From NCBI GenBank assembly GCA_016181005.1, contig JACPAE010000001.1, positions 182,207 through 246,206 of the forward strand: a stretch of DNA of 64,000 bases, given 5' to 3'. The DNA comes from Candidatus Aenigmatarchaeota archaeon (GTDB lineage: Archaea; Aenigmatarchaeota; Aenigmatarchaeia; CG10238-14; SCSR01). A model generated the notes under the pieces. That model saw only the letters and a program-made list of their open reading frames with translations. It was not told the DNA's origin and did no database searches. Position 1 is the stretch's first letter, and the number at the start of each line of letters is the position of its first letter. Positions 1-64,000 of this stretch are shown piece after piece. Made by a program: the position numbers and the translations under genes.

Positions 1-325
1 TTCCTATATGCAATGGACCGGACGGATACGGCGCAAGCCTCATCACGACCTTCCCTTTCGCATTCGGAAGTTCAGGCAGCCCAGTTTCAACAATTTTCTT
101 CTCCTCCAGCCTTACCCCCAGCTTGCCCAAAAGATTTCTCTGCTCCTCCAACGTCTGCGAGTTCACATCGTCTACTATTTTCTTTACCTCTGCAACAACT
201 TGAGAGATATCTGACTTGAGCGACGGCTCCTCTGCAAGGACCTTCCCTATCACGGCCTTGACTTCCGCCTTGCCTCCATACTCAACCGCATTTAGAAGAG
301 CATGCTTGTAAATTACATCCCTCAT
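1..325 (-). CDS. gltX: Glutamyl-tRNA synthetase, N-terminal part (cut by window start)
   Basis: Charges tRNA-Glu (and probably tRNA-Gln, as in most archaea) with glutamate. Only the first 108 codons are present, starting at ATG 325. The translation begins MRDVIYKHALLNAVEYGG, a helical N-terminal extension typical of archaeal GluRS, and ends at the window edge with PYPSGPLHIG, the class I HIGH signature that opens the Rossmann catalytic domain. The KMSKS region and anticodon-binding domain lie outside. Assignment rests on the archaeal-type N-terminus plus the HIGH-like motif. Confidence 0.88.
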   Translation of the reverse strand, partial: MRDVIYKHALLNAVEYGGKAEVKAVIGKVLAEEPSLKSDISQVVAEVKKIVDDVNSQTLEEQRNLLGKLGVRLEEKKIVETGLPELPNAKGKVVMRLAPYPSGPLHIG

Positions 326-347
326 ATCCAATTAGAGAATTGGTAAG

Positions 348-1178
348 CTAATAAAATATTACAGATGCATAGCCTGTGACCGGCAGCATTGTCTCGTCTA
401 TGTCGGCGGACGTGCCGTAGCCTACTACCCTACCCCTTTTCGCACCCATCTCCTTTGCGGCAAAAATAGTCGTGGCAATAGCACCATACCCACACACTCC
501 TTTATTTTCACCCTTCACCCTGCTGAACAAGTCCTTGCAGTCCAGCTTTGTTATACTTTTGAAGAGTTGTCTGTCCGCAATTTCAACGAATTCCTTCTGT
601 GCGGCCTTGGAAAGGTCAGAACTGCCTATGATTTTCCACCCGCCCATGGCCTTGGCAAGCTTCCCAATCATCCTCCCGACAGCTCTGCAGTTCTCAAGGA
701 ATTCCTTGTCCGGCAATTGGTCGTTCACTGCAATAGGTAGCATCTTGAACTCCCCAATTTTGTGCAGCAGAAACGGGAGCTGTACCTCTATCGAGTACTC
801 CTGTTCGTGTGCAAACGCGTCGAACTCCACCATTCCACTTTCCTTCAGCAACCTGTCCGCAAAAAAATCATCAACCACAACCTCTCCAATAGGAGTCTTC
901 CACAAACAGTTCCTCATCGTGGTAAAAGCAGAGCCGTATGCGGCATGGTTGCTGCCTATGATTACAAAATTCGACTGGTCCACAGCGGAATAAAATTCCG
1001 TGGCCACTTTCCCGGAGTATATGTATGACGAATGCGGAACCAATGCCGCAACTACCCTCTCCTTCAGCTTTTTTGTCTTTGCATTCTCTAGAAAATAATC
1101 CAGCTGCTTCCTCAAATTGTCTGGATTTAGGTCATAAAGCATGCCTGCTGCGATTGGAGATCTGAGTATCACTACCAT
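348..1178 (-). CDS. MEMO family protein (AmmeMemoRadiSam system protein B)
   Basis: 276 aa, the usual length for the archaeal MEMO1 family, which is related to class III non-haem iron dioxygenases. The family features seen are an N-terminal RSPIAAGMLY segment (usually R.PAVAGxFYP), PHSSYIYSGK at residues 48-57 (usually PHAGYxYSG), GSNHAAYG near 75-82, and EQEYSIEVQLPFL. The archaeal role is unknown; MEMO is often found with AMMECR1 and a radical SAM partner, neither visible here. It reads away from the divergent winged-helix gene at 1300 and toward gltX. The GGxYSG motif carries Ser-Ser where Ala-Gly is usual. Confidence 0.85.
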   Translation of the reverse strand: MVVILRSPIAAGMLYDLNPDNLRKQLDYFLENAKTKKLKERVVAALVPHSSYIYSGKVATEFYSAVDQSNFVIIGSNHAAYGSAFTTMRNCLWKTPIGEVVVDDFFADRLLKESGMVEFDAFAHEQEYSIEVQLPFLLHKIGEFKMLPIAVNDQLPDKEFLENCRAVGRMIGKLAKAMGGWKIIGSSDLSKAAQKEFVEIADRQLFKSITKLDCKDLFSRVKGENKGVCGYGAIATTIFAAKEMGAKRGRVVGYGTSADIDETMLPVTGYASVIFY

Positions 1179-1299
1179 TGAATTAAACTTGGCGCGTCAG
1201 AAATTAATCTTTAACACTAGCATTCCAAAGTATGTCTTTTTAAATAAATGAATAAGTATAAATATTTTACAGGGGAACTTTAATTAAGGGTGCGATGTC

Positions 1300-1584
1300 T
1301 TGGCAATAAAACAAAAATTCGGTCCGAAACTTTTTTTCAGACTAAAGCCTGTGAAAATGCTGACATCGCTCAAGTCCGGCCCTAAATACGCGACCATAAT
1401 ATCAAAGGAAACTGACTGCACCTATTCCCACACTGTCAAGCTGCTGGATATGTTCCAGGAATACGGCCTTGTCGACTTTGAGAAGAAGGGAAGGATAAAA
1501 ATAGTCAAGCTCACAGACTTTGGAAATGAGGTTGCAAAAAACATGGACACGATTCTTACAAGCCTTGCCAAAGCTAGGGTGTAG
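1300..1584 (+). CDS. Small winged-helix DNA-binding protein (MarR/ArsR-like)
   Basis: 94 aa. The pattern SLKSGPKYATIISKETDCTY followed by HTVKLLDMFQEYGLVDFEKKGRIKIVKLTDFG is a winged helix: recognition helix, then a basic beta-wing ending in the LTxxG turn. The start is TTG at 1300, because the nearby in-frame ATG options are closed by a stop. A TATA-like box (gtataaat) lies near 1254-1261. Likely a transcription regulator of unknown target. An acidic small gene follows after 7 nt. Confidence 0.7.
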   Translation: MAIKQKFGPKLFFRLKPVKMLTSLKSGPKYATIISKETDCTYSHTVKLLDMFQEYGLVDFEKKGRIKIVKLTDFGNEVAKNMDTILTSLAKARV

Positions 1585-1591
1585 TGTCAAC

Positions 1592-1822
1592 ATGCCGGAG
1601 AACAAAGGTAAACTTTTGAAGGAGTATGAGAAGATGATAAGAGAGCCCGGCAAGTACACCGAGGAGCAGTTCCAGGAAATAGAGAAAGAGCTCAGCGAGG
1701 ATGTGCATGAGACTTCCGAGGGCCTTGGTATAGAGGATGAAGAGAAAAAAGGCGAAGAGGCTTACCCTGAAATAGCGGACTCGATAAAGAAAGAAGCTGA
1801 CGAAGAAGAGGATGAGGATTAG
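1592..1822 (+). CDS. Small acidic hypothetical protein
   Basis: 76 aa, very rich in Glu and Asp with an acidic tail (EADEEEDED) and helical repeats. ATG 1592 is preferred over an upstream in-frame ATG at 1520 because the latter lies inside the preceding winged-helix gene. It is co-directional with that gene with a 7-nt gap, so probably co-transcribed. No recognised domain; its charge could suit binding to a basic partner, but that is inference. Confidence 0.6.
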   Translation: MPENKGKLLKEYEKMIREPGKYTEEQFQEIEKELSEDVHETSEGLGIEDEEKKGEEAYPEIADSIKKEADEEEDED

Positions 1823-1826
1823 CGGA

Positions 1827-2747
1827 TTAACTCAACAGTTCCAAGCTTTTCATCCCTTTCGCATACCATTCCTTCAGTTGCTCTTCAGTATAAAGCTCAT
1901 ATTCCTGCGAGAGGTATCTTGCATGCCCTGTTAGCCTGTCGACAATCGGGCCAGGTACACCAGCAGATATCATCTGCGTTTTGAAATATTTCCTCAGAGA
2001 ATGTGCATGGAGTTCATACCTCTTCCCGATCTTCTTGCTCACCTTCCTGAAGACATTGTGCAGAATGAACTGCAGGTTCTGGTAACTCATCTGGCTTCCA
2101 TCATGCGTTGCGAATAAATGTGCATCAGGGCCGAGCTGGTGTCCGTTGTTCTTCCTGTGATCCATGTAAGACTGCAGTACTTTCTTCGCCTCTTCCGACA
2201 TGAAAGTAAGCCTTGATTTCCTTTCCTTAGCTGTCAATCCCTTCACCCTGACGGTTGCAGGCGAAGAGTTTAGGTCTACATCAGACAATTTAAGATTTCT
2301 CAACTCACCGATTCTGAGCCCGGAAGAAGCAAGCATTAAAATTATGGTCTTTGCCCTTGAGCTGGAGTGCGACAGAACGTTCTTCAAGTCAACTTTTGAC
2401 GGCAGCGTATCCTCATGTACATTATACATCTTCATAGTCACTTTTCCCTTCAAGTCTATTCCGTTTGACAGGAAAAGCTTCTTCACCGATGCACCCCAAG
2501 CACCTACGGTCTTAGGCGCCATGTTCTGGTTCGCAAGCGCAATTACAAAATCCTTGTAAGTCTCTTCCGGGTCCAGCGATTTCTCCCGCAACTTCTCCAC
2601 AAAACCGTCAAGGTCATCAATCTTCATTGTCTTGGCAAAAAGGTTAACGCCCTTTAGATATGTCTTGGCGGTGTTGTCGCTCCTCGTTAGAAGCTTTAGC
2701 TCACCAAGCATCTTGTTCACAGAGTTGAACTTCATTAGATGTTCCAT
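1827..2747 (-). CDS. xerA: Tyrosine recombinase (XerA/phage-integrase family)
   Basis: 306 aa with an N-terminal SAM-like core-binding domain (about 1-105) and a C-terminal catalytic domain. The catalytic set is visible: Arg145 in SSGLRIGEL, a Lys in the beta-hairpin near 174-177, HAHSLR (His249, Arg252), His275 in LTGHAR, and a Tyr nucleophile at 283 or 286. Archaeal XerA resolves chromosome dimers; integrases of SSV-like elements share the fold. No tRNA attachment site is visible beside it and it sits among housekeeping genes, so a resident XerA is a little more likely than an active integrase. Confidence 0.85.
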   Translation of the reverse strand: MEHLMKFNSVNKMLGELKLLTRSDNTAKTYLKGVNLFAKTMKIDDLDGFVEKLREKSLDPEETYKDFVIALANQNMAPKTVGAWGASVKKLFLSNGIDLKGKVTMKMYNVHEDTLPSKVDLKNVLSHSSSRAKTIILMLASSGLRIGELRNLKLSDVDLNSSPATVRVKGLTAKERKSRLTFMSEEAKKVLQSYMDHRKNNGHQLGPDAHLFATHDGSQMSYQNLQFILHNVFRKVSKKIGKRYELHAHSLRKYFKTQMISAGVPGPIVDRLTGHARYLSQEYELYTEEQLKEWYAKGMKSLELLS

Positions 2748-2775
2748 GATACCACTATGTCAACTTAAGAATTTA

Positions 2776-3438
2776 TCACTTCTCATTCCTGTCGCACTTG
2801 CTCCTGTACTCGCACATGTTGCACATCCAGTTCATATCGTCATTCCTCTTCGCCTCGTCTATCGGCAGGACGTCCTTTACCAAAAGCTCGTGCAAGACTC
2901 TGAACCTTTTAATGATGTCCATGCTGTGCATTTCGTCATACGGTATTTCAAATGCCCTTGTCTTCAAGTTCTTCTTGTCTATGTAGAGTATGATTCCGTC
3001 CTTGATCCCTGTGGCATGCATGTAGAACTGCAGCTGCATAACGTGGTTCTTGTTGGCTGTATCAGCCCTTCTTATGTCCGCAACTGACTTCACCTCGATT
3101 ATCATCTTCCTTCCGTCCTCAACGGCTATGACAACGTCGTCAAGCCTGCCCGAGACCATGAAATCCTTAAAGTCCTTCTTTATCGGAATCTCAGACTCGA
3201 GAAACTTTATCTTGTCCGCATTCTTCTCGTTCTTGAAGACATGCATCACAAAATCATGCAGAAGGTTGCCAACCTCGAAAATCTTCAGCCTGTCCGGGTC
3301 AGTTTCCATCGGATGCTTGTAGGAATACCAAACCTTCCTTATGCAGTTGCCGATCTCCGAAGGATAGTATCTTCCTATCTCTTTCGGCTTCCTTTCCCTT
3401 TTGATGTGCGCCTCTATGAGCTTGTCAAAGTCTATGAT
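2776..3438 (-). CDS. Cas4/RecB-like PD-(D/E)XK nuclease, non-canonical start
   Basis: Fe-S-dependent nuclease of the Cas4/Dna2 type. Visible are GRLDDVV (the D), IIEVKSVADI (ExK), a QLQFYMHA helix with the conserved Q, and a C-terminal Cys cluster CNMCEYRSKC. The family's fourth cysteine lies upstream of the first ATG (3309), in YYPSEIGNCIRKVWYS, which is clearly coding in the same frame. No ATG, GTG or TTG exists between the upstream stop and that segment. A GGTG Shine-Dalgarno at 3444-3447 precedes ATC (3438) and ATA (3435), either of which could be the start, giving about 220 aa. No cas1/cas2 or CRISPR array is in the window, so this is probably a stand-alone repair-type Cas4. Confidence 0.75.
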   Translation of the reverse strand: MIDFDKLIEAHIKRERKPKEIGRYYPSEIGNCIRKVWYSYKHPMETDPDRLKIFEVGNLLHDFVMHVFKNEKNADKIKFLESEIPIKKDFKDFMVSGRLDDVVIAVEDGRKMIIEVKSVADIRRADTANKNHVMQLQFYMHATGIKDGIILYIDKKNLKTRAFEIPYDEMHSMDIIKRFRVLHELLVKDVLPIDEAKRNDDMNWMCNMCEYRSKCDRNEK

Positions 3439-3498
3439 GGAAACACCTACTATAATTAGAATGCGACATTCACATAAAGCTGACCAGAGCCCATTTCC

Positions 3499-3822
3499 CT
3501 AACTGTATTCCCGCCATCTCCAGCTGCATTCCTTGCATTGGTAGAACCTTGTCGGCGGCTCGTCACCTCCCCTTGTCTGCTGCATCGTCCAGTATGCGTC
3601 CCTTATAACGCCGCACTTTGGGCACAGGATTTGCGTAACAGGAAACTCCTCCTTCTCATCCTCTACAACTATGACCTCCTTCTTCTCAATCTTCCTGGTG
3701 TCCGACAATTCCAGCTTTTCGTTCAACCTCGTTTTGTTTCCGCACGAGCGGCAATAAAGAAACTTTGCACTGAATTCAGTCTTCACATTCATCAGGTTCC
3801 CGCATTTGTCACAGAATTTCAT
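3499..3822 (-). CDS. tfs: Transcription elongation factor TFS
   Basis: 107 aa, the standard length. The N-terminal zinc ribbon (MKFCDKCGN, then YCRSCGNK) and C-terminal ribbon (LCPKCG, then QCKECSWRWREY) are the archaeal TFS/RPB9-TFIIS arrangement. The tip loop QTRGGDEP keeps the Asp-Glu pair that enters the RNA polymerase active site and stimulates cleavage of backtracked RNA. Divergent from the small gene at 3856; the Cas4-like gene follows on the same strand. Confidence 0.93.
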   Translation of the reverse strand: MKFCDKCGNLMNVKTEFSAKFLYCRSCGNKTRLNEKLELSDTRKIEKKEVIVVEDEKEEFPVTQILCPKCGVIRDAYWTMQQTRGGDEPPTRFYQCKECSWRWREYS

Positions 3823-3855
3823 AGATTGAATAATAGCAGAAAGGATATATTAGGT

Positions 3856-3999
3856 ATGGTGATAGTAAAGCGGGGCTTCCGATGGCTCCTTTACACCAAA
3901 GATAGAAAGAGGGTTCTGGGCAAGTTCAGGGCAAAGAAGGATGCACTGAAGAGGGAGAGGCAGATAATATTTTTCAAGTATGCCAAAGGCAGGAAATGA
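3856..3999 (+). CDS. Small basic protein, 47 aa
   Basis: 47 aa: MVIVKRGFRWLLYTKDRKRVLGKF followed by a Lys/Arg-rich helix. The pattern of a beta-hairpin with a GKxLGKF-type turn and a KKDALKRERQI helix resembles a small domain common in archaeal and phage genomes whose function is unknown. ATG 3856 has TAGGT just upstream. Missed easily because of its length; divergent from tfs. Confidence 0.6.
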   Translation: MVIVKRGFRWLLYTKDRKRVLGKFRAKKDALKRERQIIFFKYAKGRK

Positions 4000-4026
4000 T
4001 TTAAAGAGCGACTTGCATTTATTTTC

Positions 4027-4572
4027 ATGGCTATGGAGTCGCAGGCAAAGCTCAAGACCGGAGACAAAGCACCTGGTTTCAGCCTGAAGGGAGTCGACGG
4101 AAAGAATTATTCCTCAAGTGATTTTTCAGACTCGGAAGGCCTGCTGGTTGTTTTCATGTGCAACCACTGCCCTTATGTAAAGGCAAGACTTGACGCAATA
4201 ATTGGCCTGCAAAATAAATTCGGCGGAAAAGTTTCGATCGTTGGGATAAACAGCAACGACCCGAATTACGAGGGCGAAGGCTTTGAGAACATGGAGAAAT
4301 TCGCAAAGGAGCGCGGCATAAACTTTCCTTATCTTTTCGACGAGACTCAAGAGGTTGCCAAATCCTACGGGGCCACGTGCACTCCGGACCCGTTCCTTTT
4401 CGACAAATCCATGAAGTTGGTGTATCACGGCAGGATTAATGATGCCCTCACTTTAGACGGCGAGCCTAAGGAAGACATAATGGAAGACAACATGAACAAG
4501 CTTCTGAAAGGAGAGGAGATTGCAGAGGATTTCCTTCCGTCTATGGGATGCTCAATCAAATGGAGGCAATAA
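4027..4572 (+). CDS. Thioredoxin-fold redoxin (AhpC/TSA-like)
   Basis: 181 aa. GDKAPGFSLKGVDGKNY opens like peroxiredoxin/TlpA folds, and the redox motif is MCNHCPYV (CxxC, residues about 44-50), followed by GINSNDP and ATCTPDPFLF with a cis-Pro-type loop. This is the thioredoxin-family subfamily with CNHCPY, generally annotated as a redoxin of unknown substrate. There is no signal peptide, so it is cytosolic. A TATA-like box (gatttaaag) about 25 nt upstream suggests a leaderless mRNA starting at ATG 4027. Confidence 0.85.
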   Translation: MAMESQAKLKTGDKAPGFSLKGVDGKNYSSSDFSDSEGLLVVFMCNHCPYVKARLDAIIGLQNKFGGKVSIVGINSNDPNYEGEGFENMEKFAKERGINFPYLFDETQEVAKSYGATCTPDPFLFDKSMKLVYHGRINDALTLDGEPKEDIMEDNMNKLLKGEEIAEDFLPSMGCSIKWRQ

Positions 4573-4579
4573 AGAATAA

Positions 4580-4745
4580 AATGTCCCCGGCCGAGGGACA
4601 AAAATCTTGGCTTACGCCAAGTTAGTTTCTAAGAAACCACTATCGCTTTCTTGATTTCTTAGCGCTTCTTTTAGCCACTTACTTTCACCTCTTGGTCACC
4701 AGAAACAAAGTTTTGGAAAACCATGCTTCCAGCATCTATATCACT
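4580..4745 (-). ncRNA. Candidate structured RNA (chain of hairpins)
   Basis: This gap holds no convincing long gene but has a run of inverted repeats when read on the minus strand: CACT/AGTG, ATGCT-gga-AGCAT, GTTTT-cc-AAAAC, CTAAGAAA/TTTCTTAG, CTTGGC-GTAA-GCCAAG (a GNRA tetraloop) followed by TTTTT, and TGTCCC/GGGACA. A TATA-like element (gatatttaaag) lies near 4762-4772, placed to start transcription near 4740. It could be a structured non-coding RNA, an untranslated leader, or stacked terminators. No C/D-box or known RNA family was recognised. Confidence 0.35.
4640..4678 (-). CDS. Possible 12-aa basic peptide MAKRSAKKSRKR
   Basis: GTG 4678 follows a strong Shine-Dalgarno (GAGGTGA) at 6-nt spacing and opens a 12-codon frame rich in Lys/Arg, ending in TAG. 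The ribosome-binding site is unusually good for such a short frame, but length alone cannot support a gene. It lies within the hairpin-rich stretch 4580-4745 and may be incidental. Confidence 0.22.
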   Translation of the reverse strand: MAKRSAKKSRKR

Positions 4746-4789
4746 ATAGAGTGGTTAAACTTTAAATATCTTTCGGTAAATCGATAAAA

Positions 4790-5614
4790 CTATATTACAT
4801 GCCTGGAATTGATTAAATTCATCCTTCCAGTTTCATCATCAGAAAAAATAAGTGTGCCACTCGAATCTCTTCTTTCCGGATTAAATCCAAGAGCATTCGC
4901 TAGCCTTTCAATTTCTCCAAGCATAGTTGCATGCGAAATACTTACACGACCGTTATTTTTCGTTCCTTGGCTTGCTAGAATAACATCAAAAGCAGATTGC
5001 TGCAAATCAGGATTTAATTGAGACAATACTTGTGAATATCCCAAGTCTTCCATAAGCCATGTGTATACTGCTTTGGACCTTACTGCAACTTGTGGATATT
5101 CCGCAGAAGTTCTTTTTCTGAATACAGTTGACCTGATGTTATGAACACTCCTTATCCTAGGTACAACAAAGTTCTCATAAAAATCAAAATCATCGCTTTT
5201 GCCACTCAACTGTATAGTGTACCTATCGTCCTTTGCTAATGGTGCACCATCCATTAAGTAAACCATAAGAAGCTCAACAGCCTCTGAAGTGAGTTCAAGA
5301 GGGAGCCTAACCCCTTGAAACCAGTCTTTTCTTGACGGTTGGAATTTTCCCCATTTCTTCCTCTCCTCAACAAAAGGGATGTCACCTGTAATTTCATACC
5401 TCAGCAAAACTATAACCGGCGTACTCAAGCCGTATTTACATTCAAAATATTCTAGTTCTTCTGCAAAATATCTCTTTAGTTTTTTGTGCACAATTTTAAC
5501 AGTAAAGTCAACTTCTGAAGACAGGTTTTCGTAATTAATTGCCCTGGCATCACCACGTCTTTCATACAAAGATTTTGCAGCTGATATAAGGTCAGGTATT
5601 TGAAGTTCTCGCAT
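4790..5614 (-). CDS. Hypothetical protein, possible degenerate LAGLIDADG-type fold
   Basis: About 274 aa from ATG 5614, chosen over ATG 5653 because TATA-like AT-rich DNA lies about 25-30 nt upstream. An N-terminal region resembles an HTH (RRGDARAINYENLSSEV). The middle (LLMVYLMDGAPL followed by YTIQLSGK, DFYENFVVPRI and AVRSKAVYTWLMEDLGYS) has the spacing of LAGLIDADG endonuclease-like domains, and SQGTKNNGRVSIS could match a second half, but catalytic acidic residues are not convincing. Could be a domesticated DNA-binding relative. No confident function. Confidence 0.5.
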   Translation of the reverse strand: MRELQIPDLISAAKSLYERRGDARAINYENLSSEVDFTVKIVHKKLKRYFAEELEYFECKYGLSTPVIVLLRYEITGDIPFVEERKKWGKFQPSRKDWFQGVRLPLELTSEAVELLMVYLMDGAPLAKDDRYTIQLSGKSDDFDFYENFVVPRIRSVHNIRSTVFRKRTSAEYPQVAVRSKAVYTWLMEDLGYSQVLSQLNPDLQQSAFDVILASQGTKNNGRVSISHATMLGEIERLANALGFNPERRDSSGTLIFSDDETGRMNLINSRHVI

Positions 5615-5694
5615 TCTCCTAATAATATAATGAAGATTTAAGAAATTTAACATTAAAGCGAAGATTTAAATCCATTGAAACGAAAATTAAAGGA

Positions 5695-5847
5695 ATGGAA
5701 GCCTACTGCATGAAGTGCAAGACGAAGAGGGAAGTAAACAATCCCGAGGAGACTGTCACCGAAAAGAGAATAAGGATTATGAAGGGCACGTGCACCGTCT
5801 GCGGGACGAAGGTCGCCAAGATTCTAGGAAAGGCCAAGCAGATTTAA
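5695..5847 (+). CDS. DUF5679-like zinc-ribbon protein
   Basis: 50 aa: MEAYCMKCKTKREVNNPEETV, then GTCTVCGTKVAKILGKAK. CxxC...CxxC spacing with the KxKREV and CxxCGTK cores matches the small DUF5679 zinc ribbon that occurs alone or fused to topoisomerases and in viruses. A TATA-like aagatttaaat lies 25 nt upstream and AAAGG just before ATG 5695. Its stop overlaps by 4 nt the convergent GH15-like gene. Confidence 0.8.
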   Translation: MEAYCMKCKTKREVNNPEETVTEKRIRIMKGTCTVCGTKVAKILGKAKQI

Positions 5848-6833
5848 ACTAAAACTCCATTTCGGATACTTGCTCTGCTGGTGTGCCTTGAAACAGCCTG
5901 GTTGTAAAGGCTTTCCGCCATGAGAAATGTTCTATTAACATTTGGTTTACCTTCAACAAATCCTTCCGGAAGAGTGCCAAACCCTTTTCTCAACTCAACA
6001 GCTTTCCGGAAATAACTCTCATCGCCTGTAATCAAATAAACCAGCGGCCAGTACATCGACCATTCCATTTCATTGCCTTCACCAAGACTGTGATATAAAC
6101 CATCCCACTTGTCACCTTTATACCTCTTTGCCCCGAACGTCCCTTCCAGCTCAGTCTTTGCCCTGTCCAGTATCTCGTCTCTTGCCCTGTCGTCAACGAC
6201 CTGTTTTGGATAAAGCAGAAACAATAGGGCAAGGTCTACTTCCCTTGTCTCTGTCTCTCTCGGCAATAATCTATGTAAATTGTCTTGTGCAGATTCGATC
6301 AAAGCATCAACATACCCATCTTCATTGAAAATCCTCTTATATGCAGACACGCCTCTTATTATAGAACCCAGAGTACTGCTTCTAAGCTGTCTAGGTCCTT
6401 CTTCCCAGATTCCGTAATCTGGGCATCTCCATGCTTCAATGCAACGTAAATAATCCAGCAACAATCTAGACCTTTCATAGTCCCTCTCTTCTGAAACAAG
6501 TTCAAGCACGTTACTCGCGGCGTCAAGTTGGATCCACCCCCACTTTTCTCTGAATTCTTGCAAATCAAAGTTGTATCTAGGATGAAAAAACATCCACTCT
6601 TCTGTCGGCTTTACTTCAGCATGGTATTCTAATTTTTTCCTATGGTTATCAACGATTTTTTGAAATGCAACTATGACTTTTGACCTAGAATGTTCTGGAA
6701 GACCTAGACTAATCCAGTAATTGTCCCTCAGCCAGTAGGCAGTCATATCAGGATTCCTTGTATCGGCCGTAGCTGGGAATAATCCATTCCCATGTTGATA
6801 TTGTTCAATATTTGCCAGTCGAAAGTTTGGCAT
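5844..6833 (-). CDS. Glycoside hydrolase family 15-like (glucoamylase-type) protein
   Basis: 329 aa with the alpha/alpha-barrel pattern of GH15 and phosphorylase-kinase-type glucoamylase domains. Seen are AYWLRDNYW near the N-terminus (substrate-loop RD-W), and CPDYGIWEEGPRQLRSSTLGS, the GIWE motif that holds the general-acid Glu in GH15, then NEMEWSMYWPLVYLITGD. No signal peptide, so an intracellular role in alpha-glucan or trehalose turnover is possible. It is shorter than full glucoamylases (about 400 aa for this domain), so activity is uncertain. Codon usage is AT-richer than in the core operons. Confidence 0.68.
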   Translation of the reverse strand: MPNFRLANIEQYQHGNGLFPATADTRNPDMTAYWLRDNYWISLGLPEHSRSKVIVAFQKIVDNHRKKLEYHAEVKPTEEWMFFHPRYNFDLQEFREKWGWIQLDAASNVLELVSEERDYERSRLLLDYLRCIEAWRCPDYGIWEEGPRQLRSSTLGSIIRGVSAYKRIFNEDGYVDALIESAQDNLHRLLPRETETREVDLALLFLLYPKQVVDDRARDEILDRAKTELEGTFGAKRYKGDKWDGLYHSLGEGNEMEWSMYWPLVYLITGDESYFRKAVELRKGFGTLPEGFVEGKPNVNRTFLMAESLYNQAVSRHTSRASIRNGVLV

Positions 6834-6944
6834 AGTGCTCCTACCAACTAATTAAACTTTGGTTTTTCCAGCTTAAATCTTGTGTTTGTATTCGAAACAC
6901 CAATTCGCTTTCCAATACAGGCAACTATCATATAAGATCGATGA

Positions 6945-8180
6945 TCAGCGTTCAAACTCTGCATACGAAGAACCGAATAACCAAGGTCCGCTGCCACAAC
7001 TGGACAAGTCTTGTTTTTCAATTACCAAACTTGTAGGATTTTTAAGTTGAATTAAAATTACAAATAAGAATCTACTATCACTAAATCCATCTCGTGGTTC
7101 GTAACAATAAACATTTCCATCTGCATTCACATCTTTAAATTCCCTGTCTACAAAACCTGAATTTTTCGGATTAAAATAATAAGTGCCGACTTGTAAATTA
7201 GGTACGGACGTTCCAACAGAAAACACTCCTTTCACAGGATTTATATTGTCATGAGCTAAGGCTATATGCGAATCTTCTGGATAAGTTTCTTTAGTCCCTT
7301 TAGCAAACCAAACTCCCTGTGCAGTTCCTTCAACATCTTGATTTACCTCGCCACAAAGAGGTTCGACTATTCTTCTCATGTCGCTATTGCCCAAAAGAGA
7401 ATAAAGATTGGACTTGACATCTGGTATGAAATAATCCAGAGGGCACACACGGTGCAGAGGTTCATCATACCACCTGTTTCTATTAGCATAGCTAAGCTCT
7501 GGAGTTCTCAAATCAGCCAAGCCGAAATCAGAAGATCCACCAACAGTCCCCAGAGGCTCACCAGCTTTTAACAAAATAGGTGAGGAGAAAAAGCTCTTTT
7601 CGCAATTCTTGTAATTTATTCCACCTGTCTCATATTCCTTGCAGTTGCTAGGCTGGCCAAAACTTTGCATTAATTTTTCAGATAAGGAAGCGAGGTGAAT
7701 GAAATACCCTTTTACCTCTTCGCAAGCAGAGAAATCCATTTTATAATCAGTTATTCGTTGCCCGTTCATTGTGTATTCCGAAGAATCAATCCTAGTAACC
7801 CAAATGTCTCCTGGTGCGACAATTGATGCGCTGGAACTACTCGACTGGCCTTGAAATCCTTTGAGATGGAAGTAAAGGTGATTCGTAGGAAATACATGCC
7901 CGCTAGGGTTGAAGTTTCCAAGAGGGACAATGTTGTTCAGATTTGATAATGCTATGTGAGGGACAGTGAAAAATTCTTTATTTGAACCGCATGAAGGTAA
8001 TCTCTGGAATGGACTTCCAAATCCAGAACCAAAAGGGTTCTCTATTTCTTCTTGCACTTCTGTATAATTTGCTTTTTCCTCTTCAGTAGAATTATCGGTT
8101 TCATTGGTTTTGTTCATCTCGTCTGTGATAGAAGTGCAGCCAGCAAGGAAAACAACAAATATAAGCAATAAATATTTCAT
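6945..8180 (-). CDS. Predicted lipoprotein with Thr/Asn-rich linker
   Basis: 411 aa from ATG 8180, preferred over an upstream ATG 8216 since MKYLLLIFVVFLAGC then starts with a clean signal peptide and lipobox (LAGC). A linker rich in Asn, Thr and Glu (NKTNETDNSTEEE) carries several N-glycosylation-type sequons. The body has PLGNFNPSGHVFPTNHLYF and IVAPGDIWVTRI, with later YFIHLASLSEKL, a layout like M23-type lysostaphin folds without clear catalytic zinc ligands. Anchored outside the membrane; ligand unknown. Confidence 0.6.
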   Translation of the reverse strand: MKYLLLIFVVFLAGCTSITDEMNKTNETDNSTEEEKANYTEVQEEIENPFGSGFGSPFQRLPSCGSNKEFFTVPHIALSNLNNIVPLGNFNPSGHVFPTNHLYFHLKGFQGQSSSSSASIVAPGDIWVTRIDSSEYTMNGQRITDYKMDFSACEEVKGYFIHLASLSEKLMQSFGQPSNCKEYETGGINYKNCEKSFFSSPILLKAGEPLGTVGGSSDFGLADLRTPELSYANRNRWYDEPLHRVCPLDYFIPDVKSNLYSLLGNSDMRRIVEPLCGEVNQDVEGTAQGVWFAKGTKETYPEDSHIALAHDNINPVKGVFSVGTSVPNLQVGTYYFNPKNSGFVDREFKDVNADGNVYCYEPRDGFSDSRFLFVILIQLKNPTSLVIEKQDLSSCGSGPWLFGSSYAEFER

Positions 8181-8206
8181 AAAATTATTTGGTTTTCCGA
8201 AAGGTT

Positions 8207-8214
8207 TAATATGC
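8207..8214. promoter_or_regulatory. Shared bidirectional TATA element
   Basis: The sequence tttaatat sits 19-26 nt before ATG 8233 on the plus strand, and its complement 27-34 nt before ATG 8180 on the minus strand. Both genes look leaderless or nearly so, so one AT box could serve both directions. This is positional inference only. Confidence 0.4.
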
Positions 8215-8232
8215 ATAATTCAAATTTAGAAT

Positions 8233-8382
8233 ATGCTTTCAAAACAATACATGGCATGGGGAGCAATAGTTGTCAGTGTCCTCATTACAGCCACGGAGTT
8301 TTTGGCTTTGCCGAACTGGCTGAATTACGTATGGGCTCTTCTGGTACTCCTATGGGGTGTACTGGCTTTAACGGGCAAATAG
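8233..8382 (+). CDS. Small two-helix membrane protein, 49 aa
   Basis: MLSKQYMAWGAIVVSVLITA, TEFLALPNW and YVWALLVLLWGVLALTGK give two hydrophobic helices separated by a short Pro-containing turn. This frame, rather than a longer overlapping frame from 8211, has the composition of a membrane protein, a TATA box at the right distance and an ATG consistent with a leaderless mRNA. Function unknown; heads the run of small membrane proteins to 10077. Confidence 0.6.
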   Translation: MLSKQYMAWGAIVVSVLITATEFLALPNWLNYVWALLVLLWGVLALTGK

Positions 8383-8482
8383 AACAAGATGCGATTATGC
8401 CTGCAAGGAGAAATAATTATTATGATTTATCAGGTCAGTCGAGTTTCAATGAGCGTATTAAACATCATGGAGAATAGTCTAA

Positions 8483-8740
8483 ATGCAAAAAGATGCTAAA
8501 ATTGGGATTATTATATTAGCATTGGCAATAAGTGCTCTCGGATTCGTTTTCTATATGAATGTTTATGAGCCTTTGAAATTCTTGGACAACCCTCTTTTCG
8601 GAGAAGGTTTAGGAAATCTTTGCGTTAGCGAAGAAAACTGCAGAAATTTTTGTCATACGAATAGAGGGCAGTGTAACGAATATTGCCAAGAAAATTCTTC
8701 GAATGAACTTTGTAATATTTTGTTTGGAGGAAGAGGATGA
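8483..8740 (+). CDS. Membrane-anchored Cys-rich small protein
   Basis: 85 aa: an N-terminal transmembrane helix (IGIIILALAISALGFVFYMNV) and an outside segment with seven regularly placed cysteines (LCVSEENCRNFCHTNRGQC, then EYCQEN, ELCNILF). The Cys pattern suggests a small disulphide-bonded extracellular domain. Its stop overlaps the start of the next gene by 4 nt, so the two are translationally coupled. Function unknown. Confidence 0.65.
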   Translation: MQKDAKIGIIILALAISALGFVFYMNVYEPLKFLDNPLFGEGLGNLCVSEENCRNFCHTNRGQCNEYCQENSSNELCNILFGGRG

Positions 8741-9357
8741 AAGAAGGCAAATTTAATTTGGATAAAATCCTTATCGCCTCAGGATTTGTTGGAGGAATTA
8801 TATTTTTTGCAACTATCTACTTCCTACTGCCGTTGTTTTATCCTGAGTTTGATCCTGTGAATCAGACAATAAGTGAGCTTGGAGACTCTCATAGTCCTGT
8901 AAGGATATTTGCAAATGTGTTCGGCTTCAGCATGTTTGGAGTTCTTATCATGCTTTTTGCAGTCGGGATTTTCAGATCGGACGAAATAAACATGTTAGGT
9001 AAAACTGGTGCAGTATTCTTCCTTTTAGCAGGAGCTATGATGTATTTGGTCGGGATTTTTTACAGTAAATCGAACTTTTCGACAATGGCAACTCTCCACA
9101 ACATAGTAGCCAACTACCAGTTTCCAATACTTGCTATGGGATTGGTTCTATTCGCCTTAAGTATCGCGTTAAACAAGAAGCTGAGATGGCTGACCCCAGT
9201 TATATTAATTCTGGGAATAGCAACTCTTATTCTGGCATATGTTTTCTTTTTCACGAATGATCTGCAAAATAGGGGAATCTGGCAGAGATTTGCTATTGGT
9301 ATACCTTATATTATTGTGATGATTATTTCAGTGGTGTTGTACAAGGAACGAAATTAG
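8737..9357 (+). CDS. DUF998 family integral membrane protein
   Basis: 206 aa with six predicted membrane helices. The loop DPVNQTISELGDSHSPVR after the first helix and the HNIVANYQFP segment later are the DUF998 signatures. Function of the family is unknown. It sits between the Cys-rich membrane protein (4-nt overlap) and tspO. Confidence 0.8.
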   Translation: MKEGKFNLDKILIASGFVGGIIFFATIYFLLPLFYPEFDPVNQTISELGDSHSPVRIFANVFGFSMFGVLIMLFAVGIFRSDEINMLGKTGAVFFLLAGAMMYLVGIFYSKSNFSTMATLHNIVANYQFPILAMGLVLFALSIALNKKLRWLTPVILILGIATLILAYVFFFTNDLQNRGIWQRFAIGIPYIIVMIISVVLYKERN

Positions 9358-9371
9358 GAGTTGCGATAAAT

Positions 9372-9836
9372 ATGAAACGAATAAAGCTGGCTATATCCAT
9401 TTTGATTCCGTTAGCTGTAGGTTTCCTGGGATCATTATTCACAACGCCTTCTATTGGAACATGGTACACAACTATAAACAAACCGGCATTCAATCCACCG
9501 GACTGGATTTTCTTTCCTGTATGGACGACATTATTCATATTGATGGGGATATCACTCTACCTAGTCTGGGAAAACTCGACAAAGAAAAGCGGTAAGAGGT
9601 CGTTCTACATATTTGGCATACAGCTAACACTGAATCTTCTATGGTCTATACTGTTCTTCGGCATGCACAAACCGTTGTATGCATTAATCGATATAGCAGT
9701 TCTATGGGTAGCTATACTTCTAACACTGCTTGAGTTTCGCAAGTTTTCTAAAACAGCTTCACTGTTGCTTCTCCCTTACTTGGCTTGGGTAACATTTGCT
9801 ACAGTGCTAAACTTTTCAATAGTGTTGCTGAATTGA
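9372..9836 (+). CDS. tspO: TspO/MBR family membrane protein
   Basis: 154 aa, five transmembrane helices, the usual TspO length. Family features: GSLFTTPSIGTWYTTINKPAFNPPDWIFFPVWTTLF (the WY...LxKPxxxPP.W.F..VWTxLY core), and NLLWSILFFGMHKPLYALIDI. TspO binds tetrapyrroles and may degrade or transport porphyrins. Part of a run of co-directional membrane genes. Confidence 0.92.
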   Translation: MKRIKLAISILIPLAVGFLGSLFTTPSIGTWYTTINKPAFNPPDWIFFPVWTTLFILMGISLYLVWENSTKKSGKRSFYIFGIQLTLNLLWSILFFGMHKPLYALIDIAVLWVAILLTLLEFRKFSKTASLLLLPYLAWVTFATVLNFSIVLLN

Positions 9837-9837
9837 T

Positions 9838-10077
9838 ATGATAATTTCCGTTAAAACCATTCCAAACTCGAAAAGGATTGAGGTAAAGAAATTAGGGGAG
9901 AATGCTTATTCTGTAAGGCTGGACAAACCTGCCGTAGACGGGAAGGCAAACTCCAGATTGATAGAAGTGCTCTCAGATTATTTTAATGTTTCAAAGTCTT
10001 CGGTAAATATAGTTAAAGGATTCAGGAGCAGGGAAAAGATTGTAGATATTATTCAGGAGCATAGTTCTCCACGGTAA
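9838..10077 (+). CDS. YggU family protein (DUF167, UPF0235)
   Basis: 79 aa. V.TIPNSKRIEVKKL, RLDKPAVDGKANSRLIEVLSDYF and IVKGFRSREKIVDI are the standard DUF167 segments. The biochemical role is not established. It starts one nt after the tspO stop, so it is in the same transcript. Confidence 0.92.
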   Translation: MIISVKTIPNSKRIEVKKLGENAYSVRLDKPAVDGKANSRLIEVLSDYFNVSKSSVNIVKGFRSREKIVDIIQEHSSPR

Positions 10078-10143
10078 TAGGTAGACCGGTCGATAAGACA
10101 GAAGCAATTACAATAGTTTTATTACCCAAAACAATATAGGTGT

Positions 10144-10698
10144 ATGCAAAGCTCTACAATCGAGCAGAAACTGGAGAGCATGCCGCCGAATTTTCTCGCT
10201 TCCTTAATTTGTGGCATAAACGACAAGCCCGAACTGTCCAGAAAACTCCTAAGTTATTTTATGAGGAAAAAAGGTAGCTCAGGCATTTACTTGACTCTGG
10301 ACAAGCCTGGCATGACGATAAAAGAAGAGATGATAAGAAACAAAATACCAGTGGAAAACCTTTACTTTGTCGATCTCATATCTGAGGCGTCAGGTGCAGG
10401 TATCCAGCGCGACAACATTCTTTTCTCCAACTCGCCTTCAAACCTCACTGAAATAAGCATTATAATAAGCGGTGCCATTAAGAACATGAAAGCTGAGAAC
10501 AAGTTTCTAATCTTCGATACGTTGTCCACGTTGTTCAGCTACAATCCGCAACCTTTGGCTTTAAAATTCACCCATTTTATGTCGACAATGATAAAGAATC
10601 TCAATGTATCAGGCGTCTTTATCATAATAAGAAACCAATTGGATGAAAGAGCAGTGTCGTTTATTTCAGGATTTGTCGACGAAACAATAGAGATATGA
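10144..10698 (+). CDS. KaiC/RecA-superfamily domain protein lacking a P-loop
   Basis: 184 aa with a KaiC-like core: GSSGIYLTLDKPGMTIKEEM (strand-helix after the first beta strand), NLYFVDLIS, and a Walker B-like FLIFDTLSTLFSYN (about 118-131), then a C-terminal GVFIIIRNQLDE strand. No GxxxxGKT Walker A is present, so it is probably a non-catalytic KaiC-like sensor or scaffold, like the degenerate KaiC-type domains of archaeal signalling proteins. Two small membrane proteins follow at 4-nt spacing, which suggests a membrane-linked module. Confidence 0.62.
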   Translation: MQSSTIEQKLESMPPNFLASLICGINDKPELSRKLLSYFMRKKGSSGIYLTLDKPGMTIKEEMIRNKIPVENLYFVDLISEASGAGIQRDNILFSNSPSNLTEISIIISGAIKNMKAENKFLIFDTLSTLFSYNPQPLALKFTHFMSTMIKNLNVSGVFIIIRNQLDERAVSFISGFVDETIEI

Positions 10699-10702
10699 TG
10701 TT

Positions 10703-11008
10703 ATGGCACATTTGGGCTTTGAAATCGGCGAAGTTTTTTCTTTATTCATAATTTTAGTAGGCTATGTAATTATTATCATAGAGTTTGTAAATCATAAAAA
10801 CCTGTTGCATTTGTTTTTAGCATATACATTTCTTTTAGTTGGATCAATAGCAACAGTTGTAGAAAGTTTTTATCTCGCGGATATTATGAATCTAGTTGAG
10901 CATGTTATCGGAATGGCGGCAGCGGGTATCGCATTCGGCATCACATCGTTTTTAGCATATAGAAAAATAACTGCTCTTGACAGTGGGATAAAAAGAAAGT
11001 TGAGATGA
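10703..11008 (+). CDS. Small membrane protein (three helices), KaiC-like neighbour
   Basis: 101 aa with three hydrophobic segments (VFSLFIILVGYVIIIIEFV; LLHLFLAYTFLLVGSIATVVE; HVIGMAAAGIAFGITSFLAY) and a basic C-terminus. Family not recognised. It lies 4 nt after the KaiC-like gene and 4 nt before another membrane protein of similar build, which points to a paired membrane partner. Confidence 0.62.
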   Translation: MAHLGFEIGEVFSLFIILVGYVIIIIEFVNHKNLLHLFLAYTFLLVGSIATVVESFYLADIMNLVEHVIGMAAAGIAFGITSFLAYRKITALDSGIKRKLR

Positions 11009-11012
11009 GAAA

Positions 11013-11333
11013 ATGGCAAATACACTGATAGTGTTATTGGACTTCATAGGATTTTTAGGTTTTACTGTAGCTTTTGTATATTCGCTTAAAAACTTCCAAA
11101 AGACAAGGCACATCTCAGTAACATGGCTGCCATTTACTTTAGGCATGGCGTTTTTGGCAGCATTTTTATTCTCTAACATCTTAGAATGGTCAGATTTCCA
11201 TTTAGAAGTTTTAGACATACATCCGCAAACTCTGGACGAGATAGAAAATTCAATTTTGGTTGCTGCAATAGTCAGCATTTTCACCTCAGTTCTGGTAACC
11301 CGCGAAGAATTTCTTAAGCCAGTATCAAGGTGA
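11013..11333 (+). CDS. Small membrane protein, second partner
   Basis: 106 aa: helices TLIVLLDFIGFLGFTVAFVY, WLPFTLGMAFLAAFLFSNIL and ILVAAIVSIFTSVLVT, with a soluble acidic loop between the second and third. Architecture parallels the preceding gene. Function unknown; likely part of the same three-gene unit. Confidence 0.62.
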   Translation: MANTLIVLLDFIGFLGFTVAFVYSLKNFQKTRHISVTWLPFTLGMAFLAAFLFSNILEWSDFHLEVLDIHPQTLDEIENSILVAAIVSIFTSVLVTREEFLKPVSR

Positions 11334-11400
11334 AATACTGCATTTATTTCTTACGTTTTGAAATGTAATACTTAAATATTAGTAATACTAAATAGTTTGT

Positions 11401-11658
11401 ATGAAGGTAGAGAGGATAGAGTACCTAACTAGAGTAGGGCCTAAAGGTCAAATGATGTTGAAAAAAAACGTAAGGGAGACACTTCACATAAAGCCTGGTT
11501 CTTTGGTTAGAGTTCTCGCTACAAAAAGCGAAGGCAAATTTCAACCAGTAAGTAAAGAAGACATGATAGCAGAAGTTGAAAGAATAGCAAAACTAGCTGG
11601 AAAACATTGGCCTAAAGGCAAAACATCAGTTGATTTAGTTAGAGAAGAAAGGCGGTAA
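11401..11658 (+). CDS. AbrB/SpoVT-type antitoxin (VapB/MazE-like)
   Basis: 85 aa. RVGPKGQMMLKKNVRETLHIKPGSLVRVLAT is the swapped-hairpin AbrB fold (usually V..KGQ..IPk.iR..L.ikpGd.v), and the C-terminal part (IAKLAGKHWPKGKTSVDLVREER) would contact the toxin. It precedes a PIN toxin with one base between, so the two form a toxin-antitoxin operon that the antitoxin probably represses. A TATA-like box (tacttaaatat) lies about 28 nt upstream. Confidence 0.85.
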   Translation: MKVERIEYLTRVGPKGQMMLKKNVRETLHIKPGSLVRVLATKSEGKFQPVSKEDMIAEVERIAKLAGKHWPKGKTSVDLVREERR

Positions 11659-11659
11659 A

Positions 11660-12073
11660 GTGAGAGTTGTAGTTGATACTACTGTTTTGGTTAGTGTATT
11701 TTCGGACAAAGATAAATTCCATAAAGACGGAATCAGACTTTACTCGGATATTCTAGACAGGAAAATAGAACCTATTATACCAACTTTAGCTTTCCCAGAA
11801 ACCTGTGGTGTTATTAGAAGAATATTAGGCGAACATATTGCAATTATGGTAGAAGACCAGTTGAATTTGCTTGTAGATAATGAAGTGCTTAAAGCAGAAG
11901 AATTGACAATCAAAAGAATGAAAAGCTCGGTTGAAAGCGCCATAAGATATAGTGTTAGAGGCGGTGACGCAGTATTCATTTCTTTAACAGAGGAATTTGA
12001 TGCGAAACTTGCAACTTTCGATGAGGAATTAAAAAAGAAAATAAAGGGCAGAGTAAAGTTATTCAAAATATAA
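11660..12073 (+). CDS. vapC: PIN-domain ribonuclease toxin (VapC family)
   Basis: 137 aa, GTG start at 11660. The acidic PIN residues are visible: Asp6 (VVVDTTVL), Glu47 (FPETCG), Asp103 (GGDAVFISL) and Asp121 (ATFDEEL). These bind Mg2+ for RNA cleavage; VapC toxins typically cut tRNA or rRNA. Paired with the AbrB-type antitoxin upstream. The first copy of the 12-bp repeat AAAGTGAGAGTT overlaps its start codon. Confidence 0.88.
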   Translation: MRVVVDTTVLVSVFSDKDKFHKDGIRLYSDILDRKIEPIIPTLAFPETCGVIRRILGEHIAIMVEDQLNLLVDNEVLKAEELTIKRMKSSVESAIRYSVRGGDAVFISLTEEFDAKLATFDEELKKKIKGRVKLFKI

Positions 12074-12176
12074 TAGCTGTGAAAAATAGGTGAGGAAAGA
12101 ATATTTTTTGTTTCAATACAATTTTAGAAAGTGAGAGTTCGTGATGTGAAATACGGCGAAATCAAAATAAGACCAG

Positions 12177-12503
12177 TCATTTAGTTAAGATTGCTTTTGG
12201 TTTTGCTATCCGCTCTGCGTATTCATTCGCTAGGGCAAGTTCCAAGTCTAGCAAACGTCTTACAAATGTATTCTCCTTGTCAATAGTATACAATTGCGTC
12301 TTTCCATATTTTCTAGTTGATTTAAGAATTCTGAACTTGACAAAGTCTTTCCATATATTGAAAAAAGTTGTCTTGGATATACCTGAACCCTCGATTATTT
12401 CCTTCTTGGAATAGTCAAATGGCATATTGTCTATCAGAAAATCTATTACTCTAAGCTTAGGAGTGTTGCCAACATATTGTATTAAAATCGACTCGTCTTT
12501 CAT
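12177..12503 (-). CDS. Winged-helix DNA-binding protein
   Basis: 108 aa. NTPKLRVIDFLIDNMPFDYSKKEIIEGSGISKTTFFNIWKDFVKFRILKSTRKYGKTQLYTI is a winged HTH with a SKTTF recognition helix and a KYGKTQLY wing; a C-terminal helix (FVRRLLDLELALANEYAERI) likely dimerises. Similar stand-alone proteins are common on archaeal plasmids and viruses. The upstream region has TATA-like AT stretches shared with the divergent gene at 12574. Confidence 0.68.
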   Translation of the reverse strand: MKDESILIQYVGNTPKLRVIDFLIDNMPFDYSKKEIIEGSGISKTTFFNIWKDFVKFRILKSTRKYGKTQLYTIDKENTFVRRLLDLELALANEYAERIAKPKAILTK

Positions 12504-12573
12504 TTTGCATCATAGATACTATCTAGTATCAAGTATTTAAATATAGCCTTTCAAAGGTATTAAAAGTGAACTT

Positions 12574-12849
12574 ATGAGTTTCGATGAGGAAATACAAGCT
12601 GTTATTATCCACCAATTATTTAGAAAGCAAAAGTGGATGGCCAACCACATAGCATATGATAAAATTAAGAAATGGGTTGTGGCTGGTTTAAGAGGCAAGA
12701 ACGGAAAAGAAACCGATCATGGCCTGAAGCAACTAATCAAAGAAAATCTAATTATACCCAAGCCTACAAATTATGGACTGCAAATCAGTTTGAACATAGA
12801 ATTTAAAGAGGAAATAGATAGGAGGATGAAGAAATTCTACGATGTTTAG
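12574..12849 (+). CDS. Hypothetical protein, probable HTH
   Basis: 91 aa, basic. EIQAVIIHQLFRKQKWMANHIAYDKIKKWVVAGL and KQLIKENLIIPKPTNYGLQISLN read as a winged-helix-like unit (helix-turn-helix then a short beta wing), but no family match is certain. Divergent from the winged-helix gene at 12177-12503. Belongs to the AT-rich accessory block. Confidence 0.5.
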   Translation: MSFDEEIQAVIIHQLFRKQKWMANHIAYDKIKKWVVAGLRGKNGKETDHGLKQLIKENLIIPKPTNYGLQISLNIEFKEEIDRRMKKFYDV

Positions 12850-12919
12850 AACTAACTCATGTTTCTTATAAAAAGTGAGAGTTGGAGAGATTTAAAGATT
12901 ATTATTTATTTAATTGTTT

Positions 12920-13471
12920 ATGTCTACAAAGAGCGAACAACCATCTAAATTACTTGAACAAATGAAACAAGAATTGTATAGAGTGATTGGCAACTACGCA
13001 GACAGATTAAATGTTAACAGGTTAAGGTCATATATAGATGCTTTTTCAATTCCCCAAACAACTTCATCCCAAATTTTATTGTCAAAACTACAGGAACTAA
13101 AAAGAGGCCCTTATCTTACCCCAGAAGTTTTTAGACAATTTCGTCAAGAATTTCCGCCAGAAACGTCACCTGATTTTCATGGGAGGTATGGAATTCTAAC
13201 GTCTTTCGAGCATAGCATCGAAAGGTATGGTGAAGATGCATTAGCACATCTTATTTTATCATCACGGTCGTATCATGCTCTTTTGAGATCTGGGATTGAA
13301 ACTATAAGTGAATTAAGAACATTTATTGAGACCCCACCACCTTACTACACCGAAGATTACAGAAAGGCAGGAATGCATCCACTTAAGATTATACGTAACA
13401 TAGGTGAAAAAGGAGCCTCCGAAATCCAAAGAGCATTAGAAGGATTTGATAATTTAAGAGCAAGGAAATGA
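12920..13471 (+). CDS. Hypothetical protein with alpha-CTD-like helix-hairpin-helix C-terminus
   Basis: 183 aa from ATG 12920; a TATA-like tttaaag lies about 27 nt upstream, so it is probably leaderless. The C-terminal 60 residues (YHALLRSGIETISELRTFIE, then LKIIRNIGEKGASEIQRALEG) match the pattern of the bacterial RNA polymerase alpha C-terminal domain: L.r.gI.Ti.eL, then L..i.nlG.kg..EI...L. That fold binds DNA or proteins. The N-terminal part is helical and unrecognised. The 12-bp repeat copy at 12872 lies just upstream of its promoter. Confidence 0.55.
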   Translation: MSTKSEQPSKLLEQMKQELYRVIGNYADRLNVNRLRSYIDAFSIPQTTSSQILLSKLQELKRGPYLTPEVFRQFRQEFPPETSPDFHGRYGILTSFEHSIERYGEDALAHLILSSRSYHALLRSGIETISELRTFIETPPPYYTEDYRKAGMHPLKIIRNIGEKGASEIQRALEGFDNLRARK

Positions 13472-13574
13472 ACTCCCTCCGAAAGACAGGTATATCGGAG
13501 ATTGTTTTCATGTTGTTACTCATATGTAGTGAGGAATAGAAAAGCTTAAATATAACTGAATACTCTATAAAGAT

Positions 13575-13862
13575 ATGCCTCAAGAAGTTAGAAGTGAATT
13601 GCAGTTACAACTGGAAAGTAGGGGTTACGAATTTTTAACTAATGTGAATCCTATGATTGAGACTGGAATACCACAAAGAGCCGACCCTAAAACAGGAATG
13701 CTATATTTTGATCGTGTATTGCGCATGTATCCAGCTACTGATACAGAAATAGCTAATAGATATTCTCATTTTGAAAATATTTTAGTTACAGACGCCTATG
13801 ACATACACGGGAATCCTATTCCTGATTTCCGAGCTGTTTATGTAAGACGTCAACAAAAATAA
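13575..13862 (+). CDS. Hypothetical protein
   Basis: 95 aa, no recognised domain. Contains FENILVTDAYDIHGNPIPDFRAVYVRR at the C-terminus. TATA-like cttaaatataac lies about 25 nt upstream of ATG 13575, consistent with a leaderless transcript. AT-rich codon use like its neighbours. Confidence 0.45.
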   Translation: MPQEVRSELQLQLESRGYEFLTNVNPMIETGIPQRADPKTGMLYFDRVLRMYPATDTEIANRYSHFENILVTDAYDIHGNPIPDFRAVYVRRQQK

Positions 13863-13945
13863 GTCCTAAACACGTTTAAAAACTGAGAAATAACTATTAT
13901 TATCTACGATGTTGTGGTGCAGAATATATGTTGGTGTGAGTTATT

Positions 13946-14143
13946 CTAACGAGTAAGTGCATACACAACTGCACCGTAAATAGCTAAATGGTAAGAGACA
14001 AATCTAAGTGCTTTCAAGACTTCGTTAGTGGTCATTTCTTCCAAACTTTGTCTATAAGGTACATTTCTAGCATTATTTATAAGCAGTCCAGCTAGAGGTA
14101 TAAAATCCTGAATTTTGTAGTTTCTTCTTAAATCGTAGGACAT
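13946..14143 (-). CDS. Small hypothetical protein
   Basis: 65 aa: basic N-terminus, then IQDFIPLAGLLINNARNVPYRQSL and a hydrophobic C-terminal stretch (FVSYHLAIYGAVVYALTR). No recognised family. Supported by an AT-rich promoter-like region upstream (ttaaatatta near 14161) but otherwise weak. Confidence 0.4.
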   Translation of the reverse strand: MSYDLRRNYKIQDFIPLAGLLINNARNVPYRQSLEEMTTNEVLKALRFVSYHLAIYGAVVYALTR

Positions 14144-14624
14144 ATGACATAATTCATCTATTAAATATTAAAGATTAGTATATCATATCCTTCATCACAT
14201 ATTTTCGTGAGTATAATAATTTGCAAATTTCTCATTATCTAGCAGATTCTAAATCGGTAAAATAAGCCGAAATGACGTAAAATCAGCCTTTTTTAACCTA
14301 TTAAATACGATAATAAAACATATACTATATTATATATGAAAGAGTGACTAATAAATTTTGCCAAAAATGAGAGAAATCAAGTATATATTATAAAATATAA
14401 TAGGGAAAATAGATATTGGTGAGACTTTATCGGTAAGTGAGGGTTAATATAATTAAGAATAAAACATATGTTGTAAAATATAAATAGATAGAGATGGACT
14501 GTATTATATATTTAAGTGAGGATATGTTTTTGAAGGTAAAACTTTTATCTCTATAACGCCAAAGTGAGAGTTAACCGAAAAGTATAAAAGTGAGAAAAGC
14601 CATATAATAGTATAGAGTGAGATC
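14144..14624. other. 480-nt AT-rich intergenic region with GTGAG repeats
   Basis: No gene is visible. The stretch is strongly AT-rich and contains at least seven GTGAG motifs on the plus strand (about 14207, 14419, 14436, 14515, 14564, 14590, 14615), plus TATAAAATATAA-like runs near 14390 and 14475. The composition, the repeats, and the iteron-like array just downstream would suit an origin or partition region of an integrated element, but this is inference. Confidence 0.4.
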
Positions 14625-15254
14625 ATGTTTGGATGGGTAAAAAGGCTATTCAAGCGAAGCGAAGCGCTTCAAAGCGCTTCAAGCGATTTAACATCGCTTC
14701 AAAGCGATACTCAAGCGCTTGAAAATCAATCGCTTCAAAGCGCTTCAAATATTTCGGATATAGATCAAACGGAATCTAGACCTCTCGAAATTGAAAAAGG
14801 TTCCTTACATCTCGGTATTGCGGCTGGCTATACAGGCCGAGTTTTAAGGGATATTGAGGCTTCTTTACTTCGAATTGAAGCTCAAATGGTCACAAAAGAC
14901 TGGATGACGCTTCAAGTAAAGGACGATATTGATAAACGTTTAGAAACAATCCAAGAGGCTTTGTACGGGATATCAGGAATTGCTAAAACTCTACCTCCAT
15001 CTGAACAAGCTAAAATAATGGATAAAATACAGTCAATCGAGTCTAATTTACCCCTAACACCACAGATGCAAAGGATAATGGCTGTATTGGAATTAAATAA
15101 GGAAATCTCTTATGATGAGCTTGCTGCTAAATTAGGCATTCAAGTATCTGCTCTGAGGGGGTTACTCTCTCAAATGGCCAAAAGAACCCAAAGAATCGTT
15201 AGAACAGAAAAAGAAGGCAAAGGATGGGTTAAAATCAGTGAAACGACGCTTTAA
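14625..15254 (+). CDS. Coiled-coil winged-helix protein carrying an internal DNA palindrome array
   Basis: 209 aa. The N-terminus (MFGWVKRLFKRSE) is amphipathic and basic; residues 12-45 are low complexity (LQSAS, SLQSD, SLQSASN) and encoded by the AAGCG/CGCTT array. A coiled coil follows (about 60-125), then a C-terminal winged helix (MQRIMAVLELNKEISYDELAAKLGIQVSALRGLLSQMAKRTQRIVRTEKEGKGWVKI). A basic amphipathic start plus coiled coil plus HTH suggests a DNA-tethering or partition-type protein. CGCTTTAAAT repeats recur at its 3' end (15247-15261). The protein may bind the repeats in its own gene. Confidence 0.6.
   Translation: MFGWVKRLFKRSEALQSASSDLTSLQSDTQALENQSLQSASNISDIDQTESRPLEIEKGSLHLGIAAGYTGRVLRDIEASLLRIEAQMVTKDWMTLQVKDDIDKRLETIQEALYGISGIAKTLPPSEQAKIMDKIQSIESNLPLTPQMQRIMAVLELNKEISYDELAAKLGIQVSALRGLLSQMAKRTQRIVRTEKEGKGWVKISETTL
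14650..14747 (+). repeat. Dense AAGCG/CGCTT palindrome array inside a gene
   Basis: In about 95 bp there are eight AAGCG and six CGCTT, arranged as AAGCGCTT palindromes (14661, 14671), TCAAGCGCTTGA (14710-14721, a perfect 12-bp palindrome) and ATCGCTTCAAAGCGAT (14692-14706 region, perfect 7-bp arms with a 2-nt spacer). The unit GCTTCAAAGCG recurs three times. It lies fully within the coding sequence of the coiled-coil winged-helix gene. Confidence 0.8.
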
Positions 15255-15334
15255 ATCGCTTTAAATCGAGCGATGTGGAAATGTACTCCTTCGAAAGCTA
15301 GATATTCTTAAATAAATGAATTTCAGTGGTATTT

Positions 15335-15910
15335 ATGTCAGAAGGTGAAATGGTAGAAATAGTGAAGGAATTAGCTAAATTTGATGATTTCAAGATGCTT
15401 AAGGAGCCATTAGTGCTTTCTCCCGATATGGTTATAGAATGGGATGGAAAGAGAATAGGGATGGAATTCAAACAAGGTTTATACTCTTCTGATATAGCTG
15501 CTGGTATAGGCCAATTGTTGTTGGGTAAGGTGGTTTTTGCTCTACATGAAATGTGGTTAGTCTTTCCGAAGGCTCAAGTTCCTAAAAGATTATCCCTAAG
15601 TTGGTATGAGACAATGACAACTGTCGGAATAAAACCTTATTGGCTGGATGTCACAGGATTTACCAGAATTGATTATAAGGATTGTGCAAAATTAACTAAG
15701 ATGGATGATATAAGATATCAGTGGCCAATGAGATACATTAATATACCTTCTTACCAGAAAGAAAAGGCAAAAGAAGCGGAACTAGTTAGTGCTCCACTTC
15801 AATCTGCAATGAGGACATACCTCGATTTTATCGAAAACACCAGCTCTAACGAAAGTATGGCATTTCCTGCAAGGTACGTTGACCTTACCAATGAATGGAC
15901 TAAACTTTGA
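15335..15910 (+). CDS. PD-(D/E)XK nuclease-like protein
   Basis: 191 aa from ATG 15335 (an upstream in-frame GTG at 15326 is less well placed against the TATA-like cttaaataaat). LSPDMVIEWDGKRIGMEFKQGLYSSDIAAGIGQLLLGKVVFALHEMWLVFPK fits the restriction-endonuclease fold: PD, then E-x-K on the next strand, then a helix with the conserved Q, then a strand. The catalytic triad appears complete. C-terminal half unrecognised. It follows the iteron-bearing gene and belongs to the same accessory block; it could be a defence or element-borne nuclease. Confidence 0.6.
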   Translation: MSEGEMVEIVKELAKFDDFKMLKEPLVLSPDMVIEWDGKRIGMEFKQGLYSSDIAAGIGQLLLGKVVFALHEMWLVFPKAQVPKRLSLSWYETMTTVGIKPYWLDVTGFTRIDYKDCAKLTKMDDIRYQWPMRYINIPSYQKEKAKEAELVSAPLQSAMRTYLDFIENTSSNESMAFPARYVDLTNEWTKL

Positions 15911-16003
15911 CATATTACACCCCTCGGAGTTAGACCGATCTAAACCGAAATATATATTATAGCTTTCCTAGTATATAAGTGTTTGACTTTTCTAGGAGAT
16001 AAA

Positions 16004-16321
16004 TTATAGGGAATTCCTTACTGACTCTATCTTCTGCTTAACCGACAAATAGCGCAAGATTGTCCTTATGCTCTCCCCAGGCTTGATTCTGACCATTTTT
16101 ATCTTCATGAAAGGCGGGACGCCCTCTTGAACTTCTACGGTCTGCCTTAGGTACTTGTCGATAAGGCGAGAGACTGTCTTGTGGTCCATTCTGCATCTTC
16201 TTCCAATCTCCCTGTACCACAACCAAGTGTCTTTTGCCTCCTGCAGGCATTTAACGATTTTAACTACGTTTTTAAGCTCGTCTCGGCGTATTTTACCCTC
16301 TTTCTTATCTTCAATGCTCAT
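16004..16321 (-). CDS. Winged-helix/HTH protein
   Basis: 105 aa from ATG 16321, preferred over an upstream ATG because GGAG lies 7 nt before it. LKNVVKIVKCLQEAKDTWLWYREIGRRCRMDHKTVSRLIDKYL is an HTH with a DHKTVSR recognition helix. C-terminal region SIRTILRYLSVKQKIESVR is helical. Regulator of unknown target; a GC-rich hairpin (CCCC-agtt-GGGG) sits just upstream near 16360-16373. Confidence 0.55.
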   Translation of the reverse strand: MSIEDKKEGKIRRDELKNVVKIVKCLQEAKDTWLWYREIGRRCRMDHKTVSRLIDKYLRQTVEVQEGVPPFMKIKMVRIKPGESIRTILRYLSVKQKIESVRNSL

Positions 16322-16483
16322 GTTTATCTCCTGGAAACTGAACAACTAACAAACCCTCTCCCCAGTTGGGGTATTTTCTTACTGTAATTAGAATTTACTG
16401 ATAGATAAAGCTTAGAACTTGTATTCTTCAAGCCTGTAAAGTTTTGTAGCAGTGCTGCGTAATGCAAATAACATCTATCTGGC

Positions 16484-16879
16484 TCAGTTTGACTTTACCA
16501 CACATCTATGCAGATTCCCAGTCGTAAACCTCCTCTCACGCCCGTTTTTCCCAGCCGTATAGTTCATTGCTAACTCTTTTATTATCCTATAGACATCTTG
16601 CCGGGCATGCCCATTCTCTGAATCTAAACGCAAAGACAGTTCTATGTAACTTTGACTCAAGCTAAACCCGTCAACGAATTCAGTTTTGTAGTCACTTACT
16701 TTCAAACCGTGTTCATTAAATATACTTTTCGCTGTCGCATGAAATCTAGGTATTGACATGTCTGAAAAGTCGTCTATGTCAGCTGGTTTGATTGTTACGT
16801 GGACGTCAAAAACGCCATCCTCCGGAGAAAGAACAACAGGATCGAATGTTATTGTCGTGGCTTGATATTTTGAAGGTAT
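16484..16879 (-). CDS. Hypothetical protein with unclear start (ATG-TAG upstream)
   Basis: The first canonical ATG (16759) would give 91 aa, but the frame upstream is clearly coding: TITFDPVVLSPEDGVFDVHV and TIKPADIDDFSDM precede it. No ATG, GTG or TTG occurs before a TAG at 16886-16888, which is itself immediately preceded by ATG (16891) about 25 nt after a TATA-like tttatat. Possible starts are ATA 16879 (131 aa), readthrough of the second codon, or an inactivated gene. Family not recognised. Confidence 0.5.
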   Translation of the reverse strand: MPSKYQATTITFDPVVLSPEDGVFDVHVTIKPADIDDFSDMSIPRFHATAKSIFNEHGLKVSDYKTEFVDGFSLSQSYIELSLRLDSENGHARQDVYRIIKELAMNYTAGKNGRERRFTTGNLHRCVVKSN

Positions 16880-16920
16880 AAAACCCTACATTAACTTGGG
16901 CGTTTCAAATATAAAAGGTT

Positions 16921-18282
16921 TTAATAAACATCGGGTAACACCTGCTGTATTGTATCCCCTCTTTTTGGGCCTGTCGAAACTGTGGATACAGGAACGTCCA
17001 AATACCTGTGGATAAATTCTATGTATGCTTTCGCATTTCCGTCCAGTTTCTTGTAATCCGTCACACCGCTAGTATTGTTCCATCCAGGCAAAGTTTCGAA
17101 TTGCGGGTCGACGTCGTAGAGAAGATTCGTGTTGCTAGGAAAATGTCCTGTCTTACCGTATCTAGTGCAAACCTTGATTTCAGGCAGTCCGTCCAAAATA
17201 TCCAGCTTTGTCACAGCAACAGAGTATCTGAACCTCTGCGGTCCGCCAACCACGTTTAGTGCGTACTGTGCAACCACAAGGTCTTGCCATCCTGCCCTTC
17301 TTGGTCTTCCTGTTGACGCACCATATTCCTTTCCCTTGGCTCTGATAAACTTCCCAACGGCTAGAGAGTCGCCTTTCACAGCTCTTTCAATATCCTTTTC
17401 TGTCAATACCTCAGGATTATCCTTGCTTACGTTTTCGATGTCGGCCGCCGTTCCTAGTTCAGTTGGGAAAGGGCCTGCCCCCACCCTAGTAACATAAGCC
17501 TTCATCACACCGATAAAGTTGTCTATAGGAGGGATGCCTAGGGCACCAGTGTACGAGCCGCCAGGCACTGTGCTGGAAGAGGTTACATACGGGTAAGTTC
17601 CTGCGTCTAAATCCAAAAGCACAGCCTGTGCACCTTCCAATAATACATTAGCGCCCACGTTCTTCCTGAAAAATTCAACAGTATCCTGAACAGACAAGTA
17701 ACTTTGCAATTTTTTCAACAACGCTCTTTGCTCTTCCAGCAATTGCTCAGGGTCAAGTTCGAGACCGAATTCATCCGCATGGATTCTGACATTTTGAATG
17801 AAACGGGCGCCGTCGTCAAGCAAATCCAGCACCCGAATGCCAGTCCTGTCAGCCTTCAGCATGTAAGCGACACCGATTCCTCTCCTAGTCGTCCCTATAC
17901 CTCTCGAAAGTTCTTTCCTCTCTTCCACCTTGCTGTAATAAGGAAGTATAAGATGGGCCCTGTCAGACAGCACCAGTCTTTCAGGACTTGGAAAGACGCC
18001 TACAGAAAGCAAACCTTCCTTCCCTTCAATCTCACTGTAGAGAAGGTTGTTAAGATTCACTACCTCTCCATTGCCGATGACATGTACTTTTCTATCATGC
18101 CTTATACTAGACGGAATGTTGTGCGATGCAACTTGGATCTCTTCATCGGTCACGACAGTATGACCAGCATTATCCCCGCCGTTGTAGCGGACTATAATGT
18201 CGTATTTTTCAGCCAGAATATCTACTATCTTTCCTTTGCCCTCGTCACCCCAATGCATGCCGAAGATTGCCGTGACTGTCAT
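16921..18282 (-). CDS. purA: Adenylosuccinate synthetase
   Basis: 453 aa. Joins IMP and aspartate using GTP, the first step from IMP to AMP. The P-loop GMHWGDEGKGK (residues 8-18) keeps the catalytic Asp; the usual Gln before WGDEG is His here. NGGDNAGHTVV, GIGTTRRGIG (the Arg loop), LLEGAQAVLLDLDAGTYPYVTSSS, and STGRPRRAGW-D are all in place. Length is near the bacterial enzyme (about 430) and longer than the short archaeal form (about 340), which may hint at transfer. Its ATG overlaps the guaB stop by 4 nt. Confidence 0.95.
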   Translation of the reverse strand: MTVTAIFGMHWGDEGKGKIVDILAEKYDIIVRYNGGDNAGHTVVTDEEIQVASHNIPSSIRHDRKVHVIGNGEVVNLNNLLYSEIEGKEGLLSVGVFPSPERLVLSDRAHLILPYYSKVEERKELSRGIGTTRRGIGVAYMLKADRTGIRVLDLLDDGARFIQNVRIHADEFGLELDPEQLLEEQRALLKKLQSYLSVQDTVEFFRKNVGANVLLEGAQAVLLDLDAGTYPYVTSSSTVPGGSYTGALGIPPIDNFIGVMKAYVTRVGAGPFPTELGTAADIENVSKDNPEVLTEKDIERAVKGDSLAVGKFIRAKGKEYGASTGRPRRAGWQDLVVAQYALNVVGGPQRFRYSVAVTKLDILDGLPEIKVCTRYGKTGHFPSNTNLLYDVDPQFETLPGWNNTSGVTDYKKLDGNAKAYIEFIHRYLDVPVSTVSTGPKRGDTIQQVLPDVY

Positions 18283-19781
18283 CGGTATCCCGTTGCAGGT
18301 TTACCTCTACTTAATGTTATTGATAAAGGTGACATCACTTGCAAAATTGCATTAGCGTGCAATTCAGGAATGTTGGAAGAACCAGATTTTCTTATGCCAT
18401 CCCTGATTTGCGCAAGCGCAGGCATTAAATGATTTCTCAAAGGACCGGTGTATGGTACTGTAGTCTCGAAACCTTCTTCAAATCTTGTATGGCCGTAACG
18501 TAGACCAGACCACTCTTGCGCCTTTCTAGAACCTTCACCCCAATAGCGTTTCACTTTAACTTCCATCCATTTACCATCAACTTCTCTTCTTTCAACATCT
18601 TCAGGTCCGTTGCTCTCTTCCGTTCCTGCAACATAACCCCCAGCCATTACATAATCAGCACCTAAAGCTAGTGCAACTTGGATATCGCCAGCGGACATTA
18701 TCCCACCGTCTGAACAAATAGGTATGTAAGTACTTGTCTCGCTGTAATACGAATCTCTAGCTCTCGACACGTCCAAAACAGCGCTGGCCTGCCCCCTACC
18801 AACTCTTATTTGTTCTTGAGTTATGCAGATAGATCCAGAACCCATACCAATTTTCACAGCGTCGGCCCCATTATCTACCAAAAACCTGAAACCATCAGCT
18901 GTTACAATATTTCCAGCCACTACAGGAATATGTGGGAATTCTCTTTTCAAGTACCTTAGAGTTTTTTCAAGATATTCGGAATAACCCTGCGACGTATCTA
19001 TAACTAGAAAGTCTGCTTCAGCATCTATCAGAGCTTTTGCTCTTTCAGCATAGTCGTGTGTATTTACTGCAGCACCTACAGCATACCTCTTCGCATCATC
19101 CAAAAGTTCATAAGGGTTGTCTTCATGCGCTCTCATGTCCCTTCTAAATACTAATGACTTTAATCTTCCATCACTCGTTATTATAGGTAACACACTATGA
19201 TGACCCTCTCTTAGCTTTCTGTTCGCCCTCTTTATATCATCCGTTATCTCATTCTCGTAGGCAACGTCCAACTCTTCCAAAGGTTTCATCCTTTCATACA
19301 CTTTTGATGAGGCATGCACATCAATATCAAAATCATTATCTGTTAAAAGACCAAGCAGTCTTCCAGTAGGGGTGCCGTCTTCTGTTACTGGGAATTTGGA
19401 ATATCCTGTCTCACGCATTCTTTCATAGGCATCTGAAATTGTAGCAGAAGGCAACAACACATCAGGAACCACGAATCCTGCTTTAACTCTTTTCACGTTT
19501 CTAACTAGCTTGGCTTCGTCCGCTATTGGTTGGCTACAATAGATTACACCTGCGCCGCCAAGCCTAGCTATTGCCGTTGCCATGGAGTCTCCAGTCACAC
19601 TCTGCATGGCAGCAGTGAGTATAGGAATTCTTAATCGTATCGCATCCTCACCCTTTGTCAGGTTTACGGACAAGTCAACATCATCGACAGAAATAGTTTC
19701 CTTAACTAGTCCGGGAAGCAACAAGTATTCTTGCAACGTCCTAGAAAAATAAGATTCGGAATCTATTATAGTTCCAGCCAT
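18279..19781 (-). CDS. guaB: IMP dehydrogenase
   Basis: 500 aa. Oxidises IMP to XMP with NAD+, the committed step to GMP. The TIM barrel is interrupted by a CBS pair (about 105-215, e.g. SKFPVTEDGTPTGRLLGLLTDNDF and HHSVLPIITSDGRL). The active-site loop is GMGSGSICITQEQ (catalytic Cys; usually GPGSICTT), followed by CSDGGI and VMAGGYVAGTEES, then the flap. Forms an operon with purA, so both exits from IMP are made from one transcript. Codon use is AT-richer than in the ribosomal genes. Confidence 0.95.
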   Translation of the reverse strand: MAGTIIDSESYFSRTLQEYLLLPGLVKETISVDDVDLSVNLTKGEDAIRLRIPILTAAMQSVTGDSMATAIARLGGAGVIYCSQPIADEAKLVRNVKRVKAGFVVPDVLLPSATISDAYERMRETGYSKFPVTEDGTPTGRLLGLLTDNDFDIDVHASSKVYERMKPLEELDVAYENEITDDIKRANRKLREGHHSVLPIITSDGRLKSLVFRRDMRAHEDNPYELLDDAKRYAVGAAVNTHDYAERAKALIDAEADFLVIDTSQGYSEYLEKTLRYLKREFPHIPVVAGNIVTADGFRFLVDNGADAVKIGMGSGSICITQEQIRVGRGQASAVLDVSRARDSYYSETSTYIPICSDGGIMSAGDIQVALALGADYVMAGGYVAGTEESNGPEDVERREVDGKWMEVKVKRYWGEGSRKAQEWSGLRYGHTRFEEGFETTVPYTGPLRNHLMPALAQIRDGIRKSGSSNIPELHANAILQVMSPLSITLSRGKPATGYR

Positions 19782-19812
19782 AGAATATTAGTGGAGATTA
19801 AAAAATAAATCC

Positions 19813-19926
19813 TTATCGTCTCTTTCGTTTCTTCCTGCAGTTCTTGCATAGCCATAAATAGCCAGACTTGAAGAGCTTTCCAACCTCTTTCACAGAACCC
19901 TTACAATTATCGCAGTGAGTATGCAC
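19813..19926 (-). CDS. Small zinc-ribbon protein, 37 aa
   Basis: GTG start at 19926: MHTHCDNCKG, a linker VKEVGKLFKSGYLWL, then CKNCRKKRKRR. The CxxC...CxxC ribbon with a basic tail is typical of tiny archaeal nucleic-acid- or ribosome-associated proteins. A TATAAATT element is only 4 nt before the start, so the real promoter is unclear. Too short for standard gene callers but the motif spacing is convincing. Confidence 0.65.
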   Translation of the reverse strand: MHTHCDNCKGSVKEVGKLFKSGYLWLCKNCRKKRKRR

Positions 19927-19958
19927 AATTTATAGTTTTGTTTCAAACAATATAAAGC

Positions 19959-20822
19959 TCATTTCACTATAACGCTCTTCTCGGTGACAGCCACCATACC
20001 GTTGCTTTCCTCCTTTAGGGGAGGGTATTCCATCAGGGCCCCCGCATCTGTCAGCTGCTTTAATGCCATGTCGATTTTCAGCGGGGAGATGTCCGTTATC
20101 CACCTCTGTGTGAATGGCAGCTTCTCAAATTTTCCTTGTGCCATCTCCAGAATCTTCCTTGCTTCCCACATCCTTACAGGAGCATCCCTCAAGAACTGGA
20201 AAATTCCTGTAGGCGATGATTCTACCACAAAGCCGCTACCGTCTGTCACGAAGACCTCCATCGCGTAAACCTTGCCAGCCTCTATTTCGTCCTGTATTTT
20301 GTTCTTCCCGTTCGGAATGGAAGGATCAGCATGCTGGCTGTACCTGTCCACCCTATGTCCTGCAAGGTTCCGGATGACATTAAACCCGAGCCCGTTGACA
20401 GTTTCCTCACAAACATCGGAAATCTCCCACACCTTTGTTCCAGGTTTGAACAGTTTCAAAGTCTCCTCAAGTGCCTTTTCAGAAGCTTCAATTAACGGAT
20501 GCGACTTTTTGCCTATGCAAATCGTAAACGCCCTGTCGCACGGATATCCGTCGACCTGGACACCAATATCCACCTTGGCCATGTCACCCTCCTTCAAAAT
20601 CAGTGAATCGTTTCTGCTGGGCGTGTAGTGCGCTGCAATTTCATTTATCGAGATGTTTACAGGCCAGGCTGGCTTGCCGCCGAGTTCTCTAATCTTATTT
20701 TCTATTGTCTCGGCCAACTCCAACGCATGTGCATTCTCCTTGGCGCATTCCCGCGCAAATTCTATAACCTCGTTGGAAATTGAGAACGCTCTTTCATAAG
20801 ATTCCAATTCCTCATTTTCCAT
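19959..20822 (-). CDS. map: Methionine aminopeptidase, type II-like archaeal
   Basis: 287 aa. Removes N-terminal Met from new proteins. Pita-bread fold metal ligands are visible: VDIGVQVDGYPCDRAFT (two Asp), NLAGHRVDRYSQHADPSIPN (His), YAMEVFVTDGSG (Glu) and VTEKSVIV (final Glu). The insert between the His and the last Glu carries the type II helical subdomain. Divergent from the rhomboid gene, with TATA-like DNA between. Confidence 0.94.
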   Translation of the reverse strand: MENEELESYERAFSISNEVIEFARECAKENAHALELAETIENKIRELGGKPAWPVNISINEIAAHYTPSRNDSLILKEGDMAKVDIGVQVDGYPCDRAFTICIGKKSHPLIEASEKALEETLKLFKPGTKVWEISDVCEETVNGLGFNVIRNLAGHRVDRYSQHADPSIPNGKNKIQDEIEAGKVYAMEVFVTDGSGFVVESSPTGIFQFLRDAPVRMWEARKILEMAQGKFEKLPFTQRWITDISPLKIDMALKQLTDAGALMEYPPLKEESNGMVAVTEKSVIVK

Positions 20823-20858
20823 ACAACCACTTTTATATCCGACCGACTAAATCTATTA

Positions 20859-21473
20859 ATGGTCTTAAGGTTAAATTGGACAATTTCTTTTTTCATAGCG
20901 TGCGTAGCAGTGTTTTTCCTGCAAATACTTCTGCCGATAGACTGGGAGATGTTTTCATTCACGCCTGCGTTGGCAATGGAAAGGCCATGGACATTTGTCA
21001 CGGCGATGTTCATGCATGCGAACATTACCCATCTTTTCTTTAACATGTTCGTGCTTTTGATGTTCGGGCTTATGCTCGAAAACATCATAGGCCACACAAA
21101 GTATGCAATAATCTATTTCACGTCAGGCATAATCGGGAGCATAGGCTATCTCCTTACGGCAAGCAGCTCAATGATACCTGCGGTAGGTGCGAGCGGGGCG
21201 ATATACGGCATTATGGGAACTATGGCAGTTTTGATGCCTTTCCAGATGGTCTGGGTTTTCGGGTTCTTCCCTATGCCTATGGTAGTCGCAGCAGCTTTCT
21301 GGGTTCTTTCAGAATTTATTGGTTTGTTCGCTCCAGGAAATATCGCGCACGGGGCTCACCTCGGAGGCCTTTTCATGGGATTTTTGTCCGGCGCATACTT
21401 GAGATGGCGATACATGAAACACCAAAAAAGGCGGAGAGTTGGAATAACAGGCTATGCCGACTGGGAAATGTGA
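20859..21473 (+). CDS. Rhomboid family intramembrane serine protease
   Basis: 204 aa, six transmembrane helices. The L1 loop motif (WTFVTAMFMHANITHLFFNMF), catalytic GASGAIYG (Ser112) and AHGAHLGG (His167) are all present, so it should be active. Cleaves transmembrane substrates, which are unknown here. The C-terminus is basic and cytosolic. Confidence 0.93.
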   Translation: MVLRLNWTISFFIACVAVFFLQILLPIDWEMFSFTPALAMERPWTFVTAMFMHANITHLFFNMFVLLMFGLMLENIIGHTKYAIIYFTSGIIGSIGYLLTASSSMIPAVGASGAIYGIMGTMAVLMPFQMVWVFGFFPMPMVVAAAFWVLSEFIGLFAPGNIAHGAHLGGLFMGFLSGAYLRWRYMKHQKRRRVGITGYADWEM

Positions 21474-21712
21474 TGTGCGGTCTTTTTAAGAGTGTAGAAC
21501 AAACAATATTTATTGTAAATGTCATCCCAAACCTTAATGAGCATTATGTATGTACTAGGTTTTGTTAAGGTTAACTTCTCGATCAGATGCTGATTGGGGA
21601 TGATTCCTTTTCTCAAATTTTCTGGATGACCCAAAAGTTCTAATTTATCATTGGTCTTCGCTAGGTTGAGATAGGATAGCTGGAACCCCTTGGAACGCCG
21701 ATCTTGTAACAA
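21452..21712 (-). CDS. Doubtful small protein overlapping rhomboid 3' end
   Basis: 86 aa from TTG 21712. The text (NLAKTNDKLELLGHPENLRKG, YIMLIKVWDDIYNKYCLFYTLKK) looks protein-like, and the frame is open to a stop just upstream, but no ATG is available and it overlaps the rhomboid gene by 22 nt. Could be a gene remnant. No family recognised. Confidence 0.3.
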   Translation of the reverse strand: MLQDRRSKGFQLSYLNLAKTNDKLELLGHPENLRKGIIPNQHLIEKLTLTKPSTYIMLIKVWDDIYNKYCLFYTLKKTAHHISQSA

Positions 21713-21752
21713 TTCTTCAGCTGTCCCTCAAAAATCCTTATGGTTGATAGAT

Positions 21753-21818
21753 ATGGGAAACAAAACTTGGGTAAGACTGGTGCTTACAAAATACAGAAGT
21801 AGGAAAGACAGGAAATAG
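21753..21818 (+). CDS. Possible 21-aa basic peptide
   Basis: MGNKTWVRLVLTKYRSRKDRK, ATG 21753 preceded by GGTTGATAG. Ends 2 nt before the stop of the convergent 28-aa basic gene. Basic composition suits a ribosome-associated peptide, but support is only the frame and the weak Shine-Dalgarno. Confidence 0.25.
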   Translation: MGNKTWVRLVLTKYRSRKDRK

Positions 21819-21820
21819 AA

Positions 21821-21907
21821 TTATCGCCGCTTTCTAGCCCTTTTTCTCCTTCTCATTCTCTGCTTCTTGGTTTTTCTCCTTCGTCGTCTTTTTTCTCCCG
21901 ATGCCAT
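21821..21907 (-). CDS. Tiny Arg/Lys-rich protein, possible eL41
   Basis: 28 aa: MASGEKRRRRRK, then TKKQRMRRRKRARKRR. Length, single-helix character and a KKxRMRRxKRxxRxR pattern resemble ribosomal protein eL41 (about 25-37 aa), which is often missed in archaeal annotations. Located upstream of ogg on the opposite side of a short AT-rich gap. Identity as eL41 is inference from composition and size. Confidence 0.5.
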   Translation of the reverse strand: MASGEKRRRRRKTKKQRMRRRKRARKRR

Positions 21908-21927
21908 AGCAATTAACTTTGTTTTCC

Positions 21928-22569
21928 TTACTTAAAAATCATTCCAGTTTCCTTCGACCAAAGAACTATGTCCAGTTCGTCCAATGTTATCCCCAATTTA
22001 TCTGCGAAATTTTTCATCTTACTTTCTATTTCCAAATATTTCTTCTCTGTTAGGGACTTTGGTATCTCATCAATCACACCAAGTTCCTTCAGGTTCTTCA
22101 GTATATGCACATCCAATATCGCAAGCTGATTGTTGCTCAAGCCTATATTCCTAATAAAATGCGAACTCTCCTTCAGTCCACATCCTTTGACATTTTCCCT
22201 CACCCATTCCCTCAAGGAGGTCGGATCATCAGCAAGTTTCATTAGTTCACTTTTCAAAGCCAGTTTCCCGTTAGATGTGAATTTCCTCCTAGCATCCACT
22301 ATCCGCGACGCTTTCTGTTCATTGAACCTTACAGCATTCAAAAACGGTTTTATTTGGTCTTCATTTCCAGTAAACAGCATTCTATTTTCAACCAAACTTT
22401 TTATCGCACTCCATGCGCTTGTCGCTTTTGACTGGGGTGTGCATATACAGAATGCAAGTTCGGCAAAAACTTTTTCATCCGATTTATCCAATACAGACTT
22501 GAATTCATCCAATCTTTTCCTAATCTCATCCTTTCTTCTCTCATGCAGTTGCACAAGTTCTTTACTCAC
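21928..22569 (-). CDS. ogg: 8-oxoguanine DNA glycosylase/AP lyase (Ogg2 type)
   Basis: 213 aa. Base-excision repair enzyme removing 8-oxoguanine. Ogg2 marks: LAFCICTPQSKA (36-49), the helix-hairpin-helix VKGCGLKESSHFIRNIG with catalytic Lys133, LAILDVHIL with catalytic Asp153, and the conserved C-terminal ELDIVLWSKETGMIFK ending in Lys. The start overlaps by 8 nt with the end of the upstream membrane hydrolase, so it is co-transcribed. Confidence 0.92.
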   Translation of the reverse strand: MSKELVQLHERRKDEIRKRLDEFKSVLDKSDEKVFAELAFCICTPQSKATSAWSAIKSLVENRMLFTGNEDQIKPFLNAVRFNEQKASRIVDARRKFTSNGKLALKSELMKLADDPTSLREWVRENVKGCGLKESSHFIRNIGLSNNQLAILDVHILKNLKELGVIDEIPKSLTEKKYLEIESKMKNFADKLGITLDELDIVLWSKETGMIFK

Positions 22570-23032
22570 TAAACCGCCTTCTAAAATACTTCCAGAATTT
22601 TGACCTAAAGTTTAAAAATCGTTTGCTGAATCCGAAGATGTATATAAGCAAAAGCCCGCCTATTATCTCAGAGATTACAATATATGGTGTTAGCTGGATT
22701 CCAAACGCACACGTATCTATGAACGAGTATTGTTTGAAAGGGTAAAAGAGGGGTATATCACTGTTTAAATCCTCTATAAGGTGAAATATCACACCCAGCG
22801 ATACAGCAACTGCAACTTTCTTGTTTCTTGTAATCGCATATGTGGCAAGCCCTGCTATTGGGAAGAAAAATATAGTGTGTGCCAAGAATCTTGTGCACGG
22901 AAACCAGCCAATCAAGAACAATCCCTTGTCGATTATGTCCGGCAGCAAAGCTCCGAATATTGCCGCTAGTGCTGGAAGGAATAGCATTGAAGCAACTAGT
23001 GCCGTTATTCCTGCATGCCCTAGAATAAGCAT
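22562..23032 (-). CDS. YdjM/DUF457 family membrane-bound metal-dependent hydrolase-like protein
   Basis: 156 aa with four membrane helices. MLILGHAGITA, GALLPDIIDK, RFLAHTIFF and GVIFHLIEDLNSD give the family's His and Asp ligands (GH, PDxxD, HxxxD). The substrate is unknown. It sits between cmk and ogg in one transcription unit (no gap to cmk). Confidence 0.78.
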   Translation of the reverse strand: MLILGHAGITALVASMLFLPALAAIFGALLPDIIDKGLFLIGWFPCTRFLAHTIFFFPIAGLATYAITRNKKVAVAVSLGVIFHLIEDLNSDIPLFYPFKQYSFIDTCAFGIQLTPYIVISEIIGGLLLIYIFGFSKRFLNFRSKFWKYFRRRFSE

Positions 23033-23605
23033 TCAATCACTTTTAGATACACGTGGCTTAAGCTTATTAGATTTGATGAATTTTAAAATTTTCTCAACTG
23101 TCTGGTTTATTGTCAGATTGGAACTGTCTATAATCAAATCTGCAATCTTTTTCTGGCTCATATAATCAAACCCATAAATATTTTTAAATAGCTTTATTTC
23201 AGTAGCTTCCCTTTCTAAAACCTTTTTCAACGCTTTGGTAACAGGGACATTGTCTCTTTTGGAGGTCCTCTCCGCACGTTTTCTTTTCGATGCATAAACC
23301 CAAATTTTATGATCGGCAATGTTTTTCAAAAAATGTATAGACAGGCTTCCTTCCAGTACAATATTTCCTTTTCTTGCCTTTCCAATTTGCAATTCGTCAA
23401 TTCTTTCGTGCAAACTTTTACTCGTACCTCTTTTTGTCTTAAGAAAAGATATTGCAGCCTCCGTTTCATTTTTCTTTCCAGACATTTTTTTGAAGTATTT
23501 CCCGGGAGAGAAGTATTTCATTTTCAACTTCTTTGCTACAAATCCACCAACAGTAGAAGCTCCAGAACCCGGTGGGCCCGATATAGCAATCACTAGTTTT
23601 CTCAT
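23033..23605 (-). CDS. cmk: Cytidylate kinase, archaeal type
   Basis: 190 aa from ATG 23605 (MRKLVIAISGPPGSGAST), preferred over an ATG 15 nt upstream because it places the P-loop at the normal distance. Phosphorylates CMP/dCMP. Seen are the P-loop GPPGSGAST, GKYFKKM, RIDELQ, GNIVLEGSLSIHFLKN and a basic lid (KRKRAERTSKRDN). Sequence is AT-rich. Followed without a gap by the YdjM-like gene. Confidence 0.88.
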   Translation of the reverse strand: MRKLVIAISGPPGSGASTVGGFVAKKLKMKYFSPGKYFKKMSGKKNETEAAISFLKTKRGTSKSLHERIDELQIGKARKGNIVLEGSLSIHFLKNIADHKIWVYASKRKRAERTSKRDNVPVTKALKKVLEREATEIKLFKNIYGFDYMSQKKIADLIIDSSNLTINQTVEKILKFIKSNKLKPRVSKSD

Positions 23606-23644
23606 ATAATGTGTTGGCACAGCTAAGAAAAATAGTTTGTCATT

Positions 23645-23965
23645 TTATCCAAGAAGCCTGATCTCTATCTTCACACTCTGTGGTATGTTTACCCTCATTA
23701 TCTGCCTTAAGACTCTGTCATCTGCCTGAACGTCGAGTACCCTCTTATGAATGCGCATTTCGAACTTATCCCAAGTCGCGTTACCGTGGCCAGTTCCGTC
23801 GCCAGATGGGGTCTTTAGTGTTGTTATTCTCATTCTCTTTGTCGGCAAAGGAATCGGACCTCGGTAATCAATGCCAAATTTTTTGGCAATCTCCCTGATC
23901 TCAGCACAAATTGTATCCAATTCCTGCGAATCTTTGCTGCTGAGCTTTATTCTTGCAGTCTGCAT
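23645..23965 (-). CDS. rps10: Ribosomal protein uS10
   Basis: 106 aa, standard archaeal length. MQTARIKLSSKDSQELDTICAEI, RGPIPLPTKRMRITTLKTPSGDGTG, and WDKFEMRIHKRVLDV are the uS10 signatures; it sits at the 30S head. Follows EF-1 alpha as in most archaeal str operons. Confidence 0.97.
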   Translation of the reverse strand: MQTARIKLSSKDSQELDTICAEIREIAKKFGIDYRGPIPLPTKRMRITTLKTPSGDGTGHGNATWDKFEMRIHKRVLDVQADDRVLRQIMRVNIPQSVKIEIRLLG

Positions 23966-24018
23966 AACCAGTTAATTGACAGGTGTAATTTAAATTCTTT
24001 TCGTAAGCAAGAATTAGA

Positions 24019-25299
24019 TTACTTGGCCTTGACCACATCCAAAACTACGCCAGCAGCGACAGTCATTCCCATGTCCCTGATTGCAAACCTTGCCAAATGC
24101 GGGAACTCCGACTGCTTCTCCAAAACCATCGGCTTCAACGGCTTTACCTTTATTCGTGCAGCGTCTCCAGTTTTGATAAAGTCAGGCTTTTCCTGAACAA
24201 CCTGCCCAGTCTTCGGGTCAAGCTTTGCAGTTATTTCTTCAATCGTGCATGCAATAGCCGCTGTATGCGCGTGGAATACCGGAGTGTAACCGGCTGTTAT
24301 CACTGTCGGATGCTGCAAAACTACAATCTGTGCTGTGAATTCCTTGACAACCGTTGGCGGGTTGTTCGGATGACCGGCAACATCACCTTTCTTTATCTGG
24401 GACTTGTCAACGCCTCTAACGTTGAATCCTACGTTGTCACCAGGCTTTGCTTCAGGCAATTGCTGATGGTGTATTTCTATGCTTTTTACTTCACCCACTA
24501 CACCTGATGGTTCAAAAACTATCTTGTCGTTCAGCTTCATGACGCCTGTCGCAACCTTGCCAACTGGAACTGTTCCAACTCCTGTAATCGAGTAAACATC
24601 CTGGATAGGCATCCTCAGCGGCTTGTCGGTCAGCTTTGCAGGCTCTTTCACATGCTGGTCCAACGCCTCAATCAATGTCGGTCCGTTGTACCATGACATC
24701 TTGTCCGACTTTTTAGCTACATTGTCGCCGACATAAGCAGAAACTGGAACGAATGGAACTTCCTCGATTTTGTATCCAACGCCTTTCAGCAGGTTCGTAA
24801 CATCATTCTTTATTTCATCAAATCTCTTCTGGTCGTAATTTGCAGCGTCCATCTTGTTGAGTGTGACAATCAATTGGCTTATCCCCAAAACCTTCATCAG
24901 CCAGACGTGCTCCTTTGTTTGGTCTTGCACACCCTCGCCAGGTTTGGCAGAGACAACAAGAATGCCAACATCAGCCTGCGAAGCGCCTGTAATCATGTTC
25001 TTGACGAAATCCCTGTGCCCAGGAGCGTCGATAATAGTGAAATACCATTTCTGCGTCTCGAAAGGTCTGTGCATGATGTCAATTGTAACTCCCCTTTCTC
25101 TCTCCTCCTTTGCCTTGTCCATGACGAATGCGAATTCAAATGTCTCCTTCTTCAGCTCAGTAGCCAGCTCCTTGAGCTTTCTCATCTCCTCTTCCCTGAT
25201 GGCGCCAGTGTCGTACAACAGCCTGCCTACTAGGGTAGACTTGCCTGCGTCTACGTGGCCTGCTGTTAATAGATTGATATGAGGTTTGCTAATTACCAT
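24019..25299 (-). CDS. tuf: Translation elongation factor EF-1 alpha
   Basis: 426 aa GTPase that brings aminoacyl-tRNA to the ribosome. [21 protein letters not shown] (P-loop), [10 protein letters not shown] (switch I), [12 protein letters not shown] (switch II), TLNKMDA (NKxD) and the two C-terminal beta barrels are intact. The uS10 gene follows at 53 nt. Directly upstream, on the opposite strand, is a small ORFan that separates tuf from the EF-2 gene. Confidence 0.97.
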
Positions 25300-25370
25300 T
25301 TCTTCACCGAATTTTGCTTTAATCTAATTTAAAAGATAGGTTTAAATAAATTACTTTAAACTAACATAAC

Positions 25371-25676
25371 ATGCCTTATAGACTATATAACAGTTTGAGG
25401 TCAGACGTTATGCATATTATGGATGGCGCAAAACAACTTGATTTAGACGGTTTAGGGCCAAGTCATTATGCCCGCATTTATCGCAAAATAGAAGATTTTA
25501 AAACATTGGGTATTATTGCAGGAGATCCCGTGAGGGTTGGAGTGTCAGTTTTTTATGGAAATCGTAGTCGGGGCTCCCAAATAACAGTATATCCAGTTAA
25601 TTTAGAAAGAGCTAACTATTGTTTAAGAAGACTAGATGGACTAGGTAAACGTCGAATTGTTCTAGACGAAATTTAA
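25371..25676 (+). CDS. ORFan inserted between EF-1A and EF-2 genes
   Basis: 101 aa: SHYARIYRKIEDFKTLGIIAGDPVRVGVSVFYGN, then ITVYPVNLERANYCLRRLDGLGKRRIVLDEI. A beta-rich middle with a helix on each side; no family recognised. It reads against the surrounding operon and is AT-richer. TATA-like tttaaataaat lies about 25 nt upstream of ATG 25371, consistent with a leaderless mRNA. Confidence 0.55.
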   Translation: MPYRLYNSLRSDVMHIMDGAKQLDLDGLGPSHYARIYRKIEDFKTLGIIAGDPVRVGVSVFYGNRSRGSQITVYPVNLERANYCLRRLDGLGKRRIVLDEI

Positions 25677-25687
25677 GAAAAATTTAA

Positions 25688-27912
25688 CTAAATTTCCGGT
25701 TTAGGCACGTCCTCATTCAAGCCTTTCCTCTTCCTTATTGATTTAACTGTATCTTCAAACAAGTCCTTAGGCACCCGTTCAAATGTAGTTTCAACCAAAG
25801 AGTAGAATCCCCTGCCGCTTGTGGCCGACTTGAGCGAAGCGTCAAAACCAAATATGTCGCTGACAGGAATCTTGGCGCTGATTACGGAAGCCCCCCGTTC
25901 GTCCTTCATGTCCAGAATCTGCCCCCTCCGATTCTCAATCTCCTTTATAGCGTCACCGATAAGTTCCGTAGGAATGTCTACCCTAATAACCTGCTTCGGC
26001 TCCAATAACTGCGCGCCAGCCGCAAGCATAGCCTGCCTTATAGCCCACCTTACCGCAGGCCTTATCTGCCCCTCGCCTCTGTGCACAGGGTCTTCGTGAA
26101 GTTCCGCGTCCATCAGCTTTACTTTCAATCTCATGCATGGCTCTCTTGCCAGCGGCCCGTCTTCCATAACGTCAGTAAAAGCATCCTTGACCATCTCTAT
26201 AATCTCGTTCAAATACTGGATGCCCTTTGTCATGTCTATCAAAACATTTCTGTTGTGCATCAAAAGTATGTTTCTGGCCTCGTCATAGTCCATCCCGGTT
26301 TTCTTGAATTTCTGGAAAAGCTCTATGTTCTTTCTTTTAATCTCGCCCTCGCTTGGAAGGTCGCCCGCAAGCATAGCCTGATAAATCCCATCCTCCAAAG
26401 GTTCTACTATGATGTCGAATTTGTTGTGCTTGTTCGGGGACTTGCCTTCTATTTCAGGGGATTTGTCAAACAAAGCCTCCCGGTAAACGACAATTGGCTT
26501 GGACATATCTACATCAATTCCCAAGTCCCTCAGTTTGTGCTCAACTTTTATTTCCAGATGCAGCTCTCCAAGGCCGGAAACAAGGTATTCCCCAGTCTCT
26601 TGATTAATTTTGACAACAAGCGTCGGGTCCTCCCTGCCAAGCCTCTTCAGTATGTCGACCAGCTTCGGCAGCTCCATGGGATTCTTCGGCTCGATGGACT
26701 TGGTGACAACAGGCTCGAATATGTGCTTTATTTCCTCGAAAGGCTCAATCACTTTTCCAGCGTCTGTTATGGTCTCTCCTGTGAATGCATCAGGTATGCC
26801 GACGATGCCGACAATATTTCCTGCGGTGATTTCATCGACAGGTATTCTTTGTATCCCCCTGTAAACAACTACTTGTTGCAGTTTCTGCGTTTTATGCTGA
26901 GTTATTAAATAGACGTCCTTGCCCTTGAAAATTTTTCCGGAGAATATTCTTCCTGCAGCGACAAAGCCAACATGAGGATCCGGAACCATCTTCGTCATTA
27001 TCATCGCAAGGGTTCCATCAGGATCGCATGCCAGCATGTCTTTTCCAACATCGTTGTTCAAATCACCCTTCCATATTTTCGGAATTCTGTATTTCTGCGC
27101 ATCTAAAGGATTAGGCAAGTGTTTTACAATCATGTCGAGCACCACTTGGTGCATCGGGGCTTTTTTCGCAAGCTCGTCTTCTTTTCCTTGGATTGTCAAA
27201 TCGATTATTTCCTTGAATGTCATTCTGGTCTTCTTCATGTAAGGGATCGATATTGCCCAGCGCCTGAAAGCTGATCCAAACGCTACTGTGCCATCCATTA
27301 CATTCACAAGCCATTTCTGCTTGTACTCCTCCGGCGCGTACTTTTGGATATAAATGTTGACGTCGCGTATAACTTCCTCGAACCTTTGCATCATCTGCTC
27401 TGGAGTAAGCTTGAGTTCACGAATGAATCTGTCAACTTTGTTGACGAATAAAACTGGCTTTACATACTCTCTCAACGCTTGACGAAGAACTGTCTCTGTC
27501 TGTGGCATTATTCCTTCCACTGGATCTATAAGGACAATAGTTCCATCAACTGCTCGCATTGCGCGTGTGACATCACCTCCAAAGTCAACGTGACCCGGAG
27601 TATCTACAAGATTAATCAAGTAGTCCTTGCCGTCATATTCATGAACCATTGAAACATTAGCACCATAAACTGTGAGTTCTCTCTTTCTTTCCTCTGGATC
27701 GAACCATGTGACCATCGCTTTTCCAGCCATCTCCTCAGCAATCATGCCGGCGCCGGCCATTAAATTGTCAGTTAATGTGGTTTTTCCATGGTGTACAAAC
27801 CCGTAGATATAGCGATAAACTAAATCTATTGCGAGGACGTAGCCATGTTCCTAATTCTTGCCGGATCCTTCATTGTTTCTGTGATCCTTTCCGTCATTTC
27901 TTTCTTTGCTAT
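25688..27912 (-). CDS. fusA: Translation elongation factor EF-2, interrupted by a BHB intron
   Basis: Translocase GTPase. Exon 2 (25688-27797) encodes GKTTLTDNLMAGAGMIAEEMAGKAM through the C-terminal domains, with DTPGHVDFGG, FVNKVDR and the diphthamide-loop region. The N-terminus lies in exon 1 (27830-27912): MAKKEMTERITETMKDPARI, then RNMATSS. Without splicing the frame hits TAG and is out of phase with exon 2. Removing 27798-27829 joins CA to T, giving RNMATSSHVHHGKTT, the normal archaeal EF-2 sequence. Total 83 + 2110 nt = 730 aa plus stop. The start is probably ATA 27912, with AGGTGA 5 nt upstream; GTG 27921 is the conventional alternative. Confidence 0.9.
27798..27829 (-). other. 32-nt bulge-helix-bulge intron in the EF-2 gene
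   Basis: Read on the minus strand: 5' exon CTCG, bulge CA^A, inner stem TAGAT, 15-nt loop, ATCTA, then CGGG, bulge TT^T, 3' exon GTAC. CTCG pairs with CGGG (4-bp central helix with one G-U) and TAGAT with ATCTA (5 bp). Both bulges are 3 nt, with cuts after the second base, exactly as required by archaeal splicing endonuclease. The cut sites predicted from structure are the ones that restore the EF-2 frame and the HVHHGKTT motif. Confidence 0.88.
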
Positions 27913-28189
27913 GATTTTCACCTACATTCATTGACTTTAGATTCTGATTTAAACTCCAAACCTTATAAGAGTTGTTAATTGTAGAATTTAACACATTCAT
28001 TCTTTCCACCAAATTTAACAAAGATCTTGTAGTTCTCTCACTTCTATTTATTTTTAATTGAACTTCTCTTTTACTTAACAATTTCTTCTTTTCGAAGAAT
28101 TTTATTATATCTGAAAAGTTTACAGAACTTTTCCTTTGAAAAGGATATAATGTATAAAATATATCTAGATTTTCGCTGCTAAAGTCCAA
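27851..28189 (-). CDS. Possible winged-helix protein overlapping EF-2 exon 1
   Basis: 112 aa. NFSDIIKFFEKKKLLSKREVQLKINRSERTTRSLLNLVERMNVLN plus YKVWSLN looks like a winged HTH, with SERTTRSLLNL as recognition helix. The last 20 codons run through EF-2 exon 1 in another frame, so that tail is probably not under selection. If real, the gene overlaps EF-2 by about 62 nt and would be co-transcribed with it. Confidence 0.5.
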   Translation of the reverse strand: MDFSSENLDIFYTLYPFQRKSSVNFSDIIKFFEKKKLLSKREVQLKINRSERTTRSLLNLVERMNVLNSTINNSYKVWSLNQNLKSMNVGENHSKERNDGKDHRNNEGSGKN

Positions 28190-28270
28190 CCCATTTAATA
28201 AAACATTTAATTATTTCCACTTAGTTGTATTAGGTTCAACGAGATGTTTTAAAATTTTCCTTAAATCGAA

Positions 28271-28873
28271 TTACCTTGCGCCTTCGGCTTCCTTCTCTAT
28301 CCTTTCCCTTTCCCTTATGGCGTCGCTCTTCTGGTTGTCCCTGTTGTACGTCGCCATAATCTCGTTCGCCAACGCATCCACCATAGTCTCCTTCTTCCCA
28401 AAAGCCTTCTTGTACGCCGCCTGCGTTATTATCTTGAGCGCGATGTCGACCCTCCTCTGCGGCGCTGTTATGACAGCCCTCCTGACTATAATGCCGCCCA
28501 CTTGGTATCCTGCAATCTCCTCCCTCAGAGCCGCATTTTCGATTGCTCTGACTAAAACTTCTATAGGATTAATCTTTGTTCTTTCGTAAATTTTATCGAA
28601 CGCCTCCTTGACAATCCTGTAAGTTGTCACGTATCTGCCTACAACTCTCCCCGACGTTATCAGATGCTTCCTTCCCTTGTGGCCAGGTACCATCATCTTC
28701 ATTATAAGCCTCTCAACAATGTTCATCTTTGACTTGTAGAACTGCTGCCTTGATAGCCTGCCGGAACTTTTCGGAACAAGTCGTGGTGAAAAATTGATGT
28801 AATTCTTTAATCCCGTATCATTTACCTGAATTCCGCTTACGTCCCACTTGTCAAAAATCTTGATGTCAGCCAT
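28271..28873 (-). CDS. rps7: Ribosomal protein uS7
   Basis: 200 aa, normal archaeal length. KIFDKWDVSGIQVNDTGLKNYINFSPRLVPKS at the N-terminus, NIVERLIMKMM, NPIEVLVRAIENAALREE, GGIIVRRAVITAPQRRVD are the uS7 core; it organises the 30S head. Follows uS12 with a 4-nt gap. Confidence 0.97.
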   Translation of the reverse strand: MADIKIFDKWDVSGIQVNDTGLKNYINFSPRLVPKSSGRLSRQQFYKSKMNIVERLIMKMMVPGHKGRKHLITSGRVVGRYVTTYRIVKEAFDKIYERTKINPIEVLVRAIENAALREEIAGYQVGGIIVRRAVITAPQRRVDIALKIITQAAYKKAFGKKETMVDALANEIMATYNRDNQKSDAIRERERIEKEAEGAR

Positions 28874-28877
28874 TCAA

Positions 28878-29300
28878 CTACCTTGCGGGTTTCTGCTTCT
28901 TCCCAGACAGAATCTGGCTCAATGCCACACCGTTGACTGCAGACACCTTGTATTTCAATCCCCACATGCTACCTACAGAGCCTCCCTGAGATCCTCCAAC
29001 GCCTTCGATAAGAACCTCGTCATGCTCGTTGATTTGGTCTATTGCATGGTTTCCCGGAACAAATGCTGTCACCTGGATATTATTCTTAATCAACTGCACT
29101 CTGACAGCTTTAACTAGTCCGGATGAAGGTTGCTTTTGCTCTACAGTCCTTTTGCTGATGACAAGCCCCTTTACCTGCGGCGCGCCTTGCAGGGGATCCT
29201 GCTTCCACAGCTTTTTCTTTTTTCTGACGTAATCCACCTTTTTCCATCTATAGTGTTTCCTTATTTTAAGCAGTTTTCTACCTGCAAATTCTCCTGGCAT
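28878..29300 (-). CDS. rps12: Ribosomal protein uS12
   Basis: 140 aa. DPLQGAPQVKGLVISKR, KQPSSGLVKAVRVQLIKN, TAFVPGNHAIDQINEHDEVLIEGVGG and KYKVSAVNGVAL are diagnostic of archaeal uS12, which shapes the decoding centre. Only 4 nt from both neighbours, so clearly operonic. Confidence 0.97.
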   Translation of the reverse strand: MPGEFAGRKLLKIRKHYRWKKVDYVRKKKKLWKQDPLQGAPQVKGLVISKRTVEQKQPSSGLVKAVRVQLIKNNIQVTAFVPGNHAIDQINEHDEVLIEGVGGSQGGSVGSMWGLKYKVSAVNGVALSQILSGKKQKPAR

Positions 29301-29304
29301 TCAT

Positions 29305-29727
29305 TCACCTTATTGTAAGTTCATTGATGTCATGGTTTCTTTGTAATAGCTCTTTATATAACTTTAAATGCCTGCCGTCCCTTCCGATTACTATAGCCTT
29401 GTTCTTCTTGTCAACTATGACCTCAACTATATTTCTCCCGTTTTCATTCCTAACTCTTACAGAATTCGCCTGCGGTATCAAATTTTTAGCGAACTTGTCT
29501 ATATCTTCCGAGAATTCGAAAATTTTTATGTTCTTCTTTATCAAGTTCTCGGTGTTTTTGACACTGTTACCTTTTTTTCCAATCGCTCTTCCAACATCAC
29601 CTTCATCTATGACAAAGTAGACGTAATTGGAGTTGTTGTCAATTATACAATCACGGACACTCACACCAGTGAGCTTTTCAAAGAGCGCAACCAATCGTAT
29701 GCTTTCTGTGTCAAAGATTATCGGCAT
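29305..29727 (-). CDS. nusA: NusA-like KH-domain transcription factor
   Basis: 140 aa with two KH domains: GDVGRAIGKKGNSVKNTENL (GxxG loop IGKKG) and NKAIVIGRDGRHLKLYKELL (second GxxG). This is the short archaeal NusA without S1 or N-terminal domain, which binds RNA during elongation. Its place between L30e and S12 is the conserved archaeal order. Confidence 0.95.
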   Translation of the reverse strand: MPIIFDTESIRLVALFEKLTGVSVRDCIIDNNSNYVYFVIDEGDVGRAIGKKGNSVKNTENLIKKNIKIFEFSEDIDKFAKNLIPQANSVRVRNENGRNIVEVIVDKKNKAIVIGRDGRHLKLYKELLQRNHDINELTIR

Positions 29728-29730
29728 AAC

Positions 29731-29994
29731 TTATCCTTTTATAACAAGCGCGGATACTGGAAAAGGCTTACCGCAAATAACTCCAAGTTCCCTGCTGGTT
29801 CCGTCGAATGTTTCCAACTTTACCTTTGAGATTTTCGTATTGTGTTCAAGTTCCTTCCTTACATTGGAAGACAAGTTGTTTGATACTACAATTAATCTTG
29901 GTTTGTTTGTTTTTATATAAGTTATCGTTTCATTATACCCGATTATTGCTTTGTTTGATTTAATCGCTTCTTGTACCTCTTCGGTCAGTACCAT
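29731..29994 (-). CDS. rpl30e: Ribosomal protein eL30
   Basis: 87 aa, slightly short for eL30 (about 95-100). IKSNKAIIGYNETITYIKTNKPRLIVVSNNLSS and ELGVICGKPFPVSALVIKG are the L7Ae-fold eL30 core. Located directly upstream of nusA, as in other archaea. The ORFan at 30064 separates it from rpoA''. Confidence 0.92.
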   Translation of the reverse strand: MVLTEEVQEAIKSNKAIIGYNETITYIKTNKPRLIVVSNNLSSNVRKELEHNTKISKVKLETFDGTSRELGVICGKPFPVSALVIKG

Positions 29995-30063
29995 TTTTAT
30001 CTTTGAAATTAATTGTAGCGAGGGTTTAAATAGTTAATAACAATTTTATAATATAGGGAATTT

Positions 30064-30360
30064 ATGGACTTATCAGAAATAGCAAAAGCTATCGGATTAG
30101 GAGCAGTTGGTGTCGCAGTTGTAGATTTAACGTTGCGAGATGGTTATTTATCATCAATACTAAATGACATACGAAGAGCAAGAGAAGTTAGGGCAACATT
30201 ACTTGAAATGATGTACGGCAATGGTTTATGGGGATGTGGTGTTAGATACACAAAAGAAGCGGCATTTGGTATATACGATAACTTTGTTTCAAGAGACCTT
30301 TTCAGTTATTTCACTATGAGAGAAGTAAGAAGAGTGAAAAAAGAATATGGAATTACGTAA
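30064..30360 (+). CDS. ORFan between rpl30e and rpoA''
   Basis: 98 aa. A hydrophobic N-terminal helix (IAKAIGLGAVGVAVVDLTL) and a helical remainder (LNDIRRAREVRATLLEMMYGNG, FTMREVRRVKKEYGIT). No family recognised. Opposite in strand to the operon it interrupts and AT-rich; TATA-like DNA (tttaaatag near 30025) suggests its own leaderless promoter. Confidence 0.5.
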   Translation: MDLSEIAKAIGLGAVGVAVVDLTLRDGYLSSILNDIRRAREVRATLLEMMYGNGLWGCGVRYTKEAAFGIYDNFVSRDLFSYFTMREVRRVKKEYGIT

Positions 30361-30439
30361 TGTTATTATTTTTCCTTAGATTTAGTCCATTTTAAAATAT
30401 TGTTAATAGCTTCTGGCGTTGTCTTGTTGTTGTCAGATA

Positions 30440-31558
30440 TTACTCTTCGCTTCTCACTATAAGGTCAAACATTCCAGTTCCTGCCGGCACAATCTGCCCC
30501 ACCATGACATTCTCAAAGATTCCCTGCAAGTTGTCAATCTCGTTCCTTATCGAAGCCTTGACAAGATGCTTTATCGTCTCCTCGAAGGCAGCCCGAGCAA
30601 GAATAGAAGTCTTCGCTCCTGCAACACCATAGCGCCCTATAGAATCAACAGCGCCGCTAAATGTCATAATGTCGGCAACAAGAGTAACATACCTGACATC
30701 CACGTCAAGCGCCTGCTCCTGCATTGTCTTCAAAGCCTCCCTTATTATGACGCTCCTTGCGGCTTCTATGCCTAGCACAGATTCTATCTCATAAATGTCA
30801 TTTGTGAACGTTTTCTTCTCATCGACTTCCTTTATTTTCAGCACATCGCTCAAATTAGTTCCTATAGTGTTTATTATCCAGTCATCCTCCTCTTTTCTAA
30901 CAAGAGCGTTTTTAATCCCTTTAACTCCCGTAACAGACAGCATCAGAATCTTTTCTTTCAGCTTCTGCAGCTCCTTAACGTCATCAGTCTTCGCTATAAC
31001 TGAAATCTTATCCTCCCTAGACCTGACATTCACGTTCTTCACAGACTCTTTGATAATCCTTTGCATCACATCAACCCTTCTCTTGTCGGAGACTTCAATT
31101 TCTATCGCGTTCTCGTTCAAGTTCAGCGAGATCCGATTAATGAGATTCATAACCTTCTTTTCTATAACAAATTCCGCAAGTTTAGCGGCCTCGGTCGCAT
31201 TGTTGCTTTCTCTCTTCAAATATATGGTCATCATGGGAGTCTCGGGCGTCTTTTTGGCATCGAAAATTTCTATTAGCCTAGGCAGGCCATAAGTAACTCT
31301 TATCCCGGCTGTTCCTGCAAAGTGATAAGTACGCATCGTCATCTGTGTAGCTGGTTCAGAAATGCTTTGGGCAGCAATTATTCCTATTCCCTCGGCCGGT
31401 TCAAATCTGCCTTGAAGATAAACTTTCTTGACTTCTTCAAGCAGCTTCTGCTTCTTCTCCGCATTCAGTCTCATTTCCTTCCCGACATTCTCCACTTCTT
31501 CCAGCAATTTACTAGGCAAGTTGTCTTCATGCGAATTTGTCTGCGATTTCTCTGACAT
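30440..31558 (-). CDS. rpoA2: RNA polymerase subunit A''
   Basis: 372 aa, C-terminal part of the largest subunit. FEPAEGIGIIAAQSISEPATQMTMRTYHFAG begins the trigger-loop/bridge region, and VTYGLPRLIEIFDAKKTP, YVTLVADIMTFSGAVDSIGRYG and AILARAAFEETIKHL-type segments follow. Its start overlaps the stop of the fused B'-A' gene by 32 nt, so the split between A' and A'' is the standard archaeal one. Confidence 0.97.
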   Translation of the reverse strand: MSEKSQTNSHEDNLPSKLLEEVENVGKEMRLNAEKKQKLLEEVKKVYLQGRFEPAEGIGIIAAQSISEPATQMTMRTYHFAGTAGIRVTYGLPRLIEIFDAKKTPETPMMTIYLKRESNNATEAAKLAEFVIEKKVMNLINRISLNLNENAIEIEVSDKRRVDVMQRIIKESVKNVNVRSREDKISVIAKTDDVKELQKLKEKILMLSVTGVKGIKNALVRKEEDDWIINTIGTNLSDVLKIKEVDEKKTFTNDIYEIESVLGIEAARSVIIREALKTMQEQALDVDVRYVTLVADIMTFSGAVDSIGRYGVAGAKTSILARAAFEETIKHLVKASIRNEIDNLQGIFENVMVGQIVPAGTGMFDLIVRSEE

Positions 31559-34500
31559 TTATTCCTCCACTTTCTATTTTTGACGGATCCAAACCATCCT
31601 CGCCCGGCACAAACTGCACTATCCTGTTGGCGCTGTCCCTTACAGTACCGTCGTATTCGACTTTCAAATCCTGCAGCGCACCGACCAGCCTTCTTTCCAT
31701 ATAACCGCTGTGCCTTGTCTTCAGCGACTTGTCCATAAGCGACTCCCTGCTGTTGATAGCATCGAAGAAGAATTCAAACGGCGTAACACCGTCCTTGAAC
31801 CCTCTACTGACGAATCCTGTCGCCTCCAAGCTCAACGTTCCTGGCTTGAAATGCGGAAATGTCCGCTGATAATAACCCTTCTCTATCCTCTCACCCATAA
31901 CCATCTCCTGCCCGACCATCGCAGCAGTTTGCACAATGTTCACAACCGATCCCCTGGCACCGCTCCTCACCATTGCAAGTGTAAAGTTGTCCTTCAAATA
32001 CTTCTCAAGAACTTTTTGCACATCATTCAACCCGTTCCTCAGGATTGTTTTGACAATGTGGTCAAGGCTCTCCTTCGGCGACCTGCCGACAAGAAGCTTC
32101 AACTCGCCCCTCTCATATTTCTTGTTTGTGTCGTCAACATCTTTCCTCAGGGTTTCTATAATCTCCTTTATGTCCTTCTTCGCATTCTCCGGCAGGTCCT
32201 GGTCAGACAAGCTGATGGAAAATCCAATAAGCATAAGATAGTTTATCGCCAGCCTTGTAACATTGTAGATGAACTTTTTAGTAGCCTCGCCGCCGTACAC
32301 CTTTTCCATCTTGTCTATTATTTTTCCGGCCTCGGCTCCGATGGCAACTTTGTCTATAGCCCCCTTTAAAAGCCTGCCATTCTCTATCACGACACTTTCC
32401 CCTGTGTTCGATTTGAATTCGAGCGAGAATCCTTTCGGCAGGAACGTGCTGAACACTTCTTTTCCTGTAAGATGCTCCTTGTCCGGCAACTCTATGCTCT
32501 GGTCGACAGCCCTTACAAGCTGCGTGAACTCTTTTCTTGAAAGTTTGACATTGTCCTGTGTCAGAAGATACGATCCGGTTATGTGGTCACGTATGGCTCC
32601 TATGACAGGCCCCGAGAATCTCGGGCTTCGTATGTGCTTCGGCACCATCATCAAATTCTCCACCTCAACCTTTGCCTCTTCTGTCTGTGGCACATGAAGG
32701 TTCATCTCATCCCCGTCAAAATCGGCATTGTAAGGAGTGGTCGCGCTGAGATTCATTCTGAAAGTTTTGAAGGGCATGACCTTGACTTTATGCCCCATCA
32801 AGCTCATCCTGTGAAGGCTGGGTTGCCTATTGAAAATAACAATGTCGCCGTTCTGCAAATGCCTCTCCACAATGTAGCCAGGGGCAATCTCGGTTGCTAT
32901 CTCGCTCTTGTTCAAATCGGTTATCTTCTTTCTCCTTCCGTCGGGCCTGATTACGTAATTTGCTCCCGGCCAAATCTCTGAACCGTTCAGGACGAGCTTT
33001 TTGAGCTCTTCCAAGTCGCTTTCGTTAACTTTGACAGGCATTGTCAATTCTTTCGCGATGACTTCAGGAACTCCAACCTCGTCAATATCGATCATTGGAT
33101 CTGGTGAGATGACAGTTCTCGCAGAAAAGTTAACCCTCTTGCCGGCAAGGTTTCCTCTGAATCTCCCTTCCTTGGTCTTCAACCTCTGCGACAGTGTCTT
33201 AAGCACCCTTCCCGATCTGTGCCTTGCAGGCGGGACTCCAGACAGCTCATTGTCGAAATAAGTTGATATATGGTACTGCAAAAGTTCCCACAAGTCTTCA
33301 AGTATAAAGTCTGGCGCACCCAAGTCGATGTTCTCCTTTAACCTGTCATTAATCCTTACTATGTCAACAAGTTTGTGCGTGAGGTCGTCCTCGCTCCTCT
33401 CCCCTGTCTCGAGTGTGATAGACGGTCTTACGGTAACAGGCGGTATAGGCATCAGCGTCAGCACAAGCCACTCCGGCCTCACCTTCAAGCCGATCACGTC
33501 AAGGTCCTCCTGTGAAATCTTCTCCAACATTTCCCTCACCTCGCCAAAATTCAGCGTCCTTGCTCCTTCGACAAACGTGTAAGGCTTGATGAACTTGAAC
33601 TTCTTCTGCTCAGTATTGCAGTGCGGACACTTTTTTCTGGACATTGTCACAAGCTCTTTAAAGTTCATTTTCTTCCCCCTGGCCTTTTCAATGTCCTTGG
33701 GATCAACGAGCATCTTGACGCACTTGTGGCAAAACATTTTCAAAAGCGCAAAAACAATTTTCGAATAGTGTACATGTATGATGGGTTTTGTCAGTTCCAA
33801 GTAGCCGAAATGCCCGTGGCAGTCTCCCACATTTCCCCCGCAAGTCCTGCATCTCACACCAGGATCTATAACCCCAAGCCTCGGGTCCATCAAGCCACCT
33901 TCAATCGGATAGCCTTCTTGGTCGTAAAGCTCTGTCTTGGTCAGCTTGGCCGCGGCAATGCTCTTCACCATCTCAGGCGAGACGATTCCAAATTCCAGCT
34001 TGCTCACCTTCATCAGGTTCTCGTCGACAACAATCTTCGGATAAATAAGCATGCTCTTGAGCTCGTCCAGCATAAGCTTGAACGCGTAGCTCATCTCCAC
34101 ATCAACTATCTTTGACTCTCCATGTATCGGGCAAATTTTTTTGTTCTTTACGCGGTCCTGAATGGAAACCAAGCCGCAGAGGGTGCAGATACATACAGTC
34201 GTCTTGTCAGAGTCGAACCTTTCTTTCAGCACAAGCGACGCACCATGAGCTATGAGGCAGTCCTTCTCCATCTCACCAAGCCTCAGACCGCCTTCCTTGC
34301 TTCTTCCTTCAGTCGGTTGCTTTGTCAGCAGCGTCACAGGTCCCCTCGATCTCGCATGTATTTTGTTTGAAACAAGATGATCCAGCTTCTGGTAAAACGT
34401 GCTTCCGATAAATATCTGAGAGTCGAATCTCTTTCCTGTCCTGCCATCGTACATTATTTCCTTCCCGTCGTTTCTAAATCCATGAGCCACCAAAGTGTTT

Positions 34501-35810
34501 CTAAGTTCATTCTCCGGCGTCGGGCTGAACGCAGACGCATTCACGTACTTGCCAGTAAGCGCAGCCACCTTGCCTGCGATAATCTCCAGCAACTGCCCCA
34601 TAGTCATTCTTGACGGAATGCCGTGGGGATTGAAAATTATGTCCGGCACAATACCGCTTTCTGTGAACGGCATGTCTTCAGACGGAACAACAAGGGCGAT
34701 TACACCTTTCTGGCCGTGCCTTGACGCAAGCTTGTCGCCGATTTCAGGAACCTTCATGTCCCTAACAGCAACTTTAATCAGCTTTGTGCCGTCAGTAGTG
34801 TCGGTTATGAAAACCCTGTCAACAACTCCATGGTCGCCATGCCTAAGCCTTAAAGAAGTTTCGCGTATGTTCTCCAGGCCTGTGACAAACTTGTCCATGG
34901 TACCCAAGAACCTAAGCGGCGACACCCTCCCGATTATCACCTGATCCGATTCCAAAATTGTTTCCGGATTCGATATCCCGTCTTCCGGCAGATGCTTGTA
35001 TGAGTCCTCGCCAGCATAACCTCTGACGCCGGCCTCAGGTATCGCTATTATGTCCTCCTGGCCTCCAAGATACCTTTTTTGCTCCGCTTCATAAGACCTG
35101 TACATGTAGGACCACAGAACACCTTTCTGCAAAGAGCCTGCATTTATGACTATGCTGTCTTCCATGTTGTACCCATCAAAGGACGCCACTGCAATTATCA
35201 GATTGTTTCCGTTCGGATGGGTATTGTAAGGGATGACATCGTATGCATGGGTCTGCACCAAGGGCCTTTGAGGGTAAATCATCACGTTCGACTTGGTGTC
35301 GACTCTGGAAAGGAAATTCGTGGCAAAAATTCCAATGGACTGCCCGACCATTTTAGCCCCGTAGTTGACCCTGTCCCCCCTGTTGAATTCTGGGAACGGA
35401 ATGAAAGATGCAGAGAAACCCAAAATTACTGCTGGATCCATTTCAATATGAGTGTGGTCCGGCGTAAGCTCGTTCTCATCAAGTGCAATCAAAGAGTTTT
35501 CCTCCTCCTCGCTGTCAAGATACTCAACAACGCCGGTCTTCACCAATTCACTCCAGTTAATCTCACCTTTCTTCAATTTCTCCACTAGCTCTTTCGTCAA
35601 TTTCGGGACTCCCCTCTCGACAACAATCAACGGCCTTCTCACTCTTCCGGATTCCGACAGAATTCTGACTTCGTCCAAATTCCGGTGGTAAACTACATTT
35701 ACTTCATAGGGTATAACCCCGGCCCTTCTCTTTTCCCTGATATCTCTAACAAGCTTTTCCGGATCTGCCGTGTCGCCAACAAACTTGCCGTCAAAAAATA
35801 TCGTGCTCAT
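31527..35810 (-). CDS. rpoB1-rpoA1: Fused RNA polymerase subunits B' and A'
   Basis: One continuous frame of 1427 aa. Residues 1 to about 599 are B': GDKLASRHGQKGVIALVVPSEDMPF, ARSRGPVTLLTKQPTEGRS, a zinc ribbon (CICTLCGL...CPIHG), and AFKLMLDELKSM, which is where B' normally ends. After a short linker (LIYPKIVVDENL), residue 600 starts A': MKVSKLEFGIVSPEMVKSI, GLMDPRLGVIDPGVRCRTCGG, RFRGNLAGKRVNFSARTVISPDP, and the catalytic NADFDGDEMNLH. No stop or frameshift lies at the junction (near 34011-34013). Neighbours are the normal B'' upstream and A'' downstream. The polymerase would have B' and A' covalently joined, similar in principle to the bacterial rpoB-rpoC fusions. Confidence 0.95.
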   Translation of the reverse strand: MSTIFFDGKFVGDTADPEKLVRDIREKRRAGVIPYEVNVVYHRNLDEVRILSESGRVRRPLIVVERGVPKLTKELVEKLKKGEINWSELVKTGVVEYLDSEEEENSLIALDENELTPDHTHIEMDPAVILGFSASFIPFPEFNRGDRVNYGAKMVGQSIGIFATNFLSRVDTKSNVMIYPQRPLVQTHAYDVIPYNTHPNGNNLIIAVASFDGYNMEDSIVINAGSLQKGVLWSYMYRSYEAEQKRYLGGQEDIIAIPEAGVRGYAGEDSYKHLPEDGISNPETILESDQVIIGRVSPLRFLGTMDKFVTGLENIRETSLRLRHGDHGVVDRVFITDTTDGTKLIKVAVRDMKVPEIGDKLASRHGQKGVIALVVPSEDMPFTESGIVPDIIFNPHGIPSRMTMGQLLEIIAGKVAALTGKYVNASAFSPTPENELRNTLVAHGFRNDGKEIMYDGRTGKRFDSQIFIGSTFYQKLDHLVSNKIHARSRGPVTLLTKQPTEGRSKEGGLRLGEMEKDCLIAHGASLVLKERFDSDKTTVCICTLCGLVSIQDRVKNKKICPIHGESKIVDVEMSYAFKLMLDELKSMLIYPKIVVDENLMKVSKLEFGIVSPEMVKSIAAAKLTKTELYDQEGYPIEGGLMDPRLGVIDPGVRCRTCGGNVGDCHGHFGYLELTKPIIHVHYSKIVFALLKMFCHKCVKMLVDPKDIEKARGKKMNFKELVTMSRKKCPHCNTEQKKFKFIKPYTFVEGARTLNFGEVREMLEKISQEDLDVIGLKVRPEWLVLTLMPIPPVTVRPSITLETGERSEDDLTHKLVDIVRINDRLKENIDLGAPDFILEDLWELLQYHISTYFDNELSGVPPARHRSGRVLKTLSQRLKTKEGRFRGNLAGKRVNFSARTVISPDPMIDIDEVGVPEVIAKELTMPVKVNESDLEELKKLVLNGSEIWPGANYVIRPDGRRKKITDLNKSEIATEIAPGYIVERHLQNGDIVIFNRQPSLHRMSLMGHKVKVMPFKTFRMNLSATTPYNADFDGDEMNLHVPQTEEAKVEVENLMMVPKHIRSPRFSGPVIGAIRDHITGSYLLTQDNVKLSRKEFTQLVRAVDQSIELPDKEHLTGKEVFSTFLPKGFSLEFKSNTGESVVIENGRLLKGAIDKVAIGAEAGKIIDKMEKVYGGEATKKFIYNVTRLAINYLMLIGFSISLSDQDLPENAKKDIKEIIETLRKDVDDTNKKYERGELKLLVGRSPKESLDHIVKTILRNGLNDVQKVLEKYLKDNFTLAMVRSGARGSVVNIVQTAAMVGQEMVMGERIEKGYYQRTFPHFKPGTLSLEATGFVSRGFKDGVTPFEFFFDAINSRESLMDKSLKTRHSGYMERRLVGALQDLKVEYDGTVRDSANRIVQFVPGEDGLDPSKIESGGINVREIADKFA

Positions 35811-35814
35811 ATCA

Positions 35815-37290
35815 TCACTTCTTCAGCATGTCAAAGACAGGCTTTAATTCCTTCTCCTGCAGTCCTCTTGACACTTCCGCCATCGACGCCAAATATTTTC
35901 TCAAGCCAATCGTCGCGCCTTCCGGCGTTTCCGAGGTGCACAATTTTCCAAAATGTGTGGGATGCAGTTCCCTGGCCTCAAAGTGTTCCTGGGTTGATGT
36001 AAGCGGGGATAGTACGTTCCTCATATGAGAGATGGTTTTAATGTAGCTGCCTCTCTCAAGCCTCTGGCTGACTCCGGTCCTTCCACCTACCCACGAGCCA
36101 ATGGCAAGTGCCGACACCAGCTGGTTGCTGAGGACGTTGGATTCTATAATCGACTGCAACGGAGGCAGCCTCCCCCTCTTTGTCAGCTTTTGGTAGTTGT
36201 ACGTCACCCTTGTTATCAATCCCCACTTGCCCAAAAGAATCGATCTTAGAAGTATCTCAAGCAAATCCCCGGATTGCCTGAGCCTCTTGTTCGAATAATG
36301 ATCCAAGTCGTCCTCGTCGATCTTGTTCAAATGCAGCTTTATGATCTTCTCAATCGCCTTTGCAAGGAACAGTGCCTTGGCCATTCTGTCAGGCGGCTCC
36401 TGTCCAAGATGCGGAAGCAAGTAGCGGTCGATTATCTTCACGGCACGCTGTATTCTGTACTCCAACTGCGGTATTTTCAAGTGCTTCCCGATTTCGTCCA
36501 TGGCATCGTCCTTGTTGACTGCCTGGTTCTCGTAAAGATTGATGTAGAATTCCTCCTGCACATCCTCGTCTGACGACACAGCATTCACAATATTCCTGTC
36601 ATTATCCAAGCCCAACGCCTTTATCAAGATGCCTAAAGGAAGTTTTGTAACATTCGCGAAACTTATTGTCAGCAGCCCGTCAACCCTCCTTTCAATCAGG
36701 TGCCTCTGCACGTAACCGTCCTTTTCGGAATGGATCCTTGCTATTTCTGCAATGTTGGTTGAGCCTAGTTTGGATACTATTATCCTGTTCGATGCGATCT
36801 CCTCTACAAGAACAAGAATTCTTTCGGTCCCGTTTACGATGAAATACCCGCCGGGATCATCCGGATCTTCGCCAGCTTCAATCAACCCCTCACGCGGCAT
36901 TTGCGACAATGGACATATCTTCGACTTGAGCATCACAGGCATGTCTCCGAAGTTGACAATCACAGGCTCACCCTCCTGCTTGTTTATCACAGGCGTTATC
37001 TCGACATACATCGGTGCGGCATAAGTGAGATTTCTGGTCCTCGCCTCTGACGGCATGATTGCTCTGACGCTGCCGTCCGCCTCCTTGACAGTCGGCTCTC
37101 CTATCTTGAAATCGCCCAGCTTCAGCTTTATGTCTCCAACGTCCGGGACATCTGGCTTGATAACGCCGATCTCACTCAGGACTTTTCCTATCCTTCTCAT
37201 GATGAAATCGTTGTAGGACTCGATCTGGAATTTCGAAAATCCCCTTTCACGTATTTGGCTTTTTAACAGCGGGACGAAGAAATCTTTCAT
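35815..37290 (-). CDS. rpoB2: RNA polymerase subunit B''
   Basis: 491 aa, N-terminal half of the second-largest subunit. SQIRERGFSKFQIESYNDFI, EARTRNLTYAAPMYVEIT, PGGYFIVNGTERILVLVEEIASN and RNVLSPLTSTQEHFEARELHPTHFGKLCTSETPEGATIGLRK (the rifampicin-pocket-like region) are characteristic. Ends 4 nt before B'-A'. The B''/B' split is shared with methanogens and several other archaea. Confidence 0.97.
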   Translation of the reverse strand: MKDFFVPLLKSQIRERGFSKFQIESYNDFIMRRIGKVLSEIGVIKPDVPDVGDIKLKLGDFKIGEPTVKEADGSVRAIMPSEARTRNLTYAAPMYVEITPVINKQEGEPVIVNFGDMPVMLKSKICPLSQMPREGLIEAGEDPDDPGGYFIVNGTERILVLVEEIASNRIIVSKLGSTNIAEIARIHSEKDGYVQRHLIERRVDGLLTISFANVTKLPLGILIKALGLDNDRNIVNAVSSDEDVQEEFYINLYENQAVNKDDAMDEIGKHLKIPQLEYRIQRAVKIIDRYLLPHLGQEPPDRMAKALFLAKAIEKIIKLHLNKIDEDDLDHYSNKRLRQSGDLLEILLRSILLGKWGLITRVTYNYQKLTKRGRLPPLQSIIESNVLSNQLVSALAIGSWVGGRTGVSQRLERGSYIKTISHMRNVLSPLTSTQEHFEARELHPTHFGKLCTSETPEGATIGLRKYLASMAEVSRGLQEKELKPVFDMLKK

Positions 37291-37294
37291 AAAA

Positions 37295-37525
37295 TCAACC
37301 CTTTATCACGACCCTATAGTAGACAGTCTCTCCGGCAACGGCAGATTTTCTGCCTATCTTCACAACATCGCCGAGTTTCCCGCCGAGATTCTGGATGACT
37401 GGGTCGTTGGACGAAATTCTCGGTAGCTGCCTGAGCGTTATTCTGTATTTTTCCAAAAGTTCCTTTTTCTCATTGTCATTAAGCAAGACATGCTTCGGCA
37501 CCAACTCATTCTTGGTTATGTCCAT
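37295..37525 (-). CDS. rpoH: RNA polymerase subunit H (RPB5 homologue)
   Basis: 76 aa. VPKHVLLNDNEKKELLEKYRITLRQLPRISSNDPVIQNLGGKLGDVVKIGRKS is the archaeal H/RPB5 C-terminal module, which binds downstream DNA. Heads the RNA polymerase operon, 4 nt before B''. Confidence 0.97.
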   Translation of the reverse strand: MDITKNELVPKHVLLNDNEKKELLEKYRITLRQLPRISSNDPVIQNLGGKLGDVVKIGRKSAVAGETVYYRVVIKG

Positions 37526-37691
37526 CTCCTTTATTTTAACACCTCAAAGAAATCGAACCGGGAGAACAGACGATGTGCATTCTCAAGTGTAGAGTGGTGT
37601 GTTTGTACCCAAGCAATAATTATCCCCACGAGGCCGATTTGATATCCTAAATATTATTTCAAAGTTCTTAAATGTTTCGGTTACTGTAAAG

Positions 37692-37818
37692 CGCCCGAAG
37701 CGGGATTTGAACCCGCGTTTGCTGTCATAGTTTAATGATCACAGCCGTGACAGGGTTATGCGACAACTCTGCATCCTAGGCCATTCTCCCAGGTTTAACC
37801 TGTCTAGACGATTCGGGC
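37692..37818 (-). tRNA. tRNA-Asp(GTC) with three predicted introns
   Basis: Acceptor GCCCGAA/TTCGGGC with G73, T-arm GCGGG-ttcaaat-CCCGC, anticodon loop CTGTCAC (anticodon 37749-37751). The gene is 127 nt; removing three introns gives a 75-nt cloverleaf. Intron 1 (37777-37794, 18 nt) is at the D-loop/stem: GGTT pairs with GGCC. Intron 2 (37756-37768, 13 nt) is at 29/30: ATGC pairs with GCAT, cuts AG^A and AA^C, restoring a perfect CAGCC/GGCTG stem. Intron 3 (37719-37739, 21 nt) is in the variable loop: GCTG/CAGC with inner TCAT/ATGA. Intron 1 is the least certain. TATA-like tttataaac lies about 28 nt upstream. Confidence 0.85.
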
Positions 37819-37866
37819 TTGTTGAATAATAGAATGTGGTTGTTTATAAATTTGAGATAAGAGGTA

Positions 37867-37999
37867 GAAGGACGCAGTGCAGTTCCCGTGGTCAAGCCAC
37901 AGTACAAAGCACCACGCTGGAGAGTTTAACTTCCGTGTTCGGATTTCCCTACTTTTAGAGTATATGGGAACGGGTGGAACCTCTCCGCTCTGGTCCTTC
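37867..37999 (-). rRNA. rrf: 5S ribosomal RNA with a 20-nt intron
   Basis: Helix I pairs GAAGGAC with GTCCTTC. The core CCACCCGTTCCCAT, then TCCGAACACGGAAGTTAA, CCAGCG and GTGGTGCTTTGTACTG are standard archaeal 5S elements, but the conserved CCCATTCCGAAC loop is broken by 20 nt (37945-37964). The mature RNA would be about 113 nt; exact ends may differ by 1-3 nt. It lies upstream of tRNA-Asp on the same strand, with its own TATA box, away from 16S/23S. Confidence 0.92.
37945..37964 (-). other. 20-nt bulge-helix-bulge intron in 5S rRNA
   Basis: Minus strand: TCCC, bulge AT^A, stem TACT, loop CTAAA, AGTA, then GGGA, bulge AA^T, CCG. TCCC/GGGA is a perfect 4-bp central helix, TACT/AGTA a perfect inner stem, and both bulges are 3 nt. 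Cutting after the second base of each bulge joins CCCAT to TCCGAAC, which is the universal archaeal 5S loop sequence. Confidence 0.88.
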
Positions 38000-38022
38000 A
38001 ATAACTTTATGAGGTATTCAAT

Positions 38023-38031
38023 GTTTTTAAA
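38023..38031 (-). promoter_or_regulatory. TATA box of the 5S rRNA gene
   Basis: tttaaaaac on the minus strand, centred about 28 nt before the 5S 5' end at 37999, the usual archaeal TATA distance. Confidence 0.6.
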
Positions 38032-38068
38032 CATGTAGTATAACGAATAAATGTTTTGTCATATTTCA

Positions 38069-38548
38069 TTAAAGCATAGGGGTGTGAGCCATTTTATTCA
38101 TGACATAGCTAGGTAGTTTTTCAAGGAACCGTAGGCGCCTTTCTGATACACTGGTATTTGGATTAACAAAACAACGGTCTGCATCCCACAAATCAGCTAC
38201 TAGCGTTCCTGAAGCATAGTTTAGACCACTATGCCTGTTGCCAATAGTTGTAACACTATACACCATTCCTATCTGCGGGAGTCTTACTGTGAAATAACTA
38301 TATATACGGTGGCCAGTAACAAAATCAAGCATCTGGGAGTGTTCTCTATAATCCGCGAATCCTCTTAGCGGGTGGCTTCTCCAAGCATCTCCTGGTATTT
38401 CGGCAAGTCTATTCATTATGTGCTCTAGCCTTTGACTATGCGCTTCGTAATTTCTTACTGGATGTTTTGCAGGATGATTGGTTGTAGCCGGTAGTGGTTG
38501 ATTGGCAGCTTCTTCAATTTCCTCAATCGGTGTAAATGTAGAATTCAT
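38069..38548 (-). CDS. Hypothetical protein
   Basis: 159 aa. Acidic N-terminus, central GHRIYSYFTVRLPQIGMVYSVTTIGNRHSGLNYASGTLVADLWDADRCFV with beta-strand character, no recognised domain. AT-rich, between the 5S and tRNA-Tyr genes. Leaderless-type promoter region shared with the divergent small frame at 38561. Confidence 0.45.
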   Translation of the reverse strand: MNSTFTPIEEIEEAANQPLPATTNHPAKHPVRNYEAHSQRLEHIMNRLAEIPGDAWRSHPLRGFADYREHSQMLDFVTGHRIYSYFTVRLPQIGMVYSVTTIGNRHSGLNYASGTLVADLWDADRCFVNPNTSVSERRLRFLEKLPSYVMNKMAHTPML

Positions 38549-38560
38549 ACATTTTACTAT

Positions 38561-38710
38561 ATGCCAAAAACATTAATAGATTCTACTTATGCAGGTGAAA
38601 TCAGGGTTTTGTCGGCGTTGGAAGGTAAACACAGTCGATTATACGACTATGATACAGATCCATTGGCAGAACCTATAGGTTATGAAAAATGTCCCGAAGG
38701 AGAGATTTGA
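38561..38710 (+). CDS. Possible 49-aa protein overlapping tRNA-Tyr
   Basis: MPKTLIDSTYAGEIRVLSALEG, then RLYDYDTDPLAEPIGYEKCPEGEI. The frame runs 19 nt into the 3' end of the opposite-strand tRNA-Tyr, so at least its tail is constrained by the tRNA. Weakly supported. Confidence 0.28.
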   Translation: MPKTLIDSTYAGEIRVLSALEGKHSRLYDYDTDPLAEPIGYEKCPEGEI

Positions 38711-38802
38711 ACTCTCAACCTCACCGTATCCGGTAGAGTGCTGATCACTAGCACAATAGTACTAGGCTACAGCGGCGCGCTCCACCATTGAGCTACTTCG
38801 GG
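38692..38802 (-). tRNA. tRNA-Tyr(GTA) with intron
   Basis: Acceptor CCCGAAG/CTTCGGG with the archaeal Tyr identity pair C1-G72 and A73; T8 A9; D-stem GCTC/GAGC; anticodon stem CGCCG/CGGTG; T-arm GAGAG-ttcaaat-CTCTC. The loop CTGTAG...A is split by 39 nt (about 38728-38766, canonical 37/38). Within the intron GTGCT/AGCAC forms a hairpin and GTAG of the anticodon pairs with CTAC, but the strict 3-4-3 BHB is not perfect, so the boundary may differ or two introns may be present. TATA-like taaataaatac lies about 24 nt upstream. Confidence 0.85.
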
Positions 38803-38848
38803 AATGTGATACTCCGTATTTATTTACAAGTTCTTCATCTTAATAAAT

Positions 38849-40294
38849 CTAATTCGCCTTCACCAAAGCCTCTTTCGAGACAGAACTTCTCCTGATCTTC
38901 CTTCTGTCGGCATAAACCATTGTCGCCTGCGGCAAAGTCAGATTCCCAACAACATCAACAACCGGCTTTATCCTGTACGTCAGCACGCGGTCCTCCCTTG
39001 CCTTCATGGTGTCTATCCTCCACCTCAACTCCATGCCCCCAGGAACTTTCGTTATCTTCGGCCTCAACGTGTCAAACTGCTCAACAATTCTCACAAGCTG
39101 CGGCACTACGTCAATCACTTCCACGTCCTTGATCTCGTGGAACGCCCTGTTCCTCGCCTCCACCAAAACCACAATCTCCTTACCCCTTCTAATTTCTCCC
39201 CTGTGGCTGGTGCCCTTGTGAACGCCCGGCGTTGCAAAGAACTTGTATCCGGCATAAACAGCCCCGAACACTATCGCGGCAGCAACCCAAAGCCTCCATA
39301 TCTCAAAGCTGTATTTAATCGTATACTGAGCCCCTGGCGCCAGTGTGGGAACTGACCACGAATACACTATTCTATTGCCGGCAGACTGTTCGCCCGGCTC
39401 TACATCGGGCGAGAAAAGAACCGTCGCCATCTTGGGAACAGATTCTGTCAACGTGAAAGGCGGCAAGTCAACATTGCCCCGATTAATTATTGTAATCGTT
39501 GTCGTAGTTGCAACCACGTTGTAGGAAGTTTGTTTTGATACATATTCCGTTGGAAGCTGCGTTACAGTATTTACGTTGAAATTCAACGACTTGGCATACT
39601 TGAGCTGGTTGTTAGCATCCCTTAATTCGGCCTCCACGACATAGCCGCCCGGCGGCGCATAATTATCCAAATCAAAACTCTCGGCGATTCTTAGGGAAGA
39701 CTTGGTTCCTATGCTTTCTATAGTCTCAGTGAAAGTCTGCACAATGTCAGCGCCTCTCCTGATTGTCAGCTTGAGGAAATACTTGTCCGAGAGAAAATCG
39801 TCAGCGTTGTAAACTTGCGATATTATCCTAACCTTTTCTCCTGGATTCAATGCATACTTTTCCAATGACAGTTCGCTGATGAAAACAGGGGTTTTCCTTT
39901 GCACGGTTGCGAAAATGCTCTTCGTGTCGGTGACAGAATTGTCGCTTGTTGACATGACGGTAATCGAGTATTCCACTGTCTGCGGATCGGCGAGGAAATC
40001 AGGAGTAAAGTCGATTCTAACAGTTTCCTGCTCATTCGGCCCTACATCTATCAGGAATTTCTCCGCTGAAACCCCGATTTGCGTTGGAACAGGATTGAAT
40101 ATGGTCAAGGTGAAAGTGTCAGCGTTAGACCGTGAATTAACAATTACAACATCCACGCTTGAAGTTTCGCCTGTGAAGAGAGTGGGATTTGTTTTTGGGA
40201 TTTGGACTGATACGCCTGCGGCAAATGCGGCAGCAGTTACGCTGAGCAGAACTGCAATAAAACTGAGAAGCACGGCTTTTCTCAAAGGGACCAC
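38849..40294 (-). CDS. Membrane-anchored extracellular protein with Ig-like (CARDB/NEW3-type) domains
   Basis: 481 aa. An N-terminal signal peptide (AVLLSFIAVLLSVTAAAFAAG), then repeated beta-sandwich segments (NPTLFTGETSSVDVVIVNSRSNADTFTLTIFNP; EKYALNPGEKVRIISQVYNADDF; TTTITIINRGNVDLPPFTLTESVP), a transmembrane helix near residue 340 (LWVAAAIVFGAVYAGYKFF), and another beta domain after it (EVIDVVPQLVRIVEQFDTLRPKI). The arrangement of transient-repeat/CARDB domains suits envelope or adhesion roles. Not a recognised enzyme. Confidence 0.65.
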   Translation of the reverse strand: MVPLRKAVLLSFIAVLLSVTAAAFAAGVSVQIPKTNPTLFTGETSSVDVVIVNSRSNADTFTLTIFNPVPTQIGVSAEKFLIDVGPNEQETVRIDFTPDFLADPQTVEYSITVMSTSDNSVTDTKSIFATVQRKTPVFISELSLEKYALNPGEKVRIISQVYNADDFLSDKYFLKLTIRRGADIVQTFTETIESIGTKSSLRIAESFDLDNYAPPGGYVVEAELRDANNQLKYAKSLNFNVNTVTQLPTEYVSKQTSYNVVATTTTITIINRGNVDLPPFTLTESVPKMATVLFSPDVEPGEQSAGNRIVYSWSVPTLAPGAQYTIKYSFEIWRLWVAAAIVFGAVYAGYKFFATPGVHKGTSHRGEIRRGKEIVVLVEARNRAFHEIKDVEVIDVVPQLVRIVEQFDTLRPKITKVPGGMELRWRIDTMKAREDRVLTYRIKPVVDVVGNLTLPQATMVYADRRKIRRSSVSKEALVKAN

Positions 40295-40334
40295 TAATAC
40301 TATTTAAATTCCTTCTGGCTTAAACTTAACCTGT

Positions 40335-40961
40335 CTATTTCTTTTTCTTCAACTTGTCTATCAGCTGGTTGACAATTGGCTTGAAGACTTCCTCTTTAGG
40401 GCCTGTCTGGAAGTAGTAGGCCTTGTTGTACTTCTTCCTGTAAAAGTTGTACCAGGTTAAGTTCTCGATAGGCTGTCTCCTGATTATCTCCGACTTTTCT
40501 GCAGGGTAGCCCACAGTGACAATTCCAACCGGCCTTATGTCAGCCGGGATTCCGAAAATCTGCTTCACCTTGTCCTCGTCCAAAGCTCTTATCCAGTTGG
40601 CGCCGAGGCCTAACATCTGGGCTGTCAAAACCATTATAGTTGCTACGCTTGCAGTGTCTTGGACAGCGTAAACATTCTCCCCCCTTTCCTGGTACTTCAG
40701 GCTCAATTTCTTCGTGTCAGCGCATACGATTATGTTCACAGGCGCGCTTTTAACCGCGTCCGATTTTAGAGAGGCATTGTACAGCTGGCTCCTGGCGTCT
40801 TCATCGTCCTTGACAACAATGAATTCCCAAGCCTGCAGGTTTCCTGCAGATTCCGCATAGTTGGCCGTGTAGAGAATGACGCCGATAAGCTTGTCGTCAA
40901 CATCCTTCTTCTCATATCTCTTGACTGTTGCACGTTTTGTTATAGCATCGAAAAAGTCCAT
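40335..40961 (-). CDS. Nitroreductase family flavoprotein
   Basis: 208 aa. FDAITKRATVKRYEKKDVDDKLI and ANYAESAGNLQAWEFIVVKDDE form the FMN-binding start (R.S.R.y, then aPSa.N.QpwrF), with AVQDTASVATIMVLTAQMLGLGANWIRAL and IVTVGYPAE later. Reduces nitro- or quinone-type substrates with NAD(P)H; true substrate unknown. Ends with a Lys-rich tail. Confidence 0.88.
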   Translation of the reverse strand: MDFFDAITKRATVKRYEKKDVDDKLIGVILYTANYAESAGNLQAWEFIVVKDDEDARSQLYNASLKSDAVKSAPVNIIVCADTKKLSLKYQERGENVYAVQDTASVATIMVLTAQMLGLGANWIRALDEDKVKQIFGIPADIRPVGIVTVGYPAEKSEIIRRQPIENLTWYNFYRKKYNKAYYFQTGPKEEVFKPIVNQLIDKLKKKK

Positions 40962-41022
40962 TTATCCACTAGATTAATTTGTTGTTTAAAATCTTTATAG
41001 TTTGCGTGTAAAGCCGCAACTT

Positions 41023-41151
41023 ATGCAGACATGCAGCTGTTCGGACTTGGCATCGTCATCCGGCGAAACAATGGTTCTTCGAACTAGATTTTTCCTCAAG
41101 CCAAGACTCCTCAAGCATCTCAGGCAGAAGCTGGTCCAATTGAAGGTGTAG
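41023..41151 (+). CDS. Small basic hypothetical protein, 42 aa
   Basis: MQTCSCSDLASSSGETMVL, then RTRFFLKPRLLKHLRQKLVQLKV. A Cys-containing head and amphipathic basic tail; a TATA-like ctttatag lies about 28 nt upstream of ATG 41023. In the short gap before the DNA ligase gene and co-directional with it. Family not recognised. Confidence 0.42.
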   Translation: MQTCSCSDLASSSGETMVLRTRFFLKPRLLKHLRQKLVQLKV

Positions 41152-41204
41152 TTGAAGTACATACTCTCCTTTAAAATTAAATTAATGCCAATTTAAATCT
41201 ATTT

Positions 41205-42902
41205 ATGGACTATTCCGTTCTTGCAGAAGTTTATGAGAAGCTCGAGTCTGTGCCGTCCAAGCTCGCGAAGGCGGACATACTTGCGGAATTTCTAAAGAAT
41301 GTGCCGACCAGCGAATTGCACAAAGTCGTTCTCCTTGTACAAGGCAGGGCTTTTCCAGGATATTCGGAGCAGGAGCTGGGAATAGCGTCTCAGACGATGA
41401 TCAAGGCAATTTCCAAAGCTACAGGACTGAACACTTCCCGTGTCGAGGAGAAGTTCAAGAAAACAGGCGACCTTGGGCTGACGGCTGAGGAATGCATAAA
41501 GTCAAAGAAACAATCCACACTTCTGAGAAGGAAATTGACTCTGGATCATGTTTTTGAAAACATGAAAAAGCTGGCAACCATAACAGGCAGCGGATCGCAA
41601 GAAAGAAAATTAAGCCTGATAGCAGAATTGATTGTGTCCGCAAAGCCGAACGAGGCAAGGTACATTGTAAGGACGATACTCGGTGATTTGCGTGTAGGCG
41701 TTGCCGAAGGAATAATTCGCGACGCTATCGTCAATTCGTTCCTGGAGCATTCCACCAAGGAAGAGAAAGAAAAGTCTGCAGCAGCTGTTGAGAACGCTTG
41801 GAGCATGATTAATGACCCCGGGGAGGTCGCAAAGATAGCAAAGGAAAAGGGCATTAAAGGCTTGGAAAAGATTGGTGTCCAACTTGGGAAGCCGCTGCAG
41901 GTGATGCTGGGCGTCGCCGCAGAAAAGATAGAGGATGTGGTCGAAGAGTTCGGAGAGGTTTTTGCGGAGTACAAATATGACGGCATGAGAGTCGTGATTC
42001 AAAAGAAAGGCAATCATATATGGCTCTTCACAAGGAGGCAGGAGGACGTGACAAGACAGTTCCCTGACATAGTTGAGCTTGTCCGCAAGTGCTTGAAGGC
42101 TGACGAGTGCATTGTTGAAGGCGAGGCATTAGGGATTGACCCTAAGACTGGATATCCTCTGCCATTTCAAACACTCGGCCAGAGGGTGCACAGGAAGTAC
42201 GATATTGAGAGGATGGCGAAGGAGATACCAGTACAGGTAAACCTTTTTGATGTAATGTATGTTGATGGCAAGTCGTTGTTTAACGAACCTTTGAAAGAAC
42301 GAAGGAAGGAATTGATGAAGATAGTGAAGCCGATTGAAGGAAAGTTTCAAGCCGCCAAAAACATCTATACCAAAGACTTGAAGAAGCTGGAAAAGTTCTA
42401 CGAGGAGGCGCTAAAGAACAGACAGGAGGGGATTATGTTGAAAGTTCCAGATACCCCTTATGTCTTTGGTAGACACGTCGGAACGATGTATAAAATAAAA
42501 CCAACAATGGAGAATCTTGATCTTGTTGTTATCGGTGCGACATGGGGCGAAGGCACAAGAGCTAGATGGTTAACAAGTTACATGCTGGCATGTAGAGACG
42601 AGGGTACAGGAAAACTTTTGGAATGTGGGATGATCAGTACGGGGTTAAGTGAGGGGGAGTATAAACAGACTACACAGATGCTAAAGCCCTTAATAATAAG
42701 AGAAGAAGGTAGAACAGTCTGGGTTAAACCAAAAATAATTATGGAAGTAGGCTATCAGGAGATACAAAAGTCACCAAATTACAGTTCAGGATTTGCACTT
42801 AGGTTCCCTAGATTTATTAGATTTAGACAGATCGATAAATCCGAGCCAGATTCTTTGGATAGAGTCATAGCACTTTTCAAATCCCAAGGAAGGGCAGGAT
42901 AA
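41205..42902 (+). CDS. lig: ATP-dependent DNA ligase
   Basis: 565 aa, typical of archaeal LigI. The N-terminal DNA-binding domain (about 1-210), the adenylation motif EYKYDGMR with Lys257, then FTRRQEDVT, IVEGEALGID, FDVMYVDG, GIMLKVPD, and YKIKPTMENLDLVVIGATWG are all present, followed by the OB domain. Joins Okazaki fragments. The last ~120 codons are noticeably AT-richer than the rest of the gene. Confidence 0.96.
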   Translation: MDYSVLAEVYEKLESVPSKLAKADILAEFLKNVPTSELHKVVLLVQGRAFPGYSEQELGIASQTMIKAISKATGLNTSRVEEKFKKTGDLGLTAEECIKSKKQSTLLRRKLTLDHVFENMKKLATITGSGSQERKLSLIAELIVSAKPNEARYIVRTILGDLRVGVAEGIIRDAIVNSFLEHSTKEEKEKSAAAVENAWSMINDPGEVAKIAKEKGIKGLEKIGVQLGKPLQVMLGVAAEKIEDVVEEFGEVFAEYKYDGMRVVIQKKGNHIWLFTRRQEDVTRQFPDIVELVRKCLKADECIVEGEALGIDPKTGYPLPFQTLGQRVHRKYDIERMAKEIPVQVNLFDVMYVDGKSLFNEPLKERRKELMKIVKPIEGKFQAAKNIYTKDLKKLEKFYEEALKNRQEGIMLKVPDTPYVFGRHVGTMYKIKPTMENLDLVVIGATWGEGTRARWLTSYMLACRDEGTGKLLECGMISTGLSEGEYKQTTQMLKPLIIREEGRTVWVKPKIIMEVGYQEIQKSPNYSSGFALRFPRFIRFRQIDKSEPDSLDRVIALFKSQGRAG

Positions 42903-42991
42903 GCTTTAATATCTTTCTATCCGAGTAATTATTACCCAGTGACAAGAATGCTTATAAGCTTTAAATTTAAAATCAATTTAATCGTGGTAAA

Positions 42992-43807
42992 ATGGCTTTA
43001 GCATCTAACAAAACGATGGACGCCCTGAAGGGCATCGGCTTGAACCTGTACGAGAGGAAATTGTGGGTGGCTTTGCTAGCCAGAGGAACATCCACTGCCG
43101 GCGAATTGTCAGAGATTGCCAATGTCCCAAGGTCGAGAAGTTACGATATCTTGCAGAGCCTGGCAGAAAAGGGATTTGTTATTGCACAGCCGTCAAAGCC
43201 TTTGAGGTACGTGGCGATTCAACCGAAGGAAGCGCTGGAAAGGGCGAAGAAGAAACTCGAGGAAAACATGCGGTCGACTTTGGATAGGATGGACGATTTG
43301 AAGGCATCGCCGGTGATAAAGGAATTGAGCGAGATTCACAGCAAAGGACTTAACATTGTCTCACCAGAGGAAATAACCGGGGCGCTGAAAGGAAAATATT
43401 CAGTTATGCAGCAGATTGGCAGCATGATAAAGACTGCGAACAAGAAAATCAATATTGTCACCACTGCCGAGGGCTTGAACGACCTTTATGAAAACCATAT
43501 GAATGAGTTGAAAAAGGCTTCTGAAAGGGGAGTTAGAGTGCAGATTGCTGCAAGCGGTGCAGAAAAGGTGGCGGATGCTATCAAGAGTCTGACCAGCGTT
43601 GCCGAAGTCCGCACGTTGAATGCCAAGGATATGCCGATTGCCGGAAGATTCACAGTTGTGGACGGTAAGGAATTAGTTTTCTCATTAACAGACCATAAAG
43701 TTCACGACACACAGCACATGGCTTTCTGGAGCAGGAGCGAGCATGCCGCAGGCAACTTGATGGATCCTTTATTCAAGATGATTTGGGAAAACTCCAAACG
43801 GGTTTAA
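42992..43807 (+). CDS. TrmB-family transcription regulator
   Basis: 271 aa. The N-terminal TrmB winged helix is visible: LKGIGLNLYERKLWVALLARGTSTAGELSEIANVPRSRSYDILQSLAEKGFVIAQPSKPLRYVAI (about 13-77), followed by a coiled coil and a C-terminal PLD-like effector domain (KKINIVTTAEGLNDLYENHMNELKKASERGVRVQI). Regulators of this family often sense sugars or energy state. Preceded by a TATA-like tataagctttaaa. Confidence 0.88.
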   Translation: MALASNKTMDALKGIGLNLYERKLWVALLARGTSTAGELSEIANVPRSRSYDILQSLAEKGFVIAQPSKPLRYVAIQPKEALERAKKKLEENMRSTLDRMDDLKASPVIKELSEIHSKGLNIVSPEEITGALKGKYSVMQQIGSMIKTANKKINIVTTAEGLNDLYENHMNELKKASERGVRVQIAASGAEKVADAIKSLTSVAEVRTLNAKDMPIAGRFTVVDGKELVFSLTDHKVHDTQHMAFWSRSEHAAGNLMDPLFKMIWENSKRV

Positions 43808-43828
43808 ATAATTTCTCTATTTAAAATT

Positions 43829-44503
43829 TTATGTTTCAGAACTTCTCATTAAAAGATTTTCTAGTGCTTCATATCCTCTTGCAGCATCTTTCCTTTTAAC
43901 CAAAAAATTTAATTCTGTCAATGAAGAAACAATTTCAATCAAGTTTACATTTTTCCATAAAAGTTCTTTTGTCATTTGGTAAAGAATACCAGGTGTGTAA
44001 AGAAAGTCCTCAGAAAATTTTAAAGACAATTGGTTAAGATTTTCTTCTATGTGTGTTATCTTTTCATCTTTAAGCAATTCAAGCAACTTTTTCTTATGTT
44101 TTTCATTAGAAATTATCGAGACATTAATATGGCCATGCACAATATTCAAAATATCACCTTTCTCATAGTCAATTAAATTGTATATGGACTTTAACTTTCC
44201 AAAAAGCGATGGTGATTTATGAACAGTTATATCACATAGCCCCGATTTCATAGTAAGCTCTGTATCATGTTCAAACACTTTCTGCATATCTTTACTATCA
44301 TATTTTTTGGTCATTTCATCTGCATATCGACGAAGTGCCATCATCACTGCGGATGTCTTTACTTGTTTGTCTAGTTCTTCTTCTATCCTAGGCTTTAATA
44401 GTTCTGCAAGTGAGCCATAATTGATTAACTTCTTTTTCATTGCTTCGTATGCGAATGGCATGTCATTAACGTATTTTTTCACTAAATGACTTATTGTGAC
44501 CAT
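43829..44503 (-). CDS. ACT-domain-containing regulatory protein
   Basis: 224 aa. N-terminal HTH-like helices (VNDMPFAYEAMKKKLINYGSLAELLKPRIEEELDKQVKTSAVMMALRRYA), then LCDITVHKSPSLFGKLKSIYNLI and, at the C-terminus, FLYTPGILYQMTKELLWKNVNLIEIVSSLTELNFLVKRKDAARGYEALENLL, which fits an ACT amino-acid-binding unit (PG-containing turn, then a beta-strand-helix). Archaeal ACT proteins of this type resemble aspartokinase regulatory parts. It lies 80 nt from the 97-aa ORFan and near dapA-dapB, so a link with aspartate-family amino acids is plausible but unproven. Confidence 0.55.
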   Translation of the reverse strand: MVTISHLVKKYVNDMPFAYEAMKKKLINYGSLAELLKPRIEEELDKQVKTSAVMMALRRYADEMTKKYDSKDMQKVFEHDTELTMKSGLCDITVHKSPSLFGKLKSIYNLIDYEKGDILNIVHGHINVSIISNEKHKKKLLELLKDEKITHIEENLNQLSLKFSEDFLYTPGILYQMTKELLWKNVNLIEIVSSLTELNFLVKRKDAARGYEALENLLMRSSET

Positions 44504-44582
44504 AACATTTCTCCAACATTTTGTTATAATAATAACGTTAAGTTATTATATATATAAAGCTAATGGTACAGAGGTGATTAAA

Positions 44583-44876
44583 ATGCAAACACAAACTGAA
44601 AACGGTAGAGAAGGGCTGAGACATGCTCTCAGTTTAATGGGTGTAGTTGACACACATGATGCAGCTACACCCGAAATGATAGAAAATAACCTGAGAATAG
44701 GTCCACGACAGACATACCACTACGCTCTAAAAGCAGGTGACAGGATTACAGGACACCTGATCGCGTATTTACAAGGCGGTACAGTGACTGTCGAACATAG
44801 ACGAGGATTAAATGATGAAGGAGAACCACTTGCGACATATGGATGGCAAATGGGGATGAGGTATCATGGCACATAG
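44583..44876 (+). CDS. Hypothetical protein
   Basis: 97 aa from ATG 44583, which has a strong GAGGTGA Shine-Dalgarno 6 nt upstream; an earlier in-frame ATG is inside the divergent promoter. LRHALSLMGVVDTHDAATPEMIENNLRIG, then YHYALKAGDRITGHLIAYLQGGTVTVEHRRG. No recognised domain. TATA-like ttatatatataaag just upstream. Confidence 0.5.
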   Translation: MQTQTENGREGLRHALSLMGVVDTHDAATPEMIENNLRIGPRQTYHYALKAGDRITGHLIAYLQGGTVTVEHRRGLNDEGEPLATYGWQMGMRYHGT

Positions 44877-44961
44877 AAGACGAATGAGGCATCGGCTGAC
44901 GTTTTTAAATCTTTTGAATCTGTTTGAAAACTTAAATAGATTAAATATGAGGTAATGGATA

Positions 44962-46062
44962 ATGACAACAAGACCCAAAGGTGTAATACCTGCTTTACTT
45001 ACGCACATGTTTGACAATGGAAAAATTGACTATGATAGTATCGATAGACATGTAGAATTTCTAATTGCAAATGGTGTGCATGGAATAGTACCATGTGGAA
45101 CGACAGGACAAAGCCCAACTATTTCTTGGGAAGAACATGAAGAAATAAATAAAACAGTTATTGCAGCTAGAGACAGAGCAAATAGTAAAACATCAGTAAT
45201 TATCGGCGCTGGCTCTAATAATCTAATAGAAGCAGTCGAATCGACAAAAAAGGCTACTGAAGAAGGTGCAGATGCAACTCTTCACGTCACTGGTTATTAC
45301 AACATGCCAACACAAGAAGGATTTGCCAATTATTTTCTGGGCGTAGCAGATGCAGCCTCTGAAAAGGGTGTGATAATTTACAACATTCCAGGAAGAGGAC
45401 ACCCGCTTATACTACCTGAAACAATGGCAGCTCTTGCAAAGGCAAGGAAAAATATATGGGGAACAAAGGATTCGACAGGTGGTAGAGTAGCTGGTCACAA
45501 GCTTTACAATGAAGAAAGAAGTTTATGGAGAGCAATAAGGCGTGAAGCGAATATGAGAGGTCTTTCTCTTTTCGGAATTTGGTCAGGTGATGATCCTGTG
45601 ACTTGTGCAATGATGACAGACCCAGAAATACGTGCGAATGGCGTTATTTCAGTTTGGGCTAATGTATTTCCACATGTTTACGCAAAAATGGTAGAAGCAA
45701 TTTTGAGGCATGATTACAAAGCCGCAGAAAAGATAGATAATTCATTAAAAGAACTTAATGGTCTTGTTGGAGTAAGGACTGGTTATTATTTTCCAGTAGG
45801 AAGTGAAAATATTTATGTAGAAGATGATAATTTCAGGAATCCACAACCAGCGCAATTTGTAGCTTATACTCTTGGTTTGACAAATTCTCCGATGGTAAGG
45901 TCACCAATGATTGTACCTCCGAAAGAAGTTCAAAGAAAAGTTGGAGTAGCTTTGCATAGATTATTTGTTGAACATGAAGACTACTTTGGTCCTATAACCG
46001 AATTTTATCATCCCCAACCTTCAGTAGCAGATAGGTTGATGGAATATAAAGAAGTGGTGTGA
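44962..46062 (+). CDS. dapA: Dihydrodipicolinate synthase family protein (DapA-like)
   Basis: 366 aa, longer than typical DapA (about 290) because of a C-terminal extension of about 70 residues. VPCGTTGQSPTIS (the GTTGE region), YNIPGR with Tyr140, and WGTKDSTGG with the Schiff-base Lys169 are intact. DapA condenses pyruvate with aspartate semialdehyde. It is followed 4 nt later by dapB, so a lysine/diaminopimelate role is likely. AT-rich compared with the ribosomal genes, suggesting transfer. Confidence 0.88.
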   Translation: MTTRPKGVIPALLTHMFDNGKIDYDSIDRHVEFLIANGVHGIVPCGTTGQSPTISWEEHEEINKTVIAARDRANSKTSVIIGAGSNNLIEAVESTKKATEEGADATLHVTGYYNMPTQEGFANYFLGVADAASEKGVIIYNIPGRGHPLILPETMAALAKARKNIWGTKDSTGGRVAGHKLYNEERSLWRAIRREANMRGLSLFGIWSGDDPVTCAMMTDPEIRANGVISVWANVFPHVYAKMVEAILRHDYKAAEKIDNSLKELNGLVGVRTGYYFPVGSENIYVEDDNFRNPQPAQFVAYTLGLTNSPMVRSPMIVPPKEVQRKVGVALHRLFVEHEDYFGPITEFYHPQPSVADRLMEYKEVV

Positions 46063-46066
46063 TAGA

Positions 46067-46843
46067 ATGACTATAAAAGTTGCTTTAGGTGGATATGGAA
46101 GGATGGGAAAGATAGCTGAAAGTTATTTTGCTTCCGATCCGGATATAGAGATTGTTTATGGGGTCACAAGAAATCCTCCAACTAGAAATTCAGGTCAATT
46201 TCCAATTTATCCACCAGAGGTATTGTTAAGTGGCGATTTACCAACTGTTGATATGTGGTTAGATTTTTCTAGACCTGGAGGTGCGATGCAAAATATACCA
46301 ACTGTAGTTAAAAAAAGAATCAAACCAATTATAGGAACGACAGGATTTGCTACAGAAGAGCAACAATATTTGAGAAATGTACTAGAAGAATCTGGGATTC
46401 CTTGTTTTTGGGATTCTAATTTTTCTCTTGGAGTAAATGTAATGGCATATTTGGTAGAACAAGCTACTAAATCACTTCAAGGTTATGATGTAGAAGTTGG
46501 AGAAAGACATCACAACAGAAAAAGAGACGGTCCTAGTGGAACTGAATTAAATATTTTATTTAACGCCATTCGGAGAGTAAGAGAAGAAGCAACTGAAACA
46601 TATAGAGAACCTACTAAAGATCATTTGAGAAGACTAGAAGAAGTAGGTCTATCATATCAAAGAGCAGGCGATAATCCCGGGAGACATGAAGTAGTCTTTG
46701 GTGGAAATAGAGAAGAACTAGTAATTTCTCATCAAGTTTTTGAACCCGTCGTTTTTGTCGGTGGCGCTAAAACTGCAATTTTATGGTTGTACGAACAAAA
46801 TACCTCTGGTATATACAGGTTTAGAGACATTCTAGGAATTTAG
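46067..46843 (+). CDS. dapB: 4-hydroxy-tetrahydrodipicolinate reductase (DapB)
   Basis: 258 aa. GGYGRMGK (NAD(P)-binding GxGxxG), WLDFSRPGGAM, IIGTTGFATEE, DSNFSLGVNVM, and EVGERHHNRKRDGPSGT (the catalytic H-H...K-D-PSGT) are all present. Reduces the DapA product in lysine biosynthesis. Operonic with dapA. No other lysine genes are in the window. Confidence 0.92.
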   Translation: MTIKVALGGYGRMGKIAESYFASDPDIEIVYGVTRNPPTRNSGQFPIYPPEVLLSGDLPTVDMWLDFSRPGGAMQNIPTVVKKRIKPIIGTTGFATEEQQYLRNVLEESGIPCFWDSNFSLGVNVMAYLVEQATKSLQGYDVEVGERHHNRKRDGPSGTELNILFNAIRRVREEATETYREPTKDHLRRLEEVGLSYQRAGDNPGRHEVVFGGNREELVISHQVFEPVVFVGGAKTAILWLYEQNTSGIYRFRDILGI

Positions 46844-46856
46844 CCAATAAAATAAG

Positions 46857-48200
46857 CTAATAGACTTTTCTTATCTCGTCTTGAACCTGCTTTACAAAAT
46901 CTCCCAACCTAACGCCTTGCTTTTCCCCACCATCGTAATTTGACCTGACGGAAATTGTTTTACTCTCTTCCTCTTTCTTGCCTATAACGAGAGAGTACGG
47001 AATCTTTTGCAATTGTACATTTCTTATCTTGTATCCGATTGTGTTAGATTCATAATCACCGACAACTCTTATACCACTTTCCAAAAGTTCTTTCTCGACC
47101 GAGCGCGCATAATTTTCATTCTGCTCGGACAGCGACAAGACTGCAACTTGCACTGGCGCGAGCCAGACAGGGAACTTGCCTTGATAGTGCTCAATCAAAA
47201 TTCCGATGAACCTCTCAAGTGAGCCGTATATGACACGATGGATTACAATCGGAGTGTGCTCTTTGCCATCCTCGCCCGTGTAAGTTAATTGGAATCTACC
47301 CGGCATCTGGAAGTCCAGCTGTATGGTTGCGCACTGCCATTCCCTTCCCATCGAGTCCTTTATGTCCACATCAATCTTCGGTCCGTAGAATGCACCCTCC
47401 TTTTCCTTTATCTCAGCCTTTATGCCGTTCTTTTTCGCAACCTTGACAAGAATGTCAACAGCTTTATCCCACTGCTCCTTCGTTCCCATATGCTCCTCTG
47501 GCATCGTTGAAATCTTTACGGTATACTTCAGATCGAAAATGCCATAGAACTTTTTCATCAATTCTATCTGTTCGTGCATTTCACCTTCTATCTGGTCTTC
47601 CGTGACAAAAATATGTGCGTCATCTTGCGTTAATGATTTAACCCTGAACAAACCGCTTGCGACGCCGCTCAGCTCGTTCCTGTACAAGACATCAAAATCG
47701 GATATCCTTAATGGAAAGTCTTTATAGCTCCATTTCTTGGATTTGTAGAAAAGGAAAGTGGACGGACAATTCATGGGCTTCAAGCCAAACTCTTCATTTC
47801 CAAGCTTGGTGATGAACATATTGTCCTTGTAGTGGTCCCAGTGGCCGCTTACCCGCCACAATACAGTATTTGCAAGCGCAGGAGCAGATATTTCTATGTA
47901 ATTCCTTTTGGACAGCTCATTTCGTATAAAGTCAATCAGGATGTTCCTTAGTTTCAGCCCCTTGTCGTGCCAGTACACCATCCCGGGCGACGGCTCTTGG
48001 AAGCTGAACAGGTCGAGTTTTTCACCGATGATTCTGTGGTCTGTTTCCGGCAGGCCCGCAAAGTCACTTCTCTTTATCCTCGCCATCATTGCGTGTTCGC
48101 TCAAGTTCTCCTCGTGCTTAACCTTCCCAAATTTCTCCTCTTTCTTCGAATAAATTTTTGCTGTCTCTGCCAGAGGATGTCCCTTGACTTTGATGTGCAA
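46857..48200 (-). CDS. thrS: Threonyl-tRNA synthetase, catalytic and anticodon-binding part
   Basis: 447 aa. Class II core: PGMVYWHDKGLKLRNILIDFIRNEL (motif 1), YRNELSGVASGLFRVKSLTQDDAHIF (motif 2), and GSLERFIGILIEHYQGKFP (motif 3), then the anticodon domain. The zinc-site Cys and His (MNCPST, DDAH) are seen. It begins LHIKVKGHPLAE, the point where full-length archaeal ThrRS continues from its editing domain. The editing domain is in a separate overlapping frame upstream. The TTG start has no clear Shine-Dalgarno, so expression may need frameshifting or re-initiation. Confidence 0.88.
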   Translation of the reverse strand: MHIKVKGHPLAETAKIYSKKEEKFGKVKHEENLSEHAMMARIKRSDFAGLPETDHRIIGEKLDLFSFQEPSPGMVYWHDKGLKLRNILIDFIRNELSKRNYIEISAPALANTVLWRVSGHWDHYKDNMFITKLGNEEFGLKPMNCPSTFLFYKSKKWSYKDFPLRISDFDVLYRNELSGVASGLFRVKSLTQDDAHIFVTEDQIEGEMHEQIELMKKFYGIFDLKYTVKISTMPEEHMGTKEQWDKAVDILVKVAKKNGIKAEIKEKEGAFYGPKIDVDIKDSMGREWQCATIQLDFQMPGRFQLTYTGEDGKEHTPIVIHRVIYGSLERFIGILIEHYQGKFPVWLAPVQVAVLSLSEQNENYARSVEKELLESGIRVVGDYESNTIGYKIRNVQLQKIPYSLVIGKKEEESKTISVRSNYDGGEKQGVRLGDFVKQVQDEIRKVY

Positions 48201-48465
48201 CTTGATTCGGATTTGCCAAATCCCTGCTCAAATGCGCGAAAGGATATATCAAAATCTTCTTGCACTTCACCTTGCCGAGAAAATTCTTCACATCATCTAT
48301 AGCCTTCTTCCCGACAGATTCGTCGTCACTGTCCTCAACTGAAACAAAGAGCACAACAACGTCTTTGAGCCTGTATTTTTTTTTGGTTACTTCCTCAGCC
48401 TGCTTTATCTCCCTTTTAGTCGGCTCGTATTCGATAAAGTCAGCATGAGACTGCAAAATACGCAT
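48118..48465 (-). CDS. ThrRS N-terminal editing domain, separate frame
   Basis: 115 aa. MRILQSHADFIEYEPTKREI, then VVVLFVSVEDSDDESVGKKAIDDV and ILIYPFAHLSRDLANPN are the archaeal ThrRS editing domain (D-Tyr-tRNA deacylase-like fold), which removes Ser from tRNA-Thr. After about residue 90 the frame reads out-of-phase through the catalytic gene (83-nt overlap). The roughly 30-residue linker that normally ends in APFGWYK is missing from the DNA, and the catalytic part is in the +1 frame. Confidence 0.82.
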   Translation of the reverse strand: MRILQSHADFIEYEPTKREIKQAEEVTKKKYRLKDVVVLFVSVEDSDDESVGKKAIDDVKNFLGKVKCKKILIYPFAHLSRDLANPNQVAHQSQGTSSGRDSKNLFEERGEIWEG

Positions 48466-48517
48466 AAAGCATCAAAAGTAATTAGTTTTTATAAGTTTAT
48501 GAAATATTAGCAATTAA

Positions 48518-48590
48518 AGCCCCGTCGTCTAGTGGTCAAGGATACGAGACTCTGGATCTCGGGACATCGGTTCGAATCCGATCGGGGCTA
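48518..48590 (+). tRNA. tRNA-Gln(CTG)
   Basis: 73 nt, no intron. Acceptor AGCCCCG/CGGGGCT with A73, anticodon stem CGAGA/TCTCG, loop CTCTGGA (anticodon CTG), T-arm ATCGG-ttcgaat-CCGAT. TATA-like tttttataag lies about 28 nt upstream. The 3' CCA is not encoded. Confidence 0.95.
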
Positions 48591-48625
48591 CTTAGTTATT
48601 AAAACAATGATTAGAATGTAACTAA

Positions 48626-49369
48626 TCACTGAACACCAATAGGCAATACCTTAATTTGTGCAGGGACACGATCTGCAAATTCTTTTCTTACCATATTACC
48701 TTCATCTGCTACAAGCGGTCTTCCAAGGGCATCATACCTGCCAGAATTAGCCGCGACAGAATAGTCCACACAGTTCGAAACAGGATTCAGAACTGGATCA
48801 AGTCCTTTTTGCCATTCTGAACAGTATCCCCACAAATTAAATCCAGGAACTACTTTTATTTCAGAAGGTAAAATTCCAATTACTTCTCCGTATTGCGGGC
48901 GATTTGATTCTTGTCGCTTTTCTCGAATTACAGGGGACTGTTGTCCAGAAGGTTGTACAGGATATTCTGCAGAGCTGTTCATTTGTGATGTAATTGCAAT
49001 ACCTCCTACTAATGCAAGAAAGCCTAGAGCAGTAAGATGTCTTCTAACATGAAATCTATCCCAGTTCTCTCTAGCATAATCTAGAGCATCTCCAAGCGTA
49101 TATTCACCAGGTATTCTAAGCCTCCTTTTTTGATAAGTATACAAGCCATCTAAGACAATTCCGTTTTGTAAAGCTTCTCTAACTTGGTTTCTTCTTTCCC
49201 CGTTTCCTAATACACTATCAGGCTCTACTAAAGGCTCTTCTCCAGATTCTCCATACGCTCTTGATAAAGCGGCAATTTCCTCTGGAGGTATGCCAAAAAA
49301 TTTACGGTTTCCATACATTGCCAAACTTGCAAAGAATTGGCGTAAATTTCGTTTTCCTTCAAATTTCAT
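48626..49369 (-). CDS. Hypothetical single-pass membrane protein
   Basis: 247 aa. Cytosolic N-terminal half, one transmembrane helix (HLTALGFLALVGGIAITSQM, about 110-129), a Pro/Gln-rich linker, and a C-terminal module IKVVPGFNLWGYCSEW, NCVDYSVAANSGRYDALGRPLVADEGNMV that loosely resembles a LysM-type pattern. No certain family. AT-rich, between tRNA-Gln and a small coiled-coil gene. Confidence 0.48.
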   Translation of the reverse strand: MKFEGKRNLRQFFASLAMYGNRKFFGIPPEEIAALSRAYGESGEEPLVEPDSVLGNGERRNQVREALQNGIVLDGLYTYQKRRLRIPGEYTLGDALDYARENWDRFHVRRHLTALGFLALVGGIAITSQMNSSAEYPVQPSGQQSPVIREKRQESNRPQYGEVIGILPSEIKVVPGFNLWGYCSEWQKGLDPVLNPVSNCVDYSVAANSGRYDALGRPLVADEGNMVRKEFADRVPAQIKVLPIGVQ

Positions 49370-49388
49370 TTACCCACCTGTTATATCA

Positions 49389-49595
49389 CTACCGTCTCTT
49401 TCTCCTGTTACTGCCTAGTTTAACTTCATTTAGTCTTTGCTTTAAATAATTAATTCTGTTTTGGAGGAACTGCATCTCCTTGACGCTTCTAGCAAAAAAC
49501 AATGATTGCTGGGCATCGACCAACTGGTCTTTCAAGAACTCGTTATGGCCTTCGATTAGGCCGTTTCCAATCTTGCCTCTAAAGCCGTTTGACAT
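49389..49595 (-). CDS. Small coiled-coil hypothetical protein
   Basis: 68 aa. LKDQLVDAQQSLFFARSVKEMQFLQNRINYLKQRLNEVKL is a coiled coil, ending in a basic tail (GSNRRKRR). A TATA-like element (tatatagtg region near 49603) is upstream. Unknown function. Confidence 0.5.
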   Translation of the reverse strand: MSNGFRGKIGNGLIEGHNEFLKDQLVDAQQSLFFARSVKEMQFLQNRINYLKQRLNEVKLGSNRRKRR

Positions 49596-49715
49596 GTCAC
49601 TATATAGTAGTTACTGGTATATAAGCTTTTCGGTTTTCACTATTTAAAGGTAGCGAAATTTATTAATCGGGAAGTTACATGTCTAAAACTTAATCAAACG
49701 CTACAATAATAGTTT

Positions 49716-51137
49716 ATGGAGAAAGTCCTGCAGATTGTCCTGAAGAAAATCAGGCCCAAGGCATCTGACGAAAAAAGTCTGACAGAACTGGCTAAAAGAG
49801 CTGTGGAGCTGGCGAATGAAGTATCCAAAAAATACCACGCCAAGGCTATTCTGGCCGGCAGTCTAACTCGGGGCACATGGCTTCCAGGGAAAAGAGAATT
49901 CGATGTATTCGTTTTATTCCCTCCTGACCTGCCAGAAGACAAGCTGGAGGATTACGGTCTGGCCGTAGGCAAGGAAGTGGTAAAGAGGTTGAAGGGAAAG
50001 TTTTTCGTAGAATACGCGCAACATCCTTATACGTCGGGCATCGTCCAAGGAATAAGCATAGACATAGTGCCCTGCTATGAGGTCGAGTCTGCGGAAAAGA
50101 TAAAATCGGCAGTCGACAGGACGCCTTTCCATGTGAGATACATAGAGAAGAACCTGCCGTTGAAGCTGGCCGACGACGTGAGATTGTTGAAGCAGTTACT
50201 TTCGGCTAACAGGATATATGGGGCAGATGCAAAGACTCAGGGATTCTCCGGCTATGTCTCCGAATTGCTCGTAATTAAATACGGCGGATTCTCCAATGTT
50301 ATAAAGGCGACTTCAGCATGGCAGCCCGGCACGATCATTGACTTGGAAAACAGCTACAAGAAAGAGGATTACCAACAGCTCATCAGAAGTTTCAAGGGTA
50401 ACCCGCTGATTTTAATTGACCCGACCGACAAGAACAGGAATACAGCCTCCGCTTTGTCTGTGGAGAATTTTCTGAAATTCAAAAAGTTGGCCAAGAGTTT
50501 TATAGCAAAGCCTAATGCCAATTACTTCTTCGAAAGCAAGACCAAGCCATTAACTGGCAGGGAGCTTGAAAGGATACTGGCAGGAAGGAAGACGGAATTA
50601 ATTGTCGTAAAGTTCAAGCCGCCGAAAGTGGTCCCGGACATTCTTTGGCCTCAATTAAGAAGGTTCACTGAAAGACTTTCGAATATTCTGGAAGAAACCA
50701 AATACGAGTTTAAAGTTTTAAGAAGCGATTGTTATACCGACGAAAAGGATGTGGCAATTGCTTTGTTGGAAATGGAGATTTCGAAATTACCTCCTATTCA
50801 AAAAAGAATTGGGCCGAGCGTCTTTGATATTAAAGATGCATCAAGATTTTTGGAAAAATACAATCAACCTTTAGCAGGACCTTTTGTTGAGGATGATAAA
50901 TGGGTTGTTGAGATAAGAAGGAGGTTCGTTACTGCCCATGAGAAAGTCTCGGATAGTCTAAAGAACAAAGAAGATATTTTGAAAGCGAAGGGCGTACCGA
51001 ATTACATCGCCGCTCAGCTGGCCAAACGGTTTGAAATCGTATCCGATGGGGAAAAGCTTGTAAAATTGGCAAGCAAAAACAAGGAATTCGGAATTTTTCT
51101 TCGGAATTATTTCAAAAAGGACAAGCCTGCTTTATAA
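49716..51137 (+). CDS. cca: CCA-adding enzyme (archaeal class I tRNA nucleotidyltransferase)
   Basis: 473 aa, standard length. AGSLTRGTWLPGKREFDVFV (48-66) is the nucleotidyltransferase signature, with catalytic acids Glu61 and Asp63; the third is in GISIDIVPCYEV. The C-terminal tail, ending KNKEFGIFLRNYF, is typical. Adds or repairs the 3' CCA of tRNAs, which none of the tRNA genes here encode. RNase Z is two genes downstream. Confidence 0.95.
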   Translation: MEKVLQIVLKKIRPKASDEKSLTELAKRAVELANEVSKKYHAKAILAGSLTRGTWLPGKREFDVFVLFPPDLPEDKLEDYGLAVGKEVVKRLKGKFFVEYAQHPYTSGIVQGISIDIVPCYEVESAEKIKSAVDRTPFHVRYIEKNLPLKLADDVRLLKQLLSANRIYGADAKTQGFSGYVSELLVIKYGGFSNVIKATSAWQPGTIIDLENSYKKEDYQQLIRSFKGNPLILIDPTDKNRNTASALSVENFLKFKKLAKSFIAKPNANYFFESKTKPLTGRELERILAGRKTELIVVKFKPPKVVPDILWPQLRRFTERLSNILEETKYEFKVLRSDCYTDEKDVAIALLEMEISKLPPIQKRIGPSVFDIKDASRFLEKYNQPLAGPFVEDDKWVVEIRRRFVTAHEKVSDSLKNKEDILKAKGVPNYIAAQLAKRFEIVSDGEKLVKLASKNKEFGIFLRNYFKKDKPAL

Positions 51138-51349
51138 CCATTTCGTCTGTTTCCATTTCTTCCCCTCAATACAGTGTCCATAAGTCTTCTGCCTTCCATT
51201 GAGTCGATATCGTAATTCGTGCCACACTGCAGACAATCCAAGTAAAATCCATATTCATATCTCTCGGATTCAAGATACATGTCGCCGCGGCATTTCCCGC
51301 AGGCTTTAAATAACCACGTATTTCTTAGTTCGGACAGCCTGTAAGGCAT
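51107..51349 (-). CDS. Small zinc-ribbon protein
   Basis: 80 aa. FKACGKCRGDMYLESERYEYGFYLDCLQCGTNYDID is a CxxC...CxxC ribbon; C-terminus is basic (RGRNGNRRNG). Probably nucleic-acid-binding or a transcription-related ribbon. Its 3' end overlaps the convergent cca stop by 31 nt. Confidence 0.62.
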   Translation of the reverse strand: MPYRLSELRNTWLFKACGKCRGDMYLESERYEYGFYLDCLQCGTNYDIDSMEGRRLMDTVLRGRNGNRRNGYKAGLSFLK

Positions 51350-51384
51350 ATTGAATATTAAACCGTTAAGAATAAATTCATATT

Positions 51385-52308
51385 ATGCTGGAGATAACTT
51401 TCCTCGGCACTGTGTCGGGAATACCTACAAGAGACAGGAACCATTCAGCCATAATTTTCGAGCACTATACTGATACCAAATCGACATTGCTGTTCGACTG
51501 CGGCGAAGGGACACAGAAGCAGCTGATGCTGGCAGGGATAAACTTCATGGACATTGACAACATATTCATTTCCCACTGGCATGCCGACCACTTTGCAGGG
51601 CTGATTCCTTTAATCCAGACGATGAACATGGAAAAGAGGAGGAAAGAATTGAAGATATACGGGCCGGAGGCGGAGAGATTCGTAGCAGACATAATTGACT
51701 TGGGATACTTTGGTTTGAGGTTCCCGATAGAGGCAGTTAACGTGCCGTTCGAAGGCGATGAGATAACGACTATATTAGATGAGGAGAACTTTGAAGTTTG
51801 TTCAGTGCCAATGCTGCATACAGTTCCCAGCGCCGCTTATTGCTTCAAGGAAAAGGACACATGGAACATTGACTTGGGAAAGTTGAAAGAACACGGTCTG
51901 AAGCGCGGTGTTTGGCTGAAGAAATTGAAAAAACATAACGAGGCAGAGTACAAGGGGAAGAAAATAAAGATAGAGGACGTCTCAAACAAGAAGGAAGGCT
52001 TGAAGGTTGTTTATACAGGCGACACAAAGCCGAATGAAAATACAGTAAAAATTTCTGAGAATGCGGACATGCTTATCCATGACGGCACTTTTCTCGAGCT
52101 TGACGAGTCAAAGGGCAAATACCATGCAGATGTTGGCGAGGCTGCGAAGATTGCGGAAGAGGCTAACGTGAAAAAGCTTATACTAACCCACATCAGCAGG
52201 AGATATAACAAGGAGGACATCAAGGAGATGGAGGAGAAGGCAAAAAAAATATTTCCTCATACGACAATTGCACATGATATGATGAAGCTTACTTTGAAGA
52301 AAAACTGA
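51385..52308 (+). CDS. rnz: Ribonuclease Z (tRNA 3' processing endonuclease)
   Basis: 307 aa metallo-beta-lactamase enzyme. FLGTVSGIPTRDRNHS (usually FLGTGgavPt..R), FDCGEGTQKQLMLAG, HWHADH (64-69, zinc ligands), VVYTGDT and LTHISRRY are all present. It cuts the 3' trailer of pre-tRNAs so that CCA can be added, matching the nearby cca gene. Confidence 0.95.
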   Translation: MLEITFLGTVSGIPTRDRNHSAIIFEHYTDTKSTLLFDCGEGTQKQLMLAGINFMDIDNIFISHWHADHFAGLIPLIQTMNMEKRRKELKIYGPEAERFVADIIDLGYFGLRFPIEAVNVPFEGDEITTILDEENFEVCSVPMLHTVPSAAYCFKEKDTWNIDLGKLKEHGLKRGVWLKKLKKHNEAEYKGKKIKIEDVSNKKEGLKVVYTGDTKPNENTVKISENADMLIHDGTFLELDESKGKYHADVGEAAKIAEEANVKKLILTHISRRYNKEDIKEMEEKAKKIFPHTTIAHDMMKLTLKKN

Positions 52309-52310
52309 AA

Positions 52311-52619
52311 TTATTCTATATAAGCTGTTACTGAAGGAATTCCTAAGAATCTTTCCGTCCTTTCTCTAATCTTAACTTTAGCACCAATTGGATAAGGAAA
52401 ATACCTTGCATTATACACTTCTATAACTCTTCCGTCTTCTCCTATTATTTTATAACTATAGCCGGAATAGGTGGGAGTGGCTGCTAGATTAAAACCTCTA
52501 AACTCTGGTCCACCCAAGTCTGGAATAGGAAGTAGTGTATCACTACGGTTGATTACTTCTCCCGTGTATGTTAGCTCTTCCGTCCCGAAAAGTCTTCTGA
52601 CTATATTCCAATCAACCAT
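52311..52619 (-). CDS. Hypothetical protein
   Basis: 102 aa. GFNLAATPTYSGYSYKIIGEDGRVIEVYNARYFPYPIGAKVKIRERTERFLGIPSVTAYIE reads as a beta-barrel-like (OB/SH3) unit but is not recognised. Convergent with rnz (2 nt gap) and AT-rich like the other ORFans. Confidence 0.45.
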   Translation of the reverse strand: MVDWNIVRRLFGTEELTYTGEVINRSDTLLPIPDLGGPEFRGFNLAATPTYSGYSYKIIGEDGRVIEVYNARYFPYPIGAKVKIRERTERFLGIPSVTAYIE

Positions 52620-52671
52620 AATCTTAAAGTGAACGAACAGTTATTTAAAGCGCGCACTTGTATGAATATCT

Positions 52672-53187
52672 ATGAACTGGGTGATGGTTGGTTTTGTCGT
52701 AGCAGCTATAGTCATTTATTCCTTGGTGTACTTGACCAATCCCAAAAACGTAAAAACTGCTTTCAATGCAACTATTTATCAATTATTCCACCCAAGCGAA
52801 GGTTTCATGTACCTGATAATAGCGGCATTTTTCATCTCAAGCATGCTGATACTCATCCTGCCCAAAGAGCAGATTGTGTCTTGGATAGGCAGGGAGTCGG
52901 GCTGGAAGGGGTTAACCATAGGCGCTGGGCTCGGTGCTGTGACGCCAGGCGGGCCTTTCCTGACATTCCCTATTTTGGTGGCGTTCACGCAGTCTGGAGC
53001 AGGTGTTGGCGCCATAATATCATATCTGACGTCATGGTCCCTCCTAGGCGTGCATAGAGTTTTGGCATGGGAAGTTCCTTTCTTAGGCTGGAAGTTCGTC
53101 CTGGTGAGATTAGCCGTGTCGCTGCTAGTGCCGATAGTTCTGGGCTTCTTGGGGCAATGGCTTTATGATGCGTTGAGATTAGAGTAA
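52672..53187 (+). CDS. Predicted permease (ArsP/DUF318-like)
   Basis: 171 aa, five membrane helices. SEGFMYLIIAAFFISSMLILILPKEQIVSWIGRESGWKGLTIGAGLGAVTPGGPFLTFPILVAF matches the permease half-module, with the conserved GAxTPGGPFxxFPI loop. Shorter than full ArsP (about 300 aa), so it may function as a dimer. Substrate unknown. Confidence 0.72.
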   Translation: MNWVMVGFVVAAIVIYSLVYLTNPKNVKTAFNATIYQLFHPSEGFMYLIIAAFFISSMLILILPKEQIVSWIGRESGWKGLTIGAGLGAVTPGGPFLTFPILVAFTQSGAGVGAIISYLTSWSLLGVHRVLAWEVPFLGWKFVLVRLAVSLLVPIVLGFLGQWLYDALRLE

Positions 53188-53192
53188 GCCGG

Positions 53193-53861
53193 TCAGCATT
53201 CATTACCATTCCGTATGCCAAACCTGCTAAAATCAGGAATGTTGCCCCTAGTAAAATATTTGAAAGCAGTTTCCCCAGGTCTTGTAAACAGTATTTTACC
53301 ATCGTACCCGTCAACAAAGAGCAGTTCTGTATAAGGAGGTTCGTTCCCCCTAAGTTCAACCCTTTGTATGACTAGATCCAGATAATTATCGTCGTTTGCA
53401 CGCACAACATAAGATGGCAGATGATAGTAAGGCTCACCATATACACCGCCTCCAAATTCCGCCAGACTTTTTATTTTCATTGTGCCATTTGCCGATGTAA
53501 CACTGAAGACAGTTTTGCCTTCATAACCGCCTGTTACAAATGTTGCCCTGCCCGGCTGGTAATTCACACACCGGGCCCACTTATAGAGGGCATTCTCAGG
53601 TTCTTGAAGGAACCTTTTAATGTCATTTAATTCGCGTTCGTCTGCCGGGCTTATTGTGGGGCTTATTGTGATTTGTTGGGTTGCAGAAGTAGTTGGAGAC
53701 GCCTGCGCAGTTATTTGAGGTTGCGAGTGTCTAGTTGGTGCGTCACGCAATCTTCCAGACAAACTTGACGCGACCGCAAAAAACATCCCCAGAGAAAGCA
53801 CTCCAATAATTGCTAACATTTCCAGTATGTTATCCTTGTTGACGTACTTTCCAATAGGCAT
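53193..53861 (-). CDS. Membrane-anchored hypothetical protein
   Basis: 222 aa. N-terminal transmembrane helix (EMLAIIGVLSLGMFFAVASSL), a Ser/Thr/Gln-rich linker (HSQPQITAQASPTTSAT), then a beta-rich extracellular domain (LDLVIQRVELRGNEPPYTELLFVDGYDGKILFT). No known family. Convergent with the permease gene. Confidence 0.52.
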   Translation of the reverse strand: MPIGKYVNKDNILEMLAIIGVLSLGMFFAVASSLSGRLRDAPTRHSQPQITAQASPTTSATQQITISPTISPADERELNDIKRFLQEPENALYKWARCVNYQPGRATFVTGGYEGKTVFSVTSANGTMKIKSLAEFGGGVYGEPYYHLPSYVVRANDDNYLDLVIQRVELRGNEPPYTELLFVDGYDGKILFTRPGETAFKYFTRGNIPDFSRFGIRNGNEC

Positions 53862-53917
53862 GGCCGATCCCTAAACCTAAAGTGGAAACCAACTTTTATA
53901 AATGGTTGGAATATGGC

Positions 53918-54601
53918 TTAATTAACATGTCTGAGCAGTTTAATGCAGTAATTCTTATCTTTTAAAATTTTACAAACAGATAATGGTACATAATAGAAGA
54001 TACCTTTACTTAATTTTCCCCATCTTACACGAACTGAATAGTGTTTAGTTAATTTACATTCGTCCACTAAATATGACATCAAATCTTCATAGTGATATTG
54101 CCAAATAACTCCAGTCTTACCTTTTCTGATAGACCCGTCTCCATCTATCAAACCAGATAAAAATGCAAAGATTTCTTTTGGTCTGTAAGTTCCGTCCTTC
54201 GGAGGAAATTCGTCATGCAAAATTTTAGAATAAACACGTATTACAGTACTTCCTCTATAGAGAGAAATAGTAGGTTTTAATCCTATTTTTTGTAACAATT
54301 CTATAACTCTTTGCGATATATCTTTGTCCCTAGAATGGTCCAAACCAAATTTTATTGTATACTGGTGTTTTTCTTTGAATTTACATCCGTCGGCATAATA
54401 AAGACCTAATAACCATTCTAGTTCCCACTCCGATAATCTATCAAGATATATTTGTTTAATTCTAGTTCTACTCCTTTTGTAATAGCTGATTAAAGACTTT
54501 CCTACCCTAACTCCAAATTTCTTATAAATAGCACTAGCTAATTCTGAATAGCTTAATTCCTCACTTTTTATAAATTCTACAACTTCTTTTGGGTGCATCA
54601 T
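53918..54601 (-). CDS. LAGLIDADG homing endonuclease-like protein
   Basis: 227 aa, free-standing. An N-terminal HTH-like segment (EELSYSELASAIYKKFGVRVGKSLISYYKRS), then two LAGLIDADG motifs: WLLGLYYADG (63-72) and FLSGLIDGDG (147-156), each keeping the catalytic Asp. AT-rich. It lies directly downstream of tRNA-Ile(UAU), which carries an intron, and its target could be an intron-bearing locus, but the gene is outside any intron visible here. Confidence 0.85.
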   Translation of the reverse strand: MMHPKEVVEFIKSEELSYSELASAIYKKFGVRVGKSLISYYKRSRTRIKQIYLDRLSEWELEWLLGLYYADGCKFKEKHQYTIKFGLDHSRDKDISQRVIELLQKIGLKPTISLYRGSTVIRVYSKILHDEFPPKDGTYRPKEIFAFLSGLIDGDGSIRKGKTGVIWQYHYEDLMSYLVDECKLTKHYSVRVRWGKLSKGIFYYVPLSVCKILKDKNYCIKLLRHVN

Positions 54602-54674
54602 GATAACACCAAATACAATGTCTGTATACTAGAAGTAATAAAGTTAATCCGAGTTCATTTCCCCAGACGTTTAA

Positions 54675-54774
54675 TGGACCGGGAGAGATTTGAACTCTCG
54701 TCCCCCTGCTTTCTTAGATATACGGAGCAAAGTCGTATAAGACAGGTGCTCCAACCAGACTAAGCTACCGGTCC
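54675..54774 (-). tRNA. tRNA-Ile(TAT) with 25-nt intron
   Basis: Acceptor GGACCGG/CCGGTCC, A73; T8 A9; D-stem GCTT/GAGC; anticodon stem CCTGT/GCAGG; T-arm GAGAG-ttcaaat-CTCTC. The body closely matches archaeal tRNA-Ile. Intron 54711-54735 at canonical 37/38: CTTA pairs with TAAG, bulges TA^C and AA^A. The mature loop is CTTATAA, anticodon UAU (54737-54739), which reads AUA directly instead of the usual agmatidine-modified CAU. Total 75 + 25 nt. Confidence 0.88.
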
Positions 54775-54810
54775 ATGTATTTATATCATTGTGCAATCGA
54801 TTTATTAATT

Positions 54811-55719
54811 ATGTTCGATAAGACCATCTTGATAAACAAGGTAATAAATGCCCTGCAGGACAACGGCTACGAGACTTTTGTCACTCACGGCTCTTTCGAC
54901 ATTGTCGCAAGGCAGGACAGGCTGATTCTGATAAAGACTCTGATGAACATAGACAGCCTTGAAGAGTCGCATGCAATGGACTTGAAAGCTGTTTCCTATT
55001 TTCTGTCAGCCCACCCTTTCATAGTTTCAATCAAAAACAACCGGGAGCATCTGAATGATGAGACAGTCTATTCAAGGTTCGACGTGCCTGTCGTCACGCC
55101 CAAATTAATGAGGGTAATGCTAGAAGACGACGAATTGGTAGTCTCGCACTCTTCAAAGGGAAGGCACACGCAGGAAATCAACACTTTTACCTTGAAGGAG
55201 AAAAGGAAGGAATTGGGCTATACCTTGCAAGTTCTTGCAAAGCAGATCGGGATTTCCAAGAAGGCGATGTACGAGATTGAAAAGAAGAGGGTGAATCCGC
55301 AGAGAGAGAATGCACATGCATTAGAGCGGCTGTTGGGAACAGAGCTGGCATTGCCATATGAGATGAAATTTGAAGAGCCTACCTATATCAGGCCAAAAAC
55401 AGTTTTCCAGAAGATTGTCAGCAGGGAGTTCGCAAGGCTGGGAATAGACAATTCAACTGTCAGGTCAGCGCCCTTCGAAATTATCGGAAGGGAAAGTTTC
55501 TCTATTATCACCAATTTGTCAACAACACCTTCAGAGATTAAAAAGGAGATTGAAGAAGTGAGGGGTCTGGCAAATGTGTTCTCGTCAAAGACAGTTCTTA
55601 TTTCCAAGAGATATGTGAGGACTTGTGTCGAGGGCATACCTGTCGTCTCGGAGCAGGAACTGTCAGAGTTGCAGTCGTCGAAAGAGCTGTCCGAAATTAT
55701 AGATGAAAGGACTTACTAA
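54811..55719 (+). CDS. Archaeal HTH-type transcription regulator (COG1395-like)
   Basis: 302 aa from ATG 54811; an upstream ATG at 54775 abuts the divergent tRNA and is unlikely. N-terminal domain (TILINKVINALQDNGYETFVTHGSFDIVARQ) resembles the endonuclease-like fold of this family, then a lambda-repressor-type HTH: LKEKRKELGYTLQVLAKQIGISKKAMYEIEKKRVNPQRENAHALERLLG (about 133-181), then a C-terminal domain. Conserved across archaea, target unknown. Confidence 0.85.
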   Translation: MFDKTILINKVINALQDNGYETFVTHGSFDIVARQDRLILIKTLMNIDSLEESHAMDLKAVSYFLSAHPFIVSIKNNREHLNDETVYSRFDVPVVTPKLMRVMLEDDELVVSHSSKGRHTQEINTFTLKEKRKELGYTLQVLAKQIGISKKAMYEIEKKRVNPQRENAHALERLLGTELALPYEMKFEEPTYIRPKTVFQKIVSREFARLGIDNSTVRSAPFEIIGRESFSIITNLSTTPSEIKKEIEEVRGLANVFSSKTVLISKRYVRTCVEGIPVVSEQELSELQSSKELSEIIDERTY

Positions 55720-55778
55720 AGAAGAAAAATCCTATCAACTAGCAACAATTAAATAGTTGATGTTTAAATGAGTTACTT

Positions 55779-56372
55779 ATGGACAGATTTAATCCAGAAC
55801 AATTTCCTTATTTGCTGAAGTTGCTTGAACTGCACGGTGGCAACTACCCTATTGCTATAGGTATGTATTACGGTTTGGCTAGAGTTATAGGAACATATCC
55901 TAGAAGGTCGAAAGTTTTAACGCCTGATGGTATACGAGAAGTGGTCACTGGTAGTGACATTGAAGTCAAAAATTGGATTGATGCTACTTTACAAGATCGC
56001 ATAGCTGAGATAGGAGTAACTGCATTAACTGGGACTCTCTTGAATAGAAGTTATCCACAGTCTCAATTTGAAAGAGAATTAAGAAGATTGGTAGAAGTAA
56101 ATAGACAAACTAAATCCAAAGTTTTAACCTTTTACCTAACACATGATGGAATGATTTATTATAAAACTGTTCCATACAACCCATCCCGCGTTAGCATGTT
56201 TAGAGTTTCACAAGAAGAAATTCAAGATGCTGAACATGTAATAAAAACAATTAAAGTCGCTGAGTACTTTCCTAAGAGGGATGATGCAGGGGGTCTAATT
56301 AGTGAAGATGGTTATGTGATAGATACCCCAGTTTTCGAAAGCAAATTTGGCGAATTAAAATTACAAGAATGA
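55779..56372 (+). CDS. Hypothetical protein
   Basis: 197 aa. Helical N-terminus (NPEQFPYLLKLLELHGGNYPIAIGMYYGLARVIGTY), then ILVTFYLTHDGMIYYKT-like strands and helices. Not recognised. AT-rich ORFan; TATA-like gtttaaat 25 nt upstream of ATG 55779 suggests a leaderless mRNA. Confidence 0.5.
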   Translation: MDRFNPEQFPYLLKLLELHGGNYPIAIGMYYGLARVIGTYPRRSKVLTPDGIREVVTGSDIEVKNWIDATLQDRIAEIGVTALTGTLLNRSYPQSQFERELRRLVEVNRQTKSKVLTFYLTHDGMIYYKTVPYNPSRVSMFRVSQEEIQDAEHVIKTIKVAEYFPKRDDAGGLISEDGYVIDTPVFESKFGELKLQE

Positions 56373-56497
56373 TTTTTAGATTGTCAATCGGCTTGCAACA
56401 GTTAAATTTTCAACCTTTCCTACAACAGAACCTAAAACCGTAAAACTTAAATATGTGTATGTAGGTATATCTTATCTGTTAGTTTATTTGGTGAACC

Positions 56498-58138
56498 ATG
56501 GCAAACGCAATGATAGGTCAATTGGGAGGTCAGCCTATATTAATTCTTCCAGAAGGAGCTATGAGATCCACAGGCAAGGACGCGCAGAGAAATAACATTG
56601 CTGCTGCAAGGGCAGTTGCAGACGCTGTAAGAACAACTCTCGGCCCAAAGGGCATGGACAAGATGCTTGTCGATTCCATAGGAGACATTGTCATAACGAA
56701 CGACGGGGTCACAATTTTGGAGGAAATGGACATCGAGCATCCTGCCGCAAAGATGATGGTAGAGATTGCCAAGACGCAGAACGAGGAGGTAGGCGACGGA
56801 ACTACTACCGCGGTAATTATTGCCGGCGAGCTGTTAAAGAAGGCAGAGGATTTGCTTGAACAGGAAATCCACCCTACAGTTATCACAAGAGGCTTCAGGC
56901 TGGCAAAGGACGAGACGTTGAAAATTTTGGAGCAGATTGGCAAGCCCGTCTCTATTGACGACACTGAAAGCCTTAAGAAAATCGCAATGACTTCGATGTA
57001 CGGCAAGTCCGCTGAAAAGGCTTCGGCGCATCTGGCCACTGTAGTTGTCGATGCGATAAAGATGGTTGCCGAAAAGAACAACGGAAAGATCCAGGTCGAT
57101 TCGGACAACGTAAAAAGGGAAAAGAAGCATGGCGGAAGCTCGGAAGACACTGCCCTGGTAAGGGGCATTGTTGTCGACAAGGAAGTAGTTCATCCGGCAA
57201 TGCCTAAGACAGTAAAGGAGGCAAAGATAGCACTTTTGGATGTGGCACTGGAAGTAAAGGAGACAGAGACCGATGCGGAAATCAGGATAACATCACCAGA
57301 TCAAATGCAGGCCTTCATAGAGCAGGAGCAGAAGATGCTCAAGGACATGGTTGAGAAAGTTGTCAAGTCTGGAGCAAATGTTCTCTTATGCCAGAAGGGG
57401 ATTGACGATGTCGCCCAGCATTATTTGGCAAAGAAAGGGATACTGTCCTGCAGAAGGGTGAAAAAGTCGGATATGGAGGCATTGGCCAAGGCGACTGGCG
57501 GAAGAATAATTTCAAACTTGGACGACCTGTCGACTGAAGACTTGGGTTATGCAAAGGTTGTGGAGGAAAGAAAGGTCGCAGGAGAGTCGATGACTTTTGT
57601 TGAAGAGTGCAAGGATCCAAAGGCGGTAACAATTTTGGTCAGGGGCTCTACAGAGCATGTTGTCGATGAGATTAATAGGAGCATAGAGGATGCAGTCGGT
57701 GCTGTGGCTTCGGCGCTGGAGGAGGGCAAGATCGTGGCAGGAGCGGGCTCTCCAGAAGCAGAGGTCTCCAACAGGCTGAGAAAGTTTGCAGAAAAATTCT
57801 CCGGAAGGGAGCAGCTGGCGATAAAGGCGTTCGCGGATGCAGTAGAAGTTGTTCCAAGAAGCCTGGCCGAGAACGGCGGATTGGACCCGATTGACACTTT
57901 GGTTGAATTAAGAGCAGCGCATGAGAAGGGGAATGTAACTTACGGCGTTGACTTGACCAATGGCAAAATCAGCGACGCATTTACAGCTGGAGTCATCGAG
58001 CCGCTGAAGGTCAAGACGCAGGCAATAATGTCGGCCGGAGAGGCTGCAGAAATGATTTTGAGAATCGACGACGTAATAACTGCTGGAAGGCTTGAGAAGG
58101 GGCCTTCAATGCCCTCTGGAATGGACCACGAAGAGTAG
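56498..58138 (+). CDS. thsA: Thermosome subunit (group II chaperonin)
   Basis: 546 aa. [48 protein letters not shown] and [12 protein letters not shown] (GDGTT at 99-103, ATP site) in the equatorial domain, apical segments in the middle, and a short Gly/Met tail ([12 protein letters not shown]). Folds proteins in an ATP-driven double ring. Only one subunit gene is visible, so the ring may be homomeric. Confidence 0.96.
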
Positions 58139-58234
58139 CTAAATTCCATAGGTATGTAAGTAACGGCTAATTCTTGTAAAAAATTCCTAATTAAAAAGCT
58201 TTTATCCCACACTTCCAAATAATAATAAGACACC

Positions 58235-58678
58235 ATGCCACGAAGAGACGACGAAGTGGAGCTTCCTTATTCGCCAGTGAAAAGATGGGAAAGAAGATTT
58301 GACACAAGCCGCCATGGAGACTCCAACCATGAATTCTTCCGGGAATTGATCTCGATAATCAGGATGAACCAGGAAATTGTCGACGAGATGGTCAGGGCCA
58401 ACGACGCCTTGAGGATAGAGCTGTCCAGACTGCCAGCAAGACTGGAGGAAGTCGCAAAGAACATCAACGAGTTGATAGGCTACATAAAGGCGGCTGCTGC
58501 GGACGACAAGGGAACACCTGCAGAATCGGCGGAGGTAACCGGCAAAGTGGATCAGCTGATAGAGCTGAATAAAAAGCTGCTAGAAGCAAACGAGAACATC
58601 AATGCAGTGCTTGATTCTATAGAAAAGAAGCTAAAGCGCCCTCTACCGCCACCGGCATTTAGACCGCTAGTTAGATAA
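58235..58678 (+). CDS. Coiled-coil hypothetical protein upstream of the pilus operon
   Basis: 147 aa. Long helices EFFRELISIIRMNQEIVDEMVRANDALRIELSRLPARLEEVAKNINELIGYIKAA and DQLIELNKKLLEANENINAVLDSIEKKLK form coiled coils; Pro-rich C-terminus (PLPPPAFRPLVR). Soluble. It is 22 nt before the first pilin-like gene and may belong to that system. Confidence 0.55.
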   Translation: MPRRDDEVELPYSPVKRWERRFDTSRHGDSNHEFFRELISIIRMNQEIVDEMVRANDALRIELSRLPARLEEVAKNINELIGYIKAAAADDKGTPAESAEVTGKVDQLIELNKKLLEANENINAVLDSIEKKLKRPLPPPAFRPLVR

Positions 58679-58700
58679 GAAGAAAAATGCAATTAATTTT

Positions 58701-59345
58701 ATGAAGGGAGTAACTACAATCATCGCAGCTATAATCATAGTTGCAATTTCGGTAGGCCTCACGTCCACAGCCTACATTTGGGGCAGGCCGCTGATAGAAA
58801 AGCGGCAGGAGACGACCGTGACTGAAACGGTTTTCTCAAAGTTCAGCCCTGACAACCCGAGCTCTCTGCCGAAAATTATAGAAGACGTGGCGAACAACAG
58901 AGGCGTAAGAACGTTCACCGTAAATGCAGACGGGATTTGGAAATTAGACGAAGGCGAAGATTCCATCGCGTTTACCTTCACAAGCAAGACGTCGAACATA
59001 GCGATAGGCACGTCCAATCCAATCTCGCTGACCGCCGGCGTCCAGTGCGCCCCGAAACCATCCCCTGCAAACGGCACTATCGGCCGTGACAGCTCTTCTG
59101 TCGTCTGCGCTAACGCGACATCCGGTGATGTCTTCTCGATAACTTACAAAATCTACTTCCGCGAGCTTTACGACAACCCGCTCAGCCCGACAGCAAAAGG
59201 CTTCAAGATAGACTTGCTTAAAGACCCCACAGGGCTTACAGTGTCGTCCGGAAGGACGGTGAAAATCATCTTTGACGACAGCCAGGAGCAGGCATCAGGC
59301 AGTGTAACCTTAATTACAAAGAAAATAAAAATCTTACTTATATGA
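58701..59345 (+). CDS. Archaeal type IV pilin-like protein
   Basis: 214 aa. MKG then VTTIIAAIIIVAISVGLTSTAYIWGRP: a class III signal peptide with cleavage after Gly3 and a hydrophobic assembly helix, as in archaeal pilins. The rest is a beta-rich head (IAIGTSNPISLTAGVQCAPK) with two Cys (about 115 and 133). Probably a pilin or minor pilin processed by a prepilin peptidase not in the window. Overlaps the next gene by 4 nt. Confidence 0.78.
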   Translation: MKGVTTIIAAIIIVAISVGLTSTAYIWGRPLIEKRQETTVTETVFSKFSPDNPSSLPKIIEDVANNRGVRTFTVNADGIWKLDEGEDSIAFTFTSKTSNIAIGTSNPISLTAGVQCAPKPSPANGTIGRDSSSVVCANATSGDVFSITYKIYFRELYDNPLSPTAKGFKIDLLKDPTGLTVSSGRTVKIIFDDSQEQASGSVTLITKKIKILLI

Positions 59346-59764
59346 AAAAATCCCAGACGCTTGTCGTGCAGTTCGTAATCTTCGTCATCATGGGCCTAAC
59401 TTTTTCACTGGCCGCGGCCGGCTTGCTAAGGATGCAGTCTGACTTTATAAAACAGGATATATTGGATTCTGCGACCGAGCTTGTAGCAGAGCAGGTGTCC
59501 GCGAATGCAATAATGGCGACATCTTCATGCAAGTCGTGCGAGCAAGTAAGCCTGAAGTTCAATGTAAAAAGAATAGCGGATTACTCGCCGATTATAGGGC
59601 TTGGTGCAGATTTGACTGTGTCAGTTGAGCCGGAAAACAAAGTGGTTGTATCCACCCTCCACAATCTCAAGTATTCGGTTATTTACAAGCCCGGTTCGGC
59701 ATCCACGATAAAACCCATAAATTTAACGTATGAAAAAACCAAGAATAATTTAGTGGTATCATGA
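59342..59764 (+). CDS. Membrane-anchored pilus accessory protein
   Basis: 140 aa with an N-terminal hydrophobic helix (LVVQFVIFVIMGLTFSLAAAGLL), an ecto-domain with CKSCEQ and short beta strands. Lacks the clear KG cleavage motif of its neighbours, so it may be a minor pilin-like or a membrane-tethered assembly protein. Overlaps both neighbours (4 nt each), so expression is coupled. Confidence 0.62.
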   Translation: MKKSQTLVVQFVIFVIMGLTFSLAAAGLLRMQSDFIKQDILDSATELVAEQVSANAIMATSSCKSCEQVSLKFNVKRIADYSPIIGLGADLTVSVEPENKVVVSTLHNLKYSVIYKPGSASTIKPINLTYEKTKNNLVVS

Positions 59765-61482
59765 AAAGGTCTTCTCTCGCCTTCAAAAAATTGGTAGAAG
59801 GGTACAAGAAAACACATATGCGAGAGGCAGAATTCATAATAGGTCCAGGCTCGTTTCCGTTATCTATGCAAGCTGCCCCGCAGCAGCAGGAGGAAGAAAA
59901 GCCGAAAGAAGTAGAAGGATTCTCTATACCGCACTTTCAAAAAGGCGCTGTCAAGATAGGTTCCTTGGAAGCCGCGGAAGAGGGGCTGCCACTCTCTATA
60001 TCATATCCTTTGATTCCCAGGCATCCGTCGAAAGGCGAGCCCATCTTCGCATATGCGAAGATTTCTTGGGATGATAAAAACAGCAGGTACTTTTACAATC
60101 TAGTGGAGCCCGTCCTGACGCCCAAGATTGCCGATGTTTACGGAAGAATAAAAGAGATGCTGGAGCAGCGTCTTAACGTAGACTTTACAAAAATCAAGAA
60201 AATTGAGGCGAAGAAGTTTCTCAACGAACAGATCAACGATATCATAAAGGTCTTCAACTTTGCGATTACGCCGGGCGAGAGGACCATATTAAAGTACTAC
60301 ATACAGCGCGACTTTATCGGGCTTGGCGCACTTGAGCCGCTGATGCGCGACCCCAACATCGAGGACATCAGCTGCGACGGCGTCGGCATACCAGTTTTCG
60401 TGTTCCATAGGAACACTGGAATAGGATCGATAGCGACGAACATAGTTTTCAACGACCCTGATGAGTTGGACTCCTTTCTGATGAGGCTGGCGCAGTTGAG
60501 CGGTAAATCAATTTCGGTCGCAAGCCCGTTGCTCAACAGTATCCTTGTGGACGGTTCGAGAATCCAGGGCACGCTCGGGACCGACATCGCCAGAAGAGGC
60601 AGCAACTTTACCATAAGAAAGTTCACAGAAGAGCCTTTGACACCGGCCCATCTTATGAACTACGGAACAGTCGATTCCACGCTGCTTGCATACCTATGGT
60701 TCGTTGTCGATTACGGAAAAAGCGTTCTTGTCTCCGGCGGAACAGCAACCGGCAAGACTTCATTGCTGAATGTGATATCGCTTTTCATCAGGCCTGAAAA
60801 GAAAATTGTCAGCATCGAGGATACAGGCGAATTAAGGCTGCCGCATTCGCACTGGGTGCCGTCTGTGGCAAGGACTGTGATAAGTGCGGAAGGCAGCGGG
60901 GAGATAGGAATGTTCGAACTCCTGAGAGAGAGCCTGAGGCAGAGGCCCGACTATATAATAGTAGGCGAGGTAAGGGGCAAGGAAGCCTACATTCTTTTCC
61001 AACAGATGTCGACGGGCCATCCGAGCCTTGGAACAATACACGCGGAAAATATGGAAAAGTTAATCGACAGGCTTACGACAGCGCCTATATCGCTTCCCCC
61101 GGTGCTGATAAGCAGCTTGGACGTCGTCCTGTTTCTGGCGAGGCTGAGGTACAGGGGCAAGTTCGCAAGGAAAGTGGTGGAAGCTGTGGAGATGATTGAT
61201 TTCAATATGGAAAAGAACAAGCCCAATGTCAACTATGTATCCAAATGGAATCCAAGAACAGACAAGTTCGATATCCTGAACAAAAGCATCCTCTTGAAGC
61301 AGATTGCCGACATGGGCGGCCTTGCCGAAAAGGACATAAGGGACGAGATTGAAAGGAGGATACTTATACTTGAGTGGATGAAGGCAAGGAACATTGTGAA
61401 CTACAAGGATGTCCATAAGATACTGGCCTATTATTATGCAAACCCTGAAAAATTATTGTATGCGATTCAAGGTGCAGCATAG
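59761..61482 (+). CDS. Type IV pilus/secretion ATPase (GspE/TadA/FlaI family)
   Basis: 573 aa. The motor that drives pilin assembly. Walker A GGTATGKT (326-333), Asp box SIEDTGELR, Walker B region YIIVGEVRGKEAYILFQQMSTGHPSLGTIHAEN with the His box. The N-terminal domain (about 30-180) carries LGALEPLMRDPNIEDISCDG. Immediately followed by the first membrane core gene, which starts at its stop codon. Confidence 0.95.
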   Translation: MKRSSLAFKKLVEGYKKTHMREAEFIIGPGSFPLSMQAAPQQQEEEKPKEVEGFSIPHFQKGAVKIGSLEAAEEGLPLSISYPLIPRHPSKGEPIFAYAKISWDDKNSRYFYNLVEPVLTPKIADVYGRIKEMLEQRLNVDFTKIKKIEAKKFLNEQINDIIKVFNFAITPGERTILKYYIQRDFIGLGALEPLMRDPNIEDISCDGVGIPVFVFHRNTGIGSIATNIVFNDPDELDSFLMRLAQLSGKSISVASPLLNSILVDGSRIQGTLGTDIARRGSNFTIRKFTEEPLTPAHLMNYGTVDSTLLAYLWFVVDYGKSVLVSGGTATGKTSLLNVISLFIRPEKKIVSIEDTGELRLPHSHWVPSVARTVISAEGSGEIGMFELLRESLRQRPDYIIVGEVRGKEAYILFQQMSTGHPSLGTIHAENMEKLIDRLTTAPISLPPVLISSLDVVLFLARLRYRGKFARKVVEAVEMIDFNMEKNKPNVNYVSKWNPRTDKFDILNKSILLKQIADMGGLAEKDIRDEIERRILILEWMKARNIVNYKDVHKILAYYYANPEKLLYAIQGAA

Positions 61483-62351
61483 TGGGATTTTACACAAGGA
61501 CGTCATTCAGGATTTTCGGAATGTTCAGCGACAACTTGGGTATTTTTTTTCCCGAGCTGGGGGACGACATCAAGCGCGCCGGGATGCAGATTTCAACTGA
61601 CGAGTACATCAGCATAGGCGTGATGACTTCTGCATTGGTGCTTCTTCTCGAGGTGCCGTTGCTCTCTTTCATCTTCGGATTTCTTTTCAAAAGCACCTTG
61701 ATCAGCGTGCTGACCGGCATAACAGCGTCGGTGGCATTGTCCGTCCTCATTTTTTATTTGTCAACCAAATATCCAAAGGCTGTGATGGGGGACAGGTCGA
61801 AAAAGATAGACGCGATGCTGCCCTTCGCCTCGCTTTTTTTGTCAACCATATCTGCGACTAGGCTGCCTTTGGACAAAGTCTTCAAGATCTTCGGCGAGAA
61901 GAGCAGGTACGGAGAACTTACTAAGCAGATCCAGGTAATGAATACAGACATCGAAGTCTTTGGTTTGGACATCAATACAGCGCTGAAGAGGGCGGTGGAC
62001 CGTTCACCGTCCAAGCAAATGAGAGAGATGCTATGGGGGGTGCTGTCAACATCCATAGCAGGCGGCGACGTGAGCAGATATTTGAGGGAGAAGGCCGAGG
62101 ATCAAATGGATGACTATAGAAGGTCGGTGGAGCAGTTCTCGCACAAGATGACCCTTTACATCGAAGTTTATCTGACAGCCATAATCATCGGGGCTATATT
62201 CTTTTTGATTCTGACGTCACTTTTCTCGGGCATAGCAGGCATAGGCGGAAATATACTAGTCCTGCAGGGCCTGATAATTTTCGTTTTCCTGCCGTTAGTC
62301 TCTGCGATTTTCCTACTTTTAATCAAGGTCTCATCTCCTGCAGGCGAGTGA
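61482..62351 (+). CDS. Pilus assembly membrane core protein TadC/FlaJ-like, first
   Basis: 289 aa, GTG start at 61482 overlapping the ATPase stop. Type II secretion F-type: LPFASLFLSTISATRLPLDKVFKIFGE and VDRSPSKQMREMLWGVLSTSIAGGDVSRYLREKAED, with membrane helices VMTSALVLLLEVPLLSFIFGF, LTGITASVALSVLIFYL and the C-terminal pair. Binds the ATPase on the inner face. Confidence 0.9.
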   Translation: MGFYTRTSFRIFGMFSDNLGIFFPELGDDIKRAGMQISTDEYISIGVMTSALVLLLEVPLLSFIFGFLFKSTLISVLTGITASVALSVLIFYLSTKYPKAVMGDRSKKIDAMLPFASLFLSTISATRLPLDKVFKIFGEKSRYGELTKQIQVMNTDIEVFGLDINTALKRAVDRSPSKQMREMLWGVLSTSIAGGDVSRYLREKAEDQMDDYRRSVEQFSHKMTLYIEVYLTAIIIGAIFFLILTSLFSGIAGIGGNILVLQGLIIFVFLPLVSAIFLLLIKVSSPAGE

Positions 62352-63275
62352 ATGAAAAAGCTTACAACAAACCAGGTTCTCCTAATTTCCATAGGGGTAT
62401 CTGCAGCCTTGATTATAGTCGGGCTGATAAGCGCGGATTCCGGCATACTCGGCAATTCGATAATATTGTCGACCTTCATAATTGCCGCACCCATTTTGTT
62501 CGTGAGGTACAAACAGTTCCGCGAGCTTAAGGAAATGGAGGAAAAGTTCCCGTCTTTCCTGCGCGACCTCATAGAGTCCATTAAAGCAGGCCTGCCATTG
62601 CACAAGGCAATCGTGAATGCCAGCAAGATAAACTACGGTTCCCTTTCAAGCGAGGTCAACAGGATGGCGAACCAGATATCTTGGGGTGTTCCTGTCGACA
62701 AAGTCCTAAGGCAATTTTCAGAAAGGGTGAAAGACAGCAAGAGGATTAATGCGTCCACTCAGGTTATTCTCGAGTCGTATCTCGCCGGCGGAAATGTTGT
62801 TTTTACACTGGACACTGTAGCGGACTCTCAGCTGAAGTTGATAGATGCTGAGAAGGAGAAGGAATCTACATTGGGCCAGTACACACTGATAATGTACGCG
62901 GTTTCTCTGGTGTTCATAGTCATTGTCGTCGCCTTGAACAAGCTTATGGTGCCGATATTCGAGCTTTCCGCGCAGGGGAGTGAATTTGGAATTATAAATC
63001 CCTGTGATGCATGCGCCGGGCTCCAGTGCGGCATTTGCTTCCTTTTCCAGGGAACTTCAAGCACTATTTTCAAGATAGACTCGACTAGCATTGCGGCTTA
63101 CTACATTTCATTGTTCTTTTACATGAGCATGATTCAGGCAATCTTTTCCGGCCTTGTTGCCGGCCAAATAAGCGAAGGGTCGATGATTGCCGGATTAAGG
63201 CACAGCCTGATACTGTCCAGCATAACTTTCGGGACTTTCAGCATTCTTGTGAGGTTGGGATTGCTTGGCTTATAG
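62352..63275 (+). CDS. Pilus assembly membrane core protein TadC/FlaJ-like, second, with Cys loop
   Basis: 307 aa. T2SSF pattern again: FPSFLRDLIESIKAGLPLHKAIVNASKINYG and QVILESYLAGGNVVFTLDTVAD, several membrane helices. Between helices there is an extracellular loop with four Cys at 218, 221, 226 and 229 (CDACAGLQCGIC), which could form disulphides or bind metal; this is not usual for the family. Two tandem T2SSF genes fit the two-subunit core of archaeal and Tad-type pili. Confidence 0.88.
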   Translation: MKKLTTNQVLLISIGVSAALIIVGLISADSGILGNSIILSTFIIAAPILFVRYKQFRELKEMEEKFPSFLRDLIESIKAGLPLHKAIVNASKINYGSLSSEVNRMANQISWGVPVDKVLRQFSERVKDSKRINASTQVILESYLAGGNVVFTLDTVADSQLKLIDAEKEKESTLGQYTLIMYAVSLVFIVIVVALNKLMVPIFELSAQGSEFGIINPCDACAGLQCGICFLFQGTSSTIFKIDSTSIAAYYISLFFYMSMIQAIFSGLVAGQISEGSMIAGLRHSLILSSITFGTFSILVRLGLLGL

Positions 63276-63783
63276 GAAAGGCCAGTTGTCCATAGACTTT
63301 TATGTGGCCTTGATAATTTTCCTGTCAGCCATAGCCTATGTCGTGTTCCAGCTTGTGCAGGTGACTCCGGCGACGCTCAATGCACTAAGGGAAGAAAATA
63401 TACGAATCCAAGCATACCAGATATCCGAGCTGCTGGTCAATGACGGCGGGCATCCGAACAACTGGGGGGAGCCGGCAGTGCCTTTGGAGGACATAAGAAG
63501 AATAGGATTTTCCGACACCAGCAGGAACATCACCAATTTTGTTTCCAGCCAAAAAATCCAGAGGTTCAAAACAATCTGCGACAGCAACTACAATGCAATC
63601 CTAAACTTGCTGAATGTAGACGACGGCTTGGCAATAACAATTATAAACCATGACACGCAAACAATCACAGCATGCAGACCGCCTTCGATAGAATCGCAGC
63701 AAATCAGCGTCAACATCACAAGGGTAGTTTCCATCGACGGCAGTTCCCTCGGTGAAATTCTAGTGGAGGTCTGGAGGAGATGA
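63265..63783 (+). CDS. Class III signal peptide pilin-like protein
   Basis: 172 aa, TTG start at 63265 overlapping the previous gene by 11 nt. MAYRKG then QLSIDFYVALIIFLSAIAYVVFQL is a classic archaeal class III signal (KGQxSxEY type) with cleavage after Gly. Ecto-domain with two Cys. Overlaps the next gene by ATGA. Confidence 0.8.
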   Translation: MAYRKGQLSIDFYVALIIFLSAIAYVVFQLVQVTPATLNALREENIRIQAYQISELLVNDGGHPNNWGEPAVPLEDIRRIGFSDTSRNITNFVSSQKIQRFKTICDSNYNAILNLLNVDDGLAITIINHDTQTITACRPPSIESQQISVNITRVVSIDGSSLGEILVEVWRR

Positions 63784-64000
63784 AAGGCCAGATATCGATA
63801 GTGGAAGCTGTAACAACTGCGATAGTGCTGATAGTCGCGTTCAATATAATAATACAAAAGCCTTCGTTCGAGAACAAGTGGAGTGATGCAATAGTTTCTG
63901 TGAATGGCAGGGATGTGATATTGGCAGCAGACAGGCTTGGCAAACTTTACGGCTATTCGTTTTCTGAAGCAGAATTTGTAAATTTCATAAGCGGAATAGG
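63780..64000 (+). CDS. Class III signal peptide pilin-like protein (cut by window end)
   Basis: MKG then QISIVEAVTTAIVLIVAFNIIIQKP: a second KGQxS-type pilin signal. 73 codons are visible before the window ends, all in frame. Translationally coupled to the previous gene through ATGA. Confidence 0.75.
   Translation, partial: MKGQISIVEAVTTAIVLIVAFNIIIQKPSFENKWSDAIVSVNGRDVILAADRLGKLYGYSFSEAEFVNFISGI

Follow-up and report, generated by a model that had tools for sequence, protein, structure and literature searches.

The frame of the aEF-2 gene on the minus strand of the window (the whole 64,000-nucleotide stretch of DNA analyzed here) is broken at about codon 23-31. The upstream frame reads ...RIRNMATSSQ and ends at a TAG, and the downstream part lies in a different frame. 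The downstream part is intact: it scores 959.6 bits against TIGR00490, the aEF-2 equivalog model (cut-off, 738), and over 690 aa it shares 85%-86% identity with homologues from the same genus. A second EF-2 is absent from the window's own genome (G000; 740 kb in five contigs), where the only other match is weak, with 27% identity.

The initial annotation had attributed the break to a 32-nt bulge-helix-bulge (BHB) intron in the EF-2 mRNA at 27798-27829. Deletion of this segment gives RIRNMATSSHVHHGKTT, the same as in uninterrupted same-genus homologues; the exact deletion reads ...RNMATSSHVHHGKTTLTDNL, in agreement with the intact relatives G001 and G002, whose uninterrupted genes read RIRNIATSSHVHHGKTTLTDNL. 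Joining CA↓T in silico (arrows mark cuts or junctions) yields RIRNMATSSHVHHGKTTLTDNL. Since the G001 and G002 genes are uninterrupted and match, the junction was set by protein homology, with no use of RNA structure. It falls at the same position as the BHB-dictated cut sites. The coordinates of the break and of the segment were correctly placed, and the rejoined SSHVHHGKTT, originally derived from structure alone, is as found in G001 and G002. The features of the interrupted gene are as follows.

27830-27921, minus strand: EF-2 exon 1, start GTG 27921, alternative ATG 27897; ends within the His codon (CA↓); aligned to the intact relatives L003 and L004
27832-27835, minus strand: central helix (4 bp), exonic strand CTCG, paired to 27800-27803
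27829-27831, minus strand: bulge 1 (CA↓A), the 5' cut site
27798-27829, minus strand: 32-nt BHB intron, ATAGATTTAGTTTATCGCTATATCTACGGGTT, with an in-frame stop TAG at 27828-27826
27824-27828, minus strand: inner helix, 5' strand TAGAT
27804-27808, minus strand: inner helix, 3' strand ATCTA
27800-27803, minus strand: central helix, intronic strand CGGG
27797-27799, minus strand: bulge 2 (TT↓T), the 3' cut site
25688-27797, minus strand: EF-2 exon 2, begins with the final base of the His codon, holds VHHGKTT (P-loop) and runs to the stop

The predicted length of 730 aa did not hold. The spliced product is 733 aa long if translation begins at GTG 27921 and 725 aa long if it begins at ATG 27897; 730 aa would require the start homologous to that of the relatives, which is ATG in G001 and ATA here. 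Most GTPases of the EF-2 kind have Asp where VHHGKTT has His, and a wrong junction was suspected from this residue; the suspicion was ruled out, the His being a clade trait seen in intact relatives too. Two further open reading frames of the window may be mentioned. One of 112 aa (27851-28189, minus strand) overlaps exon 1 in another frame and is either a real upstream gene or due to chance. Another, of 1427 aa (31527-35810, minus strand), is an apparent fusion of RNA polymerase B'' and A', parts that lie in different frames at the junction in several relatives.

The RNA structure around the junction has the elements expected of a BHB. CTCG (27835-27832) and CGGG (27803-27800) form a 4-bp central helix including one G·U pair, TAGAT and ATCTA form an inner helix of 5 bp, and cuts after the second base of the 3-nt bulges CAA and TTT rebuild the His codon (CA + T). 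The description of this motif as "textbook" stands for the central helix, the inner helix and the two 3-nt bulges. It is slightly generous for the outer helix, UACG/UGUA followed by CAUGG/CCAUG, which is present and set off from the central helix by a 2×2 UC/UU loop, so that bulge 2 does not lie strictly on one side. Folding of the region recovers the BHB with a minimum free energy of -17.9 kcal/mol (z = -2.63; 3 of 200 shuffles equal or better), and shuffling the intron with the exons fixed gives p = 0.006. No Rfam intron family was detected in the window at the gathering threshold. A group I or II self-splicing intron was rejected, as 32 nt leave no room for a catalytic RNA core. An intein at this site was likewise rejected: the insertion is just 32 nt and has an in-frame stop and, unlike an intein, must therefore go at the RNA level.

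The short hairpin, placed just after a stop codon and close to the 5' end, has an outward likeness to the hop elements of translational bypassing, and a ribosome hopping over the 32 nt would leave the RNA whole. Such an element was considered and rejected: the take-off codon, CAA, differs from TTT, the codon preceding the resumption point, and the unspliced RNA contains no complete codon for the His seen in relatives. The geometry of helix and bulges, moreover, is that of an EndA substrate and recurs in 48 tested introns of six genes. Bypassing is barely credible on these grounds.

Further evidence for an intron comes from recurrence. EF-2 was searched across the class (156 genomes, 139 with a match), and many of the genes have stops or a match that begins only near residue 21-26. 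Loci, chosen partly for stops or truncated matches, were inspected with a spliced protein-to-DNA aligner and a BHB finder. The class yielded 50 mRNA introns of BHB type in all, 13-35 nt long: 23 in EF-2 (15 genomes), 21 in RtcB (17 genomes) and the rest in Cbf5, aIF2gamma, Top6B and uS10. To judge from sequence, the EF-2 intron has many counterparts in mRNAs across the class, two of them in RtcB of the same genome, a setting that the initial annotation could not see. The same insertion was found in relatives: G010 and G098 have an intron in the same His codon and in the same phase, with changed helices (CTCG/CGAG and GCGC/GCGT, respectively). Five genomes (G095, G133, G115, G134 and G064) carry an intron one codon downstream, and in G021, G079 and G083 it lies at HID↓HGK, with an A·G closing pair. 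G075 and G087 are interrupted at HGK↓TT, where TGGA/TCCA has undergone a compensatory change to CGGA/TCCG; their second bulge is 5 nt by hand reading, and the automatic fit differs. Several introns may occupy one gene: EF-2 of G010 has five (29, 32, 14, 31 and 17 nt), and the EF-2 genes of G011 and G134 have three apiece. Every EF-2 intron site is in or near the GTPase motifs, and intein-sized insertions are present at or beside HGK↓TT in G003, G006, G016, G046, G047 and G091. No intron-sized event was seen in the single-stop EF-2 rows of families f12, f15 and f28 (G054, G100, G144, G145 and G149-G152); G120 was excluded for poor alignment.

Central-helix pairing between the exonic and the intronic strand was scored over 48 introns, and 175/192 cells are paired. 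When intronic strands were permuted between introns, 42% were paired on average with a maximum of 112/192, and none of 5000 permutations reached the observed value. Shuffled sequences were beaten at p < 0.05 by 43 introns and not by the other 5. Related introns are not independent, and a combined p-value should for this reason not be taken literally. Some members of the set are partly relaxed, with an A·G or G·A closing pair or, by hand reading, a 5-nt second bulge. An in-frame stop occurs in 47/48 introns against about 55% expected, an excess that is only suggestive of a real signal since many loci were picked for stops; in the gene-scanned genomes G000 and G010, all nine introns whose length is not a multiple of three hold one.

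The same assembly supplies two negative controls, frame breaks of 23 nt in uS11 (G000:C5:172609) and 26 nt in another conserved gene (G000:C2:58667). Both are tandem duplications without a BHB, with p values of 0.93 and 0.94, and may be errors or true mutations. Their presence lends some support to the idea that EF-2 is a decayed pseudogene or that the 32 nt arose as an error of sequencing or assembly. The EF-2 segment, however, is not a duplication; the gene is the genome's sole EF-2, with exon 2 as well conserved as noted above, and comparable introns in 15 genomes have protein-exact junctions and covarying helices. Decay or error is therefore a very improbable explanation.

The enzymes needed for splicing are encoded in G000, with an EndA of 188 aa and one RtcB gene. 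EndA (L001:1474-2040) is present as a single gene and is nearest in length to the M. jannaschii enzyme (1a79, E = 1.9e-28); length is the sole basis for its inferred oligomeric state. Among the alpha-type enzymes of the class that were aligned, Tyr115 and His125 are kept, and the position of Lys156, a catalytic residue in M. jannaschii EndA, is Ala (Thr in G021). All of them have a stretch rich in Lys and Arg, KLKRGPK-like, ahead of the catalytic His. G134, G115 and G095 have additional EndA types of ~400 aa in which the Lys is present. The lack of Lys156 weighs against the splicing reading for EF-2, and activity of the class enzyme on such substrates is only inferred. In G000, ARAGORN places introns 7-39 nt long in tRNA genes; a 4-bp central helix and 3-nt bulges are seen in several of them, and some are relaxed. 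These BHB-related motifs imply a working tRNA splicing system. Two of the genes are in the window.

38691-38802: tRNA-Tyr gene, intron 39 nt
54674-54775: tRNA-Ser gene, intron 25 nt

The missing third catalytic residue, together with the interruption of the ligase gene itself, leaves some room for splicing by other means, for example a self-splicing RNA or another ligase. The introns, at 13-35 nt, are nevertheless far below the size of group I or II introns, the geometry of bulges and cuts is that of EndA, and related motifs are found in the tRNA introns of the same genome. Splicing without EndA and RtcB is accordingly judged very unlikely.

The proposal that the EF-2 mRNA contains a BHB intron is by far the best reading and is supported by the agreement of junction, structure, intact relatives, same-site introns (G010 and G098), EndA, RtcB and many tRNA introns. 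Segment 27798-27829 is very probably an archaeal BHB intron of the aEF-2 pre-mRNA, cut by EndA, joined by RtcB and one of a class-wide set of mRNA introns. Frame, exact junction, geometry, recurrence, helix covariation and the EndA and RtcB genes are observations; cleavage, ligation and any regulatory role are inferences, there being no RNA or protein data. Further limits are the interrupted outer helix and the nature of the genomes, which are assemblies whose raw reads were not seen. In the predicted pathway, EndA, the tRNA splicing endonuclease, would cleave each 3-nt bulge between its second and third bases, leaving exon ends with a 2',3'-cyclic phosphate and a 5'-OH for RtcB to seal. Ligation would remake the His codon of HVHHGKTT and give the genome's only EF-2; on mRNA left unspliced, translation would be expected to end at the TAG right after exon 1. 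The introns of the set to which this one belongs, 13-35 nt long, are mostly located at highly conserved active-site codons of essential genes.

RtcB itself belongs to this set. The single gene of G000 (G000:C2:74457-75833, L157) has two BHB-type introns, one of 32 nt whose removal restores PDGH↓SGYGFPIGG (central helix GGTC/GGCA with an outer G·A) and one of 31 nt whose removal restores GFDI↓NCGMRL (central helix CGAT/GTCG). The smallest of the RtcB introns resolved in the class, of 16 and 13 nt, are in a second RtcB copy of G011. EF-2 and RtcB introns alike are at or beside sites occupied by inteins in relatives; on the intact G003 protein, the NCBIfam model of intein-containing RtcB picks up again at residue 106, beside the second intron site, and RtcB intein frames of the class resume next to FDIN↓C. 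With its mRNA interrupted in G000, the ligase would be needed for its own mRNA. An inherited enzyme pool might suffice for such a loop, which could hold a stable level, although this is only a hypothesis.

The extent of interruption was gauged in two genomes. Non-overlapping ORFs and spliced protein-to-DNA alignment were used for this, in place of a comparison of ORFs in all six frames, which yielded chiefly shadow-ORF noise. In G000, introns were found only in EF-2 and RtcB among 251 aligned regions (contigs amounting to about half of the genome). The G010 sample (roughly 200 kb, 82 regions aligned) has, besides EF-2, introns in Top6B, uS10, Cbf5 and aIF2gamma, the last at VGH↓VAHGKTT, like EF-2. 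Introns in Cbf5 of G010 (G010:C6, about 10502), G091 and G064 (L267, L272) fall between the first and second bases of the catalytic-Asp codon; Cbf5 of G010 also has an apparent intein-sized insertion near residue 175. Breaks on G010:C7 were left uncounted; most of them fall within the 23S rRNA gene or next to it. That gene (L135, 6323-10784) is 4462 nt long against 2987 for the model, suggesting several rRNA introns.

Such introns would change gene prediction for these genomes, where genes for essential proteins have the look of broken or truncated ones and EF-2 would be called without its P-loop. They also raise the question of how a cell makes a ligase whose mRNA requires that ligase. A broader reading, held with moderate confidence, is that removal of short BHB introns operates throughout a class of small archaea, on a number of essential mRNAs and at codons of their active sites. 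RtcB, where only one gene for it was found, would be among the interrupted genes in several of these archaea, G000 included, and splicing would then be a self-dependent loop that could set or lock splicing capacity. Sites common to inteins and, for Cbf5, to Crenarchaeota would point to site-directed spread, for example from mobile ancestors capable of homing, or to introns of great age, and not to chance insertion. Introns and inteins hold the same sites in different relatives, which makes intron origin testable.

The initial annotation's view that few archaeal coding BHB introns are known agrees with the literature: a 2020 statement gives cbf5 as the one reported archaeal coding mRNA intron (PMC7714728). 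No report of BHB introns in EF-2 or RtcB was found in the open literature searched (subscription papers and most preprints were outside it), where the only earlier mRNA cases are crenarchaeal cbf5 and a Haloferax 5'-UTR intron. The mechanism itself is the known BHB one. Judged against that literature, the novelty lies in which genes and which class are affected, in how many introns one gene can hold, in the interruption of the ligase and in the sharing of sites.

The cbf5 pre-mRNA intron of Desulfurococcales and Sulfolobales is BHB-type, 16-44 nt long, cut between the second and third bulge bases and placed at the catalytic codon; these introns have been tied to a hetero-oligomeric EndA and mostly have unconventional motifs (PMC2738675). 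Cbf5 introns of the class are at the identical position. In contrast, the EF-2 intron is in a different gene and kingdom, and the class has several interrupted genes with up to five introns per gene. G000 and several relatives, moreover, have a single short alpha-type EndA gene, and many class sites have a fully paired 4-bp central helix. The class introns thereby call into question the proposal that mRNA introns arose with a relaxed hetero-oligomeric EndA. BHB sites in the HVO_1309 mRNA of Haloferax volcanii are cleaved by EndA, with the intron in the 5' UTR (PMC7714728), whereas the EF-2 intron lies within coding sequence, in a gene that is essential, and breaks its frame. The tRNA introns of archaea share the 4-bp central helix and 3-nt bulges, but the EF-2 intron lies in an mRNA, without a tRNA fold to place the enzyme. 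The inteins of EF-2 and RtcB occupy the same conserved motifs as the introns; they are several hundred residues long and are removed from the protein.
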